DNA of 64,000 nucleotides from Clostridia bacterium. Lineage in GTDB: Bacteria > Bacillota > Clostridia > Oscillospirales > CAG-272. This document shows positions 1-64,000 of this stretch, piece by piece. The stretch covers positions 67,485 to 131,484 of the forward strand of contig JAFYMF010000057.1 of NCBI GenBank assembly GCA_017556745.1. The letters are read 5' to 3'. Every line of letters starts with the position of its first letter. Position 1 is the stretch's first letter. Made by a program: the position numbers and the translations under genes. Below the pieces are notes generated by a model. It was not told where the DNA came from. It saw only the letters and a list, made by a program, of their open reading frames with translations, and ran no database searches.

Positions 1-516
1 TTCACGTTTTATGGGAAGTCCCTCTACAACAGAGAAATCTTCATTTGCAGTAAAAATACGCTTGCTGCCCTTCATTCGATTTAAAATATACTCAGGGAGG
101 CGGTCAAGTGCCGTAGTACCGAATACAATGTCAACATAAGGATAACTTTGTCTGAGAAGATCTGCACGCTCAGGTCGTGAGGTCATACAACCGCATATTG
201 CTATTATAAGATCAGGGTTATTTGCTTTAAGGTGCTTATACTGACCTATAAGAGACAATGCTCTCTGTTCTGCATGCTCACGGATAGCACAGGTATTTAC
301 CACGATCAGATCCACACCGTCAGGTGAATCCGATACTACATACCCCATATCCTCAGCCATACCCTTTATCTTTTCACTGTCAGCTTCATTTTGCTGACAT
401 CCAAGTGTTAATACAAATGCTGCCGGTTGTTTTCCGCAGTTCTCTGTCTGCTTAATATTATATTCTTTTATACTGTTCACTGCCGCAAAATACGGCGTAC
501 TTATGCAGTTACTCAA
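1..516 (-). CDS. miaB: tRNA-2-methylthio-N6-dimethylallyladenosine synthase MiaB, N-terminal part (cut by window edge)
   Basis: Radical SAM methylthiotransferase that adds a methylthio group to i6A37 of tRNAs reading UNN codons. Only the first 172 codons, the N-terminal UPF0004 domain, are present; the radical SAM and TRAM domains lie outside the window. Visible motifs are TLGCQQNEADSE (first auxiliary-cluster cysteine), NTCAIREHAEQR (second cysteine) and ICGCM (third cysteine). CAIREHAEQR favours MiaB over MtaB. No ATG fits the start: TTG at 516 follows AAAGG by about 10 bases, and an in-frame GTG lies at 534. The gene has its own promoter just upstream. Confidence 0.9.
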   Translation of the reverse strand, partial: MSNCISTPYFAAVNSIKEYNIKQTENCGKQPAAFVLTLGCQQNEADSEKIKGMAEDMGYVVSDSPDGVDLIVVNTCAIREHAEQRALSLIGQYKHLKANNPDLIIAICGCMTSRPERADLLRQSYPYVDIVFGTTALDRLPEYILNRMKGSKRIFTANEDFSVVEGLPIKRE

Positions 517-556
517 AATCGATATACCTTTCACCGACGTTTTTATGTTTCTTATT

Positions 557-586
557 ATTATACACTATATTTCGACTTTCTGTCAA
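557..586 (-). promoter_or_regulatory. sigma-A promoter of miaB
   Basis: On the minus strand TTGACA (581-586) and TATAAT (557-562) are separated by 18 bases. Transcription would start near 550, about 35 bases before the miaB start. It lies just past the stop of the TVP38 gene, so miaB is probably transcribed independently of the upstream operon. Confidence 0.75.
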
Positions 587-602
587 GAAAAGTCTTGCAC
601 AG

Positions 603-1316
603 TTACTTATCGTTATCAATAATCTGAATAGTACACTGTTTATTCTGCCGCTTTGTCACAAAAATATTGTTTATCCATATTCCCGCAACACCTATAACTG
701 CCGTTGCGGCGAACACACACAGGGACAGAATTATATTTCCCTCTGCAAAATTCTCTCCAACATAAGTAGATGAAATTACCGATGGAATTCTTGAAAAAGT
801 ACAGATCACAAGAAATCTCAAGGTAGTTATGCCGGTACATGGAGCAAAATAAGTAAGCACATCTTTGGGAGTACCGGGAATAGCAAAAAGAATAAAAATA
901 AACAGATCACGACTTGTAGGATCGCGAAGAAACTTGAATTTACTGTATTTTTCAGAGTTCAGCATTTTCTCTATGTATTTATATCCAAGCTTTTTTGCAA
1001 CAAGAAATACCCCTGCAGATGCAACAAAAACACCAACAAGACATATTGCGAGTCCACCCCAAGTACCGTACATTACACCTGCAAGTATCTCGATCGGCTC
1101 ACCGGGAATAACCGCGAATATGACCTGAAGTATCTGAATAGCCAGCATTATAAGAATCCCCCAAATTCCAAAGGAACCAAGGAATTCACTGAAAGCGGTT
1201 CTGTTATTCTCATCACTGAGCTTCAGTACATATGGAAAAAGCCATACCGTAAACCCTGCAAACAGAAGAACTATTGCAGCAACAGCAAGTATTTTAAGTA
1301 TCTTCCCTTTTTTCAT
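603..1316 (-). CDS. TVP38/TMEM64 (DedA/VTT-domain) family membrane protein
   Basis: Integral membrane protein of 237 residues with several hydrophobic segments and the VTT-domain signature: PGEPIEILAG, a Gly-rich stretch, then GTPKDVLTYFAP. Members of this superfamily are implicated in lipid scrambling or envelope homeostasis; the substrate cannot be read from the sequence. ATG at 1316 is preferred, 7 bases after the apbE stop. An in-frame TTG at 1334 would give a 243-residue form overlapping apbE by 11 bases. It is the last gene of the his-eet-apbE transcription unit. Confidence 0.82.
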   Translation of the reverse strand: MKKGKILKILAVAAIVLLFAGFTVWLFPYVLKLSDENNRTAFSEFLGSFGIWGILIMLAIQILQVIFAVIPGEPIEILAGVMYGTWGGLAICLVGVFVASAGVFLVAKKLGYKYIEKMLNSEKYSKFKFLRDPTSRDLFIFILFAIPGTPKDVLTYFAPCTGITTLRFLVICTFSRIPSVISSTYVGENFAEGNIILSLCVFAATAVIGVAGIWINNIFVTKRQNKQCTIQIIDNDK

Positions 1317-1323
1317 ATCAATA

Positions 1324-2358
1324 TCAGTTCTCAAAATTCTTTATAACGTAATCATCGGAAGTAAGAATAAAATTATCAGAAAGCCCTTCTGTGATATATA
1401 TATCCTTATTTTCAGTTATAAATATTGCTTCAAAGTCGTATTTTTCACTAATATAAAGATCATATCCACCATCAAGGCCCAGTACAAACAAAGCGGTAGA
1501 CAGCGCATCCGCCTCCATACCGTTCTTACTTATAACTGCAACACTTACAAGACCGTTATTTACAGGATAACCGTTTGACAGATCAAAAATGTGATGATAT
1601 ATCTCACCATCTATTTCTTTAAATCGCTCATAAGAGCCTGAAACAGATACGAATCCGCTGTCAATAGAGATATTACCCACAACATCTGTTTGAACAAATG
1701 GGTCTCGAATAGCTATAGTGAATTTTTCTCCCCCCGGCTTAAGTCCGAAAACAGAAACATTGCCACCAAATGAAACAAGTCCATAGCCTAACTCTGTAGC
1801 AGAAAGATATTCGATCACTTTTTCACAAGCATATCCCTTTCCGATACTACCCAGATCTATCTTGGTATTGATATCTGATTTGACTATCTTGTTTTCCTCT
1901 ACCGTCAGCTTATCGTACCCGATATGAGAGAGGGCATCATTTATTTTTTCCTCGGTGGGAACCTCCGTTACCGCAGGATCGTTTATTGCCCACAGATCGA
2001 TAAGAGTCGCAACAGTAGGATCATATGCTCCATCTGTTATCTCTGCAATTTCTATAGCTTTGCTTATAGTATCGTAAAATACAACATCCGGATAGTAGAG
2101 CGCGTCTGTATCGCCGTTAAGGGCACTGCATTCACTGTCGGAAACCGTTCTTGACAGAATGTCTTCTATATTCTTTATTATCTTTTCGCATTTCGCCGCC
2201 GCAGAATTCACATCAGCTGACGTGCCATAGAGCCGCAGGGTTATGACAGTATCCATGGCATATATATTCTTCTCCCTTAGTTTTTGCTGATCTGCGCAAG
2301 ACGTAACACTTATCAACAATATTGAGAAAAAAAGAATAAATGAAACAATTTTTTTCAT
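1324..2358 (-). CDS. apbE: FAD:protein FMN transferase (ApbE), lipoprotein
   Basis: Transfers FMN from FAD to a Thr or Ser of extracytosolic flavoproteins. The 344-residue protein starts with a lipoprotein signal peptide whose lipobox ends LISVTSC, so it should be anchored outside the membrane. ApbE landmarks are present in order: MDTVITLRLYG near residue 35, DGAYDPTVATLIDLW near residue 105, DLGSIGKGYACE near residue 170, and VSVSGSYER plus HHIFDLSNGYPV, the metal- and flavin-binding part, near 235-265. The gene sits 2 bases after the Gx transporter gene and two genes after a NusG-domain-II protein. That set matches the flavinylation part of extracytosolic electron-transfer loci. No FMN-acceptor protein (PplA- or RnfG-like) is visible here. 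Confidence 0.93.
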   Translation of the reverse strand: MKKIVSFILFFSILLISVTSCADQQKLREKNIYAMDTVITLRLYGTSADVNSAAAKCEKIIKNIEDILSRTVSDSECSALNGDTDALYYPDVVFYDTISKAIEIAEITDGAYDPTVATLIDLWAINDPAVTEVPTEEKINDALSHIGYDKLTVEENKIVKSDINTKIDLGSIGKGYACEKVIEYLSATELGYGLVSFGGNVSVFGLKPGGEKFTIAIRDPFVQTDVVGNISIDSGFVSVSGSYERFKEIDGEIYHHIFDLSNGYPVNNGLVSVAVISKNGMEADALSTALFVLGLDGGYDLYISEKYDFEAIFITENKDIYITEGLSDNFILTSDDYVIKNFEN

Positions 2359-2360
2359 AT

Positions 2361-2912
2361 TCAGATAATTTCCTTTACTTTTTTACCGCTTCTTCCAATG
2401 AGAGATATGGTAGTTTCGGATATAATTCCTGTTATCGCACCGCAGGGGACTGAAAAGATCAGAAGGATCGGCAGATACATAAATATGGTTATCTCATTCA
2501 TTATAAGTGATGCCGCAAATATCTGACCAATATTATGAGCCGCCGCAGAAAGCACCGAAATTCCGATAAGTCCGATACTCCTTCTGTATAGCCGACCCAA
2601 AAGCAAAAGAACCAAGAACGACAGAATGCCGCCAAACAACGAAAAAATAAATGATGTAACACTTCCAAAGAGCAAGGATGATACAAATATTCTGACAAAA
2701 GATATCGAGGCGGCATAATATACACCAAGAGAAAAATAAGCAACGGCAACGAGGATATTTGCAAGTCCAAGCTTTAAGCCCGGCACACCGATAAGCTGTC
2801 CCAACGGGATAAAACTCTCAAGATATGAAAGTATCATTGCCGCCGCGGCAAAAATACCTGAATAAGCTATTCTGTGTGTCCGTGAGTGGATTTTAGCCGA
2901 CGATAAAATCAT
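2361..2912 (-). CDS. Gx transporter family protein (EetB-like; formerly 'heptaprenyl diphosphate synthase component I')
   Basis: Membrane protein of 183 residues with about five hydrophobic helices and the PF07456-type motif LGQLIGVPGLKLGLANI. The old name component I of heptaprenyl diphosphate synthase is probably misleading for this multi-spanning family. It is placed with flavin-based extracellular electron-transfer loci as EetB. ATG at 2912 is chosen because GGGGAGG lies 8 bases upstream; a GTG at 2930 would put that ribosome site inside the gene. The start overlaps the end of the NusG-II gene by 20 bases, indicating translational coupling. Confidence 0.8.
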   Translation of the reverse strand: MILSSAKIHSRTHRIAYSGIFAAAAMILSYLESFIPLGQLIGVPGLKLGLANILVAVAYFSLGVYYAASISFVRIFVSSLLFGSVTSFIFSLFGGILSFLVLLLLGRLYRRSIGLIGISVLSAAAHNIGQIFAASLIMNEITIFMYLPILLIFSVPCGAITGIISETTISLIGRSGKKVKEII

Positions 2913-3303
2913 TCTGCATATCCTCCCCACGAGAAACTATTTTTATCTTTATTTTTGCCGGCACACAAACCAATGTTTCCCTTGAATTTCTGATTTTTCC
3001 CATTGCAATGCAGTGACGGTTATTACATGTAGACTCAGACACAGATACGCTGCCGTCATTTACAGTAACCACAAGTTTATGTCCGTTTGAGGATACGACA
3101 TCATAAACACAATCACGTCTAATATCGTATTCTGCCACTATTTTACTACCGCCTTCAACAACAATTACACGGACTCCACTTCCATTTGAGACTAAAAAAA
3201 ACAAAAACCAGACAAAAAAAGACAACAGAAGAACACCGGCGACGGAAATTACGTCGCCGATATAAAGCCCAGTCTTTTTTTGTCCGGTTCTCTTTGTACT
3301 CAT
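2893..3303 (-). CDS. NusG domain II-containing protein (EetA-like)
   Basis: A 136-residue protein with one N-terminal transmembrane helix (about 14-38) and an extracytosolic NusG-II beta-barrel fold. Family features are RVIVVEGGS, then VVVTVNDGS-type strands, CNNRHCIAMGKI and VCVPAKIKIKI. The CNNRHC pair of cysteines on the outer face is typical of the family and may have a redox or structural role. In Listeria-type electron-transfer loci the equivalent protein is EetA, always next to EetB as here. It starts one base after the hisE stop, so it appears to be translated from the same messenger as the his genes. Confidence 0.8.
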   Translation of the reverse strand: MSTKRTGQKKTGLYIGDVISVAGVLLLSFFVWFLFFLVSNGSGVRVIVVEGGSKIVAEYDIRRDCVYDVVSSNGHKLVVTVNDGSVSVSESTCNNRHCIAMGKIRNSRETLVCVPAKIKIKIVSRGEDMQNDFIVG

Positions 3304-3304
3304 A

Positions 3305-3634
3305 TCAGGTATTACGGTCGGTCTGCTTAAACTTTTTAAGATTACCTATCTTCTGAGCACGAGCATCAAGCTCAGCAATAACATCATCAAGAGGTACTCC
3401 GCACTCTACCATCATAACAACAAGATGATATGCAAGATCGGAAATCTCACCGACAAGTAACTCTTTATCACCGTTCTTTGCGGCAATGATCGTCTCAGCG
3501 GCCTCTTCACCGACTTTTTTGAGTATCTTATCTATTCCCGCATCAAAAAGATATGCAGTATATGAGCCCTCCTGGGGCTCAGCTTTTCTTGATACTGCAA
3601 CCTCATAAAGAGATTTAAGGGGACTTTTTTCCAT
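3305..3634 (-). CDS. hisE: Phosphoribosyl-ATP pyrophosphatase
   Basis: Second step of histidine synthesis: hydrolyses phosphoribosyl-ATP to phosphoribosyl-AMP and pyrophosphate. The 109-residue MazG-like all-helical protein carries KKVGEEAAETIIAAKNGD, then EISDLAYHLVVMMVECGV, the family's acidic metal-binding motifs. ATG at 3634 has GGAGGAG just upstream; a longer reading to 3688 would overlap hisI and has no ribosome site. Two bases separate it from hisI. HisI and HisE are separate proteins here, not the HisIE fusion found in many bacteria. Confidence 0.95.
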   Translation of the reverse strand: MEKSPLKSLYEVAVSRKAEPQEGSYTAYLFDAGIDKILKKVGEEAAETIIAAKNGDKELLVGEISDLAYHLVVMMVECGVPLDDVIAELDARAQKIGNLKKFKQTDRNT

Positions 3635-3636
3635 TT

Positions 3637-3960
3637 TTACTCCTCCGTTATATTTCTGTAAAAACAACTTCTGTTTCCTGTATGGCAAGCGGCACCTATC
3701 TGATCAACCTTAATGAGCAAAGTGTCCTCGTCACAATCGTAATAAATATTCTTGACTAACTGAAAATGTCCGGATGTCTCACCTTTATTCCAAAGCTTCT
3801 GCCTTGATCGACTGTAAAACCAGGTTTTTCCACTCTCCAGTGTCAAACGAAGAGATTCCTCATTCATATATCCGAGCATAAGTACATCGCCATTCTCATT
3901 ATCCTGAATTATAGCGGGAATAAGCTCGCTTTTCTTAAAAAAAATCGAAAGATCTTTCAT
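3637..3960 (-). CDS. hisI: Phosphoribosyl-AMP cyclohydrolase
   Basis: Third step of histidine synthesis: opens the purine ring of phosphoribosyl-AMP. The protein has 107 residues, normal for stand-alone HisI. Visible motifs are [29 protein letters not shown], and the zinc-binding set DCDEDTLL with CHTGNRSC at the end. It lies 13 bases after hisF and 2 bases before hisE. Confidence 0.96.
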
Positions 3961-3973
3961 ATTAACACCGCCG

Positions 3974-4732
3974 TTAGATTCTCACATTTATATTTTCTTG
4001 TCTGAGATATTCCTTAAGATCAGGAATTTCAAGCTCACGGTAGTGAAACAGTGTAGCCGCAAGAGCCGCAGATGCTTCACTCTTCGTAAAGATATCTTTG
4101 AAATGTTCTTTACTTCCTCCGCCGCCCGACGCAATAACCGGAATATTTAAGAGTGATGCAACCTTTGATGTTATCTCTATATCAAATCCGCTCTTTGTGC
4201 CGTCTGTATCCATAGAGGTAAGAAGTATTTCTCCTGCACCAAGCTCCTCTGCCTCGCAGGCCCACTCGATCACGTCAATACCGGTATCGATACGCCCACC
4301 GTTGATATATACGGAAAAACCTCCGTCACCGCGTCTCTTTGCATCAATAGCGAGAACAACGCACTGACTGCCAAATTTATCTGCCGCCTCGGAAATAAGA
4401 TACTTATTCTTTACCGCCGCAGAGTTCACACTTACCTTGTCTGCTCCTGCTCTGAGTATTTTCTTAAAATCATCGATGGTTCTTATTCCTCCACCGACAG
4501 TGAGGGGCATAAATACCTCACGCGAAGTTCTTTCAACAACGTCGACTATAGTGTCTCTATTTTCATGGGATGCGGTAATATCAAGAAATACAAGTTCATC
4601 AGCACCTTTTGTGTTATAAAGCTTTGCTATCTCGATAGGATCTCCCGCATCTCTCAAATTTACAAAATTTGTTCCTTTTACTACCCTTCCGTCTTTTACG
4701 TCAAGGCAAGGAATGATTCTCTTGGTTATCAT
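3974..4732 (-). CDS. hisF: Imidazole glycerol phosphate synthase, cyclase subunit
   Basis: TIM-barrel subunit that uses ammonia delivered by HisH to turn PRFAR into imidazole glycerol phosphate and AICAR. At 252 residues it is the usual size. Catalytic Asp residues lie in the N-terminal [16 protein letters not shown] and in [15 protein letters not shown] near residue 175. Phosphate-binding loops VGGGIR and IASGGGGS are intact. It follows hisA by 18 bases in the his operon, and its glutaminase partner HisH is encoded two genes upstream. Confidence 0.97.
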
Positions 4733-4750
4733 TTTTGTTTTCCTTTGGAT

Positions 4751-5467
4751 TTATTCTGCGGCAACTCGTATAGCCTCTTTAAGATCAAGAGTACCGCTGT
4801 ATATGGATTTTCCGCAGATAGCGGCGTATACCCCCATCTTGGTAAGTCTTTCAATGTGAGCTATATCTCTTATACCGCCACTGGCAGTTATCTTTACATT
4901 AACGGTTTCTTTAAGAATTCCAAGCTGTTCGAAATTAGGCTCTGTAAGAGTACCGTCCTTATCAATATCAGTAAAAATAATGTTATCAACTCCGATATCT
5001 TCCATTACCTTAGCAAAATCGGTGTATTTTACTTCAGAACTGTTAGTCCAGCCGTCAACACATACAAAGCCATTCTTTGCATCAATTCCGACAGCAATCT
5101 TGTTTCCGTATTTTTTTACCGCCGCGCGAACAAAATCAGGATCACGAAGTGCTGAAGTACCAAGGATTATGCGGCTGATACCGCCATCTATATATCTGTC
5201 AACAGTATCCATATTACGAATACCGCCACCTATCTCAACCGGAACATTTACAGTTTTTGCTATCTTTGAAATAAGATCAAGATTCTCAGGCTCGCCCGAT
5301 TTTGCTCCGTTAAGATCTACTGTATGGATCATCTCTGCTCCGTTTGATTCAAAGTTGAGAGCAGTTTTTACTGCGTCCTCAGCAACTCTCGATGCGCTTC
5401 CGTACTCACCCTTTACAAGTCGGACACACTGACCGCCGAGAATATCTATTGCAGGTAAAATAAGCAT
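4751..5467 (-). CDS. hisA: 1-(5-phosphoribosyl)-5-[(5-phosphoribosylamino)methylideneamino]imidazole-4-carboxamide isomerase
   Basis: Amadori isomerase converting ProFAR to PRFAR. It is a 238-residue TIM barrel related to HisF. The N-terminal catalytic Asp lies in LPAIDILGGQCVRLVKGEYG, the second in FTDIDKDGTLTEPN near residue 168, and the phosphate loops are VEIGGGIR and ITASGGIRD. The gene lies between hisH and hisF with spacings of 18 bases on each side. Nothing suggests the dual HisA/TrpF enzyme PriA, which is mainly an actinobacterial solution. Confidence 0.96.
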   Translation of the reverse strand: MLILPAIDILGGQCVRLVKGEYGSASRVAEDAVKTALNFESNGAEMIHTVDLNGAKSGEPENLDLISKIAKTVNVPVEIGGGIRNMDTVDRYIDGGISRIILGTSALRDPDFVRAAVKKYGNKIAVGIDAKNGFVCVDGWTNSSEVKYTDFAKVMEDIGVDNIIFTDIDKDGTLTEPNFEQLGILKETVNVKITASGGIRDIAHIERLTKMGVYAAICGKSIYSGTLDLKEAIRVAAE

Positions 5468-5485
5468 TTTTATAACCTTTCTGCG

Positions 5486-6109
5486 TTATATAATCTCAGC
5501 AAAAGCTGATATCATACGTAAGCCTGTTTTTTCACTTTTTTCGGGGTGGAACTGGGTACCGAATACATTGCCGCGTCCAACTGCAGCGCATACCTCTTCG
5601 CCATAATCACTTACCGCGATTATATCATCTCTGCTGTCCGGCAATGCCTTGAAGGAATGAACGAAATAAACAAAAGGAACATCGGACTGTCCTTTCATAA
5701 TAGGAGAGTCTGGATTTAATATCTCAAGGGAATTCCAACCCATATGAGGAATCTTATACTCTCTGCTCTTTTCACAAGCAGTGAGCTTAATGACCTTACC
5801 CGGAATAAGTCCGAGACCCTTACACTCACGCACCTCGCTACTGCTGTCAAAAAGCAACTGCATACCGAGACATATACCAAGTAAAGGCTTTTCCTTTACA
5901 TATTCCTTGATAAACAAATCAAGACCTGTGCTTTCAAGACAAGTCATAGCATCCGGAAATGCACCAACTCCGGGAAGAATGAGTCCATCAGCCTCACTTA
6001 GTTTATCTGCATCACCTGAACAAAATGCATTTATTCCGAGAAACTTACAAGCATTAAGAACACTGTGAAGATTTCCCATTCCGTAATCTATTATTCCTAT
6101 AGTTTTCAT
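5486..6109 (-). CDS. hisH: Imidazole glycerol phosphate synthase, glutamine amidotransferase subunit
   Basis: Class I glutaminase that supplies ammonia to HisF. The 207-residue protein has the nucleophile elbow LLGICLGMQLLF near residue 80 and the His-Glu pair in GTQFHPEKSEKTG near residue 187. The start codon overlaps the hisB stop by one base (TAATG), so the two should be translationally coupled. Confidence 0.96.
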   Translation of the reverse strand: MKTIGIIDYGMGNLHSVLNACKFLGINAFCSGDADKLSEADGLILPGVGAFPDAMTCLESTGLDLFIKEYVKEKPLLGICLGMQLLFDSSSEVRECKGLGLIPGKVIKLTACEKSREYKIPHMGWNSLEILNPDSPIMKGQSDVPFVYFVHSFKALPDSRDDIIAVSDYGEEVCAAVGRGNVFGTQFHPEKSEKTGLRMISAFAEII

Positions 6110-6690
6110 TAAAGGCTCCCTTTTGCTGAAAGAATTGCTCCGCCGGTCTCAGCAAGAGACGCAGATATTGCTCTTGCCACTGCTTTAAATATTGCCTCGA
6201 TCTTATGATGATCGTTAGCACCGTACATGAGATTTACATGAAGAGTAGCACCCATATTAAATGCAAGAGCACGGAAGAATTCGACTGTAAGCTGTGTATC
6301 GTATTCTCCAACAAGAGGTGATGTAAAATCAGCATTGAACACAAGGAACGGTCTGCCGCAGAAATCAATAACAGCAAGAGCAAGACTCTCATCCATAGGA
6401 ACATAAGACTGACCAAATCTCGCAATTCCCTTTTTGTCTCCGGCTATCTCAGCAAGTACCTTTCCGAGCACTATGCCTACATCTTCAACAGTGTGATGAG
6501 AATCCACAAAAAGATCACCCGTCATGTCAAGTTCCATCTCAAAACCACCGTGAACACAGAAGGAATTGAGCATGTGGTCGAAAAATCCGATACCTGTGCT
6601 TCCCTTCAGTGAACCGGCCTTGCTTTCGGTTCTGAGTGTCATTTTTATTTGTGTTTCCTTAGTATTTCTTTCAATAAATGCTTCTCTCAT
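6109..6690 (-). CDS. hisB: Imidazoleglycerol-phosphate dehydratase
   Basis: Manganese enzyme that dehydrates imidazole glycerol phosphate to imidazole acetol phosphate. At 193 residues it is the monofunctional dehydratase, without the histidinol-phosphatase domain of the enteric fusion. The metal-binding repeats are GFFDHMLNSF, DSHHTVEDVGIVLG and GANDHHKIEAIFKA. A separate histidinol-phosphate phosphatase gene is not seen in this window, so that step must be encoded elsewhere. Confidence 0.97.
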   Translation of the reverse strand: MREAFIERNTKETQIKMTLRTESKAGSLKGSTGIGFFDHMLNSFCVHGGFEMELDMTGDLFVDSHHTVEDVGIVLGKVLAEIAGDKKGIARFGQSYVPMDESLALAVIDFCGRPFLVFNADFTSPLVGEYDTQLTVEFFRALAFNMGATLHVNLMYGANDHHKIEAIFKAVARAISASLAETGGAILSAKGSL

Positions 6691-6713
6691 TTATATTCTC
6701 CTTAAACACATCG

Positions 6714-7787
6714 TTAACGAACACTGAACACAGAGGCAAATGCCTCTTCAAGCAGATCAAGTACACGATCTGTTTCCTCAGAATATGAAGCTGCTATTCT
6801 GAGAAATTCACCCATAAGGCGAATTTTCACAGATCTCTCAATGAGATACGAGTATATGGCCTTGCTCTTATCACCGATGTGCGCCAAAACAAAATTAGTA
6901 TCACTGGGATAAACCTTAAAAGAATATTTTTCTGCAAGCTCACGAAGCTTTGTCTCTACCTTGATACGTTCTGCTATCATGACTGCAGTATTGTTCTTTA
7001 TTTCGTCAACATGACCGAGAACAGCTGTCGCAACAGCTTGTGTGGCGGAGTTAACGTTATATGGGCTCTTTACCTTTTTTATCGCTGTTATAAGCTCACG
7101 GTTACCAATCGCAAAACCGCACCGCATAGCAGCAAGTCCGTAAGCTTTTGACAGAGTCTTAAGTACGATAAGATTTTCTCTCCCACTGTATTCGGAAAGG
7201 ACGGAAGCATCCTTGGTACAAAACTCCATGTAGGCCTCGTCTACGACCACAAGAGTATCAACCGAATCTATAAACTTATCTATCGTCTCTTTGTCATAAG
7301 CTCGACCGGTAGGGTTACAGGGATTAGAGAAAATAACCAGTTTTATCCCCTCTTCAGCTACAACACGGCTTATATCATCAAAATCAACAGAAAAATCACT
7401 ATGCTTTTCATATCTGACTACATCTGCTCCGCTGATCTTAGCATAGAACTCATACATAGAAAAGTCAGGAAGCACAACAAGCACCTTATCCCCCGGGGAA
7501 AGGAATGTAGCTGTTATAACAGAGATCAGCTCGTCTGAACCGTTGCCGGCAACGACACAATCAGATTCAATGCCGTAGATTTTGGCATATGCTTCTTTAA
7601 GCAGAGATGCCTCCGAATCGGGATAGCGGTTAAATGCAACACCGGAAAATGCCTTCTCCATATCCTTTTTCATTTTCTCTGACGGAAGAAAAGGACTTTC
7701 ATTTGCATCAACGCGGATATCATATTTCCCATTGTCGGGGATGTATTCATCAAGTTTTGCAACTTTTTCGGGTATATACTTATTCAT
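6714..7787 (-). CDS. hisC: Histidinol-phosphate aminotransferase
   Basis: PLP-dependent class I/II aminotransferase making histidinol phosphate from imidazole acetol phosphate and glutamate. The 357-residue protein has VDANESPFLPS at the N-terminus, GNGSDELI (phosphate contact), FSNPCNPTGRAYD, VVDEAYMEF and the PLP-lysine region VLKTLSKAYGLAAMRCGFAIG. It overlaps the end of hisD by 8 bases. Confidence 0.96.
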   Translation of the reverse strand: MNKYIPEKVAKLDEYIPDNGKYDIRVDANESPFLPSEKMKKDMEKAFSGVAFNRYPDSEASLLKEAYAKIYGIESDCVVAGNGSDELISVITATFLSPGDKVLVVLPDFSMYEFYAKISGADVVRYEKHSDFSVDFDDISRVVAEEGIKLVIFSNPCNPTGRAYDKETIDKFIDSVDTLVVVDEAYMEFCTKDASVLSEYSGRENLIVLKTLSKAYGLAAMRCGFAIGNRELITAIKKVKSPYNVNSATQAVATAVLGHVDEIKNNTAVMIAERIKVETKLRELAEKYSFKVYPSDTNFVLAHIGDKSKAIYSYLIERSVKIRLMGEFLRIAASYSEETDRVLDLLEEAFASVFSVR

Positions 7788-9060
7788 CTTTAAACCTTAT
7801 TCTGACTGAATTTGCATGTGCACCAAGCCCCTCCGACTCAGCAAAACGGATAACATCATCTTTTACTGACATAAGGGCATCTCTCGAATAACAAAGGAAC
7901 TGAGACTTCTTAACGAACGTATCAACTGACAGGGGAGATGCAAATCTTGCCGTACCGTTAGTGGGAAGAACGTGGTTAGGACCTGCAAAATAATCACCGA
8001 GAGGCTCGGGAGTATACTCACCAAGGAATACAGATCCGGCATTTTTAACGCTTTCAAGAACATCAAGGGGATCAGCTACCGCAAGTTCAAGATGCTCGGG
8101 AGCAACCTCATTTGAAAATTCAATACATCCCGCTACAGAATCAAGAAGCACTGCCGATCCGTAATTATCAACAGAAGCACCTGCTATCTCGGTACGAGGA
8201 AGCAGAGCAAGCTGCTTCTCAAGTTCAATCTGAACGTTATCGATAAGCTCCTTGCTGTCGGTAACAAGAATGGATGCTGCCATTTTATCGTGCTCAGCCT
8301 GAGACAGAAGATCTGCCGCAACGAATGCGGGGTCTGCTGTACTGTCCGCAACGATGAGTATCTCACTTGGGCCGGCGATCATATCTATATCCACCGCGCC
8401 GAACACCAATTTTTTCGCCATAGCGACAAAAATATTTCCTGGGCCAACTATCTTATCAACTCTCGGAATGCTCTCTGTACCGTAAGCAAGGGCCGCTACA
8501 GCCTGCGCTCCACCAACTGTAAGTATTTTATCAACGCCGGCTACCTTTGCCGCGTATATTACGGCAGGATTTATTCCTCCTGCCTTGGGGGGAGTAACCA
8601 TTACGATTTCTCCGACACCGGCTGTTCTTGCAGGAATAGCATTCATAAGAACTGATGAAGGATATGCAGCAGTTCCACCGGGAACATATATACCAACTCT
8701 CTTAAGAGGGATTATACGTTCTCCCATGAGCTTTCCGTCACTGCTTATACTATTACCCTGTCTCTTCTGCATTGCGGAAAATGCCGCAATATTCTCCGCG
8801 GAACGCTCTATAGTCTTTCTAAGCTCGTCCGGTACAAGAGCAATATACTTTTCCTGCTCCTCACGGGAGAGATAAAAATCATCGGGTTTTACACCGTCAA
8901 ATTTTTCTGTGTAGCGTTTTACTGCCTCATCGCCGTTCTTACGGACGTCATCAAGAATAGCAGAAACACTGTTCATTATTTCGGGAGATATATTCTCTGC
9001 GCGGTCTCGAAGCTTCATAAGAAGCTCGGTGGCATTCTCCTTCGTATATACTTTAAGCAT
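7780..9060 (-). CDS. hisD: Histidinol dehydrogenase
   Basis: Zinc enzyme that oxidises histidinol twice with NAD to histidine, the last step of the pathway. The length of 426 residues is standard. Recognisable segments are PLKRVGIYVPGGTAAYPSSVLMNAIPA, the Q-A-V-A-ALAYGT block, KIVGPGNIFVAMAKKLV, AGPSEILIVAD, LLSQAEHDKMA (zinc ligands) and NEVAPEHLEL. It lies 9 bases after hisG. Confidence 0.97.
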   Translation of the reverse strand: MLKVYTKENATELLMKLRDRAENISPEIMNSVSAILDDVRKNGDEAVKRYTEKFDGVKPDDFYLSREEQEKYIALVPDELRKTIERSAENIAAFSAMQKRQGNSISSDGKLMGERIIPLKRVGIYVPGGTAAYPSSVLMNAIPARTAGVGEIVMVTPPKAGGINPAVIYAAKVAGVDKILTVGGAQAVAALAYGTESIPRVDKIVGPGNIFVAMAKKLVFGAVDIDMIAGPSEILIVADSTADPAFVAADLLSQAEHDKMAASILVTDSKELIDNVQIELEKQLALLPRTEIAGASVDNYGSAVLLDSVAGCIEFSNEVAPEHLELAVADPLDVLESVKNAGSVFLGEYTPEPLGDYFAGPNHVLPTNGTARFASPLSVDTFVKKSQFLCYSRDALMSVKDDVIRFAESEGLGAHANSVRIRFKDE

Positions 9061-9069
9061 TTTATTTTC

Positions 9070-9693
9070 TCACTTTTCTATCTGCGCGGAAACTCTGTCA
9101 ATAAACTCATTGATCTCTTCGCGCTTAAGTTTGATGGATGCAACGTTAACTATAAGTCTTGCGGAAACATTGGCTATATCTTCATATACCTCAAGTCCGT
9201 TTTCCTTAAGTGTAGAACCGGTCTCAACTATATCAACTATAGCATCGGCAAGTCCGAGAAGGGGTGCAAGTTCTACGGACCCCTCTATCTTAACAACTTC
9301 AACGTCAATTCCTCTGCTGTTAAAATAATTCTTTGTTACGGTGGGATATTTACTTGCAATAACCTTGTGTGAATAACCGTCGTAAAAATTCTTTCCCTTC
9401 AGTCCCGCAAGAGCAAAGCGGCACTTACCGAAGCCCAGATCAAGAAGCTCGTAAAATGTCTTTCCGTGCTCCATGATTGTATCTTTACCGACTATACCGA
9501 TATCACAAACACCGTGCTCTATATATGTAATTACATCAGCAGACTTTGAGAGCACGACCTCAATATTATCACCAATGGAAAGGAGAAGCTTTCTTCCTTT
9601 GTTTCTGACGTCAGAACAATCATATCCGGCTTTCTCAAGTATGCTAAGCGTTTTTTCTTCAATTCGTCCTTTTGTTAAAGCGATACGTATCAT
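9070..9693 (-). CDS. hisG: ATP phosphoribosyltransferase, short catalytic subunit
   Basis: First, committed step of histidine synthesis, joining ATP and PRPP. At 207 residues this is the short form (HisG-S), which lacks the C-terminal regulatory ACT-like domain and works only with HisZ, encoded immediately upstream. Motifs are RIALTKGRIEE, DIGIVGKDTI, SKYPTVTKNYF and the PRPP-binding ADAIVDIVETGSTLKENGL. Its start overlaps the hisZ stop by 4 bases, consistent with equimolar synthesis of the HisZG complex. Confidence 0.97.
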   Translation of the reverse strand: MIRIALTKGRIEEKTLSILEKAGYDCSDVRNKGRKLLLSIGDNIEVVLSKSADVITYIEHGVCDIGIVGKDTIMEHGKTFYELLDLGFGKCRFALAGLKGKNFYDGYSHKVIASKYPTVTKNYFNSRGIDVEVVKIEGSVELAPLLGLADAIVDIVETGSTLKENGLEVYEDIANVSARLIVNVASIKLKREEINEFIDRVSAQIEK

Positions 9694-10883
9694 TTCAAAT
9701 CCTCGCTTTCACATTTGTCACCGTCTATAATTAACATAGTATCAATTCCTCTGTTCAAAGCATTAATGCGTGTCTCGTTTACAGTATCAAAGCAGGAAAG
9801 CTCTACAGAATAGCCGTCATCTTCAAGCTCTGTACGCTTAACATAAGCCTTTGCTATATACTCGCTTTCGCAGAAAATAACAGCAGTCTTCTCTTTCTTT
9901 TCCCCTGCTCTGTAACCGCTCTTGTAAAGGGTATCAGACACAGCATCCACGTTAATTGCAAATCCTACGGAAGGAACATCAAAACCAAAGTTTCCGACAA
10001 GGTTATCGTAACGTCCGCCACTGAGAACAGGCTCACCCGCACCCTCGATAAATCCGCGGAAGACGATTCCGGTATAGTAATCAAGCTTGTGAACTATACC
10101 AAGGTCAATGAGAACTCTGTCGCCGTATCCTGCTTCTTCAAGGAGTGCATACGTTCTCTTTACCTTCTCAAGTGCTCCGAGAGCACCTGTATTGTTTCCT
10201 GCAATCTTGGCAGCACGGTCAAACACCTCTTTACCGCCGAAAAGAAGAGGAATCTGCATTATACGCTCGATACCCGCGGTATCACCGATAAAACCGAGAG
10301 AAACGGCATTCTTGCTATCAACATAATCACGTACGATCGCCTTTTCCTCGTCTGTCATGTCAAGCTCAGAAATAAGAGCATTATAGAACTCAACGTGACC
10401 GATCTCTATTTTGAAATCGGCGCCGAGAGCCTCAAGCGCTTTAATTGCGGTAGTAATACATATCATATCACTCTTGATACCGTCAAGGCCTATAAGCTCA
10501 ACACCGCTCTGCATTATCTCATTTCTCTTTCCGGAATAACCGAGATTAATACGGTATACGTTCTGGCTATAGGAAAGCTTAATAGGTAACGGCATATCCT
10601 TAAGCTTGGTTGCCGCAACTCTCGCAATAGGTGTAGTACAGTCAGGACGAAGCACAAGAAGTCTTCCTGCGTTATCGGTAAGCTTATACATATTCTCCTG
10701 AGGAAGAGGCTGACCTGTAAAATTAAAGGCATCGTAATATTCAAGGGTAGGTGTGGTCACCTTGGCAAAGCCTTCCTTTTCGTATACCGACTCAAGCTTT
10801 TGAGCAATTTCACTCTCAAGCACTACCTCGTCGTATATCATATCTCTCATTCCGTCCGGAATATTTATCTTTAATTTGTACAT
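9690..10883 (-). CDS. hisZ: ATP phosphoribosyltransferase regulatory subunit (HisRS-like)
   Basis: Histidyl-tRNA-synthetase paralogue without aminoacylation activity; it assembles with short HisG and provides histidine feedback control. The 397-residue protein keeps class II synthetase motifs such as PTLEYYD, LRPDCTTPIARVAA and YSQNVYR, and the histidine-pocket-like LDYYTGIVFRGF. Its placement as first gene of the his operon, directly before short hisG, supports HisZ over a true HisS, although the C-terminal part (about 320-397) resembles a degenerate anticodon-binding domain. ATG at 10883 follows GAGGAG. Confidence 0.92.
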   Translation of the reverse strand: MYKLKINIPDGMRDMIYDEVVLESEIAQKLESVYEKEGFAKVTTPTLEYYDAFNFTGQPLPQENMYKLTDNAGRLLVLRPDCTTPIARVAATKLKDMPLPIKLSYSQNVYRINLGYSGKRNEIMQSGVELIGLDGIKSDMICITTAIKALEALGADFKIEIGHVEFYNALISELDMTDEEKAIVRDYVDSKNAVSLGFIGDTAGIERIMQIPLLFGGKEVFDRAAKIAGNNTGALGALEKVKRTYALLEEAGYGDRVLIDLGIVHKLDYYTGIVFRGFIEGAGEPVLSGGRYDNLVGNFGFDVPSVGFAINVDAVSDTLYKSGYRAGEKKEKTAVIFCESEYIAKAYVKRTELEDDGYSVELSCFDTVNETRINALNRGIDTMLIIDGDKCESEDLK

Positions 10884-10920
10884 TTCAAAAAACTCCTCAG
10901 TTTTGCTTTATTGCTTTAAT

Positions 10921-10949
10921 ATATTAACACATTAAAGTAACTTTGTCAA
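10921..10949 (-). promoter_or_regulatory. Consensus sigma-A promoter of the his operon
   Basis: On the minus strand TTGACA (10944-10949) and TAATAT (10921-10926) are spaced by exactly 17 bases. The start point would be near 10914, leaving about a 30-base leader. That is too short for a T-box or a leader-peptide attenuator, so control by one of those devices at this promoter is unlikely. Confidence 0.82.
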
Positions 10950-10966
10950 TATCAATATCCACTAAA

Positions 10967-13900
10967 TCAGAACAAGGTAAGCTGATTTGTTTCTGACAAA
11001 CCGTCAAGAACACCGTTTGCGGCAAGAATCTCCATTACACTCTTTGTTACCTTTGAACGTTGCTGGAGCTCCTCGCGAGAAATGATTTCTCCTTCCTCTC
11101 TTACTGCCACAAGGCTCCTTGCTGCGTTCTCGCCAATTCCGCTAAGTGCGGAAAATGGCATACGAATCGCTCCGTTTTCCGGCAAGAAAGCAAATGAATC
11201 AGATTTGTAAAGATCAACAGGCAGAAACTTTATACCCCTTGCAAGAGCCTCTTCAACAAGCTGAAGAGTAGCAAACATTGCATTTTCCTTCTGTGAGGCT
11301 TCCATACCCTTTGCCTTTATTTCCTCAAGCTTGGCACGAACCACCTTTTTACCTCCGGATGCTATCTCTGCATCAAATTCTCCGGGAGCTGCAGTAAAGA
11401 ATCCCGCATAGAACTCAAGAGGCATATGAACCTTATACCAAGCTATTCTTATAGCACTCATAACGTATGCTGCTGCGTGAGCCTTGGGGAACATGTAACG
11501 GATCTTCTGAAGAGAATCAATGTACCAATCGGGAACATTATGCTCCTTCATTGCCGCCATCATATCGTCAGGAATGGGCTTACCCTTTTTATTTTTTCTG
11601 ACCATCTCCATTATCTTGAATGACATACTGTTATCAAGACCGTAGTTGATAAGGTCAAGCATTATACCGTCACGTGTACCGATAACGTGTCCAAGGTCAC
11701 AAATACCCTGGTCAATAAGATCCTTTGCGTTACCAAGCCAAACACCCTCTCCGTGGGTAAGACCGGACACCTGAAGAAGATCGGCAAAGTCCTTGGGTCT
11801 TGAAGCAATAAGAACGGGCTTAACAAAGCTTGTACCAAGCTCAGGGATACCGAGAGTACCTGTTTCACTGTCAAAGAGGTCAGATGGCTTGATTCCAAGG
11901 GCCTCTGTTCCGGTGAACAGCTTATACACATCGGGATCGTTCATTTTAACGTCCATTACACTTGTATTTGTGAATCGTTCGATAGCCTTGTACTTGGTGG
12001 GCACATCGTGGCCAAGCTCGTCAAGCTTCAGTATCGTATCATGAAGATAGCTAAACGCGAAATGTGTTGTAATAGTATCTGAATTAGGGTCGTCTGCCGG
12101 GTGCTGGATAGGTGTAAAATCGTAAATATCGTATTCCTTCGGTATAACGATGATACCTCCGGGATGCTGACCGGTAGTACGCTTTACACCAACACAACGG
12201 GAAATTATACGGCTGATCTCTGCCTTGCCCAGTGATATCTCCTTACTCTCAATATACTTGTTTACAAAACCATAAGCAGTCTTATCCGCGAGAGTACCGA
12301 GAGTTCCCGCTCTGAACACGTTCTCTTTTCCGAAAAGATCACCGGTATATTTATGTACCCTTGCCTGAACCTCACCTGAAAAGTTAAGGTCTATATCGGG
12401 AGATTTATCGCCGTAGAATCCAAGGAAAGTCTCAAAGGGGATGTCATGTCCGTCGGAATACATTATCTCTCCGCATACCGGACAGTTTTTATCAGGGTAA
12501 TCAAAGCCGGATCCATATCCGCCCTCATTTGAGAAATCGCTGTATTTACATTTTCTGCAAACGTAATGGGGAGGCAGAGGATTAACCTCAGATATACCGC
12601 CGGCAAAAGCAACGTATGAAGAACCGACCGATCCTCGAGAACCAACAAGATACCCCTGCTCTTCACTATATTTAACAAGCTTTCTCGCGATCATATAAAG
12701 AACCGCAAAACCGTTCTTTATAATCGAAGTAAGCTCTCTGTCAAGTCTATTCTTAACAATATCCGGAAGGGGTGAACCGTAAAGCTCCTCGGAGAACTTA
12801 TAACATTCTCTCTCAAGATCCTCTTCCGCGCCTTCAATGCTGGGTGTATATGCCCCCTTGGGGATGGGACGTACCTCGCCCACCATATCTGCGATCATAT
12901 TGGGATTGGTAATAACAACATCCCGTGCCTTTTCCTCGCCGAGATATGAAAATTCCTCAAGCATCTCATCGGTAGTACGCATATAAAGACCGACATCCCT
13001 ATCCGCATCCTTGAATTTCATACCGGCAAGAAGTATCTTACGGTAGAGCTCGTCCTCTTTATTCATAAAGTGGGCATCACATGTGGCAACAACAGGCTTA
13101 CCGGCTTTCTCACCCAGTTCTACGATACGTCGGTTAAAGTCACGAAGCTGCTCATCGTTTGCCGCTTTTCCCTCCGCAATAAGGAAACGGTTATTACAGA
13201 TAGGCTGTATTTCAAGATAATCGTAAAAGGACGCTATCTCGAGCAGAGATTGCTCCGGCTTATTTTCAAGCATAGCGGAAAACAATTCTCCCGCCTCACA
13301 GGCAGAACCGATTATGAGTCCCTCTCTATGCTCCTCAAGAATGGTACGAGGTATTCTCGGTACCTTTTTGTAATAATCAAGATAACTTGCGGAAATAAGC
13401 TTATAAAGATTTTTAAGACCTACGAGATCCTTTACAAGAATAATCTGGTGATATGTTTTAAGCTTAAGAGGATCGGAATTTTCACTCATAGCTTCAAGCA
13501 TCTGCGGAATATTACCAACACCCTCAAGTTTAAGCTTTTCGGTCATACATACGAAAATCTTGCCGAGAATAGCGGCATCATCACAAGCTCTGTGGTGGTG
13601 GAAATCGCCCAATCCAAAATACTGGGCAAGATTATCAAGCTTATGCCGCTTAAGATCCGTATTAAGATATCTTGACAATGCAACGGTATCAAGATAAGGA
13701 TTTTCAAAGGGAATTCCAAGATTATCAGCCGCATATCTGATAAAGCTGATATCAAATGTAGCATTATGAGCAATAAGAAGACGGTCACCTGCAAACTCAA
13801 GGAATGCTCTCAATGCTTCCTCTATCTTCGGTGCGCCTTTTACCATCTCATCGGTAATAGAGGTAAGTTTTGTTATCTCCTCGGGGATAGGACATTCCGG

Positions 13901-15412
13901 ATCAACGAATGTATTAAACTCCTTAACCACTTCACCGCCGGACAAAAGCACCGCACCAATCTCGGTTATCTTACAGTTCATAGGTGAAAGTCCTGTAGTC
14001 TCTATATCAAAGACAATAAATTCACCGTCAAACTCAGCATCGCATTCACCGTATATTGCACGTGAGGTATCATCTACAAAATAAGCTTCCATTCCGTAGA
14101 TAACCTTCATTCCGAGTGCCTCAGATGCCTCCATAGCCTCAGGAAAAGCTTGTACGTTTCCGTGGTCTGTTATAGCTACTGCCTTATGGCCCCACGCATG
14201 CGCGGTCTTTACTATTTCCTTCGGAGAAATAATAGCATCCATTGTTGACATGTTGGTGTGAAGATGGAGCTCGACTCTCTTGTCCTCGGCATTGTCTTTT
14301 CTCTTCAGTTTTTTTACTTTAACAGCGGCCTTGGGCATAAATACGAGCTCGCCGTCAAATTTATCAAGACGCGCATTACCGCTTACAACAACAATATCTC
14401 CCTTGGCTATACTCTCGGTAAAGCCCTTGACCTTTTCCTGCTCGGCACGCTTAGATTCCTCCATATCCTCATTCTGCTCATAGGATACCTTCATATATAT
14501 CGAAGAATCACCGTCGTATATTCCGATCGTAACATTTACTCTTTCACCACCACGGAATTCCTTAGTGGTAATTTCAAATATCTCACCTATTATAAGAGTA
14601 CGCTTTCCCGATGTAAGATCACGTATCTTGGTTACACCGGTAAGTGAGAAATCCTCACCGTAGAACAGTTCAGGAGAAGAAAGGTCATAGGTAACCGCAC
14701 CTATCTCAAGTCTATCGTTTTCAATGATTGCGGCCTTATCATCAGTCTCAATCAAAGATGCAACCCTGCGATAAACCGGCTTATCCGGTTCATTCTCAGG
14801 GGTAGGCGGTGCTGCAGCGGTAATTTTTCTTGCTTCATTTGCCGCCTTAACACCTGCAATAAAGTCATTCTGTTCCTTTGCAAACAGTTCTCTTCTCTCT
14901 TTTTCTCTCTCCTCATAATCATCGGAGCGAGTCACTTTAACGTTATATCTTTTAGAAAATTCAGAAAAAATTATATTAGAAATTACGTCAGCTGTACCGC
15001 CATTGTTGATAAGTTCAATACCACCGTCACCAAAAGGAATTGTAATGGTTATCAGTGAATCCTCGATACGGTAATCATACTGACCGAAAAATCCGTTTGC
15101 AACTACACCGACGCGACAAGCCTCGGTAAGTATCTGCGGCATATAGTCTGCTGTAAAAAGCTCTGCCGGATAATGGGGTAAAATTTTAGTAGCATTGATG
15201 CCGTATGCCTCACGTATACCGCTCTCTAGCTCGTAAAGCTCACCTTTAGGGATTATGTGCTGAAAATCAGCCTCTATCTCAAGGATTCTGCGATCATTAT
15301 CTGCACGAAGGCGTACCCCCGACGCCTCTGCCAGAATTTTTTTCTGGGAAGGAGTCGGAGAATACTTTTTCAGCATATCAAGAAGTGATCTGTTACTGTT
15401 TTCTCCGCTCAT
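10967..15412 (-). CDS. polC: DNA polymerase III alpha subunit, PolC type
   Basis: Replicative polymerase of low-GC Gram-positives, 1481 residues. Domains in order: N-terminal domain with OB fold (about 240-345, includes KIRDLTSGKRTLIIGEI), PHP domain starting VELHLHTNMSTMDA near 380, the inserted 3'-5' DEDDh exonuclease starting VFDIETTGL near 466 with IAHNATFDISFI and HHRACDDA, then PHP continuation, a zinc-binding C2C2 motif (CRKC ... CPVC) and the catalytic palm-finger domain with PDIDLNFSGE (catalytic Asp pair). Exonuclease and polymerase residues look intact. It starts 6 bases after ispG and is probably the last gene of the uppS-cdsA-dxr-rseP-ispG-polC unit. Confidence 0.98.
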   Translation of the reverse strand: MSGENSNRSLLDMLKKYSPTPSQKKILAEASGVRLRADNDRRILEIEADFQHIIPKGELYELESGIREAYGINATKILPHYPAELFTADYMPQILTEACRVGVVANGFFGQYDYRIEDSLITITIPFGDGGIELINNGGTADVISNIIFSEFSKRYNVKVTRSDDYEEREKERRELFAKEQNDFIAGVKAANEARKITAAAPPTPENEPDKPVYRRVASLIETDDKAAIIENDRLEIGAVTYDLSSPELFYGEDFSLTGVTKIRDLTSGKRTLIIGEIFEITTKEFRGGERVNVTIGIYDGDSSIYMKVSYEQNEDMEESKRAEQEKVKGFTESIAKGDIVVVSGNARLDKFDGELVFMPKAAVKVKKLKRKDNAEDKRVELHLHTNMSTMDAIISPKEIVKTAHAWGHKAVAITDHGNVQAFPEAMEASEALGMKVIYGMEAYFVDDTSRAIYGECDAEFDGEFIVFDIETTGLSPMNCKITEIGAVLLSGGEVVKEFNTFVDPECPIPEEITKLTSITDEMVKGAPKIEEALRAFLEFAGDRLLIAHNATFDISFIRYAADNLGIPFENPYLDTVALSRYLNTDLKRHKLDNLAQYFGLGDFHHHRACDDAAILGKIFVCMTEKLKLEGVGNIPQMLEAMSENSDPLKLKTYHQIILVKDLVGLKNLYKLISASYLDYYKKVPRIPRTILEEHREGLIIGSACEAGELFSAMLENKPEQSLLEIASFYDYLEIQPICNNRFLIAEGKAANDEQLRDFNRRIVELGEKAGKPVVATCDAHFMNKEDELYRKILLAGMKFKDADRDVGLYMRTTDEMLEEFSYLGEEKARDVVITNPNMIADMVGEVRPIPKGAYTPSIEGAEEDLERECYKFSEELYGSPLPDIVKNRLDRELTSIIKNGFAVLYMIARKLVKYSEEQGYLVGSRGSVGSSYVAFAGGISEVNPLPPHYVCRKCKYSDFSNEGGYGSGFDYPDKNCPVCGEIMYSDGHDIPFETFLGFYGDKSPDIDLNFSGEVQARVHKYTGDLFGKENVFRAGTLGTLADKTAYGFVNKYIESKEISLGKAEISRIISRCVGVKRTTGQHPGGIIVIPKEYDIYDFTPIQHPADDPNSDTITTHFAFSYLHDTILKLDELGHDVPTKYKAIERFTNTSVMDVKMNDPDVYKLFTGTEALGIKPSDLFDSETGTLGIPELGTSFVKPVLIASRPKDFADLLQVSGLTHGEGVWLGNAKDLIDQGICDLGHVIGTRDGIMLDLINYGLDNSMSFKIMEMVRKNKKGKPIPDDMMAAMKEHNVPDWYIDSLQKIRYMFPKAHAAAYVMSAIRIAWYKVHMPLEFYAGFFTAAPGEFDAEIASGGKKVVRAKLEEIKAKGMEASQKENAMFATLQLVEEALARGIKFLPVDLYKSDSFAFLPENGAIRMPFSALSGIGENAARSLVAVREEGEIISREELQQRSKVTKSVMEILAANGVLDGLSETNQLTLF

Positions 15413-15418
15413 AATTTT

Positions 15419-16519
15419 TTATTCTCCGTCTGCGGTCATTTCCTTTATTTCACCAATAAGAGTATCTATTACCGCATCTTCTTTTATTTTTCTTATTATT
15501 TCTCCGTGTTTGAAAAGCAATGCTTCGCCACTGCCACCGGCTATTCCAATATCCGCTTCTTTTGCCTCACCGGGGCCGTTTACTGCACAACCCATAATTG
15601 CAACCTTAATCGTTTTGTCGTATATACCTGCCTCTTTTGCGGCAATTTCAAACTTTTCAGCAAGACCGATGAGATCTATTTTGGTTCTTCCGCAGGTGGG
15701 ACAAGAAACAACAGTCATACCGGATTTTTCAAGAACTCCGCATGCCTTAAGGATATCCTTAGCGGCATATATCTCTTCAACCGGGTCAGCGGTGAGAGAT
15801 ACCCTAACTGTATCTCCTATACCGTCACAGAGGAGTGAACCTATTCCAATAGCACTCTTAAGAGTACCGTCCCCTTTTCGCCCTGCCTCTGTTACACCTA
15901 TATGAAGTGGATATTCAGTATCTTTCGCAAGTATTCTGTTTGCTCCGATCATCTCTTTTACAGACGATGACTTGATTGATATAACTATATCTTCGAAAGC
16001 ATGCTTCCTGAGAAGCTCCGCATGGTACAGTGCACTCTCAGCCAAAGCTTCTGCCGTGGGGGACCCGTATTTACCAAGAATCTCCTTTTCAAGAGAACCA
16101 CCGTTAACGCCGATACGGATAGGCACACCTGCCGCCGATGCTGCAAGTGCTACCTCTCTGACCTTTTCATCTCCACCAATATTACCTGGGTTTATTCTGA
16201 CCTTATCAACGCCAGCGGAAATAGCCGCAAGTGCTACTTTATAGTCAAAATGAATATCAGCAACAATAGGAATTTTCACACCGGATGCCTTGATTTTCTT
16301 TATTGTGTCGGCAGATTCAACATCCGGAACTGTTATACGGACTATATCACACCCGACAGCCTCAAGACTTTTTATCTGTCCTATAGTTGCCACGCTGTCT
16401 TTGGTATCGGTATTAGTCATAGACTGTACGCTGACAGGACTGTCACCGCCGATATATATTCCGCCAACCAATACCTTACGGCTTATTCTTCTGTTATGAT
16501 TATATGCATCCTGTTTCAT
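15419..16519 (-). CDS. ispG: 4-hydroxy-3-methylbut-2-enyl diphosphate synthase (flavodoxin)
   Basis: Penultimate enzyme of the MEP isoprenoid pathway, reducing MEcPP to HMBPP. The 366-residue protein has the TIM-barrel N-terminus (PVSVQSMTNTDT, VADIHFDY, RINPGNIG) and the C-terminal 4Fe-4S domain with VSCPTCGRTKIDL and IMGCAVNGPGEAKEADIG supplying the cluster cysteines. With Dxr two genes upstream it marks the use of the MEP pathway. Confidence 0.97.
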   Translation of the reverse strand: MKQDAYNHNRRISRKVLVGGIYIGGDSPVSVQSMTNTDTKDSVATIGQIKSLEAVGCDIVRITVPDVESADTIKKIKASGVKIPIVADIHFDYKVALAAISAGVDKVRINPGNIGGDEKVREVALAASAAGVPIRIGVNGGSLEKEILGKYGSPTAEALAESALYHAELLRKHAFEDIVISIKSSSVKEMIGANRILAKDTEYPLHIGVTEAGRKGDGTLKSAIGIGSLLCDGIGDTVRVSLTADPVEEIYAAKDILKACGVLEKSGMTVVSCPTCGRTKIDLIGLAEKFEIAAKEAGIYDKTIKVAIMGCAVNGPGEAKEADIGIAGGSGEALLFKHGEIIRKIKEDAVIDTLIGEIKEMTADGE

Positions 16520-16534
16520 CAGTAACGTCCTCTG

Positions 16535-17578
16535 TTAAAAAATCAATGAGAAAATATCCTTTACAGACACAAGCAACATTATGAGTAAAAGCACGCAAAG
16601 TCCCGCGAAATGAACAAAAGACTCATACTTTGGATTTATTGGCTTTCCCCTCAGGAATTCGATCAAAAAGAAGAAAAGTCTTCCTCCATCAAGTGCGGGA
16701 ACAGGCAGAAGATTAAACACTCCCAGATTCATTGTTATAACTATAAACAAAAACAAAACTCTGTCAAAGCCTATTGATGCAGCCTGCGTTATTGCCGAAG
16801 TAATCCCAACGGGACCCGACATATTTTCAACACCAAATCTACCGGTTATAAGACCTATGAGCGAATCCCATACCATTTTTATAGCAGATACAGATCTATG
16901 GAAGGTATGTCCGAGCACAACCGGAAGAGTTTTTTTCGCCGGTTCAACTCCAAAGTCTGCCAAACCTAACTTTACTCCTTCCTGCTCTTCCACGCGGAAA
17001 ACGACATCCTCGAGAACGATCTCGTTTCCATCTCGTACAACGGTAATATCAAGTGGTTCATAACCGTTATACAGTATTTCGTAACTGAGTTCATCAACTG
17101 AGTAAACTTTAGTATCATTTATCTTTACAATAGTATCACCTACGTTAAGTCCATGATCACAACTAACTGCATCTTCAACGAAGAAACTTATTTTGGTAGA
17201 ACCAAGATCATCATAAGCAAGCACAAGACCGAACATTAGAATAAAGCCGAGAGCAATATTCATCATAGCTCCGGCAGAAACAATAATAAATCGCTGCCAC
17301 ACCGGCTTAGCTCTGAACGCACCGGGATCTTGTTCTCCGGTTTGCTCCGGAGGATCATCCTCACCCATATTCACGTAGCCACCGATAGGAAACAGACGCA
17401 GAGTATAAAGAATCCCACTCTTCTTTGATCTTCTCTGAAAGAGCTTCGGTCCCATTCCTATAGAAAATTCTATTACATTTACTCGAAAAATTCTGGCAAA
17501 TATAAAATGTCCGAACTCATGTATAGTTATAAGAAAACCAAACATGAGTATAGCAATTAAGATATACAAAAATTGCAT
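16535..17578 (-). CDS. rseP: RIP metalloprotease RseP (site-2 protease family)
   Basis: Intramembrane zinc protease that cleaves anti-sigma factors or signal-peptide remnants. The 347-residue protein has the active-site helix ITIHEFGHFIFAR near residue 20, then GGYVNMGEDD, a PDZ domain (about 120-200, DGLNVGDTIVKINDTKV-like), and the third zinc ligand segment NLLPVPALDGGRLFF near residue 285. ATG at 17578 overlaps the dxr stop by one base (TAATG). A longer reading to 17623 would run far into dxr and is less likely. Confidence 0.95.
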   Translation of the reverse strand: MQFLYILIAILMFGFLITIHEFGHFIFARIFRVNVIEFSIGMGPKLFQRRSKKSGILYTLRLFPIGGYVNMGEDDPPEQTGEQDPGAFRAKPVWQRFIIVSAGAMMNIALGFILMFGLVLAYDDLGSTKISFFVEDAVSCDHGLNVGDTIVKINDTKVYSVDELSYEILYNGYEPLDITVVRDGNEIVLEDVVFRVEEQEGVKLGLADFGVEPAKKTLPVVLGHTFHRSVSAIKMVWDSLIGLITGRFGVENMSGPVGITSAITQAASIGFDRVLFLFIVITMNLGVFNLLPVPALDGGRLFFFLIEFLRGKPINPKYESFVHFAGLCVLLLIMLLVSVKDIFSLIF

Positions 17579-18744
17579 TAAGAGTTTCCTCCCACAAGCT
17601 TGTTTGAATATTCTCTTGCCCACTCGTCAGTCGCAAGATAGTCGTCTAAGCTCGCATGGTCAATTTTGGGAGAGTCGTTTACTGTACGTGCGATCATCTC
17701 CGGAATATAGTTAAACGATATTTTACCATCAAGAAAAGCCTTAACCGCTATCTCATCAGCCGCATTAAGCGCCGCCGCTGAAACTCCGCCTCGTCTGAAA
17801 GCATCCTTAGCAAGAGCAAGGCAGGGGAATGTATCAGTATCCGGTATACCAAACGAGAGTGATGATAGCTTTGTAAAATCAAGAGGCTCTATACAGCCGT
17901 CATTTCTTTCGGGGTAAGTAACTGCATATTGTATACACAAACGCATATCCGGTACGGCAAGCTGAGCAATAATAGCGTTATCAATGTATTCTACCATCGA
18001 ATGAATTATGCTTTCCCTCTGTACCACAACATCTATTTTATCAAGAGGCACACCGAAGAGCCATGCCGCCTCAATAACCTCAAAACCCTTATTCATAAGG
18101 GTGGCACTGTCAATAGTTATTCTTGCACCCATATTCCAAGTAGGATGCAACAACGCTTCTGCAGGTGTAACAGCCTCAAGTTCTTCCTTCTTTTTGCCGT
18201 AATATCTTCCCCCAGAAGCCGTAAGAATTATTCTCTTTATCGTATTTTTAGGTTCAGAACCTATACACTGAAAAATAGCACTGTGTTCACTGTCAACAGG
18301 GATTATCTCAACATTATTTTTTTCAGCAAGAGCAGTAACTACCTCTCCTGCGATAACGAGGGATTCTTTATTGGCAAGAGCCAATCGTTTTTTTGTTTTA
18401 AGTGCCTCAACAGTAGGAATAAGTCCCGCTTTTCCGGTTATGGAGTTAAGTATAATATCCGAGCTACTCTCGTTTATCATTTCACCTATCGCTCCGTCAC
18501 CTGCCAAAAATTTCACATTAAGATCAGCACATCTTATTCTCATATCTTTGAGAGAATCGTCATCCTTAAGCGCACAGAACTTGGGACGGTGCTTGCGTAT
18601 CTGTTCTTCAAGAAGCGAAATATTACTGTATCCGGATATTCCCTCAACCTGAATCCCATCGCGCTCAGCAACATCAAGTGCCTGACTGCCAACCGATCCG
18701 GTAGAACCGAGAATAACCATTTTGGATCTATCCATTTCACTCAT
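17578..18744 (-). CDS. dxr: 1-deoxy-D-xylulose-5-phosphate reductoisomerase
   Basis: Commits DXP to the MEP pathway by rearrangement and NADPH reduction. At 388 residues the length is normal. The Rossmann motif VILGSTGSVGSQALDV is near residue 9, ANKESLVIAGE near 123, the metal and substrate region PVDSEHSAIFQC near 148, LTASGGRYYG near 175, and HPTWNMGARITIDSATLMNKGFEVIEA near 200. It lies 18 bases after cdsA and overlaps rseP. Confidence 0.97.
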   Translation of the reverse strand: MSEMDRSKMVILGSTGSVGSQALDVAERDGIQVEGISGYSNISLLEEQIRKHRPKFCALKDDDSLKDMRIRCADLNVKFLAGDGAIGEMINESSSDIILNSITGKAGLIPTVEALKTKKRLALANKESLVIAGEVVTALAEKNNVEIIPVDSEHSAIFQCIGSEPKNTIKRIILTASGGRYYGKKKEELEAVTPAEALLHPTWNMGARITIDSATLMNKGFEVIEAAWLFGVPLDKIDVVVQRESIIHSMVEYIDNAIIAQLAVPDMRLCIQYAVTYPERNDGCIEPLDFTKLSSLSFGIPDTDTFPCLALAKDAFRRGGVSAAALNAADEIAVKAFLDGKISFNYIPEMIARTVNDSPKIDHASLDDYLATDEWAREYSNKLVGGNS

Positions 18745-18762
18745 ATAAGAGTACCTCCAACA

Positions 18763-19596
18763 TTAACCGAACAAAGTAAAAAACTCAGGGAAAGAGCAAA
18801 ATATCAACATTACGGGTGCGATAGCAATAGATGAATCAAATCTGTCGAGGAATCCACCGTGACCGGGAAGAATTTTTCCAAAATCCTTTATACCAAACTG
18901 ACGTTTAACAAGAGATGCTATAAGGTCACCAAACTGGGATATAACCGACAGTATTATACCTGCTAAAGCAAGTACTATGTAATTAGGTGTAGTATCGAAT
19001 ATCCGTCCGATACAGAGTCCATAAATAACAAAACTCAGTGAACAGAATACAACACCGCCAATTGCACCTTCAACTGTTTTCTTGGGACTTACTTCAACAA
19101 TAAGTTTATGCCGTCCAAAAAGACGACCGGTAAAGTATGCAAATATGTCGGTCACACAAGATGCCACAAATACCATAAGGTAAAGATAAGCTCCCATGTC
19201 AAGACATCTTATAAGAACAACAGAGGTAAACCCAACCATTACATACACAACTGCAGCAAAGTTAAAGCAACTGTCCACAATTTTCTGTTTACCTCTTTTA
19301 AGCACAGTAGCCGAAAGGATGAAGAGGAAAAACAAGTAAAAAACAACCAGTGCCAAAAGTATAAACTGCTTTTTATCCTTGATGAACCATCCCCCGATAG
19401 GCAAAACAGCAGAAATAAGTGCTGCTGGTATAGAGAACCACAAGTCATGACTACATCCGGTACATTTCATCATTTCAATAACACTTACAAAGGCTATAAT
19501 AGAAATAGCAACAGGTAATATCACCGTATGAGAAAATATGATGATAGGCAAAACAGCAATCAGCATTACTATAGCTGTAATAATTCTGGTTATCAT
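18763..19596 (-). CDS. cdsA: Phosphatidate cytidylyltransferase
   Basis: Multi-spanning membrane enzyme making CDP-diacylglycerol from phosphatidate and CTP. The 277-residue protein has about eight hydrophobic segments and the CDP-DG synthase signature near the C-terminus, SLVKRQFGIKDFGKILPGHGG, followed by DRFDS. Its start overlaps the uppS stop by 4 bases. Confidence 0.96.
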   Translation of the reverse strand: MITRIITAIVMLIAVLPIIIFSHTVILPVAISIIAFVSVIEMMKCTGCSHDLWFSIPAALISAVLPIGGWFIKDKKQFILLALVVFYLFFLFILSATVLKRGKQKIVDSCFNFAAVVYVMVGFTSVVLIRCLDMGAYLYLMVFVASCVTDIFAYFTGRLFGRHKLIVEVSPKKTVEGAIGGVVFCSLSFVIYGLCIGRIFDTTPNYIVLALAGIILSVISQFGDLIASLVKRQFGIKDFGKILPGHGGFLDRFDSSIAIAPVMLIFCSFPEFFTLFG

Positions 19597-20336
19597 TTTT
19601 TGTCCTCCGGAACTTCTTTGATTCGTCCATAACGACGATCTCTGCCGTAAAAAGCTAAAACAATGTTGTCGATATCGTCTGTAGAAAGATCAGGCCAAAG
19701 AGTCTCTGTAAAATAAAATTCAGCATATGATGCCTGCCATAGCAGAAAATTAGACAGACGCTGTTCCCCACCCGTTCTGACTATGATATCCGGATCAGGA
19801 GAAAGTGCAGTGTAAAGATGACGACTTACATCATCTGCGGTAATATTTTCGTTGCCTTCACGGATAAGCTCACGACAAGCCTTTACTATCTCGTCACGTG
19901 CTCCGTAGTTAACTGCAAAATTAAGAGTAAGCGATTTTGATCCGGATACCTTTTCAAGATTCAGCATCTTCTCTCTTAACCTATCGTCAAATATTCCCTT
20001 ATCGCCAATAAAAATATATCTGACATTATTCTTATCAAGATCACGAAGTGCCTCATCAAGATAATCTGAAAGAAGCTTCATTATCGCTTTGACTTCTCTC
20101 TCCGGACGTTTCCAATTCTCAGTAGAAAAGGCATATATGGTAACATATTTTATACCAATATCACCGCAATAAAGAGCTATTTTTTTGAAAGTCTTTGCTC
20201 CTGCTGCGTGTCCGTATTCTCGCGGCAGACCCTTTTTTTGAGCCCATCGTCCGTTTCCGTCCATAATGAAAGCAATATGTTTAAGCCTATCATCTACGGT
20301 AACTACTGTCTCTTTTTCTTTTTTCTTAAAAAACAT
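19593..20336 (-). CDS. uppS: Isoprenyl transferase (undecaprenyl diphosphate synthase)
   Basis: cis-Prenyltransferase that makes the C55 lipid carrier for peptidoglycan. The 247-residue protein has the substrate-Asp motif IAFIMDGNGRWAQKKGLPR near residue 25, AFSTENWKRP near 70, and the C-terminal VRTGGEQRLSNFLLWQ with TLWPDL. ATG at 20336 has GGAG six bases upstream; an in-frame TTG at 20342 is less likely. A possible separate promoter overlaps the hairpin just upstream. Confidence 0.95.
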   Translation of the reverse strand: MFFKKKEKETVVTVDDRLKHIAFIMDGNGRWAQKKGLPREYGHAAGAKTFKKIALYCGDIGIKYVTIYAFSTENWKRPEREVKAIMKLLSDYLDEALRDLDKNNVRYIFIGDKGIFDDRLREKMLNLEKVSGSKSLTLNFAVNYGARDEIVKACRELIREGNENITADDVSRHLYTALSPDPDIIVRTGGEQRLSNFLLWQASYAEFYFTETLWPDLSTDDIDNIVLAFYGRDRRYGRIKEVPEDKK

Positions 20337-20356
20337 AGACAACTCCGAATCAAAAT

Positions 20357-20400
20357 ATTATAAAGGCAAAGCCTTTTCCCGTAAAAAGCGGGAAAAGGCT
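20357..20400 (-). terminator. frr-uppS hairpin with overlapping candidate promoter
   Basis: A 12-bp perfect stem (20370-20381 with 20389-20400, 7-base loop) stands between frr and uppS. The following minus-strand bases are only moderately T-rich, so termination may be partial. The descending arm and loop also contain TTTACG (20380-20385) 17 bases before TATAAT (20357-20362), a plausible promoter for uppS. Confidence 0.5.
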
Positions 20401-20443
20401 CTGATATTTGCTGTAAAAAAGATATATATGGGATAACACACCC

Positions 20444-20998
20444 TTATATAGCCATTATCTCCTTGTCCTTCTGAGCGGTCAGAGCATCTACCTCTTTTAT
20501 GTACTTATCGGTAAGATCCTGAACAGTCTTTTCTGATGCCTTCTGCTCATCCTCGGTCATCTCGCCATTCTTCTTAAGATCCTTACATTTATCATTTGCA
20601 TCACGACGAATGTTACGGATAGCAACCTTAGCTTCCTCACCCATTTTAGAAACCTGCTTCTGTACCTCTTTACGGCGCTCCTCAGTAAGCTGGGGGAAAA
20701 CAAGACGAAGAGCCTTACCGTCATTTGCGGGGGTAATTCCGAGATCAGATGCAAGGATAGCCTTCTCTATGTTCTTGAGAGAAGTAGCATCCCATGGAGA
20801 AATAACAATAGTACGAGCATCAGTTGTTTTTACCTCTGCCATCTGGTTTATAGCGGTAGGCATACCGTAATAATCTACCATAATCTTGGAAAGTACGGAA
20901 GGGTTTGCACGACCTACTCTGATAGTATCAAGATTTTCACCGTAAGCAGAGATAGCCTTTTTCATTTTGTCTTCATAGAACTTGGAATCGAGTTTCAT
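20444..20998 (-). CDS. frr: Ribosome recycling factor
   Basis: Splits post-termination ribosomes together with EF-G. The 184-residue all-helix/beta two-domain protein has the family pattern DTIRVGRANPSVLSKIMVDYYG near residue 24, the central INQMAEVKTTDART, and a coiled-coil C-terminus (TEERRKEVQKQVSKMGEEAKVAIRNIRRD). Its start overlaps the pyrH stop by one base. Confidence 0.97.
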   Translation of the reverse strand: MKLDSKFYEDKMKKAISAYGENLDTIRVGRANPSVLSKIMVDYYGMPTAINQMAEVKTTDARTIVISPWDATSLKNIEKAILASDLGITPANDGKALRLVFPQLTEERRKEVQKQVSKMGEEAKVAIRNIRRDANDKCKDLKKNGEMTEDEQKASEKTVQDLTDKYIKEVDALTAQKDKEIMAI

Positions 20999-21729
20999 TA
21001 TTTTATTCCTCCTTTATTTACAATAGTTCCTATTTCTTCTCCCATAACCGCTCTGTATATGTTCTCCGGATTATCGAGACCAAACACGAGGATCGGGATA
21101 TTGTTATCCATACTGAATGATGTTGCGGTACTATCCATTGCAGCAAGACCGCGGCTTAAAATATCCATGTAATCAATAGAATCAAGTTTTGTAGCAGCAG
21201 GATCCTTCTTAGGATCTGCTGTATAAACACCGTCAATATTCTTAGCAAGAAGTACTATGTCAGCATTTATCTCCGCTGCACGAAGCACTGCCGCGGTATC
21301 GGTAGATATGAAGGGGATGCCAAGTCCGCAACCAAAAATAATTACCCTGTTCTTTTCGAGGTGGGATACCGCCTTATTTCTAATATAAGGCTCCGCAAAC
21401 TCATGCATGTCTATAGCAGTCATTACACGTGTCTCAATGCCTTCATGCTGAAACACATCCTGAAGAGCAAGAGCATTTATCGTAGTTGCAAGCATACCCA
21501 TGTGGTCTGCTCTGGTACGATCCATATTCTTACCGTGTCGTCCACGCCAAATGTTACCTGCACCGACAATTATACCTATCTGAACACCCTCTGCAAGGCA
21601 CTTCTTAATAACGTCTGCAACGCTGACTATAAAATCAAAGTCAAGAACACCGCCGTCCTTATCAGAAAGAGCCTCACCGGAAAGTTTTAGTAATACGCGT
21701 TTATATTTAGGTGATTTTGTTTCGCTCAT
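20998..21729 (-). CDS. pyrH: Uridylate kinase
   Basis: Hexameric bacterial UMP kinase of the amino-acid-kinase fold. The 243-residue protein has [13 protein letters not shown] at the N-terminus, [14 protein letters not shown] near residue 52, [17 protein letters not shown], and the Gly-rich [22 protein letters not shown] near 130. It is first of the pyrH-frr pair, with its own promoter and a strong terminator of tsf just upstream. Confidence 0.97.
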
Positions 21730-21784
21730 ATCTATCCTCCGCGCTTTTATTTTATATTAACCTAAAAATAATTATACTATATAT

Positions 21785-21813
21785 ATTTTACTCTATCTTT
21801 TAATTTTTGTAAA
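21785..21813 (-). promoter_or_regulatory. sigma-A promoter of pyrH-frr
   Basis: On the minus strand TTTACA (21808-21813) and TAAAAT (21785-21790) are spaced by 17 bases. A TATAAT lies a little further downstream but lacks a matching -35. The promoter sits just after the tsf terminator. Confidence 0.65.
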
Positions 21814-21824
21814 CAAGATTTTAA

Positions 21825-21865
21825 TAAAAAAACAGATAACTCGTGATTTTTTCACGAGTTATCTG
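21825..21865 (-). terminator. Intrinsic terminator of rpsB-tsf
   Basis: Perfect 14-bp stem, CAGATAACTCGTGA with its complement (21833-21846 and 21852-21865), and a 5-base loop, followed on the minus strand by a run of seven T. It lies 15 bases after the tsf stop. Confidence 0.92.
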
Positions 21866-21880
21866 AAAAAAATTAAATTA

Positions 21881-22810
21881 TTACTTATTGATAAGCTTTG
21901 CGATCTCGTCACCAAGGTTCTCATCGCGCTTCTGAAGGCCTTCGCCTTTCTCGAAACGGGTGAAACCGGTAACCTTGATAGCACCACCAAACTCCTTAGC
22001 GGTAGCTTCAACATACTTACCAACGGTAAGAGAATCATCCTTAACATAAGCCTGCTCGATGAGACAGTTGCTCTCATAGAACTTACCGATTCTACCGGTT
22101 ACCATCTTCTCAACTATATTGTCGGGCTTGTTTGCGTTCTTAGGATCATTCTTGATCTGGCTGATAAGGATACTCTTCTCTTCTTCAATAACAGAAGCGG
22201 GAACGGAATCCTTGTCAAGATATGCAACAGGGAATGCTGCAACCTGAAGAGCAATGTTCTTAGCAAAATCAGCAAAACCAGCATTGTTCTTAGCTGCATC
22301 GTCTGCCTCAAACTTGATAACAACACCGATGCTGCCCTTACCGTGAATGTAGGTGCTGAGAGTGCCCTTAATGATCTCGAAACGACGGATATTCATGTTC
22401 TCACCGATGGTGAAGATCATATCCTTGATCTTACCGTCAACGGTGAAATCAGTATCAAGATAGTTCATCGCAAGAAGAGCGTCAACATCAGCAGGCTCTT
22501 CCTTAATGATGGTGGTAAGAAGACCCTTAACAAACTCCTGGAAGCTTGCATTCTTAGCAACGAAGTCGGTCTCGGAGTTAACCTCGATAATAGCAGCCTT
22601 ACCGGATGCCTCATCATACATAATATCAACAATACCCTCGGAAGCGATACGGTCTGCCTTCTTTGCGGAAACTGCAAGACCTCTCTCACGAAGTACCTTT
22701 ACTGCTTCATCAAAATTACCGTCGGTCTCAACAAGTGCCTTCTTGCACTCCATCATACCGCAACCGGTCTTTGCTCTGAGCTCTGCAACCTGCTTTGCGC
22801 TTATAGCCAT
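21881..22810 (-). CDS. tsf: Translation elongation factor Ts
   Basis: Nucleotide exchange factor for EF-Tu. The 309-residue protein starts with the UBA-like domain and the signature ELRAKTGCGMMECKKAL, then the core motif SETDFVAKNASFQEFV near residue 80 that contacts EF-Tu, and a C-terminal module. It lies 53 bases after rpsB in the classical rpsB-tsf pair. Confidence 0.98.
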   Translation of the reverse strand: MAISAKQVAELRAKTGCGMMECKKALVETDGNFDEAVKVLRERGLAVSAKKADRIASEGIVDIMYDEASGKAAIIEVNSETDFVAKNASFQEFVKGLLTTIIKEEPADVDALLAMNYLDTDFTVDGKIKDMIFTIGENMNIRRFEIIKGTLSTYIHGKGSIGVVIKFEADDAAKNNAGFADFAKNIALQVAAFPVAYLDKDSVPASVIEEEKSILISQIKNDPKNANKPDNIVEKMVTGRIGKFYESNCLIEQAYVKDDSLTVGKYVEATAKEFGGAIKVTGFTRFEKGEGLQKRDENLGDEIAKLINK

Positions 22811-22863
22811 TTTGATATTCTCCTTTTATATTTAATTTATCTTAAAATACGATCTGACAAAAA

Positions 22864-23613
22864 TTACTCAGCGTCTGCAGCCTCAACAGCCTCAGCCTCT
22901 TCAGAAGCCTCTGCATCATCTGCAAGCTGCTCACCCTGCTTACCCTCGATTACTGCATCTGCAAGTACGGAAGAGATAAGCTTAATAGCGCGGATAGCAT
23001 CATCATTACCGGGGATAATGTAGTCAGCATCGTCGGGATCACAGTTAGTATCAACGATAGCGATTACGGGAATACCAAGCTTCTTAGCCTCAGCAACTGC
23101 ATTCTTCTCCTTGCGAGGATCAACTATAAAGATAGCGGAAGGAAGCTCAGTCATGGTCTTGATACCGCCAAGGTTACGCTCAAGATCCATTCTCTCCTTC
23201 TGAAGACCAGCAACTTCCTTCTTGGTAAGAAGGTCGAAAGTTCCATCCTCAGCCATCTTCTCAAGGTTGGTAAGACGGTTGATGCTCTTCTTGATGGTCT
23301 TGAAGTTGGTCATCATACCACCGAGCCAACGAACATTTACATAGTACATACCGCAACGCTCTGCCTCATCCTTGATAGCATCGGCAGCCTGCTTCTTAGT
23401 ACCTACGAAAAGAATAGTACCGTTCTGAGCTGCGATGTCACGTACAAACATGTAAGCTTCCTCGAACTTCTTAACGGTCTTCTGAAGGTCGATTATATAG
23501 ATACCATTTCTTTCGGTAAATATATACTCAGCCATTTTGGGGTTCCAACGTCTTGTGTGGTGTCCGAAATGTACACCTGCTTCAAGAAGCTGCTTAATAG
23601 AAATAACAGACAT
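22864..23613 (-). CDS. rpsB: 30S ribosomal protein S2
   Basis: Small-subunit protein S2, 249 residues. It opens with [29 protein letters not shown], followed by [31 protein letters not shown] and the C-terminal [29 protein letters not shown], all typical. The last 20 residues are an acidic Ala/Glu tail. The ribosome site AAGGAGG precedes ATG 23613. A leader of about 120 bases precedes the gene. Confidence 0.98.
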
Positions 23614-23735
23614 TTTAATGTCCTCCTTCGGTTATTCCACCACAGTATTTTTTAACGCGGTAAGCCGCAAGCGACACCTTCGCGCACAGACACTGTGTGT
23701 GTTATTTACTGCGCCTATTTCTGTCAGCGCAAGTG
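23614..23735 (-). promoter_or_regulatory. Structured 5' leader of rpsB (candidate autoregulatory site)
   Basis: The transcript between the predicted start (about 23735) and rpsB can fold into several short hairpins on the minus strand, including CACAG/CTGTG, GCG-AAGGTGT-CGC and a CGG/CCG stem beside the ribosome site. Leaders of rpsB are often bound by free S2 to repress translation. I can see hairpin potential, not a match to a specific known motif. Confidence 0.4.
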
Positions 23736-23741
23736 AAATGT

Positions 23742-23770
23742 ATTTTACCATTTATTTCTCAATTTTTCAA
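23742..23770 (-). promoter_or_regulatory. sigma-A promoter of rpsB-tsf
   Basis: On the minus strand TTGAAA (23765-23770) and TAAAAT (23742-23747) are spaced by 17 bases, about 130 bases before rpsB. It lies in the divergent region shared with yunB. Confidence 0.75.
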
Positions 23771-23860
23771 TACTTATTCGCATGTTAATAAAAAATTTAC
23801 AATTGTTTTTTTACATATTTCTAAAACAAGGAATATTCTGCTAACACAAGGAGGGATAAA

Positions 23861-24583
23861 ATGCGTCCGCGTTATAGTTTTTCATCTAAATACAAAAAGA
23901 GGATATTACTTTTCAGGTTAATCCTTGTTTTTACTGTGCTTGCTTTTCTTGTACTTTGTCTTTCCTGTGTTACCAATCAAAGGTTAACACCGCTGATTCA
24001 CAAAGTAGCCGAAGCAAAAGCAAAGGAGACTGCTCTGAAAGTAATAAACGAAAGTATTTACCGTCGACTTTCCGAGGGAGAAACTACATATGACTCTTTA
24101 TCGGAAATAAAATATGACAGTAACGGCAAAGTCTCTCTTATTAAGAGCAAAATTTCTCAAATTAATGAAGAGAGGTCAAAAATTTCTCTGTATATTTTAT
24201 CCACCTATAAAGACACAGATATGGTAACCAATATCCCTGCAGGTACGATAAGCGGAATCGACATACTATCCGGAATGGGTCCGAATATTTCTGTTAAGCT
24301 CTCCTCTGCTCCTGCAATAAGCACTGATGTGTATAATGAATTTATTGATGCCGGAATAAATCAGACTCTCCATCGCATAATGCTGAAAATCAGTATCGAT
24401 ACCACTGTAATGGTACCATCATCTACTTTTACCGTAAACACAACTTCGTCCGTATGTATTGCAGAAACCATTATTGTCGGAGATATACCTGATGCGTACA
24501 CGGAAATACACCGTGGGCAAGAAAACATTACAGAAAGTGACATCGACGACATCTACGATTTTGGCGCAACTCTTGATAATTAA
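23861..24583 (+). CDS. yunB: Sporulation protein YunB
   Basis: A 240-residue protein with one N-terminal transmembrane helix (about 16-42) after a basic start, then an extracytoplasmic domain. Family features are the post-membrane stretch ending AKAKETALKVINESIY, NVSKI-like SLIKSKISQINEERSKIS, PAGTISGIDILSGMGPNI and the C-terminal HRIMLKISIDTTVMVPSSTF. In Bacillus yunB belongs to the mother-cell sporulation regulon and is needed for normal spore formation; its biochemistry is unknown. AAGGAGG precedes the ATG. It supports an endospore-forming ancestry. Confidence 0.88.
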   Translation: MRPRYSFSSKYKKRILLFRLILVFTVLAFLVLCLSCVTNQRLTPLIHKVAEAKAKETALKVINESIYRRLSEGETTYDSLSEIKYDSNGKVSLIKSKISQINEERSKISLYILSTYKDTDMVTNIPAGTISGIDILSGMGPNISVKLSSAPAISTDVYNEFIDAGINQTLHRIMLKISIDTTVMVPSSTFTVNTTSSVCIAETIIVGDIPDAYTEIHRGQENITESDIDDIYDFGATLDN

Positions 24584-24615
24584 AGACAAAAAACACATAA
24601 TATCTTCAATTGCTA

Positions 24616-24644
24616 TTGATATCAAAAAAAAATTGTGGTAAAAT
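24616..24644 (+). promoter_or_regulatory. sigma-A promoter of the DivIVA-like gene
   Basis: TTGATA (24616-24621) and TAAAAT (24639-24644) with a 17-base spacer, about 30 bases before the ATG at 24676. Confidence 0.65.
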
Positions 24645-24675
24645 GTATTTACCAGACTTTTGCCCGGAGGTTAAT

Positions 24676-25485
24676 ATGGGAGAGGATAATAAGAAACTGT
24701 TTAGGAAGTCTTTTCGTGGATTCAAGAAAAAAGACGTGTATTCTTATATTGAAAAGATAAATAGTCAGTTTGCCGAGGATCTTGAAAAAGAAAAGGGCAA
24801 CACCGCAAAGAAAGAGGAGAAAAACGCTGCTCTCAAAGAAGAACTCTCCATCGTTAAGGCAGAACTTGAAGTATCCGCCGAAAGGCTCCGTATCACCAAA
24901 GAAGATCTTGTTAAAATAAGCAATGAGAAATCTGATGCAAATCTTAAGCTGGCAGATGCTGATAAAAAGGTTTCCGAGATTTCCGAGAAGCTTAAAAGCG
25001 CAAGCAAAGAGATTGAAGATCTCAGGACACGTCTAACTGAGGCAGAAAAAGAATCTGTACTTAAGGACAGTAGACTCGCTGAACTCGAAAATAAAGCCGA
25101 TAAAACTGATCCTATTGAAGCATATGATGAGGCTGCTAAAATTATCAAGAATGCAAAAATAGATGCATCCGTGATAATTGCAAAAGCAGAACGGGAAGCG
25201 GGTTTCATTGCCATTCGTTCAGAAAAGCAGAGGCAGATAATATCAAATATAATCGAGGAAGAACTTAAGGCAATCGTAAATGAATATATCGACGATTATT
25301 CAAGCCGTACAAATGATATTTTCTCAGAGCTTTCTGTAGAGTACAAAAAGCTTTATATCAAAAACGCAGAGACACACGAACAGCTTGTTCGTTCTCGCAT
25401 TTCCCTTGCTGAAAAAGCTAAAGACAGAATACTTAAGACAATAGAATCTATATCCTTTGACGACGAAAACAGTATAGGTAAATAA
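24676..25485 (+). CDS. DivIVA-like coiled-coil protein
   Basis: A 269-residue protein with a short N-terminal DivIVA-like motif (FRKSFRGFKKKDVYSYIEKIN, first 30 residues) followed by a long Lys/Glu-rich coiled coil (about 35-155) and a second helical region to the end. DivIVA-type proteins sit at curved membranes at the pole or septum and recruit division or wall-synthesis partners; which role applies here cannot be told. ATG at 24676 follows GGAGG; the longer reading from 24610 overlaps the promoter. A hairpin terminator follows, so it seems monocistronic. Confidence 0.72.
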   Translation: MGEDNKKLFRKSFRGFKKKDVYSYIEKINSQFAEDLEKEKGNTAKKEEKNAALKEELSIVKAELEVSAERLRITKEDLVKISNEKSDANLKLADADKKVSEISEKLKSASKEIEDLRTRLTEAEKESVLKDSRLAELENKADKTDPIEAYDEAAKIIKNAKIDASVIIAKAEREAGFIAIRSEKQRQIISNIIEEELKAIVNEYIDDYSSRTNDIFSELSVEYKKLYIKNAETHEQLVRSRISLAEKAKDRILKTIESISFDDENSIGK

Positions 25486-25511
25486 CCGTCGGTAAAGGCG
25501 TATTACGCTGA

Positions 25512-25541
25512 TGTCCGGCTTGCCACTATGTAAGCCGGACA
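25512..25541 (+). terminator. Hairpin terminator after the DivIVA-like gene
   Basis: Perfect 10-bp stem TGTCCGGCTT / AAGCCGGACA with a 10-base loop, followed by a weak T-rich stretch (CTTTAATTAT). Termination may be incomplete. Confidence 0.55.
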
Positions 25542-25581
25542 CTTTAATTATCTACGGTTTCGCAAAACGGAAAGGAAAACG

Positions 25582-26505
25582 ATGAATCTCGGAGAAAAAA
25601 TAAAAAAAGCCCGTCTCGAAGCCAAAATGACTCAGGCTCAGCTTGCGGGTGACAAGATCACAAGAAACATGCTCAGCCAAATCGAAAACGGAAAAGCAAC
25701 CCCAAGTGTTTCAACGGTAAACTACATAAGCGAACGTCTCGGACTCCCGGGCGGTTATCTTCTCAGCGAAAGTGAAGATGATGCGATCTATAAGAAATCG
25801 CTATATATAGATCTAATAAAATCTGTATACAGAAAAGAAAATTTCGATGTGTGTTATTCACTGTGCCGCGAGAATTATTCTGATACCGATGATGAGTTAC
25901 TCCTTATGTTTTCTGAGTCAGCTCTCAATCTCGGAATACATAATTACCGTGACGGACGTCTGGACATTGCTTACGCTTACTTCAGCGAAGCGGTAAAGTA
26001 TGCCGAAAAAAGTTGTTATGATACCAGCAACACTCTTTTTACCGCAGCTATTTATTTTGAACTTATCAAAGACGCAGGATATTCGGGAAACAATAGCATC
26101 ACACCCAATAAGATAATTTCTGAGTCGTCCGGGTTTCAGGTACTCCTGTACCATTCTATCACCGAGCTGATAGACTCCGGTAAGCAACCACAGGCAGTCT
26201 CTATAATAGACAGCGGATTACTGTCTGATATGTTATTCTCGCTTCATATAAACGCAAAGCTTGATATCGTTAAAAACGATTATCGTTCTGCCCTCAACCA
26301 ACTTACTACAATACTCAGTGAGTTTGATCTTACGGAAATCGACTCAGTAATGCTTTTTAAGATATATTCAGACCTTGAAGTGTGCTGTAAAGAACTGGAA
26401 GAATACCAGAATGCCTATGTATACTCCGAACAAAAAAACGCGATTTTACAAAAAATCAAGCTTCCACGCCGTGACGGACGATCATCAAGCAGGAGAGATA
26501 AATGA
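25582..26505 (+). CDS. XRE-family transcriptional regulator with C-terminal TPR-like helices
   Basis: A 307-residue protein with an N-terminal HTH of the XRE type (residues 4-60: LGEKIKKARLEAKMTQAQLAG, then NMLSQIENGKATPSVSTV) and a long helical region (about 70-300) with tetratricopeptide-like spacing. This resembles the Rgg/PlcR/RNPP architecture in which the helical domain binds a peptide or other ligand, but no cognate peptide gene was found next to it. Its stop overlaps the start of the CapA lipoprotein gene by 4 bases (ATGA), so the two are translated together. Confidence 0.8.
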   Translation: MNLGEKIKKARLEAKMTQAQLAGDKITRNMLSQIENGKATPSVSTVNYISERLGLPGGYLLSESEDDAIYKKSLYIDLIKSVYRKENFDVCYSLCRENYSDTDDELLLMFSESALNLGIHNYRDGRLDIAYAYFSEAVKYAEKSCYDTSNTLFTAAIYFELIKDAGYSGNNSITPNKIISESSGFQVLLYHSITELIDSGKQPQAVSIIDSGLLSDMLFSLHINAKLDIVKNDYRSALNQLTTILSEFDLTEIDSVMLFKIYSDLEVCCKELEEYQNAYVYSEQKNAILQKIKLPRRDGRSSSRRDK

Positions 26506-27749
26506 AAAAATCGATATTAACATTTATACTTGTACTTTTTGTCGTACTTACCTCCGGATGTACCGAGCTTGCAAAAGTGCCTTCCCCACCCCAAGGTACT
26601 CCGTTTGAAACAGAAGCGATTCCGGCTGATACCTTAAACGAGTCTGATTATGCTGACCTTTTCATTGAAGAGGACAGAAAAAACAACCGTATAAGCTTTC
26701 TCTGTGCCGGCGATAACGTCATACACCCTGCCCTCTATATAGAAGCTAAGCGCAGAGCTGATGAAAGCACTCGAACATATAACTTTCTTCCTATGTACAG
26801 TGACGTTGCGGAGCTGATCGCCTCTTACGACATAACTTTTATTAATCAGGAGACCCTTATGGCGGGTGACGAAAAATACGGCTTGTCAGGTTACCCTCAC
26901 TTCAATTCTCCTCAGGATCTTGCATATGACCTGCAGGATCTCGGATTTGACATAGTAAACATTGCAAACAACCATATGGTCGACAAAGGCGAATCAGGGC
27001 TCAGAGATACTCTTGACTTTTACGATACCCTTGATTTTCTTATGATTGGCGGTTATAGAAATAACGAGGATTATAATGCCGTAAGGATATATGAGGAAGA
27101 CGGTGTAAAAATTGCCATGCTGTCATACACGTACGGAACAAATGGCCTGAAACTACCGTCATCCTCCGATCTCGTGATTCCATATCTCAACGAAGACACG
27201 GTAGAGAGACAGATCAAAGATGCCCGTGAGAAAGCAGATCTCGTTTTTGTATCAGTTCACTGGGGGGAAGAAAATTACACAACACCATTCCCTGACCAGA
27301 AGAAATATGCAAAAATAATGACCGATGCAGGCGCAGACGTTATTATCGGTCACCACCCCCACGTTATTCAACCCATCGAATGGATGACCGGTAAAGACGG
27401 TAATACGACTCTGTGTATCTATTCTCTTGGCAATCTGGTCTCAGAAATGGCAAAAAGTATAAATATGGTCGGAGGCTTTGTTACCTTTGATATCGTTGTT
27501 GAAAACGGAGGCGCCCCTTTTATTGACAACGTAAAGTTTATTCCCACAATATTCCACTATGGAATGAATTACTTCTCTACACATTTATACTTTATGGAAG
27601 ATTATAACGAGGAGCTTGCCTCCAAACACGGAACAAGGATATACGGAAGCACGTCAGATCACACGTACACATACAAGAACTTTAAAGCGCTTGTAAAAGA
27701 GATCATTGATGACGAGTTTCTGCCGGATTATCTTAAGTCAGAAAGTTAA
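26502..27749 (+). CDS. CapA family lipoprotein (PGA_cap metallophosphoesterase-like)
   Basis: A 415-residue protein with lipoprotein signal peptide (lipobox TSGC at about 19-22) and a CapA / PF09587 domain. Metal-binding pattern: CAGDNVIHPALY near residue 67, INQETLMAG near 114, NIANNHMVDKGESG near 153, VHWGEENYTTPFPDQK near 253, and IIGHHPHVIQPIEW near 284, with YSLGNLVSEM after it. CapA proteins were named for poly-gamma-glutamate capsule export, but most stand-alone lipoproteins of this type have no proven substrate. No capBC ligase genes are nearby, so a capsule role is not supported. Confidence 0.85.
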   Translation: MKKSILTFILVLFVVLTSGCTELAKVPSPPQGTPFETEAIPADTLNESDYADLFIEEDRKNNRISFLCAGDNVIHPALYIEAKRRADESTRTYNFLPMYSDVAELIASYDITFINQETLMAGDEKYGLSGYPHFNSPQDLAYDLQDLGFDIVNIANNHMVDKGESGLRDTLDFYDTLDFLMIGGYRNNEDYNAVRIYEEDGVKIAMLSYTYGTNGLKLPSSSDLVIPYLNEDTVERQIKDAREKADLVFVSVHWGEENYTTPFPDQKKYAKIMTDAGADVIIGHHPHVIQPIEWMTGKDGNTTLCIYSLGNLVSEMAKSINMVGGFVTFDIVVENGGAPFIDNVKFIPTIFHYGMNYFSTHLYFMEDYNEELASKHGTRIYGSTSDHTYTYKNFKALVKEIIDDEFLPDYLKSES

Positions 27750-27752
27750 AAA

Positions 27753-28238
27753 ATGAAAAAAGACAGAATATGTTGTTTTACAGGTCACAGAATAATATCT
27801 GAAAAGGATTCTCCACGGATTCGTCCTTTGCTTGCTCTGATTCTTGAAGAGCTCTATAACAGAGGGTTCAGAGAATTTAGAAACGGCGGTGCTCTTGGCT
27901 TTGACACAGCCGCCGCACTTGAATGCGTAAGACTTAAGGAACGGTACCCTGATGTAAAATTCCTACTGTTTCTCCCTTGCAGAGAACAATGCAACAAATG
28001 GAAAGCCAAAGATATCAGGATTTATAAAGAATTTCTTGCAAAAGCTGACAGTGTTAGTTATGTCTGTGATTTCTACAATGAATACTGCATGCAAACACGT
28101 AATATGAAACTGGTAAATGACGCTGACATATGTGTTTGTTACAAGCATCCGGGGGTAGGTGGAGGTACCGCATTTACAGTCAAATATGCTCTTGAAAACG
28201 ACGTGGAAATAATTAATTTGACAGATATACTGCCATAA
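27753..28238 (+). CDS. SLOG-superfamily protein (YpsA/DUF1273-like)
   Basis: A 161-residue Rossmann-like protein with the N-terminal CCFTGHR, then RNGGALGFDTAAALECV (Gly-rich nucleotide-type loop near residue 47), LFLPCREQCNKW and NDADICVCYKHPGVGGGTAFTVKYALEN near the C-terminus. This is the SLOG fold of YpsA/DUF1273, thought to bind nucleotide-derived ligands; SLOG members occur in conflict and signalling systems, and B. subtilis YpsA affects cell division. It starts 3 bases after capA and ends before a strong terminator. Confidence 0.8.
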   Translation: MKKDRICCFTGHRIISEKDSPRIRPLLALILEELYNRGFREFRNGGALGFDTAAALECVRLKERYPDVKFLLFLPCREQCNKWKAKDIRIYKEFLAKADSVSYVCDFYNEYCMQTRNMKLVNDADICVCYKHPGVGGGTAFTVKYALENDVEIINLTDILP

Positions 28239-28262
28239 AAATCTTCAGATATCAAAAAAATC

Positions 28263-28308
28263 ACCGCCGCGAGAGAACTTCATTGTCTCTCGCGGCGGTA
28301 GTTTTTTT
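28263..28308 (+). terminator. Strong bidirectional terminator
   Basis: Perfect 14-bp GC-rich stem (ACCGCCGCGAGAGA with its complement, 28263-28276 and 28286-28299), 9-base loop, then TAG and eight T on the plus strand. It closes the XRE-capA-SLOG operon and faces the end of the convergent MATE gene. Confidence 0.92.
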
Positions 28309-28344
28309 TGCGTTTAATTCAAACCAAAGAAAATCTATTCTTCT

Positions 28345-29745
28345 CTACAAACATTCCTTTTCCCGAATCTCTTTTTTAGCAGATATTCTTTTTATTTCCT
28401 TCTGTACCTGGATAATGAGTATTACACCTATAACAGATGTCAGCAAAGCGGTTCCAAACGAATTAAACCATATACCGACAAGTCCCCATGACCATAGTAC
28501 AGCAAGAACGATAACAGGGGAAACAAGCGCAAATGAAATTGACAATATTGTTGCGTAAAACGGCTTTTCGATTGCGCTGAGAAAACTCTGTGTAGCCACA
28601 ACAATCCATCTGAAAAGCATACCAAGGCAAAAAATTTTCATTGCATCTGCAGAAAGATCCAGGAGAGCTGTATTACCTGCCTCAACAAACACAGAAACCA
28701 CAGGCCGAGAAAAAACAAACATCACCACAGCAAAGATTACACCTACGGTAAATGTTCCGATATAGTTGCAGATTGCTATTTTACGTACCCTTCCGTAATC
28801 TCCGGCTCCCCAATTAAATCCGATAGCAGGCGACAAAGAATCACTCATTCCGTAAAGCAGAGAAAAGCCCATATCAGCGGAATAAAGAAGTACCGCATAT
28901 GCGGCAACAGCAGTTATTCCGCCGCCATATCCCAAAACCTTTGTTCCCAGTGTCATAAGGGACAAATTTATCAGAATAGAGGTAACTCGCCCGGCAATAT
29001 TGTTAAGAAAAACAGGCAATCCGCATGTAAATACCTTCTGTATCAACCTAAAACTAAATTGCGGACGGGTAAATTTCAGAAGTGCTCTTCCCCGCAGAAA
29101 CGGTATCATCGCCAAAACCGAGCAACAACACATAGCAAGACATGCTGCAAGTGCGGAACCGACTACATCCATTTCAAAAACAAAAAGGAACAGCAGCAAA
29201 AGAACCAGTGTCATTACGTTACAAAATATATTTATAAACATGCTTGTCTTAACGTACCCACTGATGCGCAGATAGTTATCCATAGCAAAAAACACTGTGC
29301 TGAGAGGGCTGCACAAAGCATAAGTTTGAATATACCTTGATGCAGTATCAAGAATCTGTCCCTCTGCCCCCATTAAAGAAGCCAGCGGTCTTGCAGCAAA
29401 CATCATCACCGTCCCCGTTATCACCGATACAATAAAGATCATAACGATAGCGCAGGAAAAAATATTGTTGGCAGTCTTTTCATCTTTTCTGCCAAGTGCA
29501 ACAGATATAGGTACAGACGACCCTACCGCAACCAGGTCCGACAATGAAAAATTAATAAAAATCATAGGAAAAGCAATATTGACCGCTGTAAGTGCGGCCT
29601 CGCCAAGCTTTTGCCCTATAAATATTCCCTCTATGATACTGTATATCGACATAGCGAACATACTGATCATACCGGGCATAGCCACAATGAAGAATAACTT
29701 CCACGGCTTCATAGTGGCAAACATTATTTTAGAATCAGCTTTCAT
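28345..29745 (-). CDS. MATE family efflux transporter
   Basis: Multidrug/sodium-type exporter with 12 predicted transmembrane helices over 466 residues in two related halves. Landmarks are PGMISMFAMSIYSIIEGIFIGQKLGEAALTAVNIAFP in the first helix pair and FGLPVFLNN-type CGLPVFLNNIAGR plus PAIGFNWGAGDYGRVRK in the second half. The substrate is unknown. It begins 10 bases after the nitroreductase gene and probably shares its promoter. Confidence 0.93.
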   Translation of the reverse strand: MKADSKIMFATMKPWKLFFIVAMPGMISMFAMSIYSIIEGIFIGQKLGEAALTAVNIAFPMIFINFSLSDLVAVGSSVPISVALGRKDEKTANNIFSCAIVMIFIVSVITGTVMMFAARPLASLMGAEGQILDTASRYIQTYALCSPLSTVFFAMDNYLRISGYVKTSMFINIFCNVMTLVLLLLFLFVFEMDVVGSALAACLAMCCCSVLAMIPFLRGRALLKFTRPQFSFRLIQKVFTCGLPVFLNNIAGRVTSILINLSLMTLGTKVLGYGGGITAVAAYAVLLYSADMGFSLLYGMSDSLSPAIGFNWGAGDYGRVRKIAICNYIGTFTVGVIFAVVMFVFSRPVVSVFVEAGNTALLDLSADAMKIFCLGMLFRWIVVATQSFLSAIEKPFYATILSISFALVSPVIVLAVLWSWGLVGIWFNSFGTALLTSVIGVILIIQVQKEIKRISAKKEIREKECL

Positions 29746-29755
29746 TTATCAAATC

Positions 29756-30286
29756 TTATTCCACAGTATTTACAAGATCGTTTATGTCTTTTCTTTTTTT
29801 AGGACGAAGCTTGTCATCCGCTTTGGCATAACCGAGGGTAATGACCAGACGTACAGTACCTTTGACACCGCAAATTTTTCGGATAGGCTCATCGTCAATC
29901 CATCCGAGTATACAGCTGCCGAGTCCTTGAGCAGTTGCCTCAGCAGTAATATATGCCGCAAGTATCCCAATATCTATAGATCTGTAATCGTTACTTTTCA
30001 GTTTGGCACCGAGAGCGGCGGTAGCTACGTACGGAGCCTCTGAAATGACCAACATTACAGGTGCATCATACGCGAACTTATTCAGCCCCATTCCCTGCAC
30101 CGCCTCGGCTACCTTTTTAGCACTTTCACCCATGCAGAGAGTTACCCTGTACGGCTGTCCGTTACACGCAGAGGGAGACAGCAGAGCAGTTTTAAGTATT
30201 CGTTTTATTTTTTCATTTTCCACAACCTTGGTGGGATCATAACTTCTACAAGATTGACGGTTTTCTGCAATTTCTGTAAAATTCAC
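29756..30286 (-). CDS. Nitroreductase family protein
   Basis: FMN-dependent oxidoreductase of 176 residues. It has the start ENRQSCRSYDPTKV (FMN phosphate contact RxSxR), LSPSACNGQPYR near residue 37, and GIGSCILGW-like QGLGSCILGWIDDEPIRK near 120, with a C-terminal ITLGYAKAD. Typical reactions are NAD(P)H-dependent reduction of nitro compounds or quinones. The start is GTG at 30286, after a purine-rich AGAAAGAG stretch. It precedes a MATE exporter, a common detoxification pairing. Confidence 0.9.
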   Translation of the reverse strand: MNFTEIAENRQSCRSYDPTKVVENEKIKRILKTALLSPSACNGQPYRVTLCMGESAKKVAEAVQGMGLNKFAYDAPVMLVISEAPYVATAALGAKLKSNDYRSIDIGILAAYITAEATAQGLGSCILGWIDDEPIRKICGVKGTVRLVITLGYAKADDKLRPKKRKDINDLVNTVE

Positions 30287-30349
30287 TTTTCTTTCTCTTT
30301 TCTATATTACAAGATTTATGCACATATTTATATCACAAACTTTATCCCT

Positions 30350-30378
30350 ATTGTAACAAAAATGAAGAATTATTTCAA
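30350..30378 (-). promoter_or_regulatory. sigma-A promoter of nitroreductase-MATE
   Basis: On the minus strand TTGAAA (30373-30378) and TACAAT (30350-30355) are spaced by 17 bases. Confidence 0.72.
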
Positions 30379-30417
30379 CATAAACCCTTATTGTCATACC
30401 ATTTTATATCCATGGTA

Positions 30418-31167
30418 TTATGGCCTGTAATTTAAAATTATTTCTGAAATACCCTGCCTGTAGACGTTGCCGTTGAGTACATCCCCATCGGGAGAAAAGG
30501 ATAGGCACTTCACATCAAGCGGATCCTCTACGTAAGGATTTTCAGGCTGACTGTCAGAAAAATAATCACTGAGATATTTCTTTGCATTTCCCTCCAGAAA
30601 TATAACATTACCCTCTCCTATCGGTATATTCAAATCACTGAAGCTGTGAAGTATCTCACGGGTTTTCTTATTATACCGATTATTATCATCGCGGCTCACC
30701 AGCCATGCAGGTTGAAGGCTGATATGGATTCCCCTCTCCTTTACTTTATCCGCAAATACTCTGACAGCATCAAGAGGAATTGTCTCCTGATGGAAGGCAT
30801 CCACAGATAAAAGAATATCATTGACTCCGCAATCATGAAGTTCATCCGCAACATTTGTGATTTTTTGAATATCTTTTGTAAAATACCCGTTTGTGATAAG
30901 CTGTCGCCTCGGCACCTTCATATCACGTGCGGCAGTATGAATTTTATATACTGCCTCAGGGTACATCAGCGGTTCTCCGCCAAACGTCATTACCGTCTGT
31001 ATATCATATTTTTTCGCAACAAAGCGGATAGCATAAGACATAATATCCGGATCGATCTGACGGCCCAAGTTTGTATAATCCCCCTGAGAACAATGCTTAC
31101 ATCTGCCGGTACAAGCATAGGTGATAATAAATTCCATTTTATTTAAATTTTTAAGATATCCGTTCAT
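30418..31167 (-). CDS. Radical SAM protein, unknown substrate
   Basis: A 249-residue compact radical SAM protein. The cluster motif CTGRCKHC is at about residues 19-26 in a CxxxCxxC arrangement, with FGGEPLMYPEAV (SAM-binding GGEP) near residue 63 and ILLSVDAFHQ near 118. There is one further Cys near the C-terminus (DVKCLSFSPDGDVLNGN, residues 222-240) but no full SPASM or twitch cluster. The GNVYRQG end resembles truncated SPASM-type enzymes. No peptide substrate is evident beside it. It has its own promoter and no close partners on the same strand. Confidence 0.8.
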   Translation of the reverse strand: MNGYLKNLNKMEFIITYACTGRCKHCSQGDYTNLGRQIDPDIMSYAIRFVAKKYDIQTVMTFGGEPLMYPEAVYKIHTAARDMKVPRRQLITNGYFTKDIQKITNVADELHDCGVNDILLSVDAFHQETIPLDAVRVFADKVKERGIHISLQPAWLVSRDDNNRYNKKTREILHSFSDLNIPIGEGNVIFLEGNAKKYLSDYFSDSQPENPYVEDPLDVKCLSFSPDGDVLNGNVYRQGISEIILNYRP

Positions 31168-31227
31168 ACAACTTTACCTGCACATTTTCATATCAAAAGA
31201 ACCACAATAATTTGTTTCTTTGCTGAC

Positions 31228-31256
31228 ATTATATCACAAAGAAATCGGTATTTCAA
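31228..31256 (-). promoter_or_regulatory. sigma-A promoter of the radical SAM gene
   Basis: On the minus strand TTGAAA (31251-31256) and TATAAT (31228-31233) are spaced by 17 bases, about 60 bases before the start. Confidence 0.75.
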
Positions 31257-31278
31257 TCTACTGCGATTCATATAAAGC

Positions 31279-31319
31279 ATAAAGGTCTTTACCGCTATTT
31301 TAACGGTAAAGACCTTTAT
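31279..31319 (-). terminator. Hairpin terminator after the esterase operon
   Basis: Perfect 16-bp stem (31279-31294 and 31304-31319) with a 9-base loop. The minus strand downstream is only partly T-rich (GCTTTATATG), but the position between the esterase stop and the next promoter fits a terminator. Confidence 0.65.
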
Positions 31320-31333
31320 TGACATTTACAAAA

Positions 31334-32137
31334 TCAAAATCCGATTTCCCCAAGCCACTCTGCAAGCAGATAAGACCAACGCTTTACTCCGGGACGGTCA
31401 AGTCCAAACCCAAGTCCGTGATCACCATATGGGAATATATGTAATTCATATGGAATCTTCTTTTCTCTTAGAGCTGTTGCCATAGCTATACTGTTTGCAA
31501 CGTTGACACAGTCATCTTCCGCAGTATGCCACAAAAACACGGGAGGACAATCGTCGCGAACACTGTTTTCGCCGGAAAGACGCGTAACCAGCTCCTTGTC
31601 ATTGTTATAAGTTTCCTCACCAAGAAGATTTATCGCACATCCTACATGCCCAAAATCCTTCTCAAGAGAACATACCGCATAACAAAGCACACCGGCATCG
31701 GGACGACAGCTTACTCGGTCTATCTCATCACCGTCATCTCTGCCGTAGTCATAGTGTTCAATTGCCATTACAGAGAGATGTCCACCTGCAGAAAAGCCGA
31801 GAACACCTATTTTATCAGAAATAACACCGAACTTTTCTGCATTGTATCTGACAAAACGAATGGCTCTCTGTACATCGTAAAGTTCAATGGGATAACGGTA
31901 AGGTCTTAATCTGTATTTGAGCATAAATGCATTTATACCGTGACTGTTTAAAAACTCGCAAACCTGCTTTCCCTCGTGATCCTCGGCTCTGTGGGTGTAT
32001 CCACCGCCGGGACATACTATTACAGCAGAATGCTCTTTTCCATCCTCAATAATATAGGCATCAACCGAAGGTTCTGCCTGACCGATAGATGGATCAAATC
32101 CGGGAGCTCCGTTTTCCCAAAGTAAATAATTTTTCAT
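31334..32137 (-). CDS. Alpha/beta hydrolase (acetyl-xylan-esterase-like)
   Basis: A 267-residue serine hydrolase without signal peptide, so cytoplasmic. It has the oxyanion-type VIVCPGGGYTHRAEDHEG near residue 38, the nucleophile elbow GVLGFSAGGHLSVM near residue 110, an acid within VFLWHTAEDDCV near 205 and the catalytic His in GDHGLGFG near 244. It resembles BD-FAE/Axe-type esterases acting on acylated sugars. It is the last gene of an operon with a PfkB kinase and an HpcH aldolase, which suggests deacylation of an imported sugar derivative; that link is inference. Confidence 0.85.
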   Translation of the reverse strand: MKNYLLWENGAPGFDPSIGQAEPSVDAYIIEDGKEHSAVIVCPGGGYTHRAEDHEGKQVCEFLNSHGINAFMLKYRLRPYRYPIELYDVQRAIRFVRYNAEKFGVISDKIGVLGFSAGGHLSVMAIEHYDYGRDDGDEIDRVSCRPDAGVLCYAVCSLEKDFGHVGCAINLLGEETYNNDKELVTRLSGENSVRDDCPPVFLWHTAEDDCVNVANSIAMATALREKKIPYELHIFPYGDHGLGFGLDRPGVKRWSYLLAEWLGEIGF

Positions 32138-32158
32138 AACTCTCCTCCTGTTTTTCCT

Positions 32159-33085
32159 TTACGGAATCGATGGAAGTCCACCCTTTTTGAGGGTACTCAT
32201 ACCTGCATTTTTTGCCGCAAAGGATGTAAATTCACTTATCTCCTTTATTGAAAGATCTTCTAGCGCTTTTCCCGAAGATATAAATTTATGTATAAAGCTA
32301 CCGAAGAAAATATCACCCGCACCGGTCGTATCTACCGGAACAACATCAGCAGACTGAACGTGTCCTCTTCCACCGGAGGTAGCAAAATATGCCCCGTTTT
32401 CAGCATCTGTTATAAGAACCAATGCTATCCCGAGATCAAGAAAGAATCTTTCGGCATCCTCGATTTTTTCCTTTCCGGAAAGCATCCCTGCTTCTTCTCT
32501 CGATACCTTAAGTATATCTGTGTAGCCAATATATTTCATTATTTTCTCGATTGCCGCACCTTCACTCTGCCAAAGAGCGGGACGGTAATTAGGATCACAT
32601 GTGATGATACAGCCTGATTCTCTTGCAGTTTTGAGCGCATACGCGGTTGCTTCCTCGCTGCATGCAGAGGTAAGAGAAAGTGAACCGAAGTGAAATATCT
32701 CAGAGTCCTTTATTAGACAAGCATCAACGTCATCCTTTGAAAGGAAGGTATCGGCATTAAAATCACGGTAAAAGCTGAAAGATCTGTCACATTTGTCATC
32801 AAGAGAAACGAAAGCAAGTGTTGTATTGTGAACACTATCGGTGATAAGATTACTGTCATCTATTCCCGCCTCTTTAACAACATTGCGAAGATGGGCACCG
32901 AACATATCATCTCCCACCTTACCGATAAAGGCTGCACGTCCGCCGTATTTAGCAACAGTTGCAAGGAAAGTAACAGGAGCACCTCCCGCCTTACTGACAA
33001 ACATCTTGTCTCCTGCATCATCTATACCCATGGGAGCCATATCTATAAGTATCTCTCCAAGCGCGGTTACGTTATATTTTTTCAA
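32159..33085 (-). CDS. PfkB family carbohydrate kinase (fructokinase/ketogluconokinase-like)
   Basis: Ribokinase-fold sugar kinase of 308 residues. Features: ALGEILIDM at the N-terminus, KAGGAPVTFLATVAKYGGRAAFIGKVGDDMFG near residue 32 (substrate lid region) and the signature VDTTGAGDIFFGSFIHK near 250 with the catalytic Asp. The exact sugar is undetermined; the downstream position after an HpcH/HpaI aldolase would suit a 2-keto-3-deoxy sugar acid route. The start is TTG at 33085 behind AGGGTGAT. Confidence 0.9.
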   Translation of the reverse strand: MKKYNVTALGEILIDMAPMGIDDAGDKMFVSKAGGAPVTFLATVAKYGGRAAFIGKVGDDMFGAHLRNVVKEAGIDDSNLITDSVHNTTLAFVSLDDKCDRSFSFYRDFNADTFLSKDDVDACLIKDSEIFHFGSLSLTSACSEEATAYALKTARESGCIITCDPNYRPALWQSEGAAIEKIMKYIGYTDILKVSREEAGMLSGKEKIEDAERFFLDLGIALVLITDAENGAYFATSGGRGHVQSADVVPVDTTGAGDIFFGSFIHKFISSGKALEDLSIKEISEFTSFAAKNAGMSTLKKGGLPSIP

Positions 33086-33103
33086 TTATATCACCCTTTT
33101 ATC

Positions 33104-33877
33104 TTACTTTGAAAACACCTTTTTTGCATTCTCAAAAGTAGTCTTTGCACCCTTAACAATATGATCAAAATCAGCTCCGGAAGATATCATATTGATACCC
33201 ATGTCAAAGTATGTACGCATAAGCTCCTCATCATTTGGGGTCATAGATATGCCTATGGTCTTGTTATACTTGTTCATTACCTCAATAGTTCTCTTGACAA
33301 GCTTAAGATTATTTTCACCAAGGCAATTTCCAAGCTCGCCGATAGAACCAGAAAGATCCATAAGACCGAATATGTAACCGTCAATATAAGGATTATTCTT
33401 AACGATGTTTTCAAGATCGTCAACTGCGGATTCCTGCTCTATCTGAATAAATCTGCAAGTCTTTGCATAACCGTTTTTAATATATTCCGGATCGTCGTCA
33501 AGACCGTATCTCACTGCTCTCTTAGGACCGTAACCACGATTACCAAGCGGGGGATATAGCGTATACTTGATCATTTCTTCAGCATCTGCCGCATTCTTGA
33601 TCATAGGAAAGATGATACCGTCAACACCCATCTCCATAACCTTTTTTGTATAGGTAAAATCATGTTGAGGAACTCTTACGATAGTCGCGGTACCGGCAGC
33701 CTTAGCGCAGTTGATCATACTGTAAAGCTGCTCAAAGGAAATATATGCATGTTCAAGATCTATCCATATAAAATCAAACCCTATATAACCCATCATTTCA
33801 GCTATGCTTGGATCAGTCATGGTTATGTGTGTACCGCAGATATTCTGTTTTGCAAGAACCTTTTCGCGAAGAGTCAT
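33104..33877 (-). CDS. HpcH/HpaI aldolase family protein
   Basis: Class II metal-dependent aldolase of the phosphoenolpyruvate/pyruvate TIM-barrel type, 257 residues. Visible are the N-terminal TDPSIAEMMGYIGFDFIWIDLEHA (Asp-Glu-His catalytic region), TIVRVPQHDF, GVDGIIFPMIKNAADAEEM, the arginine loop YPPLGNRGYGPKRA, and the metal-binding Glu in FIQIEQESAVDDLENI. Family members cleave or condense 2-keto-3-deoxy acids. It is the first gene of the aldolase-kinase-esterase operon. Confidence 0.9.
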   Translation of the reverse strand: MTLREKVLAKQNICGTHITMTDPSIAEMMGYIGFDFIWIDLEHAYISFEQLYSMINCAKAAGTATIVRVPQHDFTYTKKVMEMGVDGIIFPMIKNAADAEEMIKYTLYPPLGNRGYGPKRAVRYGLDDDPEYIKNGYAKTCRFIQIEQESAVDDLENIVKNNPYIDGYIFGLMDLSGSIGELGNCLGENNLKLVKRTIEVMNKYNKTIGISMTPNDEELMRTYFDMGINMISSGADFDHIVKGAKTTFENAKKVFSK

Positions 33878-33928
33878 TTTCTTTTTCCTCCGTTTGCCGT
33901 CTTGAAACGACCTATTTTCATTACGTCA

Positions 33929-33957
33929 AGTATATCATAATGAAAATAAAATAACAA
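33929..33957 (-). promoter_or_regulatory. sigma-A promoter of the aldolase-kinase-esterase operon
   Basis: On the minus strand TTGTTA (33952-33957) and TATACT (33929-33934) are spaced by 17 bases. Confidence 0.65.
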
Positions 33958-33993
33958 TAATTAAGAATAAAAATGTCTGTAATTTTATTAAAC

Positions 33994-34026
33994 GGTATTT
34001 ACAATTTTCAATACCTGAAGTAAAAT
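33994..34026 (+). promoter_or_regulatory. mocR promoter with palindromic operator candidate
   Basis: TTTACA (33998-34003) and TAAAAT (34021-34026) have a 17-base spacer. The -35 lies inside the inverted repeat GGTATT-N10-AATACC (33994-34015). A very similar block occurs over the -35 of pdxK (35201-35223), which suggests a shared operator for the MocR protein. Confidence 0.6.
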
Positions 34027-34074
34027 GTATGGTAGTATAAAATCATTCTTCATACAAAAGGATAATATGACCAG

Positions 34075-35172
34075 ATGAAGTATACCGTCGATAAAAATAA
34101 AAACGAGTCCTCATACATACAGCTGTACCGACAAATGAAAAACGATATTGTTAAAGGTAATTACAGATACGGAGCACGTTTACCGTCAAAACGTCTTATC
34201 TCTGAAGAAACAGGTGTAAGCGTCATTACAGTTGAGCATGCATACGCCATATTATGTGACGAGGGATATGCCGAGGCAAAACCGCGGCGCGGTTATTTTG
34301 CCGCTTACAGAGAAAAGGATTTTTTATCAGTAGGTGGCATTGGTTCATATAGAAAGATAAAAACAAGCACACACCTTAACACTGAAAACACCTTTCCCTT
34401 CTCCGTTCTTGCAAAAACAATGAGGAGGATCATAAGCGATCAAAGAGAAAACATAATGGTCAAGTCCCCTAACAAAGGCTGTAATGAGCTAAGAGAGGCC
34501 ATCAGCATGTATCTTGCACGTTCAAACGGTATGACGGTCACTCCGGACCAGATAATAATAGGCTCCGGTGCTGAATATCTTTATACATTGACAGTACAGC
34601 TTTTGGGACGTAAAAATATATTTGGAACGGAAGATCCCTGCTACGACAAGATCAATCGTGTGTATGAATCCTGTGGAGTGCAGTGCCGTCGGCTGAGAAT
34701 GGGCAGAGACGGAATAATAACAGATGATCTGAAAAACACTGATGCTACCATTCTTCACGTTACACCGTTTAACAGCTTTCCCAGTAATGTAACTGCAACA
34801 GCTTCAAAGAAAAAAGAATATTTGTTATGGGCAAAAGAAAGACAAGGATATATCGTAGAAGACAATTTCGACTCTGAATTAACCGTGTCAAGTAAGGCGG
34901 AAGATACACTTTTTTCACTTGATTCCAACGGACATGTCATTTACGTAAACACCTTTTCAAAGACACTGGCACCCTCTATGCGTGTAGGATATATGGTATT
35001 ACCACAGAAACTGCTACCCATTTTTGATGAGAAAATAGGCTTTTTCTCATGTACCGTTCCTGTGTTCGAACAATATACTCTTGCAGAACTGATAAATAGC
35101 GGCGACTTCGAGAGGCATATCAACAGAGTCCGTAGAGAAAGACGAAAGCTGAAAATCAAAAGCGACAGTTAA
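34075..35172 (+). CDS. MocR/PdxR-type regulator, C-terminally truncated
   Basis: GntR-type winged helix (residues about 8-80: IQLYRQMKNDIVKGNYRYGARLPSKRLISEETGVSVITVEHAYAIL) fused to a class I aminotransferase-like domain with the PLP-lysine motif NTFSKTLAPSMRVGYM near residue 303 and NPxG-like HVTPFNSFP. MocR proteins are usually about 460-490 residues; this one ends at 365, in the helix FERHINRVRRERRKLKIK, lacking the C-terminal small domain. Only about 90 bases separate it from pdxK, so the missing part is deleted, not frameshifted. It may be a decaying gene or a shortened but working repressor. Neighbouring pdxK suggests PLP sensing. Confidence 0.8.
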   Translation: MKYTVDKNKNESSYIQLYRQMKNDIVKGNYRYGARLPSKRLISEETGVSVITVEHAYAILCDEGYAEAKPRRGYFAAYREKDFLSVGGIGSYRKIKTSTHLNTENTFPFSVLAKTMRRIISDQRENIMVKSPNKGCNELREAISMYLARSNGMTVTPDQIIIGSGAEYLYTLTVQLLGRKNIFGTEDPCYDKINRVYESCGVQCRRLRMGRDGIITDDLKNTDATILHVTPFNSFPSNVTATASKKKEYLLWAKERQGYIVEDNFDSELTVSSKAEDTLFSLDSNGHVIYVNTFSKTLAPSMRVGYMVLPQKLLPIFDEKIGFFSCTVPVFEQYTLAELINSGDFERHINRVRRERRKLKIKSDS

Positions 35173-35200
35173 TCTGGTTATATAAAACTATTTTATTTTG

Positions 35201-35233
35201 GATATTTACACATTACCAATACCGTGATATTAT
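35201..35233 (+). promoter_or_regulatory. pdxK promoter with MocR-like operator
   Basis: TTTACA (35205-35210) and TATTAT (35228-35233) with a 17-base spacer. GATATT-N11-AATACC (35201-35223) covers the -35 and closely resembles the repeat in the mocR promoter (shared TATTTACA and CAATACC). Confidence 0.6.
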
Positions 35234-35264
35234 TTAGAAAAATAAGTTACTTATAGGAGTATAT

Positions 35265-36098
35265 ATGTCATACGGAAGAGTGCTCACAATACAAGATATT
35301 TCCTGCTTCGGTCAGTGTTCTCTGACTGTTGCTCTCCCTATTCTTTCTGCCTGCGGACATGAGACCTGCGTTCTCCCCTCTGCAGTCCTCTCAACACACA
35401 CCGGCGGTTTCACAGGTTTTACTTTCAGAGATCTCACCGAGGATATGCCCTCCATCAAGGATCACTGGATCAAAGAAAAAATTTCTTTTGATGCTATTTA
35501 TACAGGATATCTCGGCAGCACACGTCAGATAGACTATGTAAAGGATATTTTTGCTGCTTTTGATAAAGAAGGATGCCTCAAGGTAGTCGATCCCGCTATG
35601 GCAGATAACGGAAAGCTGTACTACGGATTTGACGATAAATTTGTTGCAGAGATGAAAACACTCTGCGGTAAAGCGGATTATCTTGTTCCCAATATTACAG
35701 AGTCCTGCTTCCTCACAGATACCGAGTTTAAGACAGAATACGATGAAGCGTACATAAAGGAACTTCTCGTAAAACTTGCCGCACTCGGATGCAAGAACGT
35801 TATTCTCACAGGCGTTTCTTATGCCCCCGGTACTACCGGTGCAGTAGTATATGAAAACGGTGAGTACTATTACTACAAGCATGACAAGATAGCAAACGGT
35901 TGCCACGGTACAGGTGATATTTACGCATCCGCTTTCGTCGGCTCACTCCTTCACGGTAAAACTGCTTACGACAGCGCAAAGATCGCCGCTGATTACGTTC
36001 TTGCCTGCATCAACGAGACAATTAAGGACGAGACTCATTGGTACGGTGCAAAATTTGAGCCTGTCCTCGGTAAGCTTATCGAGTCTCTTAAGCAATAA
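35265..36098 (+). CDS. Pyridoxamine/pyridoxal kinase (PdxK/PdxY type)
   Basis: Ribokinase-fold kinase that phosphorylates B6 vitamers to feed PLP salvage. The 277-residue protein starts RVLTIQDISCFGQCSLTVALPILSACGHETCVLPSAVLSTHT, which is the PdxK/PdxY N-terminal signature, and has VVDPAMADNGKLY near residue 108, VPNITESCFLT near 144 and the catalytic NGCHGTGDIYASAFVG near 212. It follows a truncated MocR gene and has its own promoter and terminator. Confidence 0.93.
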   Translation: MSYGRVLTIQDISCFGQCSLTVALPILSACGHETCVLPSAVLSTHTGGFTGFTFRDLTEDMPSIKDHWIKEKISFDAIYTGYLGSTRQIDYVKDIFAAFDKEGCLKVVDPAMADNGKLYYGFDDKFVAEMKTLCGKADYLVPNITESCFLTDTEFKTEYDEAYIKELLVKLAALGCKNVILTGVSYAPGTTGAVVYENGEYYYYKHDKIANGCHGTGDIYASAFVGSLLHGKTAYDSAKIAADYVLACINETIKDETHWYGAKFEPVLGKLIESLKQ

Positions 36099-36149
36099 AT
36101 CGAAAACTTTTAAAAATATCGTAAATATTTTTAAATATTATAATACTTT

Positions 36150-36180
36150 AGCCGGTTATCGAAAGGTAGCCGGCTTTTTG
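36150..36180 (+). terminator. Terminator of pdxK
   Basis: AGCCGG (36150-36155) pairs with CCGGCT (36170-36175) around a 14-base loop, followed by TTTTTG. Confidence 0.75.
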
Positions 36181-36225
36181 TGTTGATTATAAACCAATGG
36201 TTGACAGAAGCTTTTCATATACCGA

Positions 36226-36254
36226 TTGACAGTAAACAGAGAATGTGATACACT
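36226..36254 (+). promoter_or_regulatory. Consensus promoter of the attenuator-ATPase locus
   Basis: TTGACA (36226-36231) and TACACT (36249-36254) with a 17-base spacer. A second TTGACA occurs 25 bases upstream (36201-36206) without its own -10. The transcript would start near 36261, giving a leader of about 330 bases before the ATPase gene. Confidence 0.75.
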
Positions 36255-36308
36255 ATAAATGCAATTAAATTATAAATACTTTAAGCTTATCTAAAGGAGG
36301 CGATTATT

Positions 36309-36362
36309 ATGAAAATCACTTATATTTATCGGATGTCATACCTATCGCCTGCGATATGCTGA
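36309..36362 (+). CDS. Leader peptide of an attenuator (17 residues)
   Basis: Small ORF reading MKITYIYRMSYLSPAIC, preceded by an excellent ribosome site (AAAGGAGG) 9 bases before the ATG. Its codons 7-10 contain the left arm of an antiterminator helix, and the first terminator begins 27 bases after its stop codon. This is the layout of ribosome-controlled attenuators. Four Tyr/Ile-rich codons open the peptide and a Pro-Ala-Ile-Cys end precedes the stop; no amino acid is repeated enough to suggest classical amino-acid attenuation, so a drug- or stall-sensing role is more likely. Translation itself has not been shown. Confidence 0.7.
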   Translation: MKITYIYRMSYLSPAIC

Positions 36363-36418
36363 ACGCAAGGTTTATATAGTTTTTGATGCACATCCGGTGA
36401 CGGGTGTGTTTTTGTTTG
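36326..36418 (+). promoter_or_regulatory. Antiterminator / intrinsic terminator 1 switch
   Basis: Terminator 1: CACATCCG (36389-36396), loop GTGA (a GNRA tetraloop), CGGGTGTG (36401-36408), then TTTTTGTTTG. Competing antiterminator: 36326-36336 (within leader codons 6-10) pairs with 36390-36400 in 11 consecutive pairs, two of them G-U, removing the whole left arm and loop of the terminator. A small internal hairpin TATCG/CGATA (36343-36347 with 36352-36356) lies between. The two folds exclude each other, so translation of the leader decides which forms. Confidence 0.75.
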
Positions 36419-36455
36419 TCTGAAATATCTTTCTTTGGCAAACGTATACCTTTAT

Positions 36456-36485
36456 GTACCCGTAGGGGTGCTTTTTGTTTTTCGT
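36456..36485 (+). terminator. Intrinsic terminator 2 of the attenuator
   Basis: GTACCC (36456-36461), loop GTAG, GGGTGC (36466-36471), then TTTTTGTTTTT. Its left arm segment ACCCGT (36458-36463) is complementary to ACGGGT (36400-36405), the right arm of terminator 1. When the antiterminator frees that right arm it can disable terminator 2 as well. Confidence 0.72.
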
Positions 36486-36500
36486 GGAAAGCCCTCGATT

Positions 36501-36614
36501 ATGAGTCAAACGGAAAATTCAGCAAAACCGAAAGGAGAATTTTTTATTATGACTTCTATTAGCACACTTTTGAAAAATAAAATAGGAGATGCCTATGAAA
36601 AGATTAAAAAGTAA
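36501..36614 (+). CDS. Small ORF overlapping the start of the ATPase gene
   Basis: Reading from ATG 36501 gives 37 residues; an in-frame ATG at 36549 gives 21 residues and has the better ribosome site (AAAGGAG, 36531-36537). The peptide is Lys-rich and ends EKIKK. Its 3' end overlaps the first codons of the ATPase gene in another frame, so its translation could couple to, or open, the ATPase start. It may be a second leader or a real small protein. Confidence 0.45.
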   Translation: MSQTENSAKPKGEFFIMTSISTLLKNKIGDAYEKIKK

Positions 36615-38409
36615 GATATTATCTATGGAGCCTAACACAACCACTTACAAGGCGATATATGAAGGTAGTATGACTATAGTTGATCCTGCACATCCTTCAG
36701 TAAAACCGTATACAGATTACAGTCCAACCTATTACAACGATAACGTTGGATTTGAAATAACCACGACACACAAGTTAGCGCAAGATAAGCCAACAGTAGT
36801 GATCAGTATTCCTTGTGAAGCACTTGGAATCGATATTCCCGACAAATCTACCGAGAGCGCAGAAGCGGATTTTTGCCTTCGTGCTTTCAAAAAATATATC
36901 GATGAGCTAAACGCAGAATTATATAATCGAAGTCGTCCCGATAACGAAAACGGCAAGTATTATTTGTGTGTACCCGGCGGAGAAATAATAAAAAGGAACG
37001 CGGTATATTTTGCGCTGTGTCCGCAGAAAGACTATACAAACGGTTCGGGATCAACGGTGTATCTTTTGAACGATGATAAACCTCGTCCGCCACTGATGTG
37101 CCTATGTATCAGAATCCAAGTTCAGTTTCCCCTAAAAAAACTTCGCAAAACCCTTCAAATGATGTGCCGCGATCTTCCTGATGCGGTTGATCGCTTCATT
37201 TTGAATTTCGATATCGATAGACTGAAGAAAGCAACCGAACTTGCAAAAAAGCAATCCTCCATCCGCGCGTGGCTAAAGAACAGCAACTATTGTGCTTTTG
37301 TTGCCAACGGAAGTATTCTTCCGCGCGCAAAAGGAACAGACTTACCAATGCTTGATGCAATTCCGTTTAGGTCTACACCCGATGACGAGATTGAAATTTT
37401 TGGTGTACGCGGTATGGGGATAAAAAAGGGTGTTACCGTTATTACGGGCGGTGGCTATTCAGGAAAATCCACTCTGCTTGACACCATATCCGCAGGAATC
37501 TATGACCACGTACTTGGTGACGGACGCGAGCTTTGCATAACAGACGAAAGTGCCGTTACAATTTCTGCAGAGGACGGAAGAAGTGTAAAACACGTCAATA
37601 TTTCACCGTTTATAAAGTGGTTACCGGGTGGTAACACAAGCGATTTCTCAACCGATCACGCATCGGGATCGACCTCACAAGCAGCAAATATTATGGAAGC
37701 GGTTGATTCAGGTACAAGGTTGTTACTCATTGACGAAGACAGGAGTGCCACTAACTTTATGATTCGTGACCGCATGATGAAGGAGTTGATAGAAAAAGAA
37801 CCGATCACCCCATTTACCGACCGAGCCAACGAGCTTCACAAAACTCGTGATGTTTCTACTATTCTCGTTATCGGTGGTAGCGGTGAGTATCTTTCGGTTG
37901 CCGACAAAATCTATATGATGGAGGATTATCTTATTCACGACGTAACAGAAAAATCCAAAAACATCTGTAATTCATATAACATGACCGCAGAACTGCCCAC
38001 ACCTGCAAACTGGGAACAGATCAGGACCCTTTACTCTGACCGTTTTTCTTCTTATCCCGAAGGAAGCGGTACAGAAAAACTTGAAGTTTCTGATATGGGT
38101 TTTGTCATAATCGGTGATGAAAAGATAGATGTACGCGGACTTCACGATATTGTTTCTTTCCACCAACTTGATACTCTTGGTTTTATGTTACGCTATTTGG
38201 AAATATCCAACAACGACAGAAAGATCGACATTGAAAAGAAGATCAATGATTTGTATGCACGGATATACGAGGAAGGAATTGACTTCCTCTATTCTTCCTT
38301 CTTTACGACCTGTGAGAGATTTCTCGACCTCCCTCGCAAGCAGGAGTTGACAGCACTTATCAACCGTATGCGAAAAATAAACATGGTAAAGGGTGATGAA
38401 ATAAAATAA
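36595..38409 (+). CDS. ABC-class predicted ATPase (PF09818 family)
   Basis: A 604-residue cytoplasmic protein with no membrane segments. A long N-terminal domain (about 1-240) precedes an ABC-type nucleotide-binding core: Walker A GGGYSGKSTLL near residue 285, a degenerate signature DHASGSTSQAANIM near 357, Walker B RLLLIDEDRSATNFM near 373, and a switch region TILVIGGSGEYLSVADKIYMM near 420. This matches the family known only as predicted ATPase of the ABC class; its role is unknown. ATG at 36595 follows GGAG by six bases; an ATG at 36589 is also in frame. Strong attenuator control upstream hints at a translation-stress link. The stop overlaps the start of a small XRE gene (TAATG). Confidence 0.85.
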   Translation: MKRLKSKILSMEPNTTTYKAIYEGSMTIVDPAHPSVKPYTDYSPTYYNDNVGFEITTTHKLAQDKPTVVISIPCEALGIDIPDKSTESAEADFCLRAFKKYIDELNAELYNRSRPDNENGKYYLCVPGGEIIKRNAVYFALCPQKDYTNGSGSTVYLLNDDKPRPPLMCLCIRIQVQFPLKKLRKTLQMMCRDLPDAVDRFILNFDIDRLKKATELAKKQSSIRAWLKNSNYCAFVANGSILPRAKGTDLPMLDAIPFRSTPDDEIEIFGVRGMGIKKGVTVITGGGYSGKSTLLDTISAGIYDHVLGDGRELCITDESAVTISAEDGRSVKHVNISPFIKWLPGGNTSDFSTDHASGSTSQAANIMEAVDSGTRLLLIDEDRSATNFMIRDRMMKELIEKEPITPFTDRANELHKTRDVSTILVIGGSGEYLSVADKIYMMEDYLIHDVTEKSKNICNSYNMTAELPTPANWEQIRTLYSDRFSSYPEGSGTEKLEVSDMGFVIIGDEKIDVRGLHDIVSFHQLDTLGFMLRYLEISNNDRKIDIEKKINDLYARIYEEGIDFLYSSFFTTCERFLDLPRKQELTALINRMRKINMVKGDEIK

Positions 38410-38651
38410 TGACAAAAATCTATTACATAACCATCGCTGATAAAATAAAAGTATATCGAAGCAAACACAATGTAACCCAACGAAGCTTTGCTAAGTTACT
38501 CGGCGTTTCAGCGCAAGCAATACACAAGTGGGAAAAACAACTGTGTTATCCGGACATTACTCTCCTACCGCATCTTGCCAAAATATTAGAGTGTAATGTA
38601 AATGATTTCTTTAATGAATACCAAATGATAAAAACTAATAAGGAGCTATAA
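38409..38651 (+). CDS. Small XRE-family HTH protein
   Basis: An 80-residue protein that is almost only an XRE helix-turn-helix: IADKIKVYRSKHNVTQRSFAKLLGVSAQAIHKWEKQLCYPDITLLPHLAKILECNVNDFF. It is translationally coupled to the ABC-class ATPase by a one-base stop/start overlap. It could repress the locus or act with the ATPase; no operator is obvious apart from the repeated TTGACA boxes upstream. Confidence 0.82.
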   Translation: MTKIYYITIADKIKVYRSKHNVTQRSFAKLLGVSAQAIHKWEKQLCYPDITLLPHLAKILECNVNDFFNEYQMIKTNKEL

Positions 38652-38743
38652 CGCATTTTCGTTAAGTATAATTTATAAATCAATACACAATATCAGTCAC
38701 ACAAAATCAGACTTGCAATTCAAAAATATTGTCTTTAAAAACA

Positions 38744-38773
38744 ATAAACGTCCTGCAAAAGCAGGGCGTTTAT
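38744..38773 (-). terminator. Bidirectional terminator between XRE and S1-domain genes
   Basis: A 13-bp stem (38744-38756 with 38761-38773, one G-T pair) and AAAA loop. The minus strand continues TGTTTTTAAAG, the plus strand CGTTTATTACG, so it serves the S1-domain gene best. From 38652 to this hairpin I see nothing else. Confidence 0.75.
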
Positions 38774-38826
38774 CGTTTATTACGAATCGTTTTAATGCAA
38801 TATATCCATCGGGTGATACATCTTGT

Positions 38827-39771
38827 TTAGGAAAACACCGTTTCTATTACCTTATCACAGTTATACGGAGAATATCGCCAATAGTCGATGTGGTTAACTG
38901 CTTCTGTATCAACAAAATACTTTGCTTCAAATGGGATCTTCTCCCCTTTGTAGGAATCTATAAGCACAAGCTTGATCTTCATTTTCTCCGGAATGATACT
39001 CTTTATGTAAGCGGCCGTTATCTGACCCACCGCTATGTCATCTCTCAGTTCCGCAAGACCCGCAAGATTTGGTGCTATCTCAACAAAAACTCCGTAACTT
39101 TCAACGCTTCTCACCACACCCGAGACAGTCTGACCTACTTTAAATCTTGACGCATTTTCTTCCCACGTGCCGAGAAGCTCTCTATGTGTAACGTATATTC
39201 TTCCGCTGTCGCGATCGATACTCTTTATTATGACCGGTATACGCATCCCTACATACAATCTGTCTCTCGGGTGCGATATTCTGGAAACAGAAATACAATC
39301 TATAGAAAGGAGAGAGGTTATACCACATCCGATATCAACAAATGCACCAAACTGTTCAAGATGCGTTACCTTTGCTTCTATTATATCTCCGGGCATGAGT
39401 CCCATCAGATACCTCTCCATGCATTCCTTCTGTGCGGCACGGCGAGAAAGTATTGGATAGCTTTTACCTGATTGATCTTTTTCAAAACCGATAACCTTAA
39501 ACGCAACCGCACGCCCTACGCGGGTTATAACCGCTATATCCTTAACAGTCTCCCCCATAGGTATATAAGCTACCTCTTCACGTGGCATAATACCGTATCT
39601 GCCACCGAGATTAACAGACAGATTCATTCCCGGTTCACATAAAGTGGCTATACCCTCAAGTATTTTCCCCTCATTCATGGCTGAGCTAAGTCCCCCCATG
39701 GATGAAAGATAAAACTTGTTTTCGGGTGAAGAAAGGGTACTTCCCTCAGGTCTATATATATTTCCTTCCAT
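38827..39771 (-). CDS. S1 RNA-binding domain protein (S1-like)
   Basis: A 314-residue protein with two clear S1 OB-fold repeats, at about 125-200 (PGDIIEAKVTHLEQFGAFVDIGCGITSLL) and 209-272 (VGQTVSGVVRSVESYGVFVEIAPNLAGLAEL), and a divergent N-terminal one at about 45-115. Short S1-like proteins are common in Clostridia and are thought to bind mRNA or the ribosome. It lacks the 4-6 repeats of full ribosomal S1. A single-gene unit closed by the terminator at 38744. Confidence 0.85.
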   Translation of the reverse strand: MEGNIYRPEGSTLSSPENKFYLSSMGGLSSAMNEGKILEGIATLCEPGMNLSVNLGGRYGIMPREEVAYIPMGETVKDIAVITRVGRAVAFKVIGFEKDQSGKSYPILSRRAAQKECMERYLMGLMPGDIIEAKVTHLEQFGAFVDIGCGITSLLSIDCISVSRISHPRDRLYVGMRIPVIIKSIDRDSGRIYVTHRELLGTWEENASRFKVGQTVSGVVRSVESYGVFVEIAPNLAGLAELRDDIAVGQITAAYIKSIIPEKMKIKLVLIDSYKGEKIPFEAKYFVDTEAVNHIDYWRYSPYNCDKVIETVFS

Positions 39772-39992
39772 TTCTTTGCCTCCAATAATTTTATTTACAG
39801 TTAAAATATATGGTGAAAGCCAAGGATAAATTCCGTTTTTTTATACAAAAAAAGAAACAAATGGAAGACAGTTTCTTGACATAGTTACCGCGATGTTGTT
39901 TTATCACATCAAACACAACACTTAACTAAACAACACTGATATACCAAGTATGCTTTAATATTGTCTTCTAAAATTCATTTACGGGGTGCGAC

Positions 39993-40570
39993 AATGAAAC
40001 GGTTAAGAAGTGTTTTTTTTCACAACAATCATTATTCTTATAATGGTCGTTCTATCCGGATGTTCTTTGGATTCTATAAAAGAAGTAGATTCTTTTTCTG
40101 ACCTTTTATCAAAAAGCTATACCGTAACATTTAATGCAAATGGCGGTGAACTTATCTCCGGTTCACTTGAACAGACTGCAAAAAAGGGTGAATCGGCTAT
40201 CGCTCCGGAGTTCACCGCTGATATGATGGTTTTCACCGGTTGGGACAAAGATTTTTCTGATGTTAGAAGTGATATAAAAGTTACCGCTTTGTGGGAGAGA
40301 AAAGTTCTCTCGGGTCAGGAAATTTCTGACTATTCCGATTCAAGAGTCGCAACAGTATATGTATATGACGGTGCAAACAAAGTTAATTGTTCCGGATCCG
40401 GATTCTTTATTGATTCTAATGGTACATTTGTAACAAATTACCACGTTATTGAATATGCGGAATCCATCACAATTGAAATGTCTGATGGTGCAACCTATAA
40501 TGTTTCAAAGGTAATAAAGTTCAGCGACATGTATGATTTAGCTGTACATCATTTTTATAGAATTTTTTAA
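39993..40570 (+). pseudogene. Lipoprotein with InlB-type repeat and truncated trypsin-like domain, frameshifted
   Basis: ATG at 39993 opens a basic signal-peptide start (MKRLRSVF) that runs out of frame at a tract of eight T (40013-40020). The continuation lies in the next frame: hydrophobic segment, lipobox VLSGC, a Listeria/Bacteroides (InlB B-type) repeat of about 60 residues (VTFNANGGEL ... TGWDKDFSDV ... VTALWERK), then a trypsin-like start with GSGFFIDSNGTFVTNYHVI (catalytic His) and DMYDLAV (catalytic Asp). The Ser half of the protease is missing; the frame ends after DLAVHHFYRIF. One T less would restore the signal peptide. Read it as a decayed or possibly phase-variable gene. Confidence 0.65.
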
Positions 40571-40577
40571 ACAAAAA

Positions 40578-40613
40578 CTGACTCCGAAAATTCATCGGAG
40601 TCAGTTTTTTTGT
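40578..40613 (+). terminator. Terminator after the truncated protease lipoprotein
   Basis: 11-bp stem ACTGACTCCGA (40578-40588) / TCGGAGTCAGT (40596-40606), 7-base loop, followed by a run of T. Confidence 0.85.
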
Positions 40614-40650
40614 ATAACGAATACAATGAACAGCGGTATTCGTTATACAG
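40612..40650. repeat. Long inverted repeat between two terminators
   Basis: GTATAACGAATAC (40613-40625) and its exact complement (40637-40649) with an 11-base spacer; flanking T and A runs extend the pairing. It sits between the terminator of the plus-strand pseudogene and that of the minus-strand rpsF-ssb-rpsR operon. Confidence 0.7.
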
Positions 40651-40653
40651 AAA

Positions 40654-40702
40654 AAAGGGCTGAATCAAAAGCGAAATAAATAGCTTTTGACTCAGCCCTT
40701 TT
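40654..40702 (-). terminator. Terminator of rpsF-ssb-rpsR
   Basis: 19 paired bases with one mismatch (40654-40673 and 40683-40702) and a 9-base loop. On the minus strand it is followed by TTTTTTCTG, 41 bases after the rpsR stop. Confidence 0.85.
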
Positions 40703-40743
40703 ATAAAACAATATTATTAAATAACTATCCCTTTACAGCATCA

Positions 40744-41001
40744 TTAGTCGCTGATATAAGGAAGAAGCGCAACGTGGCGGGCACGCTTGATAGCGACAGT
40801 CAGCTGACGCTGATGCTTAGCGCAGGTACCGGAAATTCTTCTGGGAAGAATCTTAGCACGCTCGCTGATATACTTTCTGAGTCTTGCAGAATCCTTGTAA
40901 TCGATGTAATCAACCTTGTCCGCACAGAAAGCACAAACTTTCTTTCTCTTACGGGGATTGTTACGGAACTGACGCTGTTCAGTAGTACGTTCTCTATCCA
41001 T
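40744..41001 (-). CDS. rpsR: 30S ribosomal protein S18
   Basis: An 85-residue protein with the S18 core [65 protein letters not shown]. It retains three Cys (CAFC and GTC), the zinc-ribbon type ('C+') form. It lies 39 bases after ssb in the usual rpsF-ssb-rpsR order. Confidence 0.98.
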
Positions 41002-41040
41002 TTTTATTATCCTCCTATGATATTTAGTGTCCGTTCTCTA

Positions 41041-41520
41041 TCAGAACGGAAGATCATCGTCACCGGTGATCTCCTCAAACCTTGGTGCAGATGCATCGGT
41101 GTTTGAGAATGTCGGTGTGCCATAACTCTCAGGTGCATACTGCATCTGAGGTTGTCCTGCCGAATAGGCCCCACTGTCCGACTTACTGTCAACAAAGCGA
41201 ACTTCTTCAACAACTACCTCTGTGACATATCTCTTTGTATTATTCTGATCAGTCCAGTTTCTGGTCTGGATAGAACCGATAATACAGATGGAATTACCCT
41301 TTTTGAAATATCTGCAAATAAACTCAGCATGCTGACGCCACGCTACTGTGCTAATAAAATCTGCAGTAGGCTGTCCTGATTCTGCCGATTTAGAGGTATA
41401 GTTTCGGTTTACAGCTACTGTAAAAGTAACTACAGGGGTACCGCTCTGTGTCTGCTTGAGTTCGGGGTCTGCGGTCAGACGACCGACGAGAATTACTTTG
41501 TTAAGATTAAGACTTGACAT
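41041..41520 (-). CDS. ssb: Single-stranded DNA-binding protein
   Basis: OB-fold protein of 159 residues: LNKVILVGRLTADPELKQTQSGTPVVTFTVAVNR at the start, DFISTVAWRQHAEFICRYFKKG, a Gly/Ser/Gln-rich linker (about 112-150) and the conserved acidic tip DDDLPF that binds partner proteins. Placed between rpsF and rpsR. Confidence 0.97.
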   Translation of the reverse strand: MSSLNLNKVILVGRLTADPELKQTQSGTPVVTFTVAVNRNYTSKSAESGQPTADFISTVAWRQHAEFICRYFKKGNSICIIGSIQTRNWTDQNNTKRYVTEVVVEEVRFVDSKSDSGAYSAGQPQMQYAPESYGTPTFSNTDASAPRFEEITGDDDLPF

Positions 41521-41546
41521 TCGGATCTCCCCCTTACACTAAGCAA

Positions 41547-41927
41547 TTACTCTTCGGTTACTGCTTCTGCAGGAGCCTCTTCAGCCTCTGCTACGGGAGC
41601 TGCCGCTGCCTTTTTTGCTGCCGCGATAGCCTTCTCGTCAAGTCTGATAACCATGGAGCGCATGATACCATCGGTAATTCCGAATATACGCTCAAGCTCT
41701 GCGGGGAAGTCACCTTCGCACTTGTGGTTTACAAGTACATAGTAACCCTCAGGCTTGTCGTTGATAGGGTATGCAAGTCTACGCTTGCCCCACTCATCGA
41801 CCTTCTCAATCTCGCCATTAGCAGCGATAAGAGAAGTAAACTTGTCGATAAGAGCACGAACTGCCTCTTCGCCAAGATCACTGTCAACGATAAACAGTGT
41901 TTCATAGGAGTTTTTGATCTTTTCCAT
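41547..41927 (-). CDS. rpsF: 30S ribosomal protein S6
   Basis: A 126-residue protein with the S6 ferredoxin-like fold: YETLFIVDSDLGEEAVRALIDKF, WGKRRLAYPINDKPEGYYVLVNHKCEG and GIMRSMVIRLDEKA. The last 30 residues are an Ala/Glu-rich tail. First gene of the rpsF-ssb-rpsR operon. Confidence 0.97.
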   Translation of the reverse strand: MEKIKNSYETLFIVDSDLGEEAVRALIDKFTSLIAANGEIEKVDEWGKRRLAYPINDKPEGYYVLVNHKCEGDFPAELERIFGITDGIMRSMVIRLDEKAIAAAKKAAAAPVAEAEEAPAEAVTEE

Positions 41928-41942
41928 TTTAGTTTACACCTC

Positions 41943-42020
41943 CCTATGGACATTAGACTGTCGGCATAGAAAAATTTACCGACAGCAAGGAGCCGGATGA
42001 TACAATTTCATTCCGGACAG
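41943..42020 (-). promoter_or_regulatory. Leader of rpsF with candidate S6:S18 binding hairpin
   Basis: The leader can form a 7-bp stem CTGTCGG/CCGACAG (41958-41964 with 41979-41985) just before the rpsF ribosome site and a second stem CCGGA/TCCGG (41993-41997 with 42012-42016). Leaders of this operon often carry an S6:S18-binding hairpin with a CCG element; a CCG is present in the first stem. The match to the known motif is not verified. Confidence 0.45.
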
Positions 42021-42026
42021 TTCAGT

Positions 42027-42055
42027 ATTATAACATGTATTTTTCTGTTTGTCAA
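42027..42055 (-). promoter_or_regulatory. Perfect consensus promoter of rpsF-ssb-rpsR
   Basis: On the minus strand TTGACA (42050-42055), 17 bases, TATAAT (42027-42032): full match to the sigma-A consensus. Confidence 0.88.
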
Positions 42056-42165
42056 GTAGTACACGTTAAAAACCACTTTTTTACTCAATATATTATTTAT
42101 ATTGTCAAATTTTTTCGTTTAACGTACTCGATAATATTGAATGATCTTCTAATTTACGACTTTTA

Positions 42166-42194
42166 TTGACTTATTGTCTTATTTGTAGTATAAT
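42166..42194 (+). promoter_or_regulatory. sigma-A promoter of the glucosaminidase-cohesin pair
   Basis: TTGACT (42166-42171) and TATAAT (42189-42194) with a 17-base spacer, about 45 bases before the ribosome site GGAGA. The rest of the divergent region, 42056-42165, is AT-rich without visible features. Confidence 0.75.
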
Positions 42195-42248
42195 ATAGAA
42201 TGAAATAAATGTGTTTTCATTTTAAGATCTCTTTTGGAGAATTTATAT

Positions 42249-44081
42249 ATGTCAAACAAAAAAATCTTACAGGGAATTTCCCTTCTGTTGTCTCTTATTC
42301 TCATCACAAGTATCTTCCCCATTGATGTTAACGGGCAAACAACTGACACAGGGATTGTAACAGATACAGCCACCGAATCAACAAAGAATTCAATTATTGC
42401 GTACTTCGGTATAGTTAGTTCTAATTCATACATACGTATTGAACCATCAGCGAAAACCGGTAAAAATATTATGGGTGTTGATGGTAACCCCATAACACTT
42501 TCCAAGGGGTTTGTGGTTCCGATACTCGGTCAAGTTCCAAGTCAAGATACAAGTTACCCCAACGATTGGTATAAGATACGTTACGTATATATGAATACCG
42601 GAGTTGAATACGAGTGTTACATTTACAGCGACAATGTTATCAAACGTCCGGCAGCTATATACTCGTTATCTGATAATGAATTCGAAAACTCCATCTCTCT
42701 TTTCCCCGAAAGCTACAAGCCATACCTCAGGGCTCTGCACGCATTATATCCAAACTGGAGATTTGAGGCAAGAGTATCAACTATTGACTTCACCCAGTTT
42801 GTAAAAACACAGGCAGAGGTAAAACAAGGAAACAAAGGTGAAACTACTTCTCAGTCTTCTATCCACAAAACCAGAGAAAACGAAAGTTGGCGAAAGAGTA
42901 GTTCCCTCGTTGACGGTAAATCGTGGTATCATGCGGCGGACGATGTTGTTGCATATTATTCCGACCCACGTAATTTTTTGAACGAAGTTGATATATTCCA
43001 GTTCGAATCTCTTGCTTACAGTAAAACCGGACATACGATCGAGGGTGTGCAAAAGATTCTCAACGGTACATTTATGGAAAGCCAAAAAATAACAGACCTT
43101 AACGGTAATTCTATAAGCTATGCAGAAGCTTACATGATCGCTGCAGAGCAATCAAAAGTCAGTCCGTACAGTCTTGCCATAAGTACCATTCTTGAAAACG
43201 GAAAGACCGGAACAATGCTGACAAACGGTTCACGTGGGTATTATAACTACTTTGGTATAGGTTCGGTTCCCGGCGGCAGTCCACAGGAAAACGGACTTGC
43301 CTTTGCTCAAACAGGTGGAAGTTGGAGCCAAGAGATGAAAAATCAGTGTCTCATCCCTTGGAATACCCCCTATAAAGCAATTGTCGGCGGTGCCTTGTTT
43401 ATGGGTAAGAGCTATATAAGTATCGGACAGAATACTGCGTATTTTAAAAAGTTTGATATTTTCTCTCTTGAGGACGGTACTGCTATACACCAATATATGC
43501 AGGATATCGAATATCCGGTCAAGGAGGCACTTCAGGCTTATAAAAATTACAGTGCTCTCGGTATACTTGCATATTCAAGAACCTTTATAATTCCGGTATA
43601 TCAGAACATGCCCGAGATTCCAACCGCCCTTCCCGGAACAACAGCACTGTCTCTGGTTGCAGATGCGGGAAAAGACATGATTCTCAGTTCATCCTATAAA
43701 ATGACAGGGGATTACATTTCAGGAATACAGCCCGGTATTTCCCTCGAAGCATTTAAAACCGGATTTATTCTCGGTCAGGGTGTTACCATGACTGTAAATG
43801 GAGATAAGGTGGGTACAGGCACCACGGTAGTGTTCACCAAAGAAGGACTTACAAAAACATATACAGTAGTTATCAGAGGCGACATAAACGGTGACTCAAA
43901 AGTAGACGTATCCGATCTACTGATGATACGTAATCAGATACTTGATACCACTACACTTACCCCCAGCCAAATGATTGCTGCGAATATCGACGGTCAGGGT
44001 GGAATTGAAATTGTAGACCTATTAAATCTTAGAAATGGAATCATCGGTACATACACTATTACACAGGAGAACATAAAGTAA
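42249..44081 (+). CDS. Secreted N-acetylglucosaminidase with C-terminal dockerin-like module
   Basis: A 610-residue exported protein: signal peptide (about 1-30), an SH3-like region (about 50-135), a glucosaminidase domain (about 215-410; YAEAYMIAAEQSKVSPYSLAISTILENGKTG with the likely catalytic Glu near 315, and GYYNYFGIGSVPGG), then a beta-rich segment and a dockerin type I-like pair at about 550-605. The first Ca loop, GDINGDSKVDVSDLLMIRN, is canonical; the second, ANIDGQGGIEIVDLLNLRN, lacks some Asp ligands. It should cut peptidoglycan glycan strands outside the cell. ATG 42249 follows GGAGA; an upstream TTG is rejected because the ribosome site would lie in the gene. The next gene encodes a cohesin. 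Confidence 0.85.
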   Translation: MSNKKILQGISLLLSLILITSIFPIDVNGQTTDTGIVTDTATESTKNSIIAYFGIVSSNSYIRIEPSAKTGKNIMGVDGNPITLSKGFVVPILGQVPSQDTSYPNDWYKIRYVYMNTGVEYECYIYSDNVIKRPAAIYSLSDNEFENSISLFPESYKPYLRALHALYPNWRFEARVSTIDFTQFVKTQAEVKQGNKGETTSQSSIHKTRENESWRKSSSLVDGKSWYHAADDVVAYYSDPRNFLNEVDIFQFESLAYSKTGHTIEGVQKILNGTFMESQKITDLNGNSISYAEAYMIAAEQSKVSPYSLAISTILENGKTGTMLTNGSRGYYNYFGIGSVPGGSPQENGLAFAQTGGSWSQEMKNQCLIPWNTPYKAIVGGALFMGKSYISIGQNTAYFKKFDIFSLEDGTAIHQYMQDIEYPVKEALQAYKNYSALGILAYSRTFIIPVYQNMPEIPTALPGTTALSLVADAGKDMILSSSYKMTGDYISGIQPGISLEAFKTGFILGQGVTMTVNGDKVGTGTTVVFTKEGLTKTYTVVIRGDINGDSKVDVSDLLMIRNQILDTTTLTPSQMIAANIDGQGGIEIVDLLNLRNGIIGTYTITQENIK

Positions 44082-45857
44082 ATGAAAAAAACGCTAAAAA
44101 TACTGACCTGCGTATTGCTTACAGTTGCTTTATCTATCCCTCTGACCATTATGGTTTCGGCAGCATCGGCAAAGGCATCAATTACGTTATCTGCCTCAAA
44201 TGTATATACAGACAAACAGGTAAAGGTTACCGTTACCTATAAAGCAGATGCCAATATCGGTGCTTGGGATTTTACTCTTAACTACGACCCATCTCTGCTT
44301 CAGTACGTTTCCGGAGCAGACAAGCATACTGCAGGTAGTTGCCGAATTATAAATGTAAACATGGGTACAGACAAGAGCAAGTCTGTTGCTTTTACTGTTG
44401 TTTTCAATACTCTTGCGGTGGGTAATGTTGAATTTACTACGTCCACCAATGGTATTGTTGGAGAAGACTCCGCAAAAATCACAGCCACTGAGGCCTCCGC
44501 AATCCTTAAGATAACCAAGGAACCGGTGTACGTCCCCTCCGGTGTAAACACACTTTCCGATCTTTCTTTTGAAGAAGGAAAGATTTCTCCCGTTTTCGCC
44601 GCAGGCACAAATGAATACACACTCACAGTAGACTATCCCATAAAAAATCTGACAGTAAACGCTCCGGCTACACACAAACTAGCAACTGTATCGGTCAGCG
44701 GAGACAAGGAACTGGCGGTTGGTGAAAACACCGTTACCGTAACTGTAAAAGCCGAAAACGGAAAGAAAAACACCTACACAATAAAAGTAACGAGAAACGA
44801 ATCACCATATACTGCAGAAAAGGTAACCCTTGACGGTATTGAATACACATTCCCCATTGATGAAAGTCTAATTGCGATCCCTGACGGTTTTGCTATTTCT
44901 AAGGCATCATTTAACGGAAAAGATGTTCTTGCATATGAAAACATGACAGGGTCGCTTTGCATAGTTGCTCTTGAAAAGCCATTCATTGAAGGTGATGAAA
45001 CCGAAGAAAAATATGTTTGGTTCGTATATCACAAGGATAAGTCGACATTTGAGCCCTACATATCTTATTCTCCCGGTGCAATGAACTATGTAATTCTCAC
45101 TCCTCCTGAGGGATTTACTCCTCCGGAAGGATATTTTGAGGAACATATGAATATAGGCAACAAAAATATAATCGCCTATAAAAACAGTCTGTTTGATGAA
45201 AGATTCTCCCTTATCTATGCGTCCCCGGTAAACGGTACATCCGGAATATACGTTTACGATTCTCTTGATAATACAATGCAGTTCTATATGACCTACGACG
45301 GTCAACCAACGAAGAAAACCGTAGATGATCTGAATGCAAAAATGGAAAGCATTATCGCTGAAAAAAACGGCGTTATTGACGGGATCACAGAAGAAAGAGA
45401 TGCTCTCGCAGAGGACAAGGAATTGTACGGAATTATAATCCTTTCTTGCTTTGGTGCAATTCTTTTACTCATAATAATTCTGATTATTGTTGCCGTAAGA
45501 AAAGGTAAGAAAAATAAGAAAAACACCGCCGAAGATTTCGACAAAGAGGAAAGCGAAACACAGCTCAATGAGATATTCACCGAACAGTCCCCTGTATTTG
45601 TAGCCCCTGCACATAAGCCGGTGGTAACTGCAAATTCAAATAAGGAAAAAATATCACAGTACGACGAAGAATCTCTTAACGTTACTTCAAATCGAATCAA
45701 AAAGCTTACTGAAGAACTCATCCGTGAACCTATCCCCGCCCCTGTTACTAAACCGGCTCCGGATAAAAAGGTATCTATCCCTACCTCGACTCCGCCCAAG
45801 AGAAGAAGACCTACAAGAGCGATCCTTCCCGAGGACATAACTAAACATTCAAGATGA
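44082..45857 (+). CDS. Membrane-anchored cohesin-domain protein
   Basis: A 591-residue protein: signal peptide (about 1-30), cohesin domain (about 31-150; ASITLSASNVYTDKQVKVTV ... GAWDFTLNYDPSLLQYVSG), cadherin-like beta-sandwich domain (about 160-245; NTLSDLSFEEGKISPVF ... TYTIKVTRNE), an unknown domain (about 250-410), a short coiled coil, one transmembrane helix (about 450-472) and a charged cytoplasmic tail of about 115 residues. It starts directly at the stop of the dockerin-bearing glucosaminidase. The pairing suggests the cohesin holds the hydrolase at the membrane and passes a signal or tether inside; this is inferred, not shown. Confidence 0.83.
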   Translation: MKKTLKILTCVLLTVALSIPLTIMVSAASAKASITLSASNVYTDKQVKVTVTYKADANIGAWDFTLNYDPSLLQYVSGADKHTAGSCRIINVNMGTDKSKSVAFTVVFNTLAVGNVEFTTSTNGIVGEDSAKITATEASAILKITKEPVYVPSGVNTLSDLSFEEGKISPVFAAGTNEYTLTVDYPIKNLTVNAPATHKLATVSVSGDKELAVGENTVTVTVKAENGKKNTYTIKVTRNESPYTAEKVTLDGIEYTFPIDESLIAIPDGFAISKASFNGKDVLAYENMTGSLCIVALEKPFIEGDETEEKYVWFVYHKDKSTFEPYISYSPGAMNYVILTPPEGFTPPEGYFEEHMNIGNKNIIAYKNSLFDERFSLIYASPVNGTSGIYVYDSLDNTMQFYMTYDGQPTKKTVDDLNAKMESIIAEKNGVIDGITEERDALAEDKELYGIIILSCFGAILLLIIILIIVAVRKGKKNKKNTAEDFDKEESETQLNEIFTEQSPVFVAPAHKPVVTANSNKEKISQYDEESLNVTSNRIKKLTEELIREPIPAPVTKPAPDKKVSIPTSTPPKRRRPTRAILPEDITKHSR

Positions 45858-45862
45858 AAAAC

Positions 45863-45897
45863 AAAAAAAGAAGGCTGCGATCAGCCTTCTTTTTTTA
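45863..45897 (+). terminator. Bidirectional terminator between the cohesin gene and the Ig-like gene
   Basis: 15-bp stem of A-run plus GAAGGCTG and its complement (45863-45877 and 45882-45896), CGAT loop, followed by T on the plus strand and the reverse on the minus strand. Confidence 0.88.
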
Positions 45898-47124
45898 GTT
45901 TTTACCATTATTATTTTTAATTGACATATACTTAGATGCAATAGCCGAAAGAGTTTTTGAACGTCCGAAGCTATAACCGGAAATAGCCGCAAAAGCCGTT
46001 GCAGAAAACATACCGAACAGCATTATTGCAACCCACCACGGAAACCCACTGTCATACTCTCTTTTATCATCTGTTATGTCATCTTCACTACCTATATATT
46101 CAGTAGTAAGTACAGTAGTATCGTGTATTACCTCAGTTACAGTATTTTCTGTTGTTTCACTTACAACAGTTGTATCATCTGCCACTACTGTTGTATCTGT
46201 TTTCTCAAGTTTGGGAATTGTCCTTGTTTCGGTCTCTCCACAATCAGAACAACTGCGGCTTTCACTTCCCTCTTTGGATTCTGTTGCCGCGGTTACTGTG
46301 TTCCACTTGCTAAACTTGTGACCTGTTGCATTAATAACACGTTCTTCCGATGCATCACAGGAAGAACAATATCTTTCTTCTTTTCCCTTATCCGTGCATG
46401 TAGGTGGAATCGTTTCTTTATATTCACCAAAAGAATGATCGTGTCCTGTTACCGTTATTTTAGTAGTTACGCTTGTTCTGTTAGGACTATATGATCCCTC
46501 GTAAACAGCATTCACTATGCAAAAGTATTTAATGGTACCAACTCTGTCGGTATTAACCACCAGCGTATCGGTATTTGCGTTTACAACCTTATTAAAAACA
46601 CCGGTTTCCGGATCCTCTGCATACCACTGATATACGAGAGAACATTCATCTGATGAAGAAACACACTTGTACGTAATAGAAAGTTCTTCACCTTTTATTA
46701 CTTCATATCTTTCTTCAATGTCAATTTCCACATCCGGACGATCAACAGACACGGGATTAATCACGTTCAATGTAACAACATCACTTTTGATCAGATTTGA
46801 CGAATCTTCATACATATAGTACACCATACAATAGTAATGATATTCGCCGGGATAGAGAGTCTCCGGGGTATAATCACCGTTTTCTGTAGGTGATGTCACC
46901 GGGGTACCGTTTTCTCCATCTTCATCCGAACTGTACCATACGTACAGAACATTGCTGTCAGATACCTCTACCGCCTCACAAGAAAGTGTGACATTATCAC
47001 CTATATCTGCAGTCATACTATCAGACAGATACGTTATCTGACCATCCCCCGCCGCTGACACAAAAAGTGAAAAAGTTACGGCAGCAGCAAGAACTGTTAT
47101 TAAAAAAGATATTCTTCTACACAT
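45895..47124 (-). CDS. Surface protein with Ig-like domains and C-terminal membrane anchor
   Basis: A 409-residue protein: signal peptide (about 1-25), two Ig-like beta-sandwich domains (about 28-125 and 130-228; each with a VTLSC / ITYKC strand and a W-Y pattern), then two Cys-rich repeats (PTCTDKGKEERYCSSCD and ESRSCSDCGETETRTIP, about 242-305) of a type common in clostridial surface proteins, a Thr/Val-rich linker, and a transmembrane helix (about 368-390) with a short basic tail. Function is unknown; adhesion or scaffolding is likely from architecture. Convergent with the cohesin gene. Confidence 0.72.
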   Translation of the reverse strand: MCRRISFLITVLAAAVTFSLFVSAAGDGQITYLSDSMTADIGDNVTLSCEAVEVSDSNVLYVWYSSDEDGENGTPVTSPTENGDYTPETLYPGEYHYYCMVYYMYEDSSNLIKSDVVTLNVINPVSVDRPDVEIDIEERYEVIKGEELSITYKCVSSSDECSLVYQWYAEDPETGVFNKVVNANTDTLVVNTDRVGTIKYFCIVNAVYEGSYSPNRTSVTTKITVTGHDHSFGEYKETIPPTCTDKGKEERYCSSCDASEERVINATGHKFSKWNTVTAATESKEGSESRSCSDCGETETRTIPKLEKTDTTVVADDTTVVSETTENTVTEVIHDTTVLTTEYIGSEDDITDDKREYDSGFPWWVAIMLFGMFSATAFAAISGYSFGRSKTLSAIASKYMSIKNNNGKN

Positions 47125-47160
47125 TGAACATAAATCTCCAAAAAGGAATAGAATACGTTA

Positions 47161-47189
47161 ATATTATCACATCATGTTCCCATTGTCAA
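47161..47189 (-). promoter_or_regulatory. sigma-A promoter of the Ig-like surface protein gene
   Basis: On the minus strand TTGACA (47184-47189) and TAATAT (47161-47166) are spaced by 17 bases. Confidence 0.8.
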
Positions 47190-47253
47190 CTTAAACACTA
47201 TTATACATTAAAATTTATCTTAAAAATTTATGAGTACAAATAATTTAATACTC

Positions 47254-47303
47254 AAAAAAAGATCCGGTAACCGATCATATATCGGATCACCTGATCTTTT
47301 TTT
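47254..47303 (-). terminator. Terminator of the citrate synthase-gntR operon
   Basis: Nested inverted repeat: inner CCGAT/ATCGG (47271-47275 with 47281-47285), outer A-run plus GATC matched by GATC plus a T-run. Both strands end in T-runs, so it works in either direction; it lies 21 bases after the gntR stop. Confidence 0.72.
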
Positions 47304-47323
47304 ATAATTATATATAACTACAA

Positions 47324-47965
47324 TCAGTTATTCGACTCTTTGAGTCGATTTCTTGCATTCTCAACGTGCTTTACAATAAGACTTTCTGCAAGATCGGCAT
47401 TACGTTCAGCAATAGCATTATATATACTCATATGTTCATCAAGGGCATTCTTGGCGCGGCTATGATTAGATACAGATGCACGGCGGAACTTAATAACTTT
47501 TTTATGAAGATCTGTAAGTGCATCTCTGAGAGTAACACTCTTTGACATTGAGTATATCTTCTTATGAAAATCACTGTCAGCATTTTTGATATTATCCGCC
47601 TCTTCCTTATGAGTATAGAACTCCTGTAAGCTGAGAATATCGCGAAGTTCCTTTATATCTTCTTCAGATGCATTCTCTACTGCACTTCTTGCAGCAAGAC
47701 CTTCTATGCGCACACGCATCTCGTATATCATATCGATGTCTTCCTTAGAGATACCGACAACTACGATACCCTTGCTTGACATCTCAATTATATGCTCCTG
47801 CTCAAGTCTGCGGAGTGCTTCTCTGATGGGCGTACGGCTTACGCCAAGATTTTCTGAAAGCTTACTTTCTGTAAGTATCTCGCCTCTTGAATATTCTCCG
47901 ATAAGAATATCCTTCTCAAGCTTTTCAAATATCTGATCTGCAATTGAAATATTTCTGTGTTCCAT
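47324..47965 (-). CDS. GntR family transcriptional regulator (FCD/FadR subfamily)
   Basis: A 213-residue regulator with an N-terminal winged helix (about 8-70: LEKDILIGEYSRGEILTESKLSENLGVSRTPIREALRRLEQE) and a C-terminal all-helical FCD domain with the metal-binding residues in MRVRIEGLAARSA, DFHKKIYSMS and HMSIYNAIAERNADLAESLIVKHVENA. It follows the citrate synthase gene by 15 bases and is likely its autoregulated controller; the ligand may be an organic acid. Confidence 0.92.
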   Translation of the reverse strand: MEHRNISIADQIFEKLEKDILIGEYSRGEILTESKLSENLGVSRTPIREALRRLEQEHIIEMSSKGIVVVGISKEDIDMIYEMRVRIEGLAARSAVENASEEDIKELRDILSLQEFYTHKEEADNIKNADSDFHKKIYSMSKSVTLRDALTDLHKKVIKFRRASVSNHSRAKNALDEHMSIYNAIAERNADLAESLIVKHVENARNRLKESNN

Positions 47966-47980
47966 ATCTGCTGTACCTCT

Positions 47981-49357
47981 TTAGAGACGACGGAATCTAC
48001 CGTCGGAAAATTCTTCAAGCTTGGTTTCAAGCTCATTGTTTGAAAGAGATGCTACTCTGCCGTCCGCATACTCGGCATCGATCCACTCTTTCATCTTGAT
48101 AACAACAGGGTCGCGCTTATCTACTGCCTCTTCGGGAGAAAGCTCATAGTTTTCATTTATCCAGTAAGCAATTCCTGCAAGACCTGATGTCTTACTTACC
48201 ATTACCGATGCGGGTCTATCAAGGATCTTCTTTGTGTCAAAAATATTGTATATCTCCTCATCCTTAAGAAGACCGTCAGCGTGGATACCTGCTCTGGTTT
48301 TATTGAAATTCTTTCCGACAAAGGGAGTCATATCAGGAATCTTATAACCCATCTCATGCTTAAAGTACTCAGCTATCTCAGTGATCGCCCTGGGATCCAT
48401 ACCGTCAAGAGAACCACGAAGAGATGCGTACTCAAACACCATAGCTTCAAGCGGTACATTACCTGTACGTTCACCTATACCGAGAAGCGAACAGTTAACA
48501 GCACTTGCACCGTAAAGCCAAGCAGTAGAAGCATTAACAACTGCCTTATAGAAATCATTATGACCGTGCCACTCAAGCATTTCGCTCTTAACGTCAGAAT
48601 AATGCTGGAGACCGTATATAATACCCGGTACACTTCGAGGAAGCGCTACACCGGTATAAGGCACACCGTAACCCATAGTGTCACAAGCACGTATCTTTAC
48701 GGGAATACCTGCCTCGCGTGACATCTTCATAAGCTCGTTAACAAAAGGAACAACGAAACCGTAGAAATCAGCTCTGGTGATATCTTCAAGATGACATCTG
48801 GGGAGAACGCCGGCCTCAAAGGCAAGGCGTACAGTTTCAAGGTAGTGCTCCATACACTGCTTTCTTGTCATCTTCATCTTTTTGAAAATATGATAGTCAC
48901 TACAGGAGACAAGAATACCTGTTTCCTTTATACCAAGGTCACGAACAAGCTTAAAGTCCTCCTTGCTTGCACGTATCCAAGTAGTGATCTCAGGAAAACG
49001 GAGACCCAGTTCCTGACATCTTTCAACAGCTTCCCTATCCTTTTTACTGTATATAAAAAACTCTGTCTGTCTGATTATACCGTAAGGGCCGCCAAGCTTT
49101 GACATAAGCTTATAAAGATTAACAATCTGATCTACCGTATAAGGGTCTACCGACTGCTGACCGTCTCTGAAAGAAGTATCGGTTATCCAGATGTCCTCAG
49201 GCATATTCATTGGTACGCGGCGATGGTTAAAGGCTACCTTGGGTACAGTATCATAACTATATATCTCTCTGTACAGATTAGGATCCGCTACGTCCTGAAG
49301 ACTGTATTTATAATTCTTCTGTTCAAGAAGATTTGACTTTGACGAAATCTCAAGCAT
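47981..49357 (-). CDS. Citrate (Re)-synthase-like / homocitrate synthase family enzyme
   Basis: A 458-residue DRE-TIM metallolyase related to isopropylmalate and homocitrate synthases. The catalytic start reads WITDTSFRDGQQS instead of the TLRDGEQ of LeuA, followed by RQTEFFIYSKKD, PRCHLEDITRADFYGFVVP, LEWHGHNDFYKAVVNAS (metal His pair) and GIGERTGNVPLEAMVFE. This pattern and length fit the clostridial Re-citrate synthase, which makes citrate from oxaloacetate and acetyl-CoA for glutamate synthesis in anaerobes lacking the usual enzyme. ATG 49357 follows GGAGG; a reading from 49390 has no such site. Isopropylmalate synthase is less likely, as no leu genes are near. Confidence 0.78.
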   Translation of the reverse strand: MLEISSKSNLLEQKNYKYSLQDVADPNLYREIYSYDTVPKVAFNHRRVPMNMPEDIWITDTSFRDGQQSVDPYTVDQIVNLYKLMSKLGGPYGIIRQTEFFIYSKKDREAVERCQELGLRFPEITTWIRASKEDFKLVRDLGIKETGILVSCSDYHIFKKMKMTRKQCMEHYLETVRLAFEAGVLPRCHLEDITRADFYGFVVPFVNELMKMSREAGIPVKIRACDTMGYGVPYTGVALPRSVPGIIYGLQHYSDVKSEMLEWHGHNDFYKAVVNASTAWLYGASAVNCSLLGIGERTGNVPLEAMVFEYASLRGSLDGMDPRAITEIAEYFKHEMGYKIPDMTPFVGKNFNKTRAGIHADGLLKDEEIYNIFDTKKILDRPASVMVSKTSGLAGIAYWINENYELSPEEAVDKRDPVVIKMKEWIDAEYADGRVASLSNNELETKLEEFSDGRFRRL

Positions 49358-49407
49358 AATTGTATTCCTCCATGGGATGTGCACTTGCATTTGTGTGTTT
49401 CTGTGTT

Positions 49408-49445
49408 AATGTATACAATTATACTTGTGTGAATGAATTTGTCAA
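49408..49445 (-). promoter_or_regulatory. Promoter and GntR operator of the citrate synthase operon
   Basis: On the minus strand TTGACA (49440-49445) and TATAAT (49418-49423) are spaced by 16 bases. At 49408-49420 the palindrome ATTGTATACATT overlaps the start point; TTGTATACAA-like sites are typical FCD-type GntR operators. Binding there would block transcription. Confidence 0.65.
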
Positions 49446-49488
49446 TACATAAATACATTTTTTTACCTTTTACACAAATAAAAGACCA

Positions 49489-50169
49489 CTATTCCCTTTT
49501 CTCTACTCTGAATACACGAAGAATTCCGTTCTCAACAGTAAACCCAATATCAAAAGAATCAAAAGAAAGTCCATATTTCTTGTCCGGTGAATTATCGTAC
49601 CCAGGTCTCGGATCTCCCGAAAGTAGTTCTATTAAGGCATCCTGCTTATCTTCCGAAACCTTTTGAAGAAGCTCCTTCGGAAAATTCACTTCAATACTAT
49701 ATTCCTTAGTATAGGCAGTATACCCCTCTGATGCCTCAGGATGACAATCTGCCACAGGGATATAGGGTTTAATATCAAATATAGGCGTACCGTCAAGTAT
49801 ATCTATTCCCGAAACAATAATAACAGGACCATCGGGACAGTCATAATCTATACTGTCAAGCTTTACACAGGAAAGTCCCAGATTATTAGGACGGTAAGGT
49901 GCTCTCGAGGCAAAAACACCCACTCTTTTATTCCCACCCAACCGCGGAGGACGCACCGTAGGCCTCCAGCCTCCGTCTACCGCTTCTGAAAAAAGCCATA
50001 TTAGCCAAAGATGAGAGAAACTCTCCATTTCCCTGAGTGCTTCCGGATATCTGAACTCGGGTGTGAAAACAATTCTGCCTACAAGTCCCTTAACCAGTCC
50101 GCTTTGTCGCGGTATTCCAAATTTTTCTTTGAAATCTGTGTATATATGCGCTATCGGTTTAATCTCCAT
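49489..50169 (-). CDS. trmO: tRNA (N6-threonylcarbamoyladenosine(37)-N6)-methyltransferase TrmO
   Basis: SAM-dependent enzyme of the TsaA/YaeB fold that methylates t6A37 of some tRNAs. The 226-residue protein has IKPIAHIYTDFKEKFGIPRQSGLV, FSHLWLIWLF, RVGVFASRAPYRPNNLGLSCVKLDSI and LDGTPIFDIKPYIPVADCHPEA in the usual order. ATG at 50169 is chosen by fit to the family N-terminus and an AAGGAAA site; ATG-less upstream residues to 50226 look like noise. Confidence 0.93.
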   Translation of the reverse strand: MEIKPIAHIYTDFKEKFGIPRQSGLVKGLVGRIVFTPEFRYPEALREMESFSHLWLIWLFSEAVDGGWRPTVRPPRLGGNKRVGVFASRAPYRPNNLGLSCVKLDSIDYDCPDGPVIIVSGIDILDGTPIFDIKPYIPVADCHPEASEGYTAYTKEYSIEVNFPKELLQKVSEDKQDALIELLSGDPRPGYDNSPDKKYGLSFDSFDIGFTVENGILRVFRVEKRE

Positions 50170-50341
50170 ATTTACATTTTCCTTATTGTTTTTTCTAATT
50201 ATACTATTCGTAATATGTTTTTTCAAGATATATCGATTTTACTTTTCGGTAGCGTACACATTTAGCTTTTGTAGTATATTACCAAACAAATATTTATTTG
50301 ATAACAACGCAAAAGAAATACCTTACCTTTTGAAATAATTA

Positions 50342-50370
50342 TTGATTTTACACGATACGTATGGTATAAT
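50342..50370 (+). promoter_or_regulatory. sigma-A promoter of hom
   Basis: TTGATT (50342-50347) and TATAAT (50365-50370) with a 17-base spacer. The leader to 50466 shows no convincing riboswitch or T-box stem. Confidence 0.75.
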
Positions 50371-50466
50371 AAAAAAAATTTGTTTCTATCATCATTTTTA
50401 CACTGTTTGATATGACAAACCAACAATTTCGGCAGATACCTCTGTCAGAATGGAGATAATAAATTT

Positions 50467-51693
50467 ATGGTTAACGTTGCAATACTGGGCTTCGGAAAAA
50501 TCGGAAGCGGTACTTTTGAGTTTCTAGAAAATAATGCAGAAATTATCGAGAAAAAGACAGGCGAGAAGTTCTGTGTCAAGCACATACTTGACATCAGAGA
50601 TTTCAGCGGAACTCCCTATGCGGATAAAGTTACAAACGACATAGATAAAATCATCTCTGATCCTGAGGTCTCTATCGTTGCTGAGATGATGGGTGGTTCT
50701 CATCCTGCGTATGAGTACACTATGAAGGCACTCTCTGCCGGAAAGCACGTTGTTTCCTCTAACAAAGAGGTTGTTGCAAACTTTGGTGACGAGCTTCTTC
50801 GTGTTGCTGAGGAAAACGGTGTAAGATATCTCTTTGAGGCAAGTGTCGGCGGCGGCATCCCGATAATCCGTCCTATGACAAATGATCTCTCCGGAAATGA
50901 CATAACCGAGATCAACGGTATTCTCAATGGTACCACTAACTATATACTCACTCAGATGTTTGACTACAAGAAGTCCTTTGAGGATGCTCTTGCGGAGGCT
51001 CAGGCAAAGGGATATGCAGAGCTTGATCCTACCGATGACGTTATGGGTAAAGATGCTTGCAGAAAAATATCTATTCTCAGTGCTCTTGCATACGGTATAT
51101 CCATTCATCCTGATAATGTTTATACCGAGGGTATAACTAAAATAACCGCAGACAATGTTCGTCATGCCGCAATGATGGGTGCATCAATCAAACTTATCGG
51201 TCACGCTGAGAAAAATGAGGACGGTTCCGTATTCCTTATGGTTTCTCCTCTTATTATAAACGGTTCTTCCCCTCTCGCTCATGTAAGTGATGTGTTTAAT
51301 GGTATTATGGTACACGCTGAGCCTCTCGGTGATGTATTCTTCTATGGCCGCGGTGCCGGTAAAGAGCCCACTGCAAGTGCTGTAGTTGCAGATATTATCG
51401 ATATCGTAGTTCACGACGGTGAGAACCTTAAGTCTACCCGTTGGGAAAAAGCTCCTGCTGATAAAATTGCACCTATTGCAAACTTCAATGTAAGTGCTTA
51501 TCTCTATCTTGACGGTGTATGTTGTGAGAAGGCTGTCTGTGACATTTTCGGTGACATTACAGTTATTGAGATTGCAGACGGAAAAGCTGCTATTGTTACC
51601 GCAAAGATGCCTGAGGCAGAACTTGACAAAAAAATCGAAAATGCAAAAGCAGCAGGTATTACAACTATTTCAAAGATCAGAGTTCTCGGCTAA
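50467..51693 (+). CDS. hom: Homoserine dehydrogenase
   Basis: NAD(P)-dependent reduction of aspartate semialdehyde to homoserine for threonine and methionine. The 408-residue protein has the Rossmann motif VAILGFGKIGSGTFEFL, VVSSNKEVVANFGDELLRVAEENGVRYLFEASVGGGIPIIRP near residue 93-140, GILNGTTNYILTQM, and the catalytic DPTDDVMGKDACRKISILSALAYG near 193. The C-terminal region (about 335-408) is shorter than a full ACT domain but ends in an ACT-like strand-helix pattern. Stand-alone gene with its own promoter and terminator. Confidence 0.95.
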   Translation: MVNVAILGFGKIGSGTFEFLENNAEIIEKKTGEKFCVKHILDIRDFSGTPYADKVTNDIDKIISDPEVSIVAEMMGGSHPAYEYTMKALSAGKHVVSSNKEVVANFGDELLRVAEENGVRYLFEASVGGGIPIIRPMTNDLSGNDITEINGILNGTTNYILTQMFDYKKSFEDALAEAQAKGYAELDPTDDVMGKDACRKISILSALAYGISIHPDNVYTEGITKITADNVRHAAMMGASIKLIGHAEKNEDGSVFLMVSPLIINGSSPLAHVSDVFNGIMVHAEPLGDVFFYGRGAGKEPTASAVVADIIDIVVHDGENLKSTRWEKAPADKIAPIANFNVSAYLYLDGVCCEKAVCDIFGDITVIEIADGKAAIVTAKMPEAELDKKIENAKAAGITTISKIRVLG

Positions 51694-51694
51694 T

Positions 51695-53113
51695 CTACTT
51701 TCGCCGGTGTGCGGTTCGCACACCGGCTTTTTTATCCGAAAAATACAGTTCGGTTTCACTAAATACTGTTTTTCTAAGCATTAATATGACGGTCACATTG
51801 ATTACTGTCATTACCCCTACAGAAAGGTCTGTAAGTTGCCAAATTTCTTCTGTAGGAGATACTGCACCATAGAAGATCATTACAAAAAATAATACGGTAT
51901 ATATTCCGACGAATACATTTTTCCTCGAAATAAACCCAAGACTCTCAATGCCGTAATAATACTGACAAAGAACGGTAGCATAAGCAAACACAAAAACACA
52001 GGCCGTCATAACATAACCCGCAGTTTCCCCCATAGCACTTTCGTATGATAAAAGTGTATAAGTCATCCCGTCGTTTACAAAACGTTGAATATTATCGCGG
52101 TAAATGAGCACACAAACAGCTGTCATTGAACACAAAACTATCGTATCCGCAAACACCTCAAATATTCCCCAGAATCCCTGCTGAGACGGGGTCTTAACAT
52201 TTGCCCTTGCGTGTGCCGTTGGTGCTGTTCCGCACCCCGCCTCATTTGATATTATTCCGCGACTGATCCCGTACCTCATTCCACGAGCAAGCGTACTGCC
52301 AAGCATTCCACCTCCGACGCCGCGGAAACTAAACGCCTCAGAGATTATATCCTCAAGTACCCTAGGGACCTCTTCCATATTTATCAATATAACATAGAGA
52401 GACATTATCATGTACACCACACTCACCATGGGGATAAGTACCATGGTAAGGGATGAAAATCTGTCCTTGCCAATAAGTATTGCTATGGTCACAAGAATAA
52501 TAAGTATCAATGCTACAGACCGAGAAGAAAGTCCAAGAGTATTTTCCACTGCATCAGATACCGCACCTGTTTGTATGGCAGTGCCGGTGGTCAGACTGTT
52601 TATTATGCAAAACAAAGAAAACACTCCGCCAAGAATAACCGGTAATCTACCGCCAATCCCCTTTTCCGAAAGTCCCTGCCGTATGTAATAAGCCGCGCCA
52701 CCATAGTATCCTACCACACCTTTACTGACACGAACACATCGGAATCTCACCCCAAGCAATATCTCAGAGTATTTCAGTGCCATAGATATAAATGCCCCTA
52801 CCCACATCCAGAATACTGCACCTGCACCGCCTAAAAGAATTGCAGAAGATACGCCTACTATATTTCCTACACCAAGTGTACCGGCGAGAGCAAGTGTAAC
52901 ACTTTTAAAGGATGATTCTCCGGTGTCTTTACTTCCGCTAAGCATTCCTTTTATCACTTTTATGGGATGAAAGAAGTAAAAAGCTCTCAGTTTTATCATA
53001 AAGTACATTCCGCCAAGCAACACAGAAAGTACGAGTGTCGGAGATATAACAGTTCTGTTAAATATTTCAAGAACGGAAGAAATAACTATCACTCCAAAGA
53101 CCTTTTTATACAA
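51695..53113 (-). CDS. Sodium:alanine symporter family protein (AGCS)
   Basis: Sodium- or proton-coupled amino acid importer with about ten to eleven membrane helices in 472 residues. The AGCS signature is ALAGTLGVGNIVGVSSAILLGGAGAVFWMWVGAFISMALKYSEILLGVRFR, and the conserved GISRGIISNEAGCGTAPTAHA lies near residue 285. The start is uncertain: TTG at 53113 is given, a GTG seven codons in is possible. The last ten codons contain the terminator hairpin of the convergent hom gene, whose stop is 1 base away. Confidence 0.92.
   Translation of the reverse strand: MYKKVFGVIVISSVLEIFNRTVISPTLVLSVLLGGMYFMIKLRAFYFFHPIKVIKGMLSGSKDTGESSFKSVTLALAGTLGVGNIVGVSSAILLGGAGAVFWMWVGAFISMALKYSEILLGVRFRCVRVSKGVVGYYGGAAYYIRQGLSEKGIGGRLPVILGGVFSLFCIINSLTTGTAIQTGAVSDAVENTLGLSSRSVALILIILVTIAILIGKDRFSSLTMVLIPMVSVVYMIMSLYVILINMEEVPRVLEDIISEAFSFRGVGGGMLGSTLARGMRYGISRGIISNEAGCGTAPTAHARANVKTPSQQGFWGIFEVFADTIVLCSMTAVCVLIYRDNIQRFVNDGMTYTLLSYESAMGETAGYVMTACVFVFAYATVLCQYYYGIESLGFISRKNVFVGIYTVLFFVMIFYGAVSPTEEIWQLTDLSVGVMTVINVTVILMLRKTVFSETELYFSDKKAGVRTAHRRK
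51703..51734 (+). terminator. Terminator of hom, inside the AGCS gene end
   Basis: 11-bp perfect stem GCCGGTGTGCG/CGCACACCGGC with GTT loop (51703-51713, 51717-51727), then seven T. It is encoded within the 3' end of the convergent symporter gene. Confidence 0.9.
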
Positions 53114-53233
53114 ATTCTATTCTCGGAAAATATCTTTTAGCACACAGTAAAAACATTTGAAAAACAACCTAGCTATACGAGATTAATTGCCTTAAAACAA
53201 TTGTTAATTAAATGTTAATTATCCAAAAAATAC

Positions 53234-53262
53234 TTGATTTTTAATGTCATTGATAATACAAT
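53234..53262 (+). promoter_or_regulatory. sigma-A promoter of groESL
   Basis: TTGATT (53234-53239) and TACAAT (53257-53262) with a 17-base spacer, just before the CIRCE element. Confidence 0.78.
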
Positions 53263-53272
53263 ATACTTGTAT

Positions 53273-53299
53273 TTAGCACTCGATATGTTTGAGTGCTAA
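53273..53299 (+). promoter_or_regulatory. CIRCE element (HrcA operator)
   Basis: TTAGCACTC, 9-base spacer, GAGTGCTAA: a perfect match to the CIRCE consensus. It sits at the predicted start of transcription of groESL, so HrcA should repress the operon and heat shock should release it. hrcA itself is not in this window. Confidence 0.97.
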
Positions 53300-53638
<339 letters not shown>

Positions 53639-53665
53639 TCTCGACACATCACTTTTTGGAGGTAA

Positions 53666-55303
<1,638 letters not shown>

Positions 55304-55312
55304 TTAACACAC

Positions 55313-55345
55313 AAAAAGGGGCAGGTTTTACCTGCTCCTTTTTTC
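55313..55345 (+). terminator. Terminator of groESL
   Basis: GGGGCAGGT / ACCTGCTCC stem (55318-55326 and 55330-55338, one G-T pair), extended by A/T pairs, followed by TTTTTT. Confidence 0.88.
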
Positions 55346-55387
55346 ATAGCACTGTTTTATAATATTAAACATACACGGAGAATCTTT

Positions 55388-56488
55388 ATGGACAGAGGAA
55401 GACTTATATTTACTCTCTCTCCAAAAGAGGGTAATTTACGAAACAGCGAAGGAGATATGATTCGTTTAAAAGACGGCTCTATTCTCATGGTTTACGGAAG
55501 ATATCACGGTGATTCCGCAACCGACCTTGCACCGTGCGATTTAGTATCAATTATATCAAAAGATGATGGGGAAACATGGAGTGAACCGCGTCCGCTTCTT
55601 AACGCTGCCAATTTCGGTGTAGTCAATATAATAAGTGTATCTCTTACACGGTTAGATGACGGCGGTATAGGCATATTCTTCAACTGTCCCTTCCCCGGGA
55701 AAGGTTGGAGACGACATAAATATTTTGGACGTTCTTATGACGAGGGAGAGACCTTTGGAGATTTCGTCGAGTGTTCTTCCGAATTATTCGATTGCCGTTC
55801 AGGAATAAACAACTCAAGAATGGTCAGATTATCCTCAGGCAGATTAATTTATGCCCATTCTATCCACGCCGGCTGTGAGAAAATTCAGGAAGAAGGAAAA
55901 CGAACCGTATCCCCCACTTCACACACCTGCGGAAATTTTATTTTTTCAGACGATGACGGATACACCTGGAGAACATCCGAAGACACTGTATACATGCCTT
56001 TTACCCAAACTATTCCCGGACTTCAGGAGGGTGAACTTATCGAAATAAAGCCTAACGTGCTCAAATGCTTTTTCCGCACAGATAAATGTTATCAATATCA
56101 GACAATCTCTCTTGATGGAGGAGAACACTGGTCTTTGCCGCACCCGAGTTGTTTCACAACAGTCGTATCACCTATTACGATAAGAAAAAATCCGTATTCC
56201 GGAAAAATCTACGCCTTTTGGAATCCGGTACCCCCATATAACGGTAAAGAAAAGATTCCCGGACACTCCGGCAGATCTCCCCTTGCCATTGCTGAAATGG
56301 ATGACAACGTGTCAAGAATATTGAAAATGGAGTACGTGCATTCTGACTTAAGTAAAGCTTATTGCTACGTCGCCCCACTGTTTCTCAGTGAAAAAGAGGT
56401 TGTTATTGCTTACAGTAGTGGAGATGCAAGTCTTGGCGAAAAATCCATGCAGCGCCTTGCCGTTTCCAAAGTAGATCTTGATTTTTAG
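55388..56488 (+). CDS. BNR-repeat sialidase-family protein, copy 1
   Basis: A 366-residue six-bladed beta-propeller-type protein with at least four Asp-boxes: SKDDGETWSEP near residue 60, SYDEGETFGDF near 118, SDDDGYTWRTS near 195 and SLDGGEHWSLP near 240. It has no signal peptide, so it is probably intracellular or released otherwise. The N-terminus has SEGDMIRLKDGSILMVYGRYHG but no clear FRIP motif, so a true sialidase is not assured; intracellular exo-sialidase-like hydrolases and sugar lyases share this fold. Paired with a second paralogue 10 bases downstream. Confidence 0.78.
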   Translation: MDRGRLIFTLSPKEGNLRNSEGDMIRLKDGSILMVYGRYHGDSATDLAPCDLVSIISKDDGETWSEPRPLLNAANFGVVNIISVSLTRLDDGGIGIFFNCPFPGKGWRRHKYFGRSYDEGETFGDFVECSSELFDCRSGINNSRMVRLSSGRLIYAHSIHAGCEKIQEEGKRTVSPTSHTCGNFIFSDDDGYTWRTSEDTVYMPFTQTIPGLQEGELIEIKPNVLKCFFRTDKCYQYQTISLDGGEHWSLPHPSCFTTVVSPITIRKNPYSGKIYAFWNPVPPYNGKEKIPGHSGRSPLAIAEMDDNVSRILKMEYVHSDLSKAYCYVAPLFLSEKEVVIAYSSGDASLGEKSMQRLAVSKVDLDF

Positions 56489-56498
56489 GAGAAGGCAT

Positions 56499-57530
56499 AT
56501 GAAATATATTATAAATAATAGTCACAACATATCTGCGGTACATGGGACTACCATTCAAAACGGTTCTTTCCTCTCTCTTTTGAACGGAGATTTACTGTTT
56601 GCATACATAGAAAAAAAGCAAGAAGGTTCAAACATAATAACTGTAACCACAAGTGACTGGGGTGAAACTTGGTCCGCTCCGTATCCACTTTATCATTCGG
56701 ACAAACAGCTTGATGGCCTTTCGATTTTACGTATGCAAAATGGAGATATCGGTCTGTTTTTCACAGAAGAAGTAACACCCGAATGGAGTTATATCACCGT
56801 AATGCTTCGTTCAAACGATGATGGAAAAAGCATTTATTCCCGAACAGAAGATTGTTCTTACGACCTTTATAACGGTAATTTTATTTTACAAAATGATAGC
56901 GTTATAATAACCGAAAACAAAAAGATTATTATCCCTATGACTTACCGTATAGGTGCTTATAAGGATAGCGGCTGTGCAAAACCTGACATACGTGAGTTTG
57001 TTATTTTCTCATGTTCCTCAGATGATGGGGCAACCTGGGTTTCGTCACCTGACGATCTTTATCCCACTTTTTCTTCCACTCGCGCAGGACTTCGTCATGC
57101 TGAAGTAATCGAGATTCAACCCGATGTATTAAAGGCATCCTTTGCCACCGACATGATGTGTCAATACTATTCCCTCTCCACCGATAATGGTGAATTCTGG
57201 ACTCCGGCAGAGGTTTCCCGTTTCTCGTCAGCCTGCTCCCCTATAAAAACACTCAAAAGCACAAGTGGAGACTTTTATGCTGTCTGGAATCCTATTCCAA
57301 ATTATCTCGGCCGTACTAACACTGAAGGAAACATGGGACTGTCCCCTATTTCTATATCTTCGCTATCCTGTGATTCACTTCGCCCCGATCAACCTACTGT
57401 AATAGATGAATCAGAGGATATTCCTCTTCATACCCCAGCGGGAATCTTTCTGTCCGATAAAGAACTGCTCATTTCTTATAGCGCAGGAGATGATATAAGG
57501 ATAAAGAAAATCATTATTGACAAAGAGTAG
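56499..57530 (+). CDS. BNR-repeat sialidase-family protein, copy 2
   Basis: A 343-residue paralogue of the preceding gene, with Asp-boxes TSDWGETWSAP near residue 50, SSDDGATWVSS near 172 and STDNGEFWTPA near 227. The order of blades and the PNYLGR / PPYNGK region correspond to copy 1, but overall identity looks low. ATG 56499 follows AGGAGAAGG and lies 10 bases after copy 1, so both are one unit. Substrate is unknown. Confidence 0.75.
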   Translation: MKYIINNSHNISAVHGTTIQNGSFLSLLNGDLLFAYIEKKQEGSNIITVTTSDWGETWSAPYPLYHSDKQLDGLSILRMQNGDIGLFFTEEVTPEWSYITVMLRSNDDGKSIYSRTEDCSYDLYNGNFILQNDSVIITENKKIIIPMTYRIGAYKDSGCAKPDIREFVIFSCSSDDGATWVSSPDDLYPTFSSTRAGLRHAEVIEIQPDVLKASFATDMMCQYYSLSTDNGEFWTPAEVSRFSSACSPIKTLKSTSGDFYAVWNPIPNYLGRTNTEGNMGLSPISISSLSCDSLRPDQPTVIDESEDIPLHTPAGIFLSDKELLISYSAGDDIRIKKIIIDKE

Positions 57531-57550
57531 TAACCACAAATATACAAGCA

Positions 57551-57596
57551 GTAAAGCGGAGACTTGCTTTGGGCAAGTCTCCGCTTTACTTATTTC
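57551..57596 (+). terminator. Terminator between BNR pair and wecG
   Basis: Perfect 17-bp stem (57551-57567 and 57573-57589) with a 5-base loop; TTATTTC follows on the plus strand. The right arm touches the stop region of the convergent wecG gene. Confidence 0.85.
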
Positions 57597-58342
57597 TTTA
57601 TTCTCTTTTCTTTATATGTGCCAATGATAAATCTCGGAAGTGCCATCATTCTTCCGATACGGCTGGGTTGACAAAGAAGCCGATAGAACCATTCAAGGCC
57701 GAGCTTAATAAATATCTTAGGTGCTCTTTTTATCGTTCCTGCATAAACGTCGAGGGATCCACCAAGAGCAAGACACAATCTTACAGAAGTGAGTCTGTCC
57801 TTGTTTGCTGCGATCCACTTTTCCTGTGCAGGAACACCGAAACAAACAAAAAGTATCTTTGCACCGCTTGCATTTATATCCTCAATGACCTTATTATTTT
57901 CTTCACCGTTCTTATCAAAATACCCATCGTGAGTACCACAGAAAACAGCATCGGGATATTTAACCGAAAGCTTTTCTACAGCAGCTTCGGCAACTCCGGG
58001 CTTACCACCAAGAAAATATATTCCTGCGCTGTGCTCGCCTGAAGTACGTATAAGTTCCTCGCCGAATTCAACACCTGCAACCTTTTCTTTAAGAGGAGTA
58101 CCCAGTATCTTTGATGCTTTTATAACACCGCTTCCGTCAGGAAGGATCAAAGCTGCAGAATTAATAAGCTCATAATTCTCATTGTTTTCGACACACATCT
58201 GAACGATCTCAGCATTAGGCGTAAAGACCGCACCAACCGAAAAATCACTTTCTACGTATTCCCAAGCATAGGCTACTGCCTCGCTTTTGATAACATTATC
58301 AAAGAGTACACCACGAACGTTTATCTTTTCATTATGGATCAT
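57590..58342 (-). CDS. WecB/TagA/CpsF family glycosyltransferase
   Basis: GT26-type enzyme of 250 residues that transfers an N-acetylaminosugar (e.g. ManNAc) to a lipid-linked acceptor at the membrane face. Motifs: FTPNAEIVQMC (NAE), ILPDGSGVIKASKILGTPLKEKVAGVEF near residue 75, FLGGKPGVAEAAVEKL, LFVCFGVPAQEKWIA and GLEWFYRLLCQPSRIGRM near the C-terminus. Such enzymes start wall teichoic acid or polysaccharide synthesis, but no other polymer gene is nearby. Confidence 0.92.
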   Translation of the reverse strand: MIHNEKINVRGVLFDNVIKSEAVAYAWEYVESDFSVGAVFTPNAEIVQMCVENNENYELINSAALILPDGSGVIKASKILGTPLKEKVAGVEFGEELIRTSGEHSAGIYFLGGKPGVAEAAVEKLSVKYPDAVFCGTHDGYFDKNGEENNKVIEDINASGAKILFVCFGVPAQEKWIAANKDRLTSVRLCLALGGSLDVYAGTIKRAPKIFIKLGLEWFYRLLCQPSRIGRMMALPRFIIGTYKEKRIKK

Positions 58343-58366
58343 TTACTTAGTCACCTATGAACAGAC

Positions 58367-59017
58367 TTATATAGTTCCGTCGTCATCACTTTCAAGACCA
58401 TCGCTGCCAAGATGATGCTTTTTAAGAGATATATTGTGAGCCTCTATCTGCTTATCTGCTTTATTCTTAATACCAAATAATCTACCGATACGAATATTTT
58501 TTGCACCGAAAATATAAGCAGCAGTACATACTACAAGAGCAGGTATAATGATGATAAAATACATAGCAGGATTACCGGGCATAATCAAAAGGATAAAACC
58601 AAGATACATTCCCTCAAGAATAATTGCGGCAAAGCCGGCAACAGAATGAAGAGAACTTGCCCATTCGTACCCAAACGCACCTTCTACACGTCCGAAGATA
58701 AATCCTATAAGAATCAAAATGGCAATAATAAGATTCGGGATATTTGCAACAAATGAAATCCAGAACCCCTTTAATTTAGAGAACTTTTCCCTTCCGGAAT
58801 CTATACGGATCTTGTCCTTTGCACCTACCTCCCAAACCACGTTATAAATGAGAGTGAGATAGAAAACGACAGCGAATATAGCGGCACCGAGAAGACCGGC
58901 ACCTTTTGATATTACCTCAATTGCGGAAGTGATTGTAAAACCGAATATCATCATTGCGATCTGATTGATCATCAGCTTGACAATAACACCTATATTTTCC
59001 TTAAAGAATTTTTTCAT
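58367..59017 (-). CDS. Hypothetical membrane protein
   Basis: A 216-residue protein with five hydrophobic segments (about 12-33, 40-60, 84-106, 120-145, 150-172) and a charged C-terminal tail rich in His, Lys and Asp (about 185-216). I do not recognise a family. It is 24 bases upstream of wecG on the same strand, so the two may be co-transcribed. Confidence 0.65.
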   Translation of the reverse strand: MKKFFKENIGVIVKLMINQIAMMIFGFTITSAIEVISKGAGLLGAAIFAVVFYLTLIYNVVWEVGAKDKIRIDSGREKFSKLKGFWISFVANIPNLIIAILILIGFIFGRVEGAFGYEWASSLHSVAGFAAIILEGMYLGFILLIMPGNPAMYFIIIIPALVVCTAAYIFGAKNIRIGRLFGIKNKADKQIEAHNISLKKHHLGSDGLESDDDGTI

Positions 59018-59171
59018 CAGAGTTCTCCCTAAACAATTATTCTTATGATATTCTATATTAAAGAAAAATGAAAATCAATAGTTTACTCCCAAAATTTACA
59101 CTTTATCCACTAATGATACAAAATATTATGTATAATATGAGATAGATTCTATTTACGGTGGAGGTGAAATC

Positions 59172-60191
59172 ATGGCATCTGTCAAGGTAGATATCAGCGA
59201 ATTTCCGCAACTCGTCAGAGAATATTCTCAGTACAAAAGTGTCATAGCAGGAAGTGCAGAAAAAACTGTAAACGAATATCTTCTTGATCTCCGTACCTTT
59301 TTCCGTTATCTCACTGCAAAAAAAGATGGACTCGGTTTCGACGATGAGACTCTTGAATCTATCGATATATCTATCGTTACATCGGATTTCATTTTAGGTG
59401 TCACCACCGAAGACATTTTCGATTTTCTCTATTATACCGACACAGTAAGAGATAACAAATGGAGCGCAAAGTCCAGAAAGTTATCAGCCATAAAAGGTTT
59501 TTATAAATACCTTGTCCAAAAGAAACGTATACTCGAAACAAATCCCGCCGCAAATATCGAATCCCCTAAGAGAAAGCAGCAACTTCCAAAGGTACTGTCT
59601 CTCGATGAAAGCATTTCCCTTCTCGATGCAGTAAAGAATGACGAAGAATCAAAAACAAGAGAACGTGACTATGCTATAATTACACTATTCCTCAACTGCG
59701 GAATGCGACTGTCAGAATTGTGCGGTATAAGTATCTACGATATAGACAGTGAACTCAGATCCCTGCGAGTTATCGGTAAAGGTTCAAAAGAAAGAATCGT
59801 TTATCTTAACTCTGCGTGTAAATCCGCCCTTACCGACTACCTTAAAGTAAGATTAAATGAACCGTACAGAAGTGCAAAGACACAAGTACTTTTTCTCAGT
59901 CAAAGGATGCAAGGGATAAGCAACAAAACTGTACAACATATAGTCTACAAATATCTTGCCGCCGCAGGGCTTGAATACAAACGCTATTCTGTACACAAGC
60001 TCAGACATACTGCGGCAACACTCATGTACCAAAGCGGTAATGTTGACGTTCGTGTGCTCAAGGATATTCTCGGTCATGAACAACTAAACACTACACAAAT
60101 ATATACTCATGTAAGTGATGCTCATATGGAAAGTGCTATGGAGCAGAATCCACTGTCCTCAGTTACCCCACCTAAAAAACAACTAAAATAA
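59172..60191 (+). CDS. Tyrosine recombinase, XerC/XerD-like
   Basis: A 339-residue phage-integrase-family recombinase with an N-terminal SAM-like core-binding domain (about 10-135) and a catalytic domain with Arg in NCGMRLSEL near residue 179, HKLRH at about 275-279, LGHE near 302 and the Tyr of QIYTHVS near 311. The full length, tidy catalytic set and lack of any phage gene around it suggest a chromosomal Xer-type enzyme. The N-terminus is longer than classical XerC/D by about 35 residues. Confidence 0.85.
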   Translation: MASVKVDISEFPQLVREYSQYKSVIAGSAEKTVNEYLLDLRTFFRYLTAKKDGLGFDDETLESIDISIVTSDFILGVTTEDIFDFLYYTDTVRDNKWSAKSRKLSAIKGFYKYLVQKKRILETNPAANIESPKRKQQLPKVLSLDESISLLDAVKNDEESKTRERDYAIITLFLNCGMRLSELCGISIYDIDSELRSLRVIGKGSKERIVYLNSACKSALTDYLKVRLNEPYRSAKTQVLFLSQRMQGISNKTVQHIVYKYLAAAGLEYKRYSVHKLRHTAATLMYQSGNVDVRVLKDILGHEQLNTTQIYTHVSDAHMESAMEQNPLSSVTPPKKQLK

Positions 60192-60214
60192 AAGAGCCGC
60201 CCCGGGGGACGGCT
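60181..60214 (-). terminator. Terminator of the small Gln/Asn-rich gene
   Basis: AGCCG/CGGCT stem with an inner C/G-rich part (60195-60214); on the minus strand CTCTTTTATTTT follows. It lies 10 bases after the stop of the small gene and just after the stop of the convergent recombinase gene. Confidence 0.65.
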
Positions 60215-60224
60215 GAAAAAGACC

Positions 60225-60344
60225 TTACTTCTTCTCGTTTGAGTTCTTATTGTCTTTTTCCTGCTTGTTCTGGTTCTGGTTCTTATTTTCCTGCTTGTTC
60301 TGATTCTGCTGATCCTGTCTGTTCTGCTGCTTGTTGTCTTCCAT
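60225..60344 (-). CDS. Small Gln/Asn/Lys-rich peptide (39 residues)
   Basis: Starts MEDNKQQNRQDQ and consists almost only of Gln, Asn, Lys, Glu and Asp, including near-repeats QNKQENKN and QNKQEKDNKN. It should be unstructured and very soluble. AAAGGAG lies 9 bases before ATG 60344, and a terminator follows, so it looks like a genuine gene. Low-complexity hydrophilic peptides of this kind occur among small spore proteins, but I do not recognise the family; a desiccation or spore role is only a guess. Confidence 0.55.
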   Translation of the reverse strand: MEDNKQQNRQDQQNQNKQENKNQNQNKQEKDNKNSNEKK

Positions 60345-60386
60345 GATTTTAAACTCCTTTTTTCTTAAAAGACTTCGCACAGATTT

Positions 60387-60409
60387 ATGTGCATAATAAT
60401 TATGCGCAT
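60387..60409. repeat. Palindromic operator candidate between the small gene and manA
   Basis: A 23-base palindrome centred on 60398: ATGTGCATAAT-A-ATTATGCGCAT, with one mismatched pair. It lies in the 121-base divergent region and could control either gene. Confidence 0.5.
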
Positions 60410-60465
60410 TGAAAACGGAAAATATACAAATTTTTTTATATCTACAGATCGCGAGATAATTTATT

Positions 60466-61419
60466 ATGGATAAAATATACCCTCTTAAGCTCACCCCTGT
60501 GCTTAAAGATGCAATTTGGGGTGGATATAAGCTTGCCGATAAATACGGTGCCGCAACACCCGGAACACAGATAGCAGAAAACTGGTGCCTCACTGTAAGA
60601 GATGATGGTATGTCAGTAATCGAAAACGGCCCTTATGCCGGACTGTCTCTTGGTGAATACTTAAAAGGATTAGGTAGATATACCGATACTCCGTTTCCTA
60701 TTCTGATAAAATTTATAGATGCAAAAACCGATCTTTCGGTACAGGTACACCCCGATGACGATTTTGCACGGATACATGAAAACGATTCCGGAAAGACCGA
60801 AATGTGGTACATCACCGAAGCCGATGAGGGTGCACAGATCGTATACGGACTTAAAGAAAACGCCGATAAAAACGATCTTCTTTCAGATGACGGAAACACC
60901 ATCCGTGGTGCACTTAATTATATAGACGTTAAAGCGGGAGATGTATACTACATTCCATCAGGACTGGTACATGCATTGTGCGGTGGTATAACTATTGCCG
61001 AGATACAGCAAAGTTCTGATCTTACCTACAGACTATACGATTACGGACGTATCGGTAAGGACGGTAAACCACGAGAGCTTCATACTGAAAAAGCTATTGA
61101 GTGTATCAAAAATTTTTCAGACGACGATATAACTGCACTAAGATATAAAAACAACATGGGTAAAGACATCTCGGTAATAGCAAGCTCAGAGTACTTTACA
61201 GTAAAGAAGCTCTCCCTTTCAGCACAGGGTATTACTCTTAATACATCCGGTAAGGATTGTTCACTTGTGGCGGTTGATGGAGAGGGTGAAATAATATCAG
61301 GTGTAAACAGTTACAAAATAAAAAAAGGAGAAAGCTACTTTCTCCCACTTGAAATAGGTGAATATTCTGTAAGAGCAGATAAAATGGTCAATATTATTTT
61401 GTCTTATTCCAACCATTAA
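60466..61419 (+). CDS. manA: Mannose-6-phosphate isomerase, type I
   Basis: Zinc cupin enzyme interconverting mannose-6-P and fructose-6-P. The 317-residue protein has WGGYKLADKYG, ENWCLTVRDDGMSVIENG, the zinc ligands in LSVQVHPDDDFA near residue 88 and KTEMWYI, and VHALCGGITIAEIQQSSDLTYRLYDYGR near 170. This is the short clostridial/Bacillus form. It follows the divergent palindrome and probably shares no operon with radC. Confidence 0.95.
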   Translation: MDKIYPLKLTPVLKDAIWGGYKLADKYGAATPGTQIAENWCLTVRDDGMSVIENGPYAGLSLGEYLKGLGRYTDTPFPILIKFIDAKTDLSVQVHPDDDFARIHENDSGKTEMWYITEADEGAQIVYGLKENADKNDLLSDDGNTIRGALNYIDVKAGDVYYIPSGLVHALCGGITIAEIQQSSDLTYRLYDYGRIGKDGKPRELHTEKAIECIKNFSDDDITALRYKNNMGKDISVIASSEYFTVKKLSLSAQGITLNTSGKDCSLVAVDGEGEIISGVNSYKIKKGESYFLPLEIGEYSVRADKMVNIILSYSNH

Positions 61420-61448
61420 ACTTAAATTCAGAGAGAAGGACATCAGAA

Positions 61449-62180
61449 ATGCACAAAAATCATCGGGAACGAGTAAAAAACAGATTTCTCAAAGAAGGGC
61501 TCGACAGCTTTGCTGATCACGAGGTACTTGAGTTTCTGTTATTCTTTGCAATACCGCAAAAGGATACAAATCCTCTGGCACATACCCTTCTTGACCATTT
61601 CGGATCACTATCTGCGGTGTTTGATGCTGATATAGCTGAATTAACAAATGTTCCCGGTATAGGATTACATTGCGCTACCCTTATTAAATCAATTCCCTCT
61701 CTTGCACGACGATACATATCCGACGGTAATAGCGACAGTGATATTTATGATACTATCGCAAAAGTCGCGGATTTTCTCATTAAAAAGTATATCGGTTCTA
61801 CAGTCGAAACAGTATATCTTATACTTCTTGATAACAAGTACCGTATGATCGACTGTGTAAAGGTACACGAGGGTTCAATAAATTCCGCACTGATATCCAC
61901 AAGAAAGCTGGCGGAAATAGCTCTGTTTAAGCGTGCATCAATGGTAGTCCTTGCACACAATCATCCAAACGGTACTCCCATTCCCTCAAGTGACGATCTC
62001 TACACCACACAATCGGTTGCAGATGCTTTCTCTGCACTTGAGATCACAATGCTTGATCACATCCTTGTAGCAGGTGATAAATATACGACACTGCTAAATG
62101 CATCACAGAGTGTTTTCCGATCACCTGTAGACAGACGAAAGTTCTTTGCATCACCAAATGATAAAAACGAAGAAGAATAA
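61449..62180 (+). CDS. radC: RadC family JAB/MPN-domain protein
   Basis: A 243-residue protein with an N-terminal helix-hairpin-helix region (FGSLSAVFDADIAELTNVPGIGLHCATLIKSI) and a C-terminal MPN+ (JAMM) metalloprotease-like domain with LISTRKLAEIAL and HNHPNGTPIPSSDD. The old link to DNA repair is not well supported; the true activity is unknown. Starts 29 bases after manA. Confidence 0.93.
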   Translation: MHKNHRERVKNRFLKEGLDSFADHEVLEFLLFFAIPQKDTNPLAHTLLDHFGSLSAVFDADIAELTNVPGIGLHCATLIKSIPSLARRYISDGNSDSDIYDTIAKVADFLIKKYIGSTVETVYLILLDNKYRMIDCVKVHEGSINSALISTRKLAEIALFKRASMVVLAHNHPNGTPIPSSDDLYTTQSVADAFSALEITMLDHILVAGDKYTTLLNASQSVFRSPVDRRKFFASPNDKNEEE

Positions 62181-62183
62181 AAA

Positions 62184-62209
62184 ATAAAAAACCCGTATGG
62201 GTTTTTTAT
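62184..62209 (+). terminator. Bidirectional terminator radC / dtxR-type gene
   Basis: 11-bp palindrome ATAAAAAACCC/GGGTTTTTTAT with GTAT loop; T-rich on both sides. Serves both convergent genes. Confidence 0.85.
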
Positions 62210-62216
62210 TTTTTAT

Positions 62217-62585
62217 TTATTTATTGTTTTGAAAATACTGTTTGATAGCTTCAAATGAACGGTCGCTGATACTGTGTTCCATTTTACAAGCATCCTCAAC
62301 CGCCGTTTCCTCATCTACACCCATACGCATAAGGAGTGTTTTCAAAAGATCGTGTCTGGCATATATCTTCTCTGCCACCTCACGGCCGATATCGGTGAGT
62401 TTAAGATTACCAGATGGTTCAACCTCAACATAACCGCCATTTTTAAGTAATCCTATGGCACGACTGACACTGGGCTTTGAATAATTCATATGTTCTGCAA
62501 CATCAAGAGAACGCACTGTTGCCTTATTCTTTGAAAGAACATATATTGTTTCAAGATACATTTCACCTGATTCCTGAAGATGCAT
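62217..62585 (-). CDS. DtxR/MntR-family metal-dependent transcriptional regulator
   Basis: A 122-residue repressor with an N-terminal winged helix (LQESGEMYLETIYVLSKNKATVRSLDVAEHMNYSKPSVSRAIGLLKNGGYVEVE) and a metal-binding dimerisation domain (TDIGREVAEKIYARHDLLKTLLMRMGVDEETAVEDACKMEHSIS). His, Glu and Cys metal ligands typical of DtxR are in EDACKMEHSIS. No SH3-like third domain, as in MntR. ATG 62585 is favoured (AGGGG upstream); a GTG three codons earlier is possible. Divergent from feoA, whose promoter carries matching palindromes, so iron control of Feo is the likely job. Confidence 0.92.
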   Translation of the reverse strand: MHLQESGEMYLETIYVLSKNKATVRSLDVAEHMNYSKPSVSRAIGLLKNGGYVEVEPSGNLKLTDIGREVAEKIYARHDLLKTLLMRMGVDEETAVEDACKMEHSISDRSFEAIKQYFQNNK

Positions 62586-62776
62586 ATCTCCCACCCCTCA
62601 CATTTATACAAACACACAAGTAATGGATAATCATATTTACATTACAGTATAATAATAACACATTATTATTTTTTTTGCAAGTTTTCTTTTTCGCGGAGTA
62701 AATAAAACAATATTTCACAAAAACCCCATTTCTCTTTGGTAAAAATAGATAAATTGAAAAAAATCCCAAAAAACTA

Positions 62777-62805
62777 TTTACAATCAAGATTTTCTGTGTT
62801 ATAAT
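62777..62805 (+). promoter_or_regulatory. sigma-A promoter of feoA
   Basis: TTTACA (62777-62782) and TATAAT (62800-62805) with a 17-base spacer; the first operator starts 7 bases after the -10. The remaining stretch back to the regulator gene, 62586-62776, is AT-rich and shows no further element I can name. Confidence 0.8.
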
Positions 62806-62811
62806 ACCATC

Positions 62812-62829
62812 AGTTAGTCAAGGCTAACT
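62812..62829 (+). promoter_or_regulatory. Iron-regulator operator 1
   Basis: AGTTAG-N6-CTAACT, a perfect 18-bp palindrome over the predicted start of feoA transcription. It resembles the DtxR/IdeR box half-sites (TTAG...CTAA). Confidence 0.8.
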
Positions 62830-62845
62830 TGTTTTTATGACTTGT

Positions 62846-62863
62846 GGTTAGTATGTGCTAATT
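62846..62863 (+). promoter_or_regulatory. Iron-regulator operator 2
   Basis: GGTTAG-N6-CTAATT, an imperfect copy of operator 1, 34 bases further on, i.e. about three helical turns. Confidence 0.65.
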
Positions 62864-62896
62864 GGTATATTTCTGTATGGGAGCTGAGTATATATT

Positions 62897-63112
62897 ATGA
62901 ACCTTAAAGAGGCTGAAGCAGGTAAAGAATATATAATCGATATGATCGATACCGATGACGAGGAGCTCAATGCATTTCTCTTCTCTCTCGGCTGCTATAG
63001 CGGAGAGCCCATTACTGTTGTATCCCATCTCAGCAACAGTTGTGTCGTGTCTATCAAGGATGGACGCTACAACATTGACCATCAGCTTGCAGAGGCTATA
63101 ATCGTAGTCTAA
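62897..63112 (+). CDS. feoA: Ferrous iron transport protein A
   Basis: A 71-residue SH3-like cytoplasmic protein that supports FeoB: MNLKEAEAGKEYIIDMIDTDDEELNAFLFSLGCYSGEPITVVSHLSNSCVVSIKDGRYNIDHQLAEAIIV, normal length. It has its own iron-box promoter, and a terminator plus a further operator separate it from feoB. Confidence 0.92.
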   Translation: MNLKEAEAGKEYIIDMIDTDDEELNAFLFSLGCYSGEPITVVSHLSNSCVVSIKDGRYNIDHQLAEAIIVV

Positions 63113-63127
63113 AAAAACACATTGTCT

Positions 63128-63157
63128 AAAAAGTAATTGAATACGATTACTTTTTTT
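63128..63157 (+). terminator. Terminator between feoA and feoB
   Basis: AAAAAGTAAT / ATTACTTTTT stem (63128-63137 and 63146-63155) with an 8-base loop, running into seven T. It should reduce read-through into feoB. Confidence 0.75.
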
Positions 63158-63164
63158 ACCCATC

Positions 63165-63182
63165 GGTTAGCCAACGCTAACT
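63165..63182 (+). promoter_or_regulatory. Iron-regulator operator 3 (upstream of feoB)
   Basis: GGTTAG-N6-CTAACT, nearly identical to operator 1, about 70 bases before feoB. No clear -35/-10 pair is visible between feoA and feoB, so the promoter it controls is uncertain. Confidence 0.75.
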
Positions 63183-63252
63183 GAATTAAAAAGTATTTTA
63201 CAAATCTACTGTCAAAATAAATCTATCACACATACATTCGGAGGACAAAACC

Positions 63253-64000
63253 ATGAGAATCGCTCTTGCGGGTAACCCCAACAGCGGAAAAACAACAATG
63301 TATAACGCCCTCACCGGCTCAAATGAGAAAGTGGGTAACTGGGCGGGCGTTACCGTTGACAAAAAAGAACATCCTATAAAGAAGAGCCTTTACTCCGGTA
63401 AAGAAGAGCTTATCGCGGTAGACCTTCCCGGTGCGTATTCAATGTCTCCATTCACTTCTGAAGAAAGCGTTACAAGTGAATACGTCAAAAACGAAGCCCC
63501 CGATGCGATAATCAATATTGTGGATGCTACCAACCTCAGCAGAAGTCTTTTCTTCACCACACAGCTTCTTGAGCTTGGTATTCCCGTAGTAATTGCTCTC
63601 AACAAGGCGGACATTAATAAGAAAAAGGAAACTAAAATTGACTCTGAGCTTCTCAGCAAAAAGCTTGGCTGTCCGGTAATTGATACCGTTTCCACCTCCT
63701 CCGATGGACTTAGCGATGTTGTTAAAGCTGCTGTCGAATCACTTGGTAAACACCAGACAGCTCCATACTTGCAGACCGATATCGATCTTACCGATAAGAA
63801 AGCTGTTGAGCAGGAGGACAGAAAGCGCTTTGCTTTTGTAAACGGACTTGTAAAAGAGGTAGAGAACAGAAAGGTACGCACAAGAGAAAGAAACTTCCAG
63901 GACAAGATCGACACAGTTCTTACCAATAAGTGGCTCGGTATTCCGATATTTGCCGTTGTTATGTTCCTCGTATTCCAGATCTCCCAGGCATGGCTCGGTG
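63253..64000 (+). CDS. feoB: Ferrous iron transporter FeoB, N-terminal part (cut by window edge)
   Basis: The visible 249 residues contain the G-protein domain: G1 ALAGNPNSGKTTMYN, G2 GNWAGVTVDKKE, G3 VDLPGAYSM, G4 ALNKADI, G5-like VSTSSDG, a helical linker, and the start of the first membrane helix IPIFAVVMFLVFQ. Ribosome site GGAGGA precedes the ATG. The channel part lies outside the window. Confidence 0.96.
   Translation, partial: MRIALAGNPNSGKTTMYNALTGSNEKVGNWAGVTVDKKEHPIKKSLYSGKEELIAVDLPGAYSMSPFTSEESVTSEYVKNEAPDAIINIVDATNLSRSLFFTTQLLELGIPVVIALNKADINKKKETKIDSELLSKKLGCPVIDTVSTSSDGLSDVVKAAVESLGKHQTAPYLQTDIDLTDKKAVEQEDRKRFAFVNGLVKEVENRKVRTRERNFQDKIDTVLTNKWLGIPIFAVVMFLVFQISQAWLG

Follow-up and report, generated by a model that had tools for sequence, protein, structure and literature searches.

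The gene for an ABC-class ATPase of the PF09818 family in a Clostridia bacterium is preceded by a leader that probably senses ribosomes and attenuates transcription in the manner of vmlR and cplR. It would act through two terminators and respond to a ribosome at either the start or the stop codon of a short leader open reading frame (ORF). Attenuators of resistance genes that contain an upstream ORF (uORF) are well known, as in vmlR, cplR, lsaA, bmrCD, and toiL. The evidence, read from the sequences of the window and its relatives, consists of alternative helices, a complementarity that relays one terminator to the other, an ORF length that is independent of the reading frame, and the classes of genes found downstream.

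Parts of the leader

The window, as we call the whole stretch of DNA analyzed (64 kb), comprises positions 67485-131484 of its contig in a 2.43-Mb draft genome, and all of the features described here are on the plus strand. Direct reading located a promoter, TTGACA-N17-TACACT, at 36226-36254, and similar sequences were seen by eye upstream of the leaders of many relatives. It is followed by an extended Shine-Dalgarno sequence, AAAGGAGGCGAT (36293-36304), and by the leader ORF (36309-36362), the 17 codons of which translate to MKITYIYRMSYLSPAIC and the length of which is kept in the relatives. The 5′ arm of an antiterminator (36326-36336, with the core CGGATGT at 36330-36336), identified by direct reading and covariation, lies within this ORF and can form 11 consecutive pairs, two of them G.U, with a 3′ arm at 36390-36400. 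The latter is inside terminator 1 (T1, 36388-36418), which was found by a terminator scan and in the relatives and has a stem (36388-36409), a GTGA loop, and a U-run. Terminator 2 (T2, 36456-36485) has a stem at 36456-36471 and a U-run, and its left-arm segment ACCCGT (36458-36463) is the perfect complement of ACGGGT in T1 (36400-36405), a relay that was read by hand in the window and is also seen in relatives. The promoter, the 17-codon ORF, the two terminators, the 11-pair antiterminator, and the relay were all where the original prediction had placed them; the GNRA loop that it assigned to T1 holds for the window but is not conserved among the relatives.

That prediction overlooked a further helix, P1, in which the leader's own Shine-Dalgarno sequence and start codon pair with the 3′ part of the ORF. 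The 3′ arm of P1 (36336-36350) consists of ATCGCCT (36344-36350), which pairs with AGGCGAT of the Shine-Dalgarno sequence (36298-36304, the 5′ arm), and TCAT (36336-36339), which pairs with ATGA at the start codon (36309-36312). P1 is predicted to hold part of the antiterminator arm together with the ribosome site, as is required of an anti-antiterminator, and we infer from the geometry that it would be opened by a ribosome. The fold of 36261-36600 was 2.46 standard deviations better than those of 100 shuffles. Rfam gave no matches at the gathering score in the whole window; the one match over the leader that stood out, to RF02952 (dfrA-dnaX RNA), on the minus strand in AU-rich sequence, fell below the gathering score (32.2 bits, where 48.6 is required), with E 0.03-0.08 for a few hundred bases. 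It was not listed at E ≤ 0.5 over six loci (49 kb), a larger search that in itself raises E, and was taken as chance.

Conservation of the leader among relatives

A scan of one genome per species yielded 66 related loci in assemblies labeled Oscillospiraceae, Clostridia, and similar, mostly from the animal gut. A leader ORF with terminators recurs upstream of the PF09818 genes of gut Clostridia, where the original prediction had suggested looking for it, in 50 of these 66 loci, which together with the two PF09818 genes of the window's own genome (L001 and L002) make up a set of 52 leaders. The loci excluded were six cut by contig edges (L019, L021, L033, L049, L061, and L068), three in which the leader was not seen (L011, L043, and L045), three that seemingly lie directly behind another reading frame of the same kind (L054-L056), and four that by eye have a leader-like arrangement of diverged sequence (L036, L064, L065, and L067). 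Alignment A1 comprises 45 of the 52 leaders, with L002, L020, L023, L047, L053, L059, and L066 omitted. The relatives are not independent, so the shuffle counts given below are not probabilities. The recurring order is AAAGGAGGCGAT, start codon, CGGATGT core, ATCGCCT, stop codon, and a hairpin ACATCCG..CGGGTGT with a U-run, and in the leaders examined the start codon sits 14-17 nt from the beginning of the AAAGGAGGCGAT box.

In the 45 leaders of A1, 92.6% of the pairs in the antiterminator helix are standard, slid controls giving only 18-43%, and 5 of 9 pairs are changed on both sides, a number that was matched by 0 of 500 shuffles. Examples of two-sided changes are CAGGTGT/ACACCTG in L016 and CGGATAT/ATATCCG in L052. 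Covariation of this helix was a point on which the original prediction had staked itself, and there it has held. The T1 stem has 3 of 9 pairs changed on both sides in A1, and a U.G wobble in this stem, the U of which pairs with an A of the leader and the G with a C of T2, is kept in 40 of the 45 leaders. Of 51 leaders, 21 have a T1 stem stronger than the antiterminator duplex; in the other 30, the duplex equals or exceeds the stem in strength. The covariation of P1 is weak on A1, which was not fitted to the structure (3 of 11 pairs two-sided, a number reached by 30 of 500 shuffles). A model-fitted alignment, which favors the structure, comprises the 64 leaders (63 distinct) found with covariance model R1, some of which precede other genes. 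In it, two-sided changes affect 14 of the 20 pairs of P1 and T1 together (0 of 500 shuffles) and 9 of the 11 pairs of P1 alone. The pairing of P1 is kept with other letters, as in GGTGAC/GTCACC and GGTGATTGAC/GTCAATTACC; the P1 arms that were picked by rule are partly wrong, for example in L027, L030, L044, and L046.

The leader ORF is 16-19 codons long in 45 of the 52 leaders and 14-24 codons long in 49, whereas mononucleotide shuffling, repeated 1000 times, brought on average 11.6 and never more than 25 of the 52 into the latter range. ORFs of that length occur in the other two frames in 0 and 17 of the 52 leaders, the first of these being a weak control because the ATGA of the start closes the frame at once in 51 of 52; in L015 the leader ORF has only 4 codons. 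Relative to the ORF, the RNA core is in frame 0 in 25 leaders, in frame 1 in 16, and in frame 2 in 7, the rule having yielded no core in 4 of the 52, and the peptides are unrelated across frames (for example, MTSLYLSDVISIACGIC and MIKTYIIGCHIYRLQTL), near relatives having MMNTYIYRMSYVSPAVC-like peptides in common. The antiterminator arm starts 21 nt past the A of the start codon in the window and 18-22 nt past it in 44 of the 52 leaders, and the stop codon lies a median of 10 nt past the P1 3′ arm (51 leaders, with rule-picked arms and a wide spread from mis-picks). Because the length of the ORF is kept and its peptide and frame are not, the ORF is very probably translated, with selection acting on the end point of the ribosome and not on the leader peptide. 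Together with the covarying helices, the conserved length argues for a leader-ORF attenuator of the ribosome-sensing type, as had been claimed from the window alone.

Two terminators are known from erm(K). Among the leaders described here, a further hairpin was found close behind T1 in 42 of 51, using no letter filter, and was absent from 9. The relay antitermination read from the window is supported in the relatives by a shuffle test, in which the pairing of the T1 right arm with the T2 left arm outdid 95% or more of 200 shuffles in 37 of the 42 leaders; those below this mark were L035, L041, L058, L060, and L001, for which the script picked the wrong T2 arms and the relay was read by hand instead. 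This pairing was better than a control pairing of the T1 left arm with the T2 left arm in 42 of 42 leaders, and in 34 of 42 it equaled or surpassed the stem of T2 itself; a two-sided change, GGATG/CATCC in place of GGGTG/CACCC, was seen in L031 and L052. An earlier relay count of 35 of 35 was not used as a test, since its letter rule nearly guarantees pairing. By these comparisons, a relayed second terminator is present in about two thirds of the leaders. Because nine leaders have no second hairpin and the relay pairing does not exceed the 95% mark in four others, the relay is an addition to a one-terminator switch and not an essential part of it.

Ribosome position, competing explanations, and known systems

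The effect of a ribosome was evaluated by folding 47 of the 52 leaders as they stand when the left arm of T1 is just out, a ribosome footprint of 31 nt being placed on each codon in turn; the percentages per codon refer to the 46 leaders with an ORF of at least 14 codons, and the antiterminator was counted as favored when its probability exceeded 0.5. It was found that the antiterminator was favored by a ribosome at codon 1 in 98% of the leaders, at codon 2 in 91%, at codon 3 in 39%, at codons 4-13 in 0-2%, and at the last sense codon in 80%, an outcome that follows partly from the geometry put in. With no ribosome, it was favored in 43% of the 47 leaders, with a median probability of 0.22. 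For the leader of the window, a ribosome at codons 1-3 or 15-17 favors the antiterminator and one at codons 4-13 does not, and the probability is already 0.75 without a ribosome, so its P1 would be a weak off-state. When the whole T1 transcript was folded at equilibrium, T1 prevailed on average in all ribosome states (mean P(T1) 0.86-0.98), the values being lowest at codon 1 and the last sense codon, which is a slight tendency in the expected direction. Since T1 prevails at equilibrium, control would have to be kinetic.

In the model that we propose, stalling of a ribosome would be the trigger. With no ribosome on the leader, P1 would form and hold part of the antiterminator arm, T1 would form, and most transcripts would stop, with T2 catching leakage past T1. 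A ribosome at the leader start codon would cover the 5′ arm of P1 and end just short of the antiterminator arm. In vmlR, according to the available part of the report, the distance from the A of the uORF start codon to the 30S toeprint downstream is 16 nt, translation of the uORF is required, and arrest at initiation leads to read-through (PMC9226507). The arm of the leader described here begins beyond this reach of about +16, and therefore a stall at the start codon should block P1 and favor read-through. The freed antiterminator arm would pair with the left arm of T1 while T1 emerges from the polymerase, and the right arm of T1, set free, would pair with the left arm of T2, such that neither terminator works and transcription runs on into the ATPase gene. 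The stop codon lies shortly past the 3′ arm of P1, and a ribosome there should act as the start-codon ribosome does, whereas one moving through codons 4-13 would mask the antiterminator arm and keep the switch off. The likely inducers would be drugs that target the ribosome and halt it at initiation or early in elongation.

The original prediction took a narrower form, in which read-through results only from a ribosome that is far along the leader or has reached its stop, and every early stall, including one at the start codon, covers the arm and leads to termination. Its first half agrees with the position of the stop codon behind P1 (with the mis-picked arms noted above) and with the folding result for the last sense codon, and it is kept in the model preferred here. 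Its second half applies to codons 4-13 or thereabouts, where the ribosome covers the arm, but not to the start codon, because a ribosome there reaches about +16 and the arm starts at 18-22 nt; start-codon occupancy, moreover, gave the strongest antiterminator signal of all, and vmlR, in the portion of its description available, acts by initiation arrest (PMC9226507). We therefore consider the late-only form improbable, although it is the most probable of the alternatives. Control in trans, by the ATPase itself (as an MRB1590-like protein) or by another RNA-binding protein at P1 or at an element behind T2, with a minor role for the ORF, would account for the strong conservation of that element, whose pattern matches all lie behind PF09818 leaders, and would be in keeping with the RNA binding of MRB1590 (PMC4538832, from the part of the report available). 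However, the switch formed by P1 and T1 also precedes unrelated genes (ABC-F, exporters, and GNAT), and the conserved ORF length points to translation, so that we hold trans control to be unlikely.

Still less probable is classical amino-acid or nascent-peptide attenuation, in which specific codons of the leader are sensed: the peptides that near relatives have in common could be taken in its favor, but the RNA core occurs in all three frames of ORFs with unrelated peptides, and only the length is kept. A trp-type amino-acid attenuator was likewise rejected, as conserved control codons were not found and neither peptide nor frame is conserved. Finally, T1 and T2 are two good hairpins in a region (35000-39500) with 9 terminator-like sites where 3.9 were expected, as ordinary unregulated tandem terminators might be, yet the upstream kinase gene has a terminator-like site of its own at 36150-36175, a promoter and an ORF intervene, and the alternative helices covary; this explanation is very hard to sustain.

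The ribosome-sensing attenuator that we favor can be compared with known systems as far as the available parts of their reports describe them. The vmlR leader of B. subtilis contains the uORF MIN, an anti-antiterminator (SL-1), an antiterminator, and a terminator (SL-3) (PMC9226507). Both leaders have an intrinsic terminator upstream of an ATPase gene and a short ORF within an anti-antiterminator hairpin, a role that is predicted in the case of P1, and initiation arrest, which frees the antiterminator arm in vmlR, would do likewise here. They differ in that vmlR has a 3-codon ORF, a single leader terminator, a pause hairpin, and a uORF Shine-Dalgarno sequence described as single-stranded, whereas the window-type leader has an ORF of mostly 16-19 codons, a P1 helix that sequesters the uORF Shine-Dalgarno sequence, and, in most cases, a relay to a second terminator. 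The uORF sequence of vmlR matters somewhat, MDN and MDK being as good as MIN and MRK less so (PMC9226507); two of three foreign sequences thus equal the native one, a likeness to the peptide-independent leader described here.

The clostridial cplR (uORF MR[I/M]) and lsaA (MAGN) leaders are alike in uORF attenuation of ABC-F genes and in anti-Shine-Dalgarno elements, but have uORFs of 3-4 codons, and a relayed second terminator is not described in the available text (PMC10201436). The bmrBCD leader of B. subtilis, which is induced by 50S drugs, has a leader ORF, a terminator, an antiterminator, and a predicted anti-antiterminator before a pair of ABC-exporter genes, but differs in its 53-amino-acid leader and its one terminator, located inside the ORF, again in the part of the report at hand (PMC4191407). 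In toiL-topAI of E. coli, the available account has one uORF sensing several classes of ribosome-targeting drugs, with tetracycline stalling the ribosome at the start codon, but the system acts via translation and Rho and not via intrinsic terminators (PMC12121999).

Genes under the leader and the PF09818 ATPase

Covariance model R1 had a match at E ≤ 1e-3 in 49 of 295 family genomes, and in a draw from the class it matched 5 of 391 genomes, including the window's own and one (G467) that was judged chance. Covariance model R2 (E ≤ 5e-4) gave 81 matches in 68 of 395 family genomes; many loci of the named collection and of the other genomes are on identical contigs, so the two counts are not additive. 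The 81 matches lie before PF09818 genes, intact or cut by a contig or locus end (46), before broken PF09818 genes (3), before ABC exporters, mostly paired (8), before Lsa-type ABC-F genes (2), and before an MDYKGLxKYF-like protein (5, as the second frame in one case). A methyltransferase, an HTH-NUDIX-methyltransferase set, a GNAT, a lone HTH gene, and a membrane-like protein follow one match each, and of the remainder 7 are at contig edges, 4 were judged chance, and 1 is doubtful. One of the ABC-F proteins (L123) scored 762 bits, above the Lsa cut-off of 750, and the other (L109) 702.9 bits, which falls short of it and passes the cut-off for ABC-F in general (380). Among the exporters, matches are to ABC_tran or MsbA-like profiles, and no curated NCBIfam cut-off is reached, so that "drug exporter" is a putative label; GNAT, NUDIX, and methyltransferases were assigned by Pfam. 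The original suggestion that such a leader would be common to genes of the resistance type is supported by the Lsa-type ABC-F genes and the exporters, putative by profile, and the leader probably marks a drug-response regulon that also includes the methyltransferase and GNAT genes.

Of 196 genomes, 37 contain PF09818 genes, 44 in all: 28 with an R2 match upstream, 2 that come second in a tandem, 1 at the edge of a contig, and 13 with no R2 match. Eight of these 13 were looked at by eye, and in 6 a uORF is accompanied by a Shine-Dalgarno hairpin and a terminator, with diverged sequence, 5 of these 6 being recovered by a small R2 search; of the other two loci, one is cut and one shows no such leader. 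The same 196 genomes hold 22 Lsa-like genes, and 2 of 21 scanned loci carry the PF09818-type leader. By eye, 13 of 20 printed Lsa-like upstream regions have uORFs of 3-6 codons, and the very short uORFs (for example, MYNK, MRN, MSK, and MKL) of L149-L151, L153-L156, and L158-L163 resemble those of vmlR and lsaA.

Several leaders of related architecture were also seen. The second PF09818 gene of the window's genome (L002, contig G000:C14, 705-840) has a similar P1 and an unrelated T1 (beginning ACGGTATATC), a second leader type that occurs also in L186, L190, L191, L217, and L219. A leader before a GNAT gene (L187, 404-524) is alike in architecture with quite different pairing sequences (CTGATAAAATCA with TGATTTTATCAG). 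P1 is of an AAGGAGG/CCTCC type in L115, L116, L126, L131, and L178, before the MDYKGLxKYF-like protein, and in four of these five a CGGACG core faces CGTCC in T1; that protein had no Pfam match in the two cases scanned, and in several a kinase-like frame was seen behind it by eye. In L027, two tandem leaders (4399-4532 and 4860-4975), the first of them weak (30 bits), lie upstream of one PF09818 gene. In L143 and L144, the PF09818 gene behind the leader is broken. A search for a mobile origin found no leader match on plasmids and no viral relatives. PF09818 itself occurs in 11 plasmid records, all at less than 60% identity, and the one copy for which the surroundings were looked up, on a Staphylococcus epidermidis plasmid, has only 154 nt between the neighboring genes.

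The ATPase gene of the window (36595-38409) matches PF09818 with 336.4 bits (cut-off 23.2) and MRB1590_C (PF21117) with 49.9 bits (cut-off 27). By sequence, the closest proteins of solved structure are 5d6a (E 2e-73), a "Predicted ATPase of the ABC class", and the chains of Trypanosoma brucei MRB1590 (about E 1e-63), which share the PF09818 core and the MRB1590_C domain. MRB1590 differs in being a mitochondrial RNA-editing factor, for which RNA binding and ATPase activity are reported in the available part of the paper (PMC4538832). The stop of the ATPase gene is overlapped by a Cro/C1-type HTH gene (38409-38651; gene calls and profiles), and similar HTH genes were seen by eye beside such leaders in L113, L132, L143, L176, and L180, the ATPase gene being broken in L143.

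A second small ORF, MTSISTLLKNKIGDAYEKIKK (36549-36614), was read by hand and overlaps the ATPase start by 20 nt; it is partly conserved, being similar in near relatives, and translational coupling to the ATPase is possible. Behind T2 lies an element of the 5′ untranslated region conserved in the relatives, TTTTCGTGGRAA...ATAARG...AACGGAAAA (36479-36518). A first search pattern was too strict, with one match, the window's own, in 118 genomes; a second gave one match each in 8 of 20 chosen genomes, the window's own genome not matching, and all 9 matches, each in a different genome, are found behind PF09818 leaders. No convincing structure was obtained for the element with RNAalifold; a protein, which might be the ATPase, could bind there.

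A literature search, with most subscription journals outside its reach, found no bacterial function for PF09818 and no bacterial role for "ABC-class ATPase" combined with antibiotic and ribosome. The repeated placement of the ATPase under a probable ribosome-sensing switch makes it a candidate drug-response or ribosome-associated factor. A more specific idea is that the PF09818/MRB1590-like ATPase of gut Clostridia protects ribosomes or rescues translation when induced, as a class of factor separate from ABC-F, and that its leader, whatever peptide it encodes, reads the position of the ribosome in two windows (start and stop) and passes a single structural decision on to both terminators. This idea is tentative, and we regard it as a possibility that is rather more likely to fail than to hold.

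The design of the leader appears to set it apart from the attenuators compared, as far as the available parts of their reports go: the ORF length is kept in three frames, and a three-arm relay includes a conserved wobble in T1. Further candidates for resistance genes in gut Clostridia may be sought with the covariance model. A switch common to PF09818, Lsa-type ABC-F, and exporter genes would give PF09818 its first directly testable role, in the response to drug or ribosome stress.

Follow-up and report, generated by a model that had tools for sequence, protein, structure and literature searches.

Introduction

Cohesin-dockerin pairs normally build cellulosomes. A single cell-anchored cohesin, as found in the locus described here, is likewise a property of the anchoring scaffoldins of these complexes (for example ScaE of R. 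flavefaciens, and the single-cohesin transmembrane proteins of H. luporum and C. cibarium), whereas the present locus comes with no scaffoldin and no plant-polysaccharide enzymes, and has one private enzyme per cohesin. A non-cellulosomal single cohesin-dockerin pairing has been described between secreted enzymes of C. perfringens, the NagJ/GH84C system (PDB 2jh2, 2w1n). There the cohesin is carried by an enzyme, whereas here it is carried by a one-pass membrane receptor whose gene directly follows that of its single enzyme, and that enzyme, unlike those of the NagJ/GH84C system, is a wall hydrolase. The nearest functional precedent was found in S. aureus, where SpdC, a membrane protein homologous to CAAX proteases, scaffolds the membrane-associated glucosaminidase SagB, which is thought to cut nascent strands (PMC10581084). 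In both cases a glucosaminidase of related type would be held by a membrane partner, but neither a cohesin nor a dockerin is involved in SagB-SpdC, and the adjoining partner here is a single-pass cohesin protein and not an SpdC/CAAX-protease-like one. Transmembrane proteins with a single cohesin and unclear binding partners were mentioned in a survey of 2024 (PMC11557425). In the papers searched, which were those available without subscription, no account was found of a peptidoglycan hydrolase that docks to an adjoining membrane cohesin, nor one of a dockerin-bearing SpoIID; given this scope, the absence of an earlier description is weak evidence.

A glucosaminidase with a C-terminal dockerin

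The window, a stretch of 64,000 nucleotides from a contig of a gut-type Clostridia bacterium, contains two adjoining genes on the forward strand. Behind its signal peptide, the product of gene 1 has a catalytic region of glucosaminidase type, then a small beta domain and finally a type I dockerin, with the following features (window coordinates):

42249..44081, + strand: gene 1 (P0001), secreted GH73-type glucosaminidase with C-terminal dockerin, 610 aa
42669..43634, + strand: GlcNAcase catalytic region, residues about 141-462, by phmmer match to AtlA/AtlE/SagB structures
43194-43196, + strand: putative catalytic Glu316, invariant among homologues
43671..43868, + strand: small beta domain before the dockerin, residues about 475-540, kept in relatives, no family assigned
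43878..44036, + strand: type I dockerin PF00404, residues 544-596, Pfam above cut-off, E 1e-7
44037..44078, + strand: C-terminal tail IIGTYTITQENIK with [ILV]xQ motif, common to dockerins with an adjoining cohesin gene
44065..44069, + strand: putative ribosome-binding site of gene 2, within gene 1, AGGAG, 12 nt before the ATG

The protein belongs to GH73 by homology and by its conserved putative catalytic Glu, with the autolysins AtlA/AtlE/SagB of the PDB matching the catalytic region at E values of 6e-8 to 2e-6 and Glu316 being maintained in all of the homologues compared (84/84). The Pfam glucosaminidase profile PF01832 scored below threshold (E 0.02), and the only NCBIfam match was SagB (E 2e-11), with 43 bits, far below the cut-off of 425 bits for NF052642. 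By homology to these enzymes, gene 1 would encode a cutter of peptidoglycan glycan strands.

The first-pass annotation had recognized a dockerin-like module on a peptidoglycan hydrolase and had described its second calcium loop as degenerate, and both observations hold. Loop 1 of the dockerin, DINGDSKVDVSD, is canonical, and loop 2, NIDGQGGIEIVD, has no Asp at positions 1 and 5, where it is canonical, so the duplicated calcium-binding loop-helix of a type I dockerin is present with one degenerate half. The same pattern was observed among 30 paired dockerins, of which 29 have a canonical loop 1 and seven, from several lineages and including that of gene 1, have a degenerate loop 2. The retention of loop 1 together with the degeneration of loop 2 in some pairs would suit one mode of binding within a 1:1 pair, and docking would need calcium at loop 1.

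The C-terminal tail also distinguishes the paired dockerins, with an adjacent cohesin in 30/31 enzymes carrying the [ILV]xQ tail versus 4/15 without it (Fisher p 1e-6, for a strict pattern found post hoc and a test on related sequences). The sole tailed exception, L071, has a cohesin gene when read by eye. The 11 dockerin enzymes without an adjoining cohesin have other dockerin types, such as DALMILQYNAG.

A membrane-anchored cohesin encoded by the next gene

The TAA stop of gene 1 abuts the ATG of gene 2, and both genes are in frame. The product of gene 2 consists of a signal peptide, a cohesin, a cadherin-like domain, a juxtamembrane domain, one transmembrane helix and a tail:

44082..45857, + strand: gene 2 (P0002), monovalent membrane-anchored cohesin receptor, 591 aa
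44178..44531, + strand: cohesin domain, residues about 33-150, by Pfam genome scan, family profile and predicted fold
44553..44795, + strand: cadherin-like beta sandwich PF12733, residues 158-238, Pfam E 6e-12
45087..45341, + strand: juxtamembrane domain with the family motif YxYDxxExTxQRY, here YVYDSLDNTMQFY, residues invariant in the family
45432..45506, + strand: single transmembrane helix, residues about 451-475, hydropathy maximum 3.4 at residue 451
45507..45854, + strand: cytoplasmic tail of about 116 residues, length not kept in the family

The cohesin profile PF00963 gave 23.3 bits on the gene 2 protein alone, 0.8 bit below its cut-off of 24.1. When the whole genome was scanned it reached 32 bits, above the cut-off. 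Solved cohesins were matched by a profile built from 33 related N-terminal domains, the best match being that of C. perfringens GH84C, which is noncellulosomal (E 4e-8), and cohesins also ranked first when the predicted gene 2 cohesin was searched with Foldseek (TM on the target up to 0.78); the NagJ/GH84C cohesin is the top match by both profile and fold. Profiles, Foldseek, PF12733 and hydropathy agree with the earlier reading of this gene as a cohesin with a cadherin-like domain and one transmembrane helix. The long cytoplasmic tail which that reading included is present here, but it is not a conserved property, as tails across the family range from 3 to 217 residues or more, suggesting that anchoring, not tail signalling, is the common feature. 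Tail signalling as a core function was rejected on account of tails as short as 3 residues. Acidic tails were seen in the receptors of L064, L079, L084, L110 and L132, with ends such as DDDFEFFDL or DIDFIDFDDL, and such an end is a possible cytoplasmic docking peptide.

Two genes lie close to the pair in the window, as read by eye. The ORF at 40010-40570 (+) encodes a lipoprotein-like product that has an InlB-type repeat and the beginning of a trypsin-like protease domain and then stops early; this gene is possibly broken. The convergent neighbour at 45895-47124 (-) encodes an exported Ig-like protein with a C-terminal transmembrane helix.

Cohesins and dockerins of the genome

In the 2.43 Mb genome, sensitive profiles detected two dockerins, two cohesins and no others, arranged in two adjoining pairs, each with the dockerin gene before the cohesin gene. 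Besides the dockerin of gene 1 there is therefore only one other, with its own adjoining cohesin, and an adjacency by chance is excluded because the only two dockerins and two cohesins all lie in adjoining pairs. The second pair (L005 5220-9741, C32:19219-23740) is composed of an SGNH/GDSL-type hydrolase with a dockerin of a different type, ending in PESYPLY, followed by a cohesin protein with a PSTGD-like C-terminal transmembrane segment. Neither a multi-cohesin scaffoldin nor a large set of dockerin-bearing polysaccharide hydrolases was found when the genome was searched for them, and a cellulosome is ruled out by the content of two single cohesins and two dockerins.

Genomes G048 and G049 each contain one cohesin and one dockerin, adjoining and in the same order. 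In G049 (L037 1480-3414) the dockerin protein carries SH3, Ig-like and Listeria-Bacteroides repeats and is followed by a cohesin protein with two cadherin-like domains and a transmembrane helix, which represents another type of partner.

Predicted docking of the dockerin into the cohesin

Since genes 1 and 2 are in frame, the dockerin and cohesin could be modelled as a natural read-through chain, with the signal peptide as the linker. From 43 aligned rows, 10 of them paired, AlphaFold2 returned a pTM of 0.80, with both domains above pLDDT 90 and the linker disordered. As a control, the cadherin domain of a dockerin-less pair was fused in the same way to its cohesin and gave a pTM of 0.52, likewise with domains above pLDDT 90; by our estimate, a pTM of about 0.55 is expected when the domains have no relative placement. 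The predicted placement of dockerin against cohesin is confident, and the model supports docking of the one into the other, though the value of 0.80 says nothing of private specificity, as AlphaFold2 may place any such pair by a learned dockerin-cohesin arrangement. Docking through the cadherin domain where the enzyme has no dockerin is not supported by the control.

Distribution of the pair across genomes

A homologue search of named genomes, in a sample biased to relatives of dockerin-bearing seeds, provided 80 loci. Of these, 48 contain a dockerin-bearing enzyme, 46 with enough downstream DNA, and a cohesin gene follows directly in 35/46 and is absent in 11; L138 and L071 were counted among the former by homology and by eye. 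These partners were called by an iterated HMM, which may over-reach for the weakest matches (L117, L124 and L136), and Pfam alone detects a cohesin in 9/35 and 7/22 partners. The cohesin partners of dockerin-bearing enzymes are nearly all membrane-anchored, with a transmembrane helix in all complete partners save the short ORF of L096. The same gene order was observed in G002, G048 and G050. In a class survey of 391 genomes, strong matches were obtained in 63, and a dockerin directly followed by a cohesin was counted by us in at least 32 genomes of 19 families. The adjacency is conserved in many bacteria that are only distantly related.

A GH73 enzyme without a dockerin is still followed by a cohesin-like protein in 21/80 loci, and these enzymes often have several SH3 domains and a terminal cadherin-like domain. 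Mobilitalea sibirica and Frisingicoccus caecimuris are among the carriers of such a dockerin-less pair. Docking by the dockerin therefore cannot be the only reason for the linkage. On the GH73 tree, a quick tree with several long branches, the dockerin state changes at least nine times.

Other arrangements were also seen. In L078, L080, L082, L085, L087, L100, L101 and L104 cohesin genes lie to either side of the GH73-dockerin gene, and a short ORF of some 210 residues, also conserved, is located between these genes; L101 has a further dockerin-cohesin pair upstream. In L116, the pair (10038-14151, - strand) is convergent to genes that, by eye, resemble ftsW, mraY and the gene of a penicillin-binding protein.

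Juxtamembrane domain and SpoIID-type enzymes

The juxtamembrane domain, located between the cadherin-like domain and the transmembrane helix, had no match in Pfam or the PDB. When used as the sole query, it matched 17/196 genomes of the class, and an N-terminal cohesin was present on the same protein in all 17. The enzyme next to this protein is of GH73 type in 14 genomes (10 with a dockerin and four without), while the other three (3/17), all of one family, have a SpoIID-type transglycosylase with a dockerin. As the seed rows were drawn from GH73 neighbours, the GH73 linkage is partly by descent, and the SpoIID cases were unexpected. In these three genomes (L165, L166 and L167 of G172, G218 and G120, respectively), a SpoIID-SH3-dockerin protein with the same C-terminal tail is followed by a member of the same receptor family. 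In G120 and G218, a second cohesin gene follows after about another 1-2 kb.

SpoIID is a peptidoglycan enzyme family, and its lytic transglycosylases are not homologous to GH73, although they occupy the same enzyme slot. Judged by sequence, one receptor family is common to two unrelated types of peptidoglycan glycan-strand cutter, which is the best evidence here for peptidoglycan as the substrate and strengthens the wall-remodelling reading. The substrate would be the cell's own peptidoglycan. The juxtamembrane domain is also maintained in lineages without the dockerin, suggesting that it probably has a function beyond anchoring.

Discussion

Our analysis suggests that the two genes quite probably form a dedicated two-part wall-remodelling unit, in which a private 1:1 membrane dock, made of noncellulosomal cohesin-dockerin parts, keeps a glycan-strand cutter near the membrane. 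The glucosaminidase would be exported as a soluble protein, its dockerin would plug into the cohesin of the co-translated membrane receptor, and the docked enzyme, held on the outer face of the cytoplasmic membrane, would cut glycan strands of new or membrane-proximal peptidoglycan. Docking in vivo is thus proposed on the basis of modelling and genetics, and by analogy to SagB-SpdC the role may be strand release or length control. The first-pass annotation had already proposed a two-part machine with the hydrolase docked to a membrane receptor, and it gains support from the model, the conserved adjacency and the SpoIID enzymes in the same slot.

A rather unlikely competing explanation is that the cadherin-like or juxtamembrane domains of the cohesin protein make it primarily a structural or sensing partner of GH73 enzymes, and that the dockerin was added in particular lineages without being the essential link. 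It would account for the finding that the same cohesin/cadherin/juxtamembrane/transmembrane protein follows dockerin-less GH73 enzymes in Lachnospiraceae and others, for the invariant juxtamembrane residues and for the repeated changes of dockerin state, whereas the control, with its pTM of 0.52, does not place the terminal cadherin domain confidently on the cohesin and the dockerin pair does place; the SpoIID enzymes before the same receptor carry a dockerin in all three genomes, which argues that the dockerin matters. We regard it as improbable that the pair is a cellulosome remnant or a surface enzyme held for feeding on foreign glycans (mucin, chitin or other cells), even though it is systems of this kind that dockerins and cohesins are best known for, and other gut bacteria have been proposed to possess a mucinolysome (PMC12997984). 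The genome has only two dockerins and no multi-cohesin scaffoldin, the closest solved relatives of the enzyme are autolysins, its alternative in the slot belongs to a peptidoglycan enzyme family, and the anchor is in the membrane, not in an exposed surface layer. Still more improbable is that binding by the dockerin has been lost and only a fossil adjacency is left, as the missing Asp residues of loop 2 might suggest, since such loops recur in paired dockerins of several lineages with loop 1 nearly always canonical, the gene order is kept across families and the model places the two domains together.

Beyond the dedicated unit proposed for this locus, we put forward tentatively, at slightly less than even chances, that the cohesin/cadherin/juxtamembrane/transmembrane protein, with its new juxtamembrane domain, serves throughout Clostridia and Bacilli as a general port in the membrane for enzymes that cut the glycan of peptidoglycan, receiving GH73 or SpoIID through a dockerin or another contact depending on the lineage.

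The question of how bacteria confine the enzymes that cut their own wall to the correct site is an old one, and to our knowledge few lineages have known membrane partners of such hydrolases. Components familiar from cellulose-digesting complexes appear to have been reused to hold wall-remodelling enzymes at the membrane. The pair would give gut Clostridia and Bacilli a plug-and-socket that fixes a glycan cutter to the membrane, would suggest partners for the membrane-anchored single-cohesin proteins of unclear partnership (PMC11557425), and would extend the use of cohesin-dockerin parts from plant fibre to the cell's own wall. If the general port is true, it would represent a widespread, undescribed class of wall-hydrolase control complexes.
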